Shown here in pieces: positions 1 to 18,093 of a stretch of DNA of 18,093 nucleotides. The DNA comes from an uncultured Verrucomicrobiota bacterium (GTDB lineage Bacteria; Verrucomicrobiota; Verrucomicrobiia; Chthoniobacterales; SZAS-18), in the NCBI GenBank assembly GCA_937873255.1, contig CALMVM010000229.1:1-18093 (forward strand), written 5' to 3'. The notes beneath the pieces were generated by a model, which searched no databases, had not been told where the DNA came from, and saw nothing but the letters and a program-made list of their open reading frames with translations. Position 1 is the first letter of the stretch. Every line of letters begins with the position of its first letter. The position numbers and the translations under genes were made by a program.

Positions 1-387
1 TTTCTCGGCGGCGTGGACGACGGCGCGCTGGCGGAAGTTTACGCCGACTGCACGCTCTACGCGCAAGGGAGCCAGACGCTGGCACGCAGCGTGGAGGGGT
101 TCGGCATTTCGTTCCTCGAAGCCGGTTATCACGGCAAACCATCCGCCGCTTTTTTGTCGGGCGGCGTGGCGGAAGCGGTGGTCGATGGGCAAACCGGCCT
201 GCTGGTGCCGGAAGGCGATCTGCCTGCCTTGGCGGCGGCCATCGGACGGCTATTGGGAGACCCGGCGTTGTGCGCGCGGATGGGCGCGGCCGGACGGGAG
301 CATGCCCACAGCCTGCGGTGGGAAGACGCGGCACGGGCGCTTTTCGGACCGGCGTCGCGGTTGCCAATCGTTCGTTCCGACCTCTGA
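1..387 (+). CDS. Glycosyltransferase, GT4-like, C-terminal fragment
   Basis: The frame is open to the window edge, so only the last 128 or so residues are visible and the true start lies upstream. What is seen resembles the C-terminal nucleotide-sugar-binding half of a GT-B fold, group 1 (GT4) glycosyltransferase. There is an EGFGISFLEAGYHGKP stretch, matching the family pattern E-G-F/L-G-x-x-x-L-E-A-x-x-x-G-x-P. It is followed by GGVAEAVVDGQTGLLVPEGD, matching the G-G-x-x-E-x-V-x-D-G-x-T-G-L-L-V-P pattern. Such enzymes transfer a sugar from an activated donor to a lipid, polysaccharide or protein acceptor, usually at the cytoplasmic face of the membrane. Donor and acceptor cannot be told from this fragment. 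It converges with mnmG across a 228-bp repeat-rich gap. Confidence 0.85.
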   Translation, partial: FLGGVDDGALAEVYADCTLYAQGSQTLARSVEGFGISFLEAGYHGKPSAAFLSGGVAEAVVDGQTGLLVPEGDLPALAAAIGRLLGDPALCARMGAAGREHAHSLRWEDAARALFGPASRLPIVRSDL

Positions 388-392
388 CTTCT

Positions 393-474
393 GGACAGGC
401 CGCAACCGCGGCCGGTCGTTGCTGGCAACAGGTTTCCGGTCAGGCCGCAGCGCGGCCCGGTCGTTCTGGCAGTT
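393..474. repeat. Degenerate 37-bp direct repeat, two units
   Basis: Two similar units lie 45 bp apart, at 393-429 and 438-474. Both run through CAGGCCGCA, a GC-rich middle and CGGTCGTT, then CTGGCA. The second unit runs into the left arm of the hairpin element at 461-596, so the first may be a relic of a partial duplication of that element's flank. It lies between two convergent genes and has no coding frame of its own. Confidence 0.55.
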
Positions 475-596
475 GGTAGGGACGGCCCTCCGAGCCATCC
501 GTGGATTTTCCGGAGCGGCGCACCGTTCGCACGTTGCGTTTTGCCAGAAATATTTGGGACGCGTCGGAGACACGCCCCTATCAATTGCCAGAACGA
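461..596 (+). repeat. Structured dispersed repeat, copy A
   Basis: Outer arms TCGTTCTGGCAGTTG (461-475) and CAATTGCCAGAACGA (582-596) pair along 15 positions, with one G-T wobble. The core at 475-509 (containing ACGGCCCTCCGAGCC and TCCGTGGATTTT) and CACGTTGCGT at 530-539 match the reverse complement of the element at 9848-9967. The arm sequences of the two copies differ but are each self-complementary. This looks like a REP/MITE-type non-coding element, placed between the convergent glycosyltransferase gene and mnmG. No transposase is present in it. It may also act as a bidirectional transcription stop. Confidence 0.65.
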
Positions 597-615
597 ACGC
601 CGTTGGACGCGGCTC

Positions 616-2490
616 TCAGGTTACGCCACGCTCCATCCATACCGCCAACAACGCGATGTCGGCCGGAGTCACGCCGCTGATGCGGCTGGCCTGGCCCAAG
701 TTTGTCGGCGCGATGCAGGCGAGCTTCTGCCGCGCCTCGGTCCGCAGGCCGCTGATCGAAGCATAGTCGATGCCGGGCGGGATGAGCTTGCCTTCGAGGC
801 CCCGCGCGCGTTCCACGCCGATTTCCTGACGCCGGATGTAGCCCTCGTAGCGCAGGTCAGTTTCCACCTGTTCCCAGATGAGGGCGGGGAATTCCGAGTC
901 GCACCGCAATTCGGCCGGCAGCGTGCGCCAATCGTTTTCGGGCCGACGCAGCCACGCGTCGAGACGCAGGCCGCCGTACTTCGCCGTCGCGGTCCAGGCG
1001 CGGGCGGACTCCAGACAGGCAAGCTTTTCACGGTGGGCCGCCCACGACCGGTCGTCGATCAGGCCGAGTCCGCGGGCGCGGGCGGTCAGACGCACGTCGG
1101 CGTTGTCGGCGCGCAAGAGGAGCCGGTGTTCCGCGCGGCTCGTGAACATGCGGTACGGCTCGTCGGTGCCCTTCGTGACGAGGTCGTCGATGAGCACGCC
1201 GATGTACGCCTCCGCGCGTCCGAGCACGAACGGCCCGCCGCCCAGCACGCGTTGCGCGGCGTTGATCCCGGCGACGATGCCCTGCGCGGCCGCCTCCTCG
1301 TAGCCGCTCGTCCCGTTGATCTGGCCGGCGAAGTACAGGTTGCCGATCCGCTTGGTTTCCAGCGTCGGCTGGAGCTGCGTCGGCGGGCAATAGTCGTACT
1401 CCACCGCGTACCCTGGTCGGATGATCTCCGCGCGCTCCAACCCCGGCACGGTCTGCACGAAGGCCAGCTGCACCTCGAAGGGCAGGCTCGTGGAAATGCC
1501 GTTGACGTAATATTCCCGCGTGTGGCGCCCTTCGGGTTCGAGAAATAGCTGGTGGCTCGTCTTCTCGGCGAACCGCACGACCTTGTCCTCGATGGACGGG
1601 CAGTAACGCGGTCCGATGCCCTCGATCCGGCCCGAGTACATCGGCGAGCGGTCGAGATTATCGCGGATGATGGCGTGCGTGCGCTCGTTGGTGTGCGTGG
1701 TCCAGCAAGGCAGTTGTTCCACGTGGAACACGCCGTCGCGCCAGGTGTTGAGTGTGAACAAATCGTGCAGCCCCCGCTCCGCCAACCGTTCGGGCCAAAA
1801 TGAAAATGCCGGCGGCGGCTCGTCGCCCGGGTGGATCTCGCAACGCGAGAAATCGATGGAACGCCCGTTGAGCCGGCAGGGCGTGCCCGTCTTGAAACGG
1901 CCGATCTCGAACTCCAGCGCGCGCAGATGGTCGCTGAGCGAACTCGCCGGGTCGCCCATCCGACCGCCGGCCTGGTTTTGCTGTCCGACGTGCAGCAGTC
2001 CGCGCATGAACGTACCCGTCGTCACGACGACCGTCCGTGCCCGCAACCGCACGCCGAGGTGCGTCTCAACGCCCTCCGCACGCTCGCCCGACGCGTCGAG
2101 GACCAACCGCGCGGCATTGCCCTGGTGCAGGTCGAGTCGCTCCTGGGATTCGCACACCGCCTTGAGCCGGAATTGGTACGCCTTCTTGTCACACTGCGAA
2201 CGCGGACCCCGGACGCTCGGCCCTTTCGAGGCGTTGAGCACGCGGCACTGGATGGCGGTAGCGGCAGTGTTGATCCCCATGATGCCGCCGAGCGCATCGA
2301 TCTCGCGGACCATATGTCCCTTGGCGAGCCCGCCGACCGCCGGGTTGCACGACATCTGGCCGATGGAGTCGAGGTTCTGCGTGAGCATCGCCGTCTCGCA
2401 ACCGGACCGCGCCGCCGCCAGCGCCGCCTCGATCCCGGCGTGGCCCGCGCCGATGACGAGCACGTCGTAGGTCTTGGGATAGGTGAACAT
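616..2490 (-). CDS. mnmG: tRNA U34 carboxymethylaminomethyl-modifying enzyme MnmG (GidA)
   Basis: MnmG is the FAD- and NADH-using subunit that works with the GTPase MnmE to put a carboxymethylaminomethyl group on the wobble uridine of certain tRNAs in the cytoplasm. The predicted protein is 624 residues, normal for the family. The N-terminus carries the dinucleotide-binding motif GAGHAG (14-19), followed by the family signature around [13 protein letters not shown] (about 47-59). Further on are [23 protein letters not shown] and [12 protein letters not shown], all typical of MnmG. The ATG at 2490 is chosen because the protein then starts just ahead of the Rossmann strand; a longer open frame reaches 2547. 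No clear Shine-Dalgarno site precedes it. The codons for FHVEQ near residue 255 contain a perfect parS-like palindrome. MnmE, RsmG, ParA and ParB, common neighbours elsewhere, are not in the window. Confidence 0.97.
1715..1730. promoter_or_regulatory. parS: parS-like ParB-binding site inside mnmG
   Basis: TGTTCCACGTGGAACA is a perfect 16-bp palindrome and closely fits the bacterial chromosomal parS consensus (TGTTNCACGTGNAACA type). ParB/Spo0J nucleates on such sites, loads as a clamp, and helps segregate the origin region with ParA and SMC. The site lies within the mnmG coding frame. No parB gene is visible here, so the call rests on the motif and on the mnmG/yidD context. Confidence 0.8.
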
Positions 2491-2531
2491 GCGGCCGGGG
2501 CGGAAGCGTGCGTGACGAAAAATTTCCCGAC

Positions 2532-2580
2532 TTTCCCAGACGCGCAAGTGAACGGCCGGGCGAAGAAAATGTCTGGGAAA
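2532..2580. promoter_or_regulatory. Inverted repeat in the mnmG/hypothetical divergent region
   Basis: TTTCCCAGAC (2532-2541) and its exact reverse complement GTCTGGGAAA (2571-2580) flank 29 bp. The repeat lies 42 bp upstream of the mnmG start and about 100 bp upstream of the divergent gene at 2684. It could be an operator pair or a hairpin in a leader transcript. No confident -35/-10 pair was found with it. Confidence 0.4.
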
Positions 2581-2683
2581 CCGTGGACCCTTCTTCGCAC
2601 GGAACAGAGTGTTGCGCCAGCGCCGGCTTGTGGCGAGAGTGGCGGCGGTTCCTCCCGAGCGCCCCGCTCAACCCGCCGATTCG

Positions 2684-3088
2684 ATGAAGAAGGAATCCGC
2701 CGCCGGTCCGAACGCCCTGCTTGCCGGGGGGCACATCCAGGCATCGCCGTACAAATCGGCGGTCGAGGAACTCGACACCCTGCGCAAAACGCTCCGCCTG
2801 GCGTGCCAGCATTTTTCCAAGCGCATCGACATGGAGATCATCCGCGTGCGCGAGCGGGTGGCCGAGGCGGGAGAACAATACACCGCAGCCGGGGAAAAGC
2901 CGAAACCGACGGGCCGCAACGGTGAGAGGTCGAATGGTCCTGGCACCAGCCGTCTCTACGACGTGCGCGACATGATCACCCTCCTGCGAACTTTGGAGGT
3001 CAAGCCGCTGGCCGGACGGCGCAAGGATTTGAAGAAGATCGAGTCCCTCGTGGACGAACTGCGCCTGCTGGTCGAGCGGTGGGGGTAA
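2684..3088 (+). CDS. Conserved-looking small soluble protein, function unknown
   Basis: The product is 134 residues, charged, with no signal peptide or membrane segment. The N-terminus is followed by a helical stretch (about 25-65: VEELDTLRKTLRLACQHFSK, then IIRVRERVAEAGEQY). A Gly/Pro/Asn-rich linker comes next (about 68-88), then a second helical block ending in KKIESLVDELRLLVERWG. This helix-linker-helix make-up suggests a small coiled or helical-bundle protein. The ATG at 2684 is preferred because upstream codons in the open frame are Arg/Pro-rich and unlike the rest. It is divergent from mnmG across 193 bp and convergent with yidD after 33 bp. The family is not recognised. Confidence 0.7.
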   Translation: MKKESAAGPNALLAGGHIQASPYKSAVEELDTLRKTLRLACQHFSKRIDMEIIRVRERVAEAGEQYTAAGEKPKPTGRNGERSNGPGTSRLYDVRDMITLLRTLEVKPLAGRRKDLKKIESLVDELRLLVERWG

Positions 3089-3121
3089 GGGTTGGACGCG
3101 GGGACCGGGCGGCAATCGCTT

Positions 3122-3538
3122 CTAGGAAGGCGGAACCAACGATATTGGTCTGGCAGTATCAGGAGCGGGCGCAGGCGCGGCTGGCGAACCGGACGTTCGC
3201 TCGTCAGACTCTCCCGGGACGGGGTCGTATGTGCCGAGCGGGACGTTGGTACGGCATCGGTCGAGCCGCGCTTCGGTCATCTGCAAACCCTTGATCAAGC
3301 CGTACCGGCGCACTGCGGCGGCAGAGTAGTGCGAACAACTCGGATAAAAACGGCAGCAGGCCGGAAAGCCGAGCCGCGGCTTTGTCCATTGATACAGGTT
3401 CACGGCTGTCAGATAACCCTTCGCGGCGACCTGGTCGCCGGGAGCACGGCAAAAGTCAACGACGCCGAGCAGCACGACAAAACCAAAGGCCGCCAGCCAC
3501 GGATGGGGACGCCTCAGGAATTGCGGCAATGCGGGCAT
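3122..3538 (-). CDS. yidD: Membrane protein insertion efficiency factor YidD
   Basis: YidD is a small membrane-associated protein thought to assist the YidC insertase. The hallmark block CCRFYPSCSHYSAAAVRRYG followed by LIKGLQMTEARLDRC is clear at about residues 57-90. The predicted product is 138 residues, longer than the common 70-110. It has an N-terminal hydrophobic segment (LAAFGFVVLLGVVDF) ahead of the YidD core and a Pro/Ala-rich tail after it. The ATG at 3538 is preferred over the longer frame to 3580; this start overlaps the end of the upstream gene by 25 nt, suggesting the two are translated together. In many bacteria yidD sits in the rpmH-rnpA-yidC cluster near the origin. Those partners are absent here, although mnmG is close by. 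Confidence 0.9.
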   Translation of the reverse strand: MPALPQFLRRPHPWLAAFGFVVLLGVVDFCRAPGDQVAAKGYLTAVNLYQWTKPRLGFPACCRFYPSCSHYSAAAVRRYGLIKGLQMTEARLDRCRTNVPLGTYDPVPGESDERTSGSPAAPAPAPDTARPISLVPPS

Positions 3539-4029
3539 ACAGCACTGGCTTGGAGACGCTGCCCGCCGCACTGGGGACAACGGACGAGTTGGCCCTGCGG
3601 CCGGGAGAAAAAGTAGATGATCAATCCGATTGGCCCGGTAAACATCACGAGGAACATCCAGAGCACCGAGCTATCCATCCCACGGCTTTTCGCGTCCCGC
3701 GCGACCCAGATCAGCAACGCGATGTTCAATGCGAGCAGCGTGACGGCGAGCACGATCATCATCAGGAGCCCGCCGCCGCACCCGCCACCGCAAACTTTGC
3801 AGGCGCGCTCTGCTTCTTCCTGCTGGCGCTGGCGCTCCTCAGGGGTCAGCGGACGCACCGTGGCCGTGGGGTATGCCCCGGGCGTCGCGCTCTGCGTCCG
3901 TGATGGATAAGGCGAGGCAACGGCACGCGGAGTCGGGGTCGGCGAGCCGTACTGCGCACGGACGCCCGTGGCTGAAGCCAGCACAAACACGAGGACAAAA
4001 AACAGAATTTTTCTGAGGGATGAAGCCAT
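3514..4029 (-). CDS. Signal-peptide membrane protein with PLDc_N-like segment and C-terminal zinc ribbon
   Basis: The 171-residue product begins with a probable signal peptide (ILFFVLVFVLASATGVRA, about 7-24) followed by a Pro/Thr/Ser-rich linker. A Gln/Glu-rich helix leads into a Cys-Gly patch (CKVCGGGCGGG). Two hydrophobic helices follow. The second part, IWVARDAKSRGMDSSVLWMFLVMFTGPIGLIIYFFSR, resembles the PLDc_N family (the short two-helix segment of cardiolipin synthase-like proteins), but there is no HKD catalytic domain. The C-terminus has two CxxC pairs, CPQCGG and CPHC, making a zinc ribbon. The ATG at 4029 puts the signal peptide at the N-terminus; a GTG at 4050 is in frame. It is directly upstream of yidD with a 25-nt overlap. 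A role in membrane protein handling is only a guess from that context. Confidence 0.75.
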   Translation of the reverse strand: MASSLRKILFFVLVFVLASATGVRAQYGSPTPTPRAVASPYPSRTQSATPGAYPTATVRPLTPEERQRQQEEAERACKVCGGGCGGGLLMMIVLAVTLLALNIALLIWVARDAKSRGMDSSVLWMFLVMFTGPIGLIIYFFSRPQGQLVRCPQCGGQRLQASAVCPHCRNS

Positions 4030-4241
4030 AGCGCGAGTTTGGAGATCCACCGGTTATCTTAAAACGCCCCCCTTTGGGTAGGTAGAGAAGGTGCTTAGCC
4101 ATTTCGCCGCTGGGGGGCGAGAAAAATCGTACCGCAACGGCGATGGAAATTGCACGCGCTGCACCAAGCCGGTCGCAGGCTGCTCGTTCTTCTTGAATCT
4201 TCCAGGGGATTGCCGGATGATGGCCGACGTTTGCCTGCCTT

Positions 4242-4829
4242 ATGTTTCCCGCGCTTTTGCTGATTCCTCTCGTCGCTCTGTTCCGCATTTTCCTGGCGTG
4301 GCAGCCGGCCGGGCCCTCGACGTGGCTGATGGGGGCCAGTCCGCTCGCGGCGGTGGCGTTGTGCGGAGGGTTGTTCCTGCCCCGCCGCCTGGCCCTCGCC
4401 GTACCGCTCGGGATTCTCCTGATTTCGGACGCCGTCATCGACGCGCACTACGGCGCGAACTTCTTCGCCGCCTCGCTGCTCGCCCGGTACGTCTTGCTGG
4501 CCCTCATCGGAACGGGCGGCCTGGCGTTGCGCCGCTCGCTGGCTCCCCGGGTGGTCGGCATTCTTCCGACCGTCGCGGCGACGCTGGCGGGGTCGGTGTT
4601 TTTCTACCTCACCAGCAACACCCTGACCTGGCTCGGCTCGCCGGAATACCCCCAAACCGCCGCCGGTCTGTGGCAGGCGCTCACCGTCGGGCTGCCGGGT
4701 TATCCGCCGACGTGGCTTTTTTTCCGAAACGAACTTGTCAGCGACGCGCTCTATTCTATCGTGTTCCTCGCTTGCGTCCGCCTGACGCAGCCCACGCTGG
4801 GAAACGAGCCCGTTCTCGCTTCCCGCTGA
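4242..4829 (+). CDS. DUF6580-like integral membrane protein
   Basis: The 195-residue product is very hydrophobic with about five to six likely membrane helices. The layout fits the DUF6580 family: an N-terminal helix, a PLAAVALCGGLFLPRRLALAVPLGILLISDAVI stretch, a helical hairpin containing SVFFYLTSNTLTW, then a loop with PQTAAGLWQALTVGLPGYPPTWLFFRNELVSDALYSIVFL. The FFRNxLxxDxLxxxxxF pattern near the C-terminus is characteristic. The family has no settled function; a resemblance to vitamin-uptake S components has been noted for similar folds but is not shown here. The start is the only good ATG. The gene runs toward pdhA, with a 199-bp gap holding no gene. Confidence 0.7.
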   Translation: MFPALLLIPLVALFRIFLAWQPAGPSTWLMGASPLAAVALCGGLFLPRRLALAVPLGILLISDAVIDAHYGANFFAASLLARYVLLALIGTGGLALRRSLAPRVVGILPTVAATLAGSVFFYLTSNTLTWLGSPEYPQTAAGLWQALTVGLPGYPPTWLFFRNELVSDALYSIVFLACVRLTQPTLGNEPVLASR

Positions 4830-5028
4830 CGGCTGCGGCCAAAGTCGGACCGGCCCTTTTCCGGTGCGAGGTATCCGGGCTGACGACGTTCCCATTCTGC
4901 CTTCCGGGGACGGGGGAAGCCGCGCCCTTCGTACCGGAAGGGGACCTCGTTCTTTCGCCGTCAGCCAACCTATCGCACGCCGCGCCGTTGACCGGGTTTC
5001 CGTCCGCGTGGCCGAAGACGAATCCATT
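4830..5028 (+). promoter_or_regulatory. Gap upstream of pdhA, presumed pdh promoter region
   Basis: This 199-bp gap has no credible gene. It includes a short hairpin (CTTCC at about 4902 facing GGAAG at about 4916) that could end transcription of the preceding gene. The promoter of the pdh genes should lie here because pdhA is the first of the set, but no convincing -35/-10 pair was found. Confidence 0.3.
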
Positions 5029-6027
5029 ATGCACAAGAGTTCTGTCGTAGAACAGGAGTTGGGGATGCTTTCCCAGATGCTCCTCATCCGCCGTTTCGAG
5101 GAACGCGCCGCCCAACAATACCAGCGCGGCGACCGCATCGGCGGTTTTTGCCATCTCTACATCGGCCAGGAAGCCGTCGTGGCGGGTTCCGTGGCGGCGA
5201 CCCGGCCAGACGATTATCTCATCACCGCCTACCGCGACCACGGCCACGCGTTGGCGCGCGGCACGAGCGCGGACTCTTGCATGGCCGAGCTTTTCGGCAA
5301 GGCGACCGGCTGCTCGAAGGGGCTGGGTGGTTCGATGCATTATTTCGACAAGGAACGCTCCATGATGGGCGGCCACGCGATCATCGGCCAGCACCTGCCC
5401 CTCGCTACTGGGTTCGCGTTCGCCAGCAAATATCGTAACGAGGACCGCGTGACGCTGTGTTACATGGGCGACGGCGCGATCAACATCGGCGCGTTCCACG
5501 AGGCGTTGAACATGGCCGGGCTTTACAAGCTGCCGGTCATTTTCATCTGCGAGAACAATTTCTTTTCGATGGGCACGCACGCCCACCGCTCCAATCCGCT
5601 CAAGGAGATCGTCAATCGCGGCAAGGGCTACGACATGCCCAGCGTGGTCATCGACGGCATGGACGCCCGGGCGGTGCGCGACGGCCTCAGGCCCATCGTC
5701 GAGACCGTTCGCACGACGCCGCAGCCGTACTGGGTGGAGATTCGCACGTACCGTTACCGGGGCCACTCCATGAGCGACCCCGGCCTGTACCGGACGAAGG
5801 AGGAACTCGACAAGTACAAGGACCTCGACCCCATCGCCAAGCTCGCCAAACAGCTCACCGATGAGGGCACGCTGACCCAGGAGAAATACGATGCGATGGA
5901 CACCGAGGCCAAGGACATCGCCACTGCCAGCGTGAAGTTCGCCGAGGAAAGCCCCGAGCCGCCGCTGGAAGCACTATACGACTACACGTTCGTGAACACC
6001 GTGAACGGCCAGCCGGCGACCGCCTGA
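5029..6027 (+). CDS. pdhA: Pyruvate dehydrogenase E1 component, alpha subunit
   Basis: With PdhB this thiamine-diphosphate enzyme decarboxylates pyruvate and passes the acetyl group to the lipoyl arm of E2. The product is 332 residues, normal for bacterial E1 alpha. The thiamine-diphosphate/Mg motif runs from GDG (147-149) to NN (176-177) with the internal AFHEALNMA helix. YRGHSMSDPG at about 243-252 matches the loop carrying regulatory phosphorylation site 1 in mitochondrial E1 alpha, which favours a pyruvate over a branched-chain substrate. The ATG at 5029 starts just ahead of the conserved MLLIRRFEE block; the open frame extends upstream without family-like sequence. No Shine-Dalgarno site is apparent. 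pdhB follows after a small inserted gene. Confidence 0.96.
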   Translation: MHKSSVVEQELGMLSQMLLIRRFEERAAQQYQRGDRIGGFCHLYIGQEAVVAGSVAATRPDDYLITAYRDHGHALARGTSADSCMAELFGKATGCSKGLGGSMHYFDKERSMMGGHAIIGQHLPLATGFAFASKYRNEDRVTLCYMGDGAINIGAFHEALNMAGLYKLPVIFICENNFFSMGTHAHRSNPLKEIVNRGKGYDMPSVVIDGMDARAVRDGLRPIVETVRTTPQPYWVEIRTYRYRGHSMSDPGLYRTKEELDKYKDLDPIAKLAKQLTDEGTLTQEKYDAMDTEAKDIATASVKFAEESPEPPLEALYDYTFVNTVNGQPATA

Positions 6028-6059
6028 CAGCGTCAATAAATGCGGGCGGTGGTGTTGCC

Positions 6060-6527
6060 ATGAGTTGGTGGAATCCAAAAATAGACGACGCTACCCGCCA
6101 ACGGCACGGGCGGCGCATTTTGGCCCATAGTGGCTCTTGGCTGCTGGCTTCCTTGGCGCTGACCGCTACCGGGTCGTACTACGGTGTTCTGAATCCTACG
6201 AAGGTTGCCTGCTTCTTTGCGCTGGGGCTATTTTGGGCTAAGGCTCTTGTTCGGTCTTGGCAGCCTGGGTATCAAAAAGGTTTCGGCTGGGACTTCTTTT
6301 TCCCCGCGTTTTTGATGATCGGCATTGGCGATTGGGGTCGCCACCACCTGCCCGGCACTTCCCCTCTTTGGATGAATATCCTCGACGGCCTGTATCGTGG
6401 TCTTTGCAGTGTTGGGTGCACGGGGGTCAGCGCGTTTCTGCTTCTCTGGCTATTCCGCGATATTCTCCTTGAGCGTATAGGTAATCGCTCAAGCCCTAAC
6501 CCTGACAACGCCGCCCGTGCCCATTAA
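6060..6527 (+). CDS. Small membrane protein inserted between pdhA and pdhB
   Basis: The product is 155 residues with hydrophobic segments at about 25-43 (SGSWLLASLALTATGSYYGV), 48-62 (VACFFALGLFWAKAL), 75-90 (WDFFFPAFLMIGIG) and 116-137 (LCSVGCTGVSAFLLLWLFRDI). This makes three or four likely helices. It is rich in Trp and Phe. The codons use more T in third positions than those of the flanking pdh genes, hinting at a separate history. It lies 32 nt after pdhA and its stop is 31 nt before the pdhB start, so it is probably co-transcribed. No family is recognised, and nothing ties it biochemically to the complex. Confidence 0.65.
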   Translation: MSWWNPKIDDATRQRHGRRILAHSGSWLLASLALTATGSYYGVLNPTKVACFFALGLFWAKALVRSWQPGYQKGFGWDFFFPAFLMIGIGDWGRHHLPGTSPLWMNILDGLYRGLCSVGCTGVSAFLLLWLFRDILLERIGNRSSPNPDNAARAH

Positions 6528-6558
6528 CTCGGCTTCCCTGCCCTTTCCTTTCCGTTTC

Positions 6559-7542
6559 ATGAGAGAAATCACCTACCGCCAAGCCGTCAACGAAGCCCTG
6601 ATTGAAGAGATGGAGCGCGACCCCAACGTGTTCCTCATGGGAGAAGAGGTGGCGGAATACAACGGCGCTTACAAGATCAGCCAGGGGCTCCTGGAAAAAT
6701 TCGGCCCCAAGCGCGTGATCGATACACCCATCGCCGAGGCCGGTTTCGCCGGGTTGGGCGTGGGGGCGGCGATGGTCGGACTGCGGCCGATCATCGAATT
6801 CATGACGTTCTCGTTCTCGCTGGTGGCCTTCGACCAGATCGTCAATAATGCGCCCAACATGCTGACGATGTCCGGCGGACAGTTCACGGTGCCCATCGTG
6901 TTCCGCGGACCCAACGGCCCCGCCCACCAGCTCGGCGCGACGCATTCCCACGCCACCGAATGCTGGTACGCCAACGTTCCCGGCCTGAAGGTCGTCATGC
7001 CCGCCACCGCACGCGACGCCAAAGGCCTGCTCAAAACCGCCATCCGTGACGACAATCCCGTACTCGTCCTCGAAAGCGAGCTTCTCTACAGCACGAAAGG
7101 CCCGGTCGACGACCTCGGCACGGAGGTTCTCGTGCCCTTCGGCAAAGCGGCGATCCACCGCGAGGGCAGCGACGTGACGATCCTCTGCTACGCGCAGACC
7201 GTCCGCATGGCGATGGCGGCGGCCGAAACGCTCCAGGCAAAGGGGGTCAACGCCGAGGTGCTCGATCTGCGTTCCATCAAGCCGCTGGACCTCGACACGA
7301 TCCTAAATTCCGTCAGCAAAACCCACCGCGTGGTCGTCGCCGAGCAAAACCGGCCGTTCTGCGGCATCGGTTCCGAGTTGTGCTTTCAGATCCAGAAGTA
7401 CATTTTCGACGAACTCGACGCCCCCGTGGCCCGCGTGACGCAGGAGGAGGTGCCGATGCCTTACAATGAGGCATTGGAGGAAGCCGTGCTGCCAAGCGCG
7501 GACAAGATCGTCCGCGCGGTGTTGGAGGTCTGCCCGGTGTAG
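6559..7542 (+). CDS. pdhB: Pyruvate dehydrogenase E1 component, beta subunit
   Basis: This is the partner of PdhA in the alpha2-beta2 E1 enzyme; its pyrimidine-binding domain completes the thiamine-diphosphate site at the subunit interface. The product is 327 residues, normal for the family. GEEVAEYNGAYKIS (28-41) includes Glu29, the position that contacts N1' of the cofactor in characterised E1 beta subunits. GATHSHATECWY carries the conserved active-site histidine region. The C-terminal transketolase domain (SDVTILCYAQTVRMAMAAAETL, then LDLRSIKPLDLDTI) is intact. The ATG at 6559 begins the conserved REITYRQAVNEAL block; a GTG 42 nt upstream would overlap the preceding gene. The leader is pyrimidine-rich with no Shine-Dalgarno site. 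Confidence 0.96.
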   Translation: MREITYRQAVNEALIEEMERDPNVFLMGEEVAEYNGAYKISQGLLEKFGPKRVIDTPIAEAGFAGLGVGAAMVGLRPIIEFMTFSFSLVAFDQIVNNAPNMLTMSGGQFTVPIVFRGPNGPAHQLGATHSHATECWYANVPGLKVVMPATARDAKGLLKTAIRDDNPVLVLESELLYSTKGPVDDLGTEVLVPFGKAAIHREGSDVTILCYAQTVRMAMAAAETLQAKGVNAEVLDLRSIKPLDLDTILNSVSKTHRVVVAEQNRPFCGIGSELCFQIQKYIFDELDAPVARVTQEEVPMPYNEALEEAVLPSADKIVRAVLEVCPV

Positions 7543-7565
7543 CCGTCGATCCGTGGAACCGACAG

Positions 7566-7581
7566 TGTTCCATGTGGAACA
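7566..7581. promoter_or_regulatory. Near-parS palindrome in the pdhB/hypothetical convergent gap
   Basis: TGTTCCATGTGGAACA differs by one base from the perfect parS-like site at 1715-1730. It sits between the convergent pdhB and the gene at 7614. Outside it, CCGTGGA (7550-7556) and TCCACGG (7588-7594) form a further pair, and five T residues follow the palindrome on the plus strand. It could therefore be a second ParB site, an intrinsic terminator, or both. Confidence 0.5.
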
Positions 7582-7613
7582 TTTTTGATCCACGGCGAAA
7601 CCTTCTGCGGCGT

Positions 7614-8219
7614 TTACTTGCCGATGAAATAGCAGCTCAGCTTTTTGTCGGAACGGACAAAATCGAAGGCCGTTTTGCCGTCCGGTCCAGTTTTGGGGAC
7701 CATAACGTCCGAGCTGACGAGTCGAAAGACGGGGGTCCGTCCGTCGGCATCGGGCGGGATGTCAGCGCGTCTGCCGAAAATCGGCTCGGCGTTGAACCCG
7801 CCGGTGAGATCAAGGTCAGCCTTCGCAACATCCGTAAATGCGCCGGTGCCACCCCCGGGTTTACAGAAAAAACGGACGAGCACCCGGCAGAAACCCGGGC
7901 GGCCTCCGCCCAGGGGAAGGGTGTCCAGGTCGACGATGGTCACGACGTAATTGCACGTCGCCGGTTCGAAAACGCCCGGGTCCGTCATCATCGACCCCGC
8001 GGACGCCGTGAAGACGACCCTGCCTTTGGCGACCCCCTCGAAGACCATGCTGATGGTTTTGTAGGATTTGCGAAACTGAAAGCTGCCGGCGTGGACCGTG
8101 ACGCCGAGCAGATCATAAAGCTCGTCCACGGTAGCCGCGCGGGAGACGGGCTCCGAGATTTGCCCGAACACGCATTGCCCCGTGAGCCACGCGACGCCAA
8201 AAAGCAAGAGCGCCTTCAT
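7614..8219 (-). CDS. Secreted protein of unknown function
   Basis: The 201-residue product starts with a signal peptide (MKALLLFGVAWLTGQCVFGQ), with cleavage probably near residue 19-20, so it is likely exported. The mature part is beta-rich, with three Cys residues at about 102, 123 and 130 and a further one near the C-terminus (SCYF). No family motif is recognised. ATG codons at 8228 and 8219 are both possible. An AGGAG lies 3 nt before the first and 12 nt before the second, one of few Shine-Dalgarno-like sites in the window; the signal peptide fits either. It is on the strand opposite the pdh genes and splits pdhB from pdhC, so pdhC-lpd probably needs its own promoter. Confidence 0.65.
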   Translation of the reverse strand: MKALLLFGVAWLTGQCVFGQISEPVSRAATVDELYDLLGVTVHAGSFQFRKSYKTISMVFEGVAKGRVVFTASAGSMMTDPGVFEPATCNYVVTIVDLDTLPLGGGRPGFCRVLVRFFCKPGGGTGAFTDVAKADLDLTGGFNAEPIFGRRADIPPDADGRTPVFRLVSSDVMVPKTGPDGKTAFDFVRSDKKLSCYFIGK

Positions 8220-8449
8220 CCCGCCCATCGTCTCCTGAAGGGTGCCGAAATGCGAGCCCAAGCTGCGGCGGCACGGGACGCCGGTCGAGGAAGACGGGGA
8301 AGCCGCGTGAAGACTGGCCGGGGGTGCGAAAAAACTCCGTTGAACACTCCTGCGAACACGGCTAACTCACACCTGCCCGCCGTGTCGGCGCGATCAGGCA
8401 GCCGCGCGCGGTTCAACCCACCTCGATCCCACTTCAATTCTCCCGATCT
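8220..8449 (+). promoter_or_regulatory. Divergent gap upstream of pdhC
   Basis: These 230 bp separate the divergent secreted-protein gene and pdhC and hold no credible gene. Because the upstream gene is on the other strand, a promoter for pdhC and lpd is expected here. No confident sigma-70-type pair could be picked out. The last 30 nt before pdhC are pyrimidine-rich. Confidence 0.35.
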
Positions 8450-9808
8450 ATGGCCGAAATCACCATGCCCAAACTGAGCGACACGATGACCGAGGGCACG
8501 CTCGTTTCCTGGAAAAAAAAGGCGGGCGACAAAGTCTCCTCCGGCGACGTGATCGCCGAGGTCGAAACCGACAAGGCCACGATGGAGATGGAGTCGTTCG
8601 AGGACGGCGTCCTGGCGGAAATTTACATTCAGGAAGGCCAGAAGGTGGCCGTCGGCGAAAAGATCGCGCGTGTGCAGGGCAAGGGCGAGGCCGCCGCGCC
8701 GGCCGCGTCCGGATCGGACAAAGCCGCCGACAAGCAACCGGTGCCCACCGCCGAAAAGGCCGCCGCGCAAGCCGGCACGAACGTCGCCCCCGCGACCGCC
8801 AGCGGAGCACAGGCGTTCGAAGCGCCGGCCGCTTCCCCGGCAACCTCCGGTGATGCCCCGGCCGGCCGCCGGGTCAAGGCTTCGCCGCTAGCCCGCAAGA
8901 CCGCCGCGTCGCAAAGTGTGAACCTGTCCGGATTGACCGGCACCGGTCCCGGCGGGCGGATCATCCAACGCGATGTGCTCGGTGCCGCGCCCAGTTCCGG
9001 CGGACAGGCCGCGACCAGTCCCACTCTCACCGCCGCCGCTGCCGCCGCGCCTACGCCGAAACCATCAACTCCCGCTCCTGTACCGCCCGCTCCGGCGAAG
9101 AAACCCGGGTTGCCGCAGAAGGAAACGCGCGTCGCCCTCTCGGGCATGCGCAAGACGATTGCCGACCGCCTGCTCCAGAGCAAGACGACGATCCCCCACT
9201 TTTACCTGCACATCGAGGTGGACGCCGAGCCGATGGCGAAGCTGCGCGCCGAGGTTAACGCCGCCGGCGAGAAGGAAGGAATCAAGATCAGCGTGAACGA
9301 TTTCATCCTCAAAGCGGTCACCAAGGCGCTGACGCTCGTGCCGAAGGTCAACGCCTCGTTCGCGGGCGATTCGGTGGTGGAATTTAGCAGTGTCAATCTC
9401 GCCGTCGCGGTGGCCGTGGATGACGGCCTCATCACTCCGGTGGTGAGGAACGCCGAGTCTAAATCTCTCACGGAGATCAGTTTGGAAGTAAAAGACCTCG
9501 CCGCGCGCGCCCGTTCCAAGAAATTGAAGCCGGACGAATACCAGGGCGGAACTTTTACAGTGTCAAATCTTGGCGCATACGGGATCGACCGTTTCGACGC
9601 GATCATCAATCCGCCGCAGGCCGCGATCCTGTCGGTGGGCGGCATCATCAAGAAGCCGGTCGTCAACAAAGCGGGCGAGATCGTCGCCGGCCAGCGGATC
9701 GACCTCGGGTTGAGCTGCGATCATCGGGTGGTGGACGGGGCGTTGGGCGCGCAATACCTCGCGGAACTGCGGCGGCTCCTGGAATGGCCGCTGCTGTTGT
9801 TGATGTAG
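8450..9808 (+). CDS. pdhC: Pyruvate dehydrogenase E2, dihydrolipoamide acetyltransferase
   Basis: E2 forms the core of the complex, carries the acetyl group on a swinging lipoyl arm and transfers it to coenzyme A. The 452-residue product has one lipoyl domain (about 1-76) with Lys42 in ETDKATME as the lipoylation site. An Ala/Pro-rich linker leads to the peripheral-subunit-binding domain (about 142-178, VKASPLARKTA to GRIIQRDVLG). A second Ala/Pro linker is followed by the catalytic domain (about 225-452). The catalytic motif DHRVVDG at about 424-430 is intact. The ATG at 8450 starts directly at the lipoyl domain. The single-lipoyl-domain layout is like that of alphaproteobacterial and mitochondrial E2. 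The leader lacks a Shine-Dalgarno site. Confidence 0.96.
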   Translation: MAEITMPKLSDTMTEGTLVSWKKKAGDKVSSGDVIAEVETDKATMEMESFEDGVLAEIYIQEGQKVAVGEKIARVQGKGEAAAPAASGSDKAADKQPVPTAEKAAAQAGTNVAPATASGAQAFEAPAASPATSGDAPAGRRVKASPLARKTAASQSVNLSGLTGTGPGGRIIQRDVLGAAPSSGGQAATSPTLTAAAAAAPTPKPSTPAPVPPAPAKKPGLPQKETRVALSGMRKTIADRLLQSKTTIPHFYLHIEVDAEPMAKLRAEVNAAGEKEGIKISVNDFILKAVTKALTLVPKVNASFAGDSVVEFSSVNLAVAVAVDDGLITPVVRNAESKSLTEISLEVKDLAARARSKKLKPDEYQGGTFTVSNLGAYGIDRFDAIINPPQAAILSVGGIIKKPVVNKAGEIVAGQRIDLGLSCDHRVVDGALGAQYLAELRRLLEWPLLLLM

Positions 9809-9817
9809 CCGCTCGCG

Positions 9818-9833
9818 GACAGGAAATCCTGTC
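9818..9833. repeat. Perfect short hairpin after pdhC
   Basis: GACAGGA and TCCTGTC flank AA, giving a 7-bp stem 9 nt after the pdhC stop. There is no T-run after it, so it is not a typical intrinsic terminator. It may stabilise the 3' end of the pdhC message or be a relic of a small palindromic repeat. Confidence 0.45.
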
Positions 9834-9847
9834 AGCACCCCGCCGCA

Positions 9848-9967
9848 GGCCGTCGTCCAACCAAGGCTCTCCGTTTTCCGGCCGGACGCAATGTGGGCGC
9901 GTCGCGTATCCGATCCAAAATTACGGACGGCTCGGAGAGCCGTCAGGACCTTGGTTGGACGACGGCC
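9848..9967 (-). repeat. Structured dispersed repeat, copy B
   Basis: A perfect 19-bp inverted repeat, GGCCGTCGTCCAACCAAGG (9848-9866) with its complement at 9949-9967, encloses 82 bp. Inside is an 8-bp hairpin (GACGGCTC 9926-9933, GAGCCGTC 9937-9944). Read on the minus strand, the core at 9917-9950 and CACATTGCGT at 9886-9895 match copy A at 461-596, while the outer arms are different sequences. It occupies the gap between pdhC and lpd, so it should be transcribed with them unless lpd has its own promoter. Confidence 0.7.
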
Positions 9968-10029
9968 GCGCGGCCCTTGCGCCTTCCCCGGGCGGGTTTA
10001 CCGTTCCGTTTCGCAGCGTCTCTCACTTC

Positions 10030-11412
10030 ATGAACTACGATCTCATCGTCATCGGCGGAGGTCCGGCGGGTTACGTCGGGGCCATCCGCGCCGCGCAGTT
10101 GGGCAAAAAGGTCGCCGTCATCGAACGCGACCGCGCCGGCGGCACCTGTCTGAACTGGGGCTGCATCCCCACCAAGAGCCTGCTGCGCAACGCCGAGCTT
10201 TACCACACGCTCAGCCATCGGGCGGCGGAGTTCGGGTTCAAGTTCGACAACCTGTCCTTCGATTGGTCGAAGATCATCGGCCGCTCGCGTGGCGTGTCGG
10301 ACAAAATGGCCAAGGGCATCGAGTTCCTGTTCAAGAAGAACAAGATCGACTACCTGCGCGGCGAGGGGACGTTCAAGGACGCGAAGACCGTCGTGGTCAA
10401 GGCCGCCGACGGCAAGGAAGAGACGCACACGGCGGGGGCCGTTTTCATCGCCACGGGCACGGCGACGCGCGCGCTGCCGGACTTGCCCTTCAATGGGTCA
10501 ACGGTCATCGGCGCGCGTCACGCCATGACGCTCGAAAAACAGCCCAAGCGCATGGCGATCATGGGCGCGGGGGCCATCGGGGTGGAGTTCGCGTATTTCT
10601 ACAATGCGTTCGGCACGCAGGTGACGCTCATCGAGATGCTGCCGCGCATTTTGCCGGTGGAGGACGAGGAGATCAGCGCGACGTTGCAGAAGAGTTTTAC
10701 CAAGTCGGGCATCAAGGTGTTAACGGGCACGAAGGTCGAAAAAACCGAGGTACTCCCCGACGGCGTCCGGATCACCGCCAAGGATGAAAAAGGCGCAACG
10801 CAAACGGTCGAGGCCGACGTGCTGCTGGTGGCCATCGGCGTGACGCCGGTGCTGCCGGGCGGGCTGGAATTCAAGCGCGACGCGCGCGGCTACCTCCAGA
10901 CCGACGACAGCTACCAGACCAACGTTCCCGGCGTGTACGCAGGCGGCGACATCATCGGGCCGCCGTGGCTGGCGCACGTGGCGAGTTGGGAGGCGATCCA
11001 GTGCATCGAGGGTTTGTTCCACGGCAAGAAGCCGCGCAAGGTCACGGTGTTTCCGGGCTGCACGTATTGCCAGCCGCAGGTCGCCAGCGTCGGCCTGACC
11101 GAACGCGCCGCCAAGGACAAGGGGATCAGGTACAAGGTGGGCAAATTCCCGTTCCTGGCCAGCGGCAAGGCGCAGGCGGTGGGCGAGGGGGACGGGTTCG
11201 TGAAAATCCTCTTCGGCGAGGAACACGGCGAGGTGTTAGGCGCGCACATCGTCGGTCCCGAGGCGACCGAACTCATCGCGGAGATGGGCCTGGCGATCAC
11301 CCTGGAAGCCACGCACGAGGAGATCGAGGCGACGATCCACGCGCACCCGACGCTGGCCGAGGCGATCCACGAGGCGACGGGGGCGGCGTTCGGGCAGGCG
11401 ATCCATATCTGA
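10030..11412 (+). CDS. lpd: Dihydrolipoamide dehydrogenase (E3)
   Basis: This FAD flavoprotein re-oxidises the dihydrolipoyl group of E2 and reduces NAD+. The product is 460 residues, normal for the family. The FAD motif GGGPAG (9-14) is followed by the redox-active disulfide motif GGTCLNWGCIPTK, with Cys40 and Cys45. A second Rossmann motif, GAGAIGVEFAYFYNAFG, binds NAD. YAGGDI lies in the second FAD-contact region. The C-terminal catalytic pair is in HAHPTLAEA (His439, Glu444). The ATG at 10030 starts directly at the FAD strand; the open frame runs 246 nt further upstream through the repeat region but has no family-like sequence. The last gene of the pdh set, it converges with the integron integrase gene 49 nt away. 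Confidence 0.96.
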   Translation: MNYDLIVIGGGPAGYVGAIRAAQLGKKVAVIERDRAGGTCLNWGCIPTKSLLRNAELYHTLSHRAAEFGFKFDNLSFDWSKIIGRSRGVSDKMAKGIEFLFKKNKIDYLRGEGTFKDAKTVVVKAADGKEETHTAGAVFIATGTATRALPDLPFNGSTVIGARHAMTLEKQPKRMAIMGAGAIGVEFAYFYNAFGTQVTLIEMLPRILPVEDEEISATLQKSFTKSGIKVLTGTKVEKTEVLPDGVRITAKDEKGATQTVEADVLLVAIGVTPVLPGGLEFKRDARGYLQTDDSYQTNVPGVYAGGDIIGPPWLAHVASWEAIQCIEGLFHGKKPRKVTVFPGCTYCQPQVASVGLTERAAKDKGIRYKVGKFPFLASGKAQAVGEGDGFVKILFGEEHGEVLGAHIVGPEATELIAEMGLAITLEATHEEIEATIHAHPTLAEAIHEATGAAFGQAIHI

Positions 11413-11461
11413 GCACACGGTGCCATGCCGTCCGGCCAAGTGTCTGTTCGTTTCAGGTCGA

Positions 11462-12499
11462 TCAATCCAGCGGACTACGCACAGGCAACGCACCGGGACG
11501 GTTGAGCACGTGCGTGTAAATCATGGTGGTAGCCACGTCCTTGTGTCCGAGCAATTCCTGTACGGTGCGGATGTCGTAGCCATTGCCGAGCAGATGGGTG
11601 GCGAAACTGTGCCGAAACGTGTGGCAACTGGCAGCCTTCGGCACGCCGGCTCGGAGGACGGCGGCCTTCACGGCGTTCTGGAGATTCTTTTCACCGACAT
11701 GGTGTCGGCGGAACGCCCCGTCGCGCGGATCGATGGATGCTTGCGCCGCCGGAAAAACATATTGCCACGCCCACGAGTTCGCCGCGCCGGCGCTCTTGCG
11801 TTCAAACGCTCCCGGAAGAAACACGCCGCCGTGGCCCTCGTCGAGCGCCTGCCGGTGGAGGAGGTGCACCCGATCCAGATGTTGACGTAGCGTGGGCACG
11901 ACGCTGGCGGGCAGCATGGTGACCCGATCCTTGTTGCCCTTGGCCTCGCGCACCGTGATCTGGAGCCGGGTCAGGTCAAGATCCTTGATGCGCAGACGCA
12001 GGCACTCGAGGAGACGCAAGCCGGAGCCGTAGAGCAGTTGGGCCATGAGCGCGTAGTCGCCTTTCAGATGAGCGATGACGCGCCTGGCTTCGGCGGGAGT
12101 GAAGACGGTCGGCAGACGCCGTGAGCGCCGCGCCGGAACAGTGCCGGCCAGCGCGGGCAGATCGATTTCGAGCACCTGGCGGTAGAGAAAAAGCAAAGCA
12201 CTGAGCGCCTGGTTCTGGGTCGAGGCAGCCACGCCGCCGTCGACGGCCAGATGGGTCAGGAACGCCTGGACTTCCGTCGCCCCCATGCGGCGCGGATGGC
12301 GCTTGCCATGGAAACGAATGAATCGCTTGATCCAATCGAGATAAGCGTCTTCGGTGCGAAGACTGTAGTGTCGAAGTCGGAGGAGATCACGAACCGTCGC
12401 CAGAAGCTTGGGCTTGTGCGAAGATGAGTCAGGGGGTAGGAAAGATTCCGCCACGGGTAGTTGACAAATAACGTGGGTAACCTTCCGCTGAAAACGCAC
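11462..12499 (-). CDS. intI: Integron integrase IntI
   Basis: IntI is a tyrosine recombinase that joins cassettes at attI and attC by acting on the folded single-stranded attC. The product is 345 residues from a GTG at 12499; typical IntI proteins are about 320-340. Catalytic residues are visible: Arg162 ([13 protein letters not shown]), His293 and Arg296 (HTFRHS), His319 (LLGHKD) and Tyr328 (YTH). Residues about 233-255 ([18 protein letters not shown]) match the extra segment that sets IntI apart from other tyrosine recombinases. The N-terminal core-binding domain has [18 protein letters not shown]. There is no ATG near the start; a GTG at 12454 (330 residues) is equally plausible and would suit a candidate promoter at 12503-12531. 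It is transcribed away from the array. Confidence 0.95.
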
Positions 12500-12586
12500 C
12501 GGATTAGAAGAAAATAGTTTCGTCTAATAAATAGTTAGGCGCAGAAACTTCCATCTCACCGTTACACAACGAAAAAACACATCCAT
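12500..12586. promoter_or_regulatory. attI: attI-like site and intI/array promoter region
   Basis: The core GTTAGGC at 12534-12540 precedes the first cassette and has no paired GCCTAAC partner upstream, as expected of attI. The adjoining 12503-12533 stretch is strikingly AT-rich in a GC-rich region. It contains ATTAGA (12503-12508) and TCTAAT (12523-12528) as an inverted repeat. On the minus strand TTTATT (12531-12526), 17 nt, then TCTAAT (12508-12503) is a weak sigma-70-like promoter for intI. A TTGACA at 12461-12466 on the plus strand, inside intI, could be the -35 of the cassette promoter, but no good -10 follows it. Confidence 0.6.
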
Positions 12587-12994
12587 ATGAACACGAACCA
12601 CCGACAAATAGCTCTTGGCATCGCAATCACTCTTTTGGCAACCAGCCTGACTCTGGTCATCCTGGGGTCGCTGGTTCCCCGCGCGTGGGGACCGCCCCCA
12701 ACTGGCACCTGGGATTTTGCCTATTGGCTTCAGTGGGCGAAATGTTCCTTGGTTTTCACGTTGTTGCCTTGCTTGGCGGGCATTTGCACCCTTGTCTGTT
12801 CGGGATTAGCTCGCAGAGGCTCAGTGCGCATCAGCTCTGCGGTGGCATTAACCGCCTTTTTTCCGTTTTTAGCGTTGGTCGCCAGCGCACCGAGTCGCTA
12901 TGTGCTCATGCACACTGTCGCAGCCTCCCTTTATGTCGGACTCGCCGTGTTGGTCACATCCCGCTTTTTGAGGTCCCACGAACACACCGCCTAA
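12587..12994 (+). CDS. Cassette 1: four-helix membrane protein, unknown
   Basis: The 135-residue product has about four hydrophobic segments: IALGIAITLLATSLTLVILGSL (8-29), CSLVFTLLPCLAGICTLVCSG (53-73), ISSAVALTAFFPFLALVAS (82-100) and VLMHTVAASLYVGLAVLVTS (106-125). Short polar ends give it the look of a compact integral membrane protein. No family is recognised. It is the first cassette after attI and so the one most likely to be transcribed from the integron promoter. Its TAA stop is made from the GCCTAAC core of attC 1. The leader from the core to the ATG is 46 nt, longer than in most other cassettes, and AT-rich with no Shine-Dalgarno site. Confidence 0.75.
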   Translation: MNTNHRQIALGIAITLLATSLTLVILGSLVPRAWGPPPTGTWDFAYWLQWAKCSLVFTLLPCLAGICTLVCSGLARRGSVRISSAVALTAFFPFLALVASAPSRYVLMHTVAASLYVGLAVLVTSRFLRSHEHTA

Positions 12995-13090
12995 CAACGC
13001 GCTCCAGCGAACAGAGGCTGGCGGCGGGGCTGGTTCCGTGGTGGAGTCTGTCCTCGCCAGCCTCTGTCGCTGAGCTTGGAGGCGTTAGGC
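12989..13090 (+). repeat. attC 1 (102 bp)
   Basis: Bounded by GCCTAAC (12989-12995) and GTTAGGC (13084-13090). Inner arms CAGAGGCTGGCG and CGCCAGCCTCTG pair, and CGCTCCAGCG near the left core is partly complementary to CGCTGAGCTTGGAG near the right core, with unpaired bases as expected of attC. Confidence 0.92.
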
Positions 13091-13108
13091 CACCAGAAAT
13101 TTACCGCA

Positions 13109-13588
13109 ATGTACACCGCTCGCTGTCCACGCTGCACCACTGAAGGGTCCTACCCGCCCCACTACGAGGGCAAGCGCATTCAATGCGCCGTCTGCCACCA
13201 CGCTTTTACTGCGATACCGCAAGCTGCACCTCAGAAGGCTGTTCAGGCGGTGGTGCGTACAGGCATTTCCATGAAGTGCATCAAGTGCAGGCAGAAAGTG
13301 GAACTTCCTGCTTGTGACAACTGCGGAGGAACCAAATTTGAAGACGGGTGGACCGGAGACAACATCGCAGGGGCATTCTGCCTACGCTGCCATTATGGTC
13401 AGACACGTTTGGTATGCCCGAGTTGTGGTTGCAGCAACCCAGCATCAGACCTGCGAGGTTTGAGGTGGAGCAAGCGCAAGACGGAGACATTCATGGCGAA
13501 CAATCTTCTATGGGTTCTTGTTGGACCTACCGCACTCATTTTCTTTCTCCTTTGGGTGTTTAGCATGGCATTCGGTTCGCACAGATAG
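13109..13588 (+). CDS. Cassette 2: multi-zinc-ribbon protein with C-terminal membrane anchor
   Basis: The 159-residue product begins with a zinc ribbon of the MJ0042 type: CPRC, a Pro-His-Tyr-Glu-Gly-Lys spacer, then CAVCHHAF (about 6-36). Three more pairs follow, CIKC, CDNC, then CLRC and CPSC (about 64-112), so there could be two further ribbons. The C-terminus has one hydrophobic helix (LLWVLVGPTALIFFLLWVFSMAF, about 132-154), making a tail-anchored protein with a cytoplasmic Cys-rich domain. The start at 13109 is the first ATG after the cassette core, at a distance like that of the other cassettes. No exact family can be named. Its target could be a nucleic acid, a protein or metal only; the sequence does not say. 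Confidence 0.75.
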   Translation: MYTARCPRCTTEGSYPPHYEGKRIQCAVCHHAFTAIPQAAPQKAVQAVVRTGISMKCIKCRQKVELPACDNCGGTKFEDGWTGDNIAGAFCLRCHYGQTRLVCPSCGCSNPASDLRGLRWSKRKTETFMANNLLWVLVGPTALIFFLLWVFSMAFGSHR

Positions 13589-13638
13589 CGGCGTTTTTTC
13601 TAGCTCCGCCTCAGCATGTTCGGTATAGTCGCGCTCAG

Positions 13639-13741
13639 GCCTAACCACGCGCTCCAGCGAACAGAGGCTGGCGGTGGGTTTTTTCTTGCAATCCACGTCC
13701 CTCTTCGCCAGCCTCTGTCGCTGAGCTTGGAGGCGTTAGGC
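13639..13741 (+). repeat. attC 2 (103 bp)
   Basis: Bounded by GCCTAAC (13639-13645) and GTTAGGC (13735-13741), with the same ACAGAGGCTGGCG arm as attC 1. The loop is different and T-rich (GGTTTTTTCTTG). A 50-bp spacer lies between the cassette 2 stop and this site. Confidence 0.92.
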
Positions 13742-13757
13742 ATCCAGAACACGCTTT

Positions 13758-14237
13758 ATGAAGCTGAGCTTTTCCATCGTGGGTCTACTTTTAGCGTCGG
13801 TTCTCGCTCTACACGCCGAGGACGACATCATTGAGCAAGCCGCGTCTCATCCGCGTGGCGTGGAGCAGGTCCAGCAGTCAGACGGCAGCTACAAGACTTC
13901 CAAATACGGCGATCACCTACTCGCGGAAGCAGAGGATTTTCTCTCCGCGCAGCATCCCCGACCATGGACCGTTCCCAAAGTGCTTTCATGGGTTCACGAG
14001 ACAACGGACCCTGCCACGCTGACTCACTTGCTTCGTCTTCTTGCCGCCAGCCGTGACTCCAAAGCGGCGCTTTGTCTGAGCGACTATCTCCCCAGTACCT
14101 CGCTCGCTGTGCGTATGGCCGCTTATTACGGCCTGTACGATTATTTTGTGCCGCCTCGCACCGATGTTGGGGGCACCGAGGATGTCATCCGAGTCGTCAG
14201 AGAGTGGGTCGCAGCTAACAAGGACCGTCTGCAATAA
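13758..14237 (+). CDS. Cassette 3: exported protein with possible HEAT-like helices
   Basis: The 159-residue product starts with a clear signal peptide (MKLSFSIVGLLLASVLALHA, cleavage about 20). The mature part is largely helical. The stretch from about 84 to 130 (TLTHLLRLLAASRDSKAALCLSDYLPSTSLAVRMAAYYGLYDYF) reads like one or two HEAT-type helical hairpins, ending with a helix VIRVVREWVAANKDRLQ. No catalytic motif is evident. The ATG is 16 nt after the attC 2 core. It stops 13 nt before attC 3. Export to the periplasm is inferred; the function is unknown. Confidence 0.75.
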   Translation: MKLSFSIVGLLLASVLALHAEDDIIEQAASHPRGVEQVQQSDGSYKTSKYGDHLLAEAEDFLSAQHPRPWTVPKVLSWVHETTDPATLTHLLRLLAASRDSKAALCLSDYLPSTSLAVRMAAYYGLYDYFVPPRTDVGGTEDVIRVVREWVAANKDRLQ

Positions 14238-14250
14238 GCCGCCCACTGAT

Positions 14251-14310
14251 GCCTAACCACGCGCTCCAGCGAACGTCCTTCGGCCGTCGCTGAGCTTGGA
14301 GGCGTTAGGC
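14251..14310 (+). repeat. attC 3 (60 bp, short form)
   Basis: GCCTAAC (14251-14257) and GTTAGGC (14304-14310) bound a site that keeps both outer arms of its neighbours (ACGCGCTCCAGCGAAC and GTCGCTGAGCTTGGAGG) but has only a short TCCTTCGGCC loop. It is the minimal form of the array's attC family. Confidence 0.92.
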
Positions 14311-14324
14311 GACGCTCGCCTCAT

Positions 14325-14708
14325 ATGAAATTTGCGCTCCTTGCCATCCTGCTCTTCCCGCTGTCGCTCCTCGCAGCGCCATCACAGCCAGCCTCGTCGG
14401 ACGTGGCTGCCTTCGCCGTGGATGCGGAGCCGGCCGCAGACGACCCGCATTACGACGTGGACTCGCACTTCAAGGACTTCCATGTGGGGCAGGCCGACTT
14501 CGCCAAGATTTTGGACACCTACGTCCGTGTTACCGGCGAGCAATGGACCCACCGCTATAGTCATGTTGCGGGTGGCGACCGCACTGGCACCGCCACGCTT
14601 AAAGATGGCACCATTCTGAAGTGGTTCGTCAGACCGGGCGGCCTCGCCACGCTCACCTATCCTGACGGCACGATCATCTATCTGGCGGTCGAGAAGCCCT
14701 CGTGGTAG
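14325..14708 (+). CDS. Cassette 4: small exported protein, unknown
   Basis: The 127-residue product starts with a signal peptide (MKFALLAILLFPLSLLAAPS, cleavage about 18). An acidic linker (AFAVDAEPAADDPHYDVDSHFKD) follows. The rest is probably beta-rich, with a repeated DGT pattern (LKDGTILKWF, YPDGTIIYLAV) near the C-terminus. No family is recognised. The ATG is 14 nt after the attC 3 core and there is no Shine-Dalgarno site. It stops 7 nt before attC 4. Confidence 0.75.
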   Translation: MKFALLAILLFPLSLLAAPSQPASSDVAAFAVDAEPAADDPHYDVDSHFKDFHVGQADFAKILDTYVRVTGEQWTHRYSHVAGGDRTGTATLKDGTILKWFVRPGGLATLTYPDGTIIYLAVEKPSW

Positions 14709-14715
14709 CCGCATC

Positions 14716-14818
14716 GCCTAACCACGCGCTCCAGCGAACAGAGGCTGGCGGCGGGCTCTTTCTTGCATTCCACGTCTTTTTGCGCCAGCCTCTGTCGCTG
14801 AGCTTGGAGGCGTTAGGC
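14716..14818 (+). repeat. attC 4 (103 bp)
   Basis: GCCTAAC (14716-14722) to GTTAGGC (14812-14818), with the ACAGAGGCTGGCG arm. The loop (GGGCTCTTTCTTGCATTCCACG) is close to that of attC 2 (both share TTCTTGCA and TCCACGTC), pointing to a recent common source for the two. Confidence 0.92.
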
Positions 14819-14838
14819 CCGGCAGAACGATTACCGTA

Positions 14839-15222
14839 ATGAACACTTACAAATACTTCCTCCTGATCGTCACCGCGTTGTCACTGGCCTTCCCGGCACC
14901 GGCTCAGGAAGCCGGGTCCACTCATTTGTCGGGTGTTTGGATAGGCCGGGAGAGGGATGGCTCCCGTGGCGGAAAGCTGTCTTTCGGTCAGGAAGGCAGA
15001 TTAGCCTATCTGTCTGACGGTGGGTCTATGGAAGGCAGGTACGAGATCGACTCCACCAAGTCACCGAAGGTGCTGGTGTTTTACCCTGACGAGCTTCCCG
15101 GTAGGAAGATTTATGCCTTGATTCAGATCAAAAGCGACACCGAGTTTTACGTGAGCCATCTGAGTGATACCATCCCCACAGATTGGGTAGGGCAGGACAT
15201 CATCACATTCACCCGCAAGTAG
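14839..15222 (+). CDS. Cassette 5: small exported beta-rich protein
   Basis: The 127-residue product has a signal peptide (YFLLIVTALSLAFPAPAQ, cleavage about 23). The mature part has a pattern of short beta strands: LSGVWIGRERDGSRGGKLSFGQEGRLAYLSDGG, then GRYEIDSTKSPKVLVFYPDE. This resembles small secreted lipocalin-like or TIGR03067-like domains (G-x-W, a central G-x-Y-x-I-D, then a K-x-P turn), but the match is by eye. The stretch TTACCGTA before the ATG is nearly the same as TTACCGCA before the cassette 2 start. It stops 5 nt before attC 5. Confidence 0.75.
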   Translation: MNTYKYFLLIVTALSLAFPAPAQEAGSTHLSGVWIGRERDGSRGGKLSFGQEGRLAYLSDGGSMEGRYEIDSTKSPKVLVFYPDELPGRKIYALIQIKSDTEFYVSHLSDTIPTDWVGQDIITFTRK

Positions 15223-15227
15223 CCAGA

Positions 15228-15330
15228 GCCTAACCACGCGCTCCAGCGAACAGAGGCTGGCGGAAGGGCTGCTTCGGACCTTCACGCTTGACCTCGCCAG
15301 CCTCTGTCGCTGAGCTTGGAGGCGTTAGGC
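15228..15330 (+). repeat. attC 5 (103 bp)
   Basis: GCCTAAC (15228-15234) to GTTAGGC (15324-15330), with the ACAGAGGCTGGCG arm and CGCCAGCCTCTG facing it. The loop sequence is distinct from that of the other sites. Confidence 0.92.
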
Positions 15331-15344
15331 GTACAGCACGCGCC

Positions 15345-15635
15345 ATGATCCCTGAACATCTTCGCTCCACCCATGCGCTCCTCACCCGTGCGTACCCGAA
15401 CGGCGTGCCGGATGCCGACTACTTCGCCGTGCTCGCGCTCCTCTACGAGCACTTCTCCAACCGCAACTTGACCGAGGTAGTCTCTCTCACCTTTCAGCGC
15501 GATCCAGGTGTCACCTACAACGATGTGCTCAGGTGTGTCACCACCGACCGTCCCGCCCCAGAAACACTTTCCCGAGTTCAAGCGCATTTGCAGGCAGCAG
15601 GCTTCGAGGCATGGTCCCACGACGAGTACGCCTAA
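15345..15635 (+). CDS. Cassette 6: DUF3349-like protein
   Basis: The 96-residue product has no signal peptide or membrane helix. It matches the DUF3349 pattern: an initial helix (STHALLTRAYPNGVPDADYFAVLALLYEHFSNRNLTEVVSLTF), with the hallmark YPxGVPxxDYFxxLALL at about 16-31. A second half (VTYNDVLRCVTTDRPAPETLSRVQAHLQAAGFE) has the family's P-x-x-x-x-x-R-V-x-x-x-L-x-x-A-G ending. DUF3349 proteins are small helical proteins known mainly from actinobacteria such as mycobacteria, without an assigned function. The stop codon is made from the GCCTAAC core of attC 6. It is the only credible cassette product here that looks cytosolic. Confidence 0.8.
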   Translation: MIPEHLRSTHALLTRAYPNGVPDADYFAVLALLYEHFSNRNLTEVVSLTFQRDPGVTYNDVLRCVTTDRPAPETLSRVQAHLQAAGFEAWSHDEYA

Positions 15636-15732
15636 CCACGCGCTCCAGCGAACAGAGGCTGGCCGTCACGTCTTTTCTGTACTCGGCGTCATGCGTGGCC
15701 AGCCTCTGTCGCTGAGCTTGAGTCCGTTAGGC
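15630..15732 (+). repeat. attC 6 (103 bp)
   Basis: GCCTAAC (15630-15636) to GTTAGGC (15726-15732). The left arm is ACAGAGGCTGGCC, and the right flank changes from GAGCTTGGAGGC to GAGCTTGAGTCC, the form also found (with one base change) in attC 7 and attC 8. Confidence 0.92.
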
Positions 15733-15751
15733 GGTGCTACCCTTGTCCCCA

Positions 15752-16024
15752 ATGAACATCTTCGAGATGGGCGCTTTCCTCGGTATCTTTGCTGGTGCCA
15801 CCGCCGCGTACCACTTCGTTTCGCCCTACGGCGTGTTCCTCGGTGTGCTCGCTGCTGCTGTTGCTGCGGTCGCGGGTTTTTTCATCGGTCGCCTCGCCGG
15901 GCTTTTGTTCCTGCTTCCGTTCGAGGGGGCCGCGAGGCTTGGCCGGTTCCTCACCACGGGCCGCGGGCCCGAGCCGTCTCTCCCTTTGCGGCGGCGGCCA
16001 GAGCCACACGACCGCAACGCCTAA
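15752..16024 (+). CDS. Cassette 7: small two-helix membrane protein
   Basis: The 90-residue product has an N-terminal hydrophobic stretch MGAFLGIFAGATAAYHFVSP (about 6-25) and a second one VFLGVLAAAVAAVAGFFIGRLAGLLFLLPF (about 28-57). A basic, Arg-rich C-terminus follows (RLGRFLTTGRGPEPSLPLRRRPEPHDRNA). It is probably an integral inner-membrane protein with a cytoplasmic tail. The ATG at 15752 is preferred over an in-frame GTG at 15734, which would touch the attC core. The stop is part of the GCCTAAC of attC 7. No family is recognised. Confidence 0.65.
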   Translation: MNIFEMGAFLGIFAGATAAYHFVSPYGVFLGVLAAAVAAVAGFFIGRLAGLLFLLPFEGAARLGRFLTTGRGPEPSLPLRRRPEPHDRNA

Positions 16025-16111
16025 CCACGCGCTCCAGCGAACGGCGGCGGCACGTCCCTCCTTTTCGGCTCGTCTTTTCTCCCGCCGTCGCTGAGCTTGA
16101 GTTCGTTAGGC
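16019..16111 (+). repeat. attC 7 (93 bp)
   Basis: GCCTAAC (16019-16025) to GTTAGGC (16105-16111). The inner arms are a different sequence from those of attC 1-6 (AACGGCGG facing CCGCCGT), and the loop is shorter. attC 8 shares this type. Confidence 0.9.
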
Positions 16112-16446
16112 CCAGCAACCTTCCCCGACAGGTTCTTTGGTGGCGAGCCTGTTCCCGTTCCTTTTGTTGCCGGTGGCACGCCCGCTCTGAGTTCGAGCCA
16201 GCCCACGCCGGTTCCCGCTCGGGCCGTCCCGTCGTTCGTCTCCCGTTCCGGCGCATCGCCCGCTTCGTTCATGCCTTCCCGGCGGCAGCGCCCATCATTC
16301 CCCCGCCGGAGTCCACGTCCACCGTTGCGGCGGTCCAGAGGCCGCTCTGTAGGCGCGGGGCCTAACCACGCGCTCGAGCGAACGGCGGGGGCTCGCCCCT
16401 TCCATTTGTCTTGTCTTTTCTCCCGCCGTCGCTCAGCTTGAGTCCG
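16106..16446 (+). other. Cassette 8: no convincing gene
   Basis: This cassette is bounded by attC 7 and attC 8. The roughly 250 bp between the sites contain no ATG-initiated frame on the plus strand of useful length. One plus frame is open across the whole cassette and ends at the TAA of attC 8, as other cassette genes do, but it lacks ATG, GTG or TTG and its Trp/Cys/Arg-rich translation is unlike a protein. Another plus frame gives a more natural Pro/Val-rich stretch (FPDRFFGGEPVPVPFVAGGTPALSS) without a start. A minus-strand ATG at 16272 opens a frame of 83 codons that runs back into attC 7. It may be a decayed gene or an RNA- or promoter-carrying cassette. Confidence 0.5.
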
Positions 16447-16452
16447 TTAGGC
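16360..16452 (+). repeat. attC 8 (93 bp)
   Basis: GCCTAAC (16360-16366) to GTTAGGC (16446-16452). The same 93-bp type as attC 7, with AACGGCGG and CCGCCGT arms and a C-to-G change (CGCTCGAGCG) near the left core. Confidence 0.9.
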
Positions 16453-16493
16453 TCCAGATCACCATTCATCTCAAATCCGAACCCACCACTCCT

Positions 16494-17042
16494 ATGAAAA
16501 TTGCTCTCCACGTAGTGCTCGCCGTTGCGTTGGCAAGTTTTGTCTGGGCAGCAGAACCCGCCGTGTTTGTGCAAGCGCGACTTCTCGGATTCTCTGCGGA
16601 CACCAAAGTGCCCGGCGACATCACCCAGCTTTACAACCAGCCCGGGGTGGACCTTCTCTCTGCCCCGCTGCTGACTACTCGTTCCGGCGAGCGTGGCAAA
16701 ATCGAGATCACCCGCAATCTTGAGTTGCCAGGCAAAGGCACCTTCCCAGTGGGTACGACCCTTTCTATTTTGCCGACATGGGAGGGCGATCACATCCGCT
16801 ACACCGCCGATTTTGACCACACTCAGTTTCTCGGCTTCGCCGAGCATTCCTCCAGCAAGTCACCGGTGTTAGACACCTGCAAAGTCATCGGGATGGATGG
16901 GGTGGCCGAGCTTGGCAAGACAGTTTTGTTTTCCTTTCCGAGCCAGACGGACAAGCAGATTGTGCATGAGGCTGGCAAGCCGGATGAGTCGAGATTTGTC
17001 GAGAAGAAGTTTGTTCTCGTTCTCACGTTCACCAGAGCCTAA
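16494..17042 (+). CDS. Cassette 9: exported protein with a secretin-like segment
   Basis: The 182-residue product has a signal peptide (MKIALHVVLAVALASFVWAA, cleavage about 20). VFVQARLLGFSADT is followed by VDLLSAPLLTTRSGERGKIEITRNLELP (about 52-80). This resembles the pattern in the C-terminal region of secretins and related verrucomicrobial proteins (L-x-S-A-P-x-x-T-x-x-G-x-x-A-x-I). No secretin beta-barrel or N-domains are present, so it is not a pore-forming secretin by itself. The ATG lies 41 nt after the attC 8 core. The TAA stop (17040-17042) belongs to the GCCTAAC core of the ninth attC, which an insertion sequence has interrupted just after this point. Confidence 0.7.
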   Translation: MKIALHVVLAVALASFVWAAEPAVFVQARLLGFSADTKVPGDITQLYNQPGVDLLSAPLLTTRSGERGKIEITRNLELPGKGTFPVGTTLSILPTWEGDHIRYTADFDHTQFLGFAEHSSSKSPVLDTCKVIGMDGVAELGKTVLFSFPSQTDKQIVHEAGKPDESRFVEKKFVLVLTFTRA

Positions 17043-17043
17043 C
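17037..17043 (+). repeat. attC 9 left core, cut off by IS insertion
   Basis: GCCTAAC is the left (R'') core of the ninth attC. The insertion sequence follows immediately. CCTAAC is repeated at 18084-18089 followed by CACC, where the attC resumes; its right half lies outside the window. Confidence 0.85.
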
Positions 17044-17992
17044 TGTTGTTGGTCAAGAGGTTGTCCGCAGTTTTGGGTAGTCGGGAGGCGGGTGGCAGGT
17101 GGCCGAGGGCGGAGTGCGGCCGATGATAGTTGTAGTCGTGCAGGAAGGCTGGCAGGAACGTCGCGCGTTGGTCGCTGGAGTCATAGGCACGGGCGTAGGC
17201 CCACTCGCGGGTCACCGTCTGAATGAAGCGTTCGGCCTTGCCGTTGGTCTGCGGGCGGTAGGGGCGGGTAAAGAGGTGCTTGAGGCCCAGTTCGCGGCAG
17301 GTCTGCGCGAAGAGCCTGGAGCGGTAGGAAGCGCCCCGGTCGGTGAGCACGCGCTGGATCAACACGCCCACTTCGGCGTAGAAGGCGACGGCTTGGCGCA
17401 AGGCGTCCAACACGCTGGGCTGCTTTTCGTCAGGATGCAGGCAGGCGAAAGCGACCCGGCTGTGGTCGTCGATGGCCACGTGCAGGCTCTCCACGCCCGC
17501 TCCAGGATTGCGGTGGGTACGCACGCCGGTGGCACGCACGCCGGGTTGAGCAAAGCGTCCCAACTTCTTGATGTCGAGGTGCAAGAGGCCACCAGGAGCC
17601 GGGTACTCGTAGCGCACCGGCGTGGGCTTGGGTGGCTCCAGGGCCGAGAGCCGTTGCAGACCATGACGGCGCAGGACGCGCGAGAGCGTCGCCATCGACA
17701 CGCCAGGAAGCACGACGCGGATCTGGGCGTAGGTGCGCCACGCCCGGCGCAGGGCCACGATGCGCGCTTCCACCGCCTCGCAGGTGCGCGTGGGCTGGCG
17801 GCGGGGAGCCGAGGAGCGGTCGGGCAGCCGCCGGGGCGAGCCGAGTTCCTGGGCGCGGTTGCGCCAGCGCCGGACGGTCTTCTCGCACACGCCAAAGCGG
17901 GTGGCGATCTGACGCAGCGAAGCGCCGGTGGCGGAGAGTTCGGCGATCATTTGCGCTCGCCGCAGCGGAGTCAATGTGGCATTAGCGTGCAT
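17039..17992 (-). CDS. IS481-like family transposase
   Basis: The 317-residue product is a DDE transposase of the IS481/IS3-related group. It has a helix-turn-helix N-terminus (about 10-47, SATGASLRQIATRFGVCEKTVRRW), then a basic linker. The rve-type catalytic core has Asp140 (LHLDIKKLG), Asp218 (VLTDRG) and Glu254 (PQTNGKAERF). The C-terminal HDYNYHRPHSALGHLPPASRL is typical of the group. The ATG at 17992 lies 91 bp inside the right end of the element. The reading frame runs through the left terminal repeat and stops at TAG (17041-17039) in the target duplication, so the stop codon is supplied by target DNA. The frame is intact, and the element may still be active. Confidence 0.93.
   Translation of the reverse strand: MHANATLTPLRRAQMIAELSATGASLRQIATRFGVCEKTVRRWRNRAQELGSPRRLPDRSSAPRRQPTRTCEAVEARIVALRRAWRTYAQIRVVLPGVSMATLSRVLRRHGLQRLSALEPPKPTPVRYEYPAPGGLLHLDIKKLGRFAQPGVRATGVRTHRNPGAGVESLHVAIDDHSRVAFACLHPDEKQPSVLDALRQAVAFYAEVGVLIQRVLTDRGASYRSRLFAQTCRELGLKHLFTRPYRPQTNGKAERFIQTVTREWAYARAYDSSDQRATFLPAFLHDYNYHRPHSALGHLPPASRLPKTADNLLTNNS
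17044..17069 (+). repeat. IS left terminal inverted repeat
   Basis: Begins TGTTGTTGGTCAAGAGG and continues TTGTCCGCA. The last 13 bases are identical to the opposite end. The sequence is also the last part of the transposase reading frame. Confidence 0.8.
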
Positions 17993-18057
17993 GGTGTCCG
18001 TACGGAATGGTGGGCGGCTGTGTGTTCATCCACCACCAGCCTGCCAAACCTCCTCCG

Positions 18058-18083
18058 TGCGGACAACCTCCTGTAACACGACA
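18058..18083 (-). repeat. IS right terminal inverted repeat
   Basis: Read inward it starts TGTCGTGTTACAGGAGG and continues TTGTCCGCA, matching the left end at 20 of 26 positions. The 6-bp CCTAAC target copy follows outside it at 18084-18089. Confidence 0.8.
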
Positions 18084-18093
18084 CCTAACCACC

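Follow-up and report, generated by a model that had tools for sequence, protein, structure and literature searches.

The window, i.e. the whole stretch of 18,093 nucleotides analysed here (contig CALMVM010000229.1, from an uncultured Verrucomicrobiota bacterium), contains an integron. The integrase gene intI (11462..12499, minus strand) encodes 345 amino acids when read from the first GTG. In a profile search the protein scored 441.2 bits against TIGR02249, the cut-off of the family being 265, and it is a tyrosine recombinase that aligns to 2a3v, the structure of a Vibrio IntI, over residues 32-344 (E 9e-85), the integron-specific region being covered. The attI site adjoins the gene at 12500..12540 on the plus strand and is composed of a short palindrome (ATTAGAAGAAA/TTTCGTCTAAT), a spacer and the core GTTAGGC at 12534-12540. 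It matches the attI model described below (R2) at 31.3 bits, and the same position next to intI was found in 19 named integrase loci. The block TTCGTCTAATANANAGTT occurs in five copies in the genome, every one of them at the left end of an array.

All cassettes lie on the plus strand, and the scores of their attC sites refer to a custom-built model (R1). Cassette 1 (ORF 12587..12994, 135 aa) showed no match in Pfam or NCBIfam and ends with attC 1 at 12989..13090 (104.4 bits). Cassette 2 (13109..13588) encodes 159 aa, cysteine-rich by eye, and precedes attC 2 (13639..13741, 115.4 bits); cassette 3 (13758..14237), likewise of 159 aa, precedes attC 3, a short form of 60 bp (14251..14310, 68.7 bits). 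Proteins of 127 aa are encoded by both cassette 4 (14325..14708; attC 4 14716..14818, 114.9 bits) and cassette 5 (14839..15222; attC 5 15228..15330, 109.2 bits). The product of cassette 6 (15345..15635, 96 aa) contains DUF3349 (PF11829, 51.5 bits) and is the sole cassette protein of the window with a counterpart in the fetched loci of a relative (G001, 82% at the amino acid level); attC 6 lies at 15630..15732 (110.1 bits). Cassette 7 (15752..16024, 90 aa) is followed by attC 7 (16019..16111, 87.1 bits), cassette 8 (16112..16452) has no convincing ORF before attC 8 (16360-16452, 79.2 bits), and cassette 9 (16494..17042) encodes 182 aa with one NCBIfam match of 19 bits, far under the cut-off of 750 for that family. 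The products of cassettes 1 to 5, 7 and 9 have no known function. With one of eight tested proteins matching Pfam, the earlier note was right to call the cassette genes mostly unknown; cassette turnover is supported as well, one of the eight being present in the loci retrieved from relatives, an incomplete set of their arrays.

The ninth attC site is interrupted after its first seven bases (R'', 17037..17043, plus strand) by an IS481-family insertion sequence (17044..18083, minus strand; NF033577, 308.6 bits; transposase ORF 17039-17992), and its remainder runs from 18084 into contig C420. The element is bordered by CCTAAC at 17038-17043 and 18084-18089, which reads by eye as a target duplication of 6 bp within the attC core. 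The end of the contig overlaps the start of C420 by 55 bases, and the array continues there with one further attC past the split site.

The R boxes of the eight uninterrupted attC sites are all GCCTAAC...GTTAGGC. In the alignment two unpaired bases were seen by eye in the R''-side arm of each site, C17 and A23 of the top strand, which correspond to a bottom-strand G and T. Covariation of the terminal stems was found among 26 attC of the same genome (44 both-side-changed cells compared to 10.5 after shuffling, with 0 of 500 shuffles as high); two weaker measures were equalled in 67 and 23 of the 500 shuffles. The stems apart, the folding z-scores of the window sites range from -6.0 to -2.2. The sites thus possess the R''-L''-L'-R' organization, extrahelical bases and a foldable hairpin. 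Rfam at gathering thresholds gave no match in the window. The 26 sites from which R1 was made necessarily score with it; an independent check was provided by a set of 80 named integrase loci, in which 69 matches (E 0.1) were found in 24 loci, every one on the strand opposite intI; the top match belonged to a Verrucomicrobia MAG (88 bits).

The integron of the earlier note, with its complete IntI, attI core and homogeneous attC, was therefore confirmed by the family score, the position of attI, and the boxes and covariation of the attC. The eight attC lie exactly within 12989-16452, as it had indicated, but intI and attI are situated before this interval and the array extends beyond it; the term near-identical applies to the R and L boxes and not to the hairpin part, which varies. 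The verrucomicrobial background that it considered probable is consistent with the best attC match and with the named IntI relatives, five of the first six being Spartobacteria or Chthoniobacterales MAGs (62-67%), but integrons cross taxa and this falls short of proof. Integrons in Verrucomicrobiota are already known, according to the accessible part of PMC8618304. A chromosomal integron in this phylum is of a known kind; what was unexpected here was found beyond the window.

One integrase above the TIGR02249 cut-off is present in the genome. A second, divergent IntI-like protein (contig C414, 234 bits) falls under it, and neither attC nor attI was found in its 4-kb locus. The search with R1 gave at least 37 attC on 17 contigs, each with E ≤ 8.8e-6 (150 of 4841 candidates scored), such whole-genome counts being lower bounds and their E-values rough. 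These sites belong to arrays with at least ten left ends; therefore the comparison made earlier with Vibrio, with a single sedentary array beside intI, is unsupported, and no single large array of the superintegron type was found beside the gene. The orphan arrays are attC clusters without a nearby integrase, as CALINs are defined. The nearest neighbour of an attC was in the same array in 4 of 23 cases, about 5 being expected without structure, so that the attC are not clustered by array. An IS30-family element adjoins attC in contig C639, and the same end starts five other contigs; spread directed by this IS was considered and rejected, as the element may explain contig breaks and not the copies of attI.

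The ten left ends in view each begin with GTTAGGC or GTTAGAC, and an attI block was recognised at seven of them, that of the window included: five by a pattern without mismatch, and those of C377 and C279 by the model. Controls of the pattern gave no match in this genome. At C15, C584 and C603 neither pattern nor model recognised the block, and several terminal R' boxes deviate from GTTAGGC, which would agree with off-target insertion of cassettes by IntI at unspecific secondary (attG-type) chromosomal sites. Such insertion has been described in other systems, and PMC10127599, in its accessible part, calls secondary sites that resemble attI frequent across genomes. This explanation, considered while only scattered attC with odd terminal boxes were in view, was dropped once the attI-like left ends appeared. 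A cassette cannot bring in a block upstream of the crossover, and the seven left ends that carry one there, together with the nine sites without detectable cassettes described below, make it very improbable.

The attI model R2 comprises the palindrome and the core site and was built from 19 of 53 left ends, both selections being made by eye. The palindrome covaries (34 both-side-changed cells compared to 10.9 shuffled, 0 of 500 shuffles as high; two weaker measures were equalled by 46 and 76 of 500). In 57 genomes, the own genome and 56 relatives, R2 found at least 69 sites, distributed over 11 genomes. These 11 are among the 26 genomes with an attC match, and none of the 31 genomes without one was matched (Fisher 4e-5, relatedness being ignored); in the remaining 15 attC-bearing genomes R2 found no attI. 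A same-strand attC follows within 3 kb downstream at 54 sites (median 419 bp), nine lack it, and six lie at contig ends, so that 54 of the 63 sites with enough downstream sequence are occupied. In the three genomes that contributed nothing to R2 the occupancy was 10 of 12. No opposite-strand attC was found at any site, nor any attC in the fetched upstream sequence. Applied to the 80 named integrase loci, R2 gave 22 distinct hits (E 0.1), of which 19 were located 20-188 bp before intI and faced the cassettes, the chance expectation for that position being about 1%; most of these 19 loci are titled Verrucomicrobia (or its classes) or Proteobacteria.

The sites are palindromic, and 24 of the 26 callable orphan sites follow the 3' end of a gene that runs in the same direction (27 of 53 were not callable), as would be expected of ordinary extragenic repeats or terminators not used by IntI. 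This reading is hardly credible given the matches at the attI position of the 19 named loci, the absence of matches in the 31 attC-less genomes and the constant strand of the attC.

It is less simple to judge whether the orphan arrays are the remains of complete integrons, i.e. CALINs with a decayed intI and with attI and cassettes as fossils, only an array that has an intact intI beside it being active. Among the 11 attI-bearing genomes intI is intact only in G000, G008, G031 and G046. At E 1e-50 no integrase was found in G001, G004, G013 and G051, although G013 (100% complete) and G051 (95% complete) are assemblies of about 20 contigs; the gene contains an internal stop in G023 and G039 and is partial in G002. 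Fragments of 21-126 residues are present in seven array loci of relatives (L145, L175, L305, L313, L322, L331 and L332), which fits decay, G031 holds two intI-attI pairs, decayed attC are present in C377, and five of the nine sites without attC belong to G013. An empty counterpart of the C377 cluster was not found, the matches in G001, G002 and G004, leaving aside attC and short pieces, being 66-74% identical and situated on different contigs. Against fossil arrays speak the absence of integrase fragments from the other stretches of contig, 17 in number, that were retrieved from the own genome on account of their attC, the five sites that fit the attI pattern without mismatch, the attC unsorted by array, and the co-oriented genes that end at most 109 bp before attI at five of the six orphan sites of the own genome (the call at C580 is doubtful). 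Occupancy of testable sites was 19 of 20 in genomes with an intact integrase and 23 of 29 in those with none. One locus is common to the genera of G013 and G023, both without an intact integrase, with flanks and attI kept and unrelated cassettes, which speaks for cassette turnover. The decay of complete integrons is a serious possibility, which we nevertheless regard as doubtful.

We lean towards a distributed integron, in which many attI platforms would be served by one IntI acting in trans and the window would be the integrase-bearing locus. The sites, their likeness to the intI-linked attI, their orientation and occupancy, the covariation of the palindrome and the unsorted attC are read directly from the sequence. 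A single intI would stand beside one attI, other attI elsewhere, made of the palindrome and a GTTRRRY core, each heading a short array. Most likely IntI recombines attC cassettes into these scattered attI in trans, and the arrays would therefore draw on a common cassette pool. In origin the orphan platforms are probably additional copies of the integron, or of segments with attI, from which intI was lost while attI remained. Where they lie behind co-oriented resident genes, captured genes may be transcribed by read-through from host promoters. It is tempting to speculate further on a genome-wide network in this order of Verrucomicrobiota, with one integrase and up to a dozen palindromic attI behind resident genes, whose cassettes join existing transcription units, and with palindromic attI that may recombine or be regulated in a folded form, unlike known attI; in this full extent the proposal is tentative and rather unlikely.

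The integron is usually taught as one integrase, one attI and one array. That an integron has a single attI is also stated in a paper on Treponema (PMC3607928, in part accessible), and in a partial coverage of the literature, with few subscription papers, none of the titles and abstracts dealt with several attI sites of the same chromosome. The system resembles the sedentary chromosomal integrons of Vibrio and Xanthomonas in the integron-specific region of IntI, attI, homogeneous attC and unknown cassettes, and differs from their one platform beside intI in its several dispersed attI and arrays. Like CALINs, most arrays have no adjoining integrase, and several fixed loci of Xanthomonas are likewise occupied by CALINs (PMC12444791, accessible part); unlike CALINs, the arrays follow an attI block at seven of the ten own left ends, and attC follow 54 of the 63 testable R2 sites. 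No description of attI in CALINs was found in the portions of the literature examined. With attI1 of class 1 integrons the sites share L and R boxes (GTCTAAT-spacer-GTTRRRY) and a further core-like repeat upstream, which may by analogy be likened to its DR sites; in contrast to attI1, the present sites have a covarying palindrome as their upstream part. In the accessible part of PMC8946536 attI is described as read double-stranded via its primary sequence, and the title of a cited paper terms attI sites non-palindromic. Cassettes at chromosomal places outside the integron recall attG and secondary sites, but attG are described, in sources seen in part, as differing from classical att sites, whereas the present ones resemble attI over 40-65 bp.

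Should one integrase serve many attI, the capture of cassettes would be bound neither to one locus nor to one promoter, arrays could be sampled in parallel, and some filed CALINs would be working platforms. Even if the arrays are fossil, the origin of CALINs becomes open to testing through those that are headed by attI and retain pieces of an integrase. As a separate observation, two orphan sites of G004 each follow a copy of the same gene (85% over 606 bp between the copies), and segmental duplication may therefore move some sites.

The integrase gene of the window (11462-12499, minus strand) encodes a protein scoring 441 bits against TIGR02249, residues 32-344 of which match the Vibrio IntI structure 2a3v. 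It is followed by attI (12500-12540) and nine plus-strand cassettes, with eight intact attC within 12989-16452, which bears out the chromosomal integron that the earlier note had claimed here. The ninth attC is split in its R'' core by an IS481-family element (17044-18083) with the duplication CCTAAC on either side, and the remainder of the site forms the start of contig C420 (55-base contig overlap). A second, partial match to this element (90% over 310 bp) was seen on contig C458. The genes adjoining intI resemble, by eye, those for pyruvate dehydrogenase. C229, the contig that the window spans in full, belongs to an assembly of 5.02 Mb in 642 contigs (completeness 89.98%, contamination 3.68%).

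This integron belongs to an already known kind of system, Verrucomicrobiota being named among the integron host phyla (PMC8618304); what is new is the multi-attI layout of the genome and its relatives. Among the open-access papers listed, none was found that describes a single integrase serving several attI. A Treponema paper gives each integron a single attI (PMC3607928), attI-like secondary sites are reported to occur often in genomes (PMC10127599), attI beyond class 1 is called poorly described (PMC9024848), and Verrucomicrobiota are absent from the 11 taxa modelled in an attC study (PMC8352920).

Alignment of 26 attC of the own genome showed nearly invariant R boxes, one arm with two unpaired bases, and covariation in the terminal stems. 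The covariance model built from them found at least 37 attC on at least 17 contigs of this genome, and matches in at least 26 of the 57 genomes searched, the own included. Independently of the training set, it gave 69 matches in 24 of 80 named integrase loci, every one on the strand opposite intI. On contig C639 an IS30-family element (locus L037, 2424-3456) touches an attC R'' with one end, and this end also runs into five further contigs with differing attC (the starts of C179, C546 and C637, the ends of C36 and C598). In all five the attC has CCACCCGCTC in place of CCACGCGCTC, as does the IS481-split attC on C420.

The other attC contigs of the genome carry short arrays beside long ORFs which, by eye, resemble ordinary chromosomal genes. 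Ten array starts, or left ends, are visible (C229, C297, C226, C580, C86, C15, C279, C584, C377 and C603), the first cassette being preceded by GTTAGGC at nine and by GTTAGAC at C377. Searched with a tolerance of two mismatches, the pattern TTCGTCTAATANANAGTT has exactly five matches in the genome, all mismatch-free and all at left ends, one of them being the attI adjoining intI; control patterns had none there. In seven other genomes the pattern gave no match and the controls a few. The left ends of C377 and C279 were recognised by the attI model described below, and that of C584 has, by eye only, an L-box-like TCTAAT at the correct spacing; neither pattern nor model recognised a block at C15 and C603.

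For this model, 53 left ends from ten genomes were collected by eye and 19 from eight genomes chosen for alignment; in all of these GTTRRRY follows a palindrome (TAGAC-arm-loop-arm-GTCTA) after a short spacer. The palindrome arms covary, with 34 both-side-changed cells against a shuffled mean of 10.9 (0/500 shuffles reach 34); two other covariation measures were equalled by 46/500 and 76/500 shuffles. On DNA folding of 24 left ends, 14 were equalled or bettered by at most 1/100 shuffles and two by two, eight not being distinct. When the model was applied to the 80 named integrase loci, 22 distinct sites had an E-value of 0.1 or less (31 rows when E up to 1 is admitted), and the block is read as attI because 19 of them lie 20-188 bp ahead of intI, facing cassettes, where about 1% would be expected by chance. 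In two Chthoniobacterales MAG loci (L217, L224) the match lies 32-36 bp past the intI 3' end on the other strand, which suggests integrons with a turned integrase gene; the remaining site is 1.5 kb away from intI. That the block might be a general repeat was set aside on its position before intI in these loci. The block extends past Verrucomicrobia, matches including loci titled Gammaproteobacteria.

Across the 57 genomes the model gave at least 84 rows in 11 genomes, all with attC matches; no listed match fell in the 31 genomes without attC matches (Fisher 4e-5, the genomes being related to one another). After removal of 15 opposite-strand echoes at least 69 sites were left. With such echoes and very weak attC matches excluded, 54 of these had same-strand attC within 3 kb downstream, nine had none and six were too close to a contig end; none had attC upstream, a span of about 0.5 kb for many, or on the opposite strand. 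Five of the 54 occupied sites have an array in common with another counted site, giving 49 distinct occupied loci, and in the three genomes outside the model input 10 of 12 sites were occupied. A full-length integrase gene stands beside six of the 69 sites (G000:C229, the window, and G008:C10, G023:C2, G031:C14, G031:C18 and G039:C10 of relatives), two of the six genes having an internal stop.

One IntI may serve the orphan attI, those without intI beside them, in trans, and we lean somewhat towards such a distributed integron of many attI with one IntI; this is the preferred reading for the own genome, whose integrase is intact. Several observations count for working platforms: the attC of this genome are unsorted by array (same-array nearest neighbour in 4/23, about 5 expected without structure), and at a locus common to two genera (G013:C23 and G023:C1) flanks and attI are kept and the cassettes are unrelated, a turnover which may be old because both genomes are without an intact integrase. 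Also in favour, nine attI sites have no detectable cassettes, and that of locus L316 abuts a 546-aa ORF on the opposite strand, so that attI can exist without cassettes. Orphan arrays could instead be remains of decayed integrons, degraded integrons being the proposed origin of CALINs (PMC9024848); in Xanthomonas, CALINs occupy seven distinct loci (PMC12444791). Four genomes (G001, G004, G013, G051) have no integrase at E 1e-50, G023 and G039 have internal stops and G002 a partial gene, and seven array loci of relatives contain integrase fragments. The genomes without integrase make the distributed reading less likely and decay more likely, the latter being in our estimate the main rival, though the less probable of the two. 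Testable sites were occupied in 19/20 cases in genomes with an intact integrase versus 23/29 in those with none, a small difference. The own genome also encodes a second, divergent IntI-like recombinase (C414, 24799-25773), which is 35% identical and scores under the TIGR02249 cut-off; its 4-kb locus matched neither the attC nor the attI model.

Gene context was callable, by a codon-usage rule derived from the window, for 26 of 53 orphan sites, the other 27 probably including many with differing codon usage or short upstream sequence. Past the 3' end of a co-directional gene lie 24 of the 26 (median gap 86 bp; the call at C580 is doubtful), and two stand beside a gene of opposite direction. 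This placement suggests that captured cassettes would be expressed by read-through from upstream genes. Four loci of the congener G001 (L152, L168, L169, L327) have two or three attI in tandem, about 135 bp apart, with TTGAC within the linker in the three loci examined; attI and linker are possibly a promoter-bearing unit. In two loci of G013 (L319 on C18, L320 on C1) several 39-bp short attI forms occur inside a few kb, some preceded by similar 40-45-bp sequences, with no strong attC between neighbours.

A Pfam family, DUF3349, was found in one of eight window cassette proteins searched. This protein is the sole one recurring in the fetched loci of relatives (G001, 82% identity), which cover part of their arrays, so that cassette sharing may be higher. 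Two arrays of the relative G051 (L128, L130) have a common cassette stretch, 79% over 487 bp.
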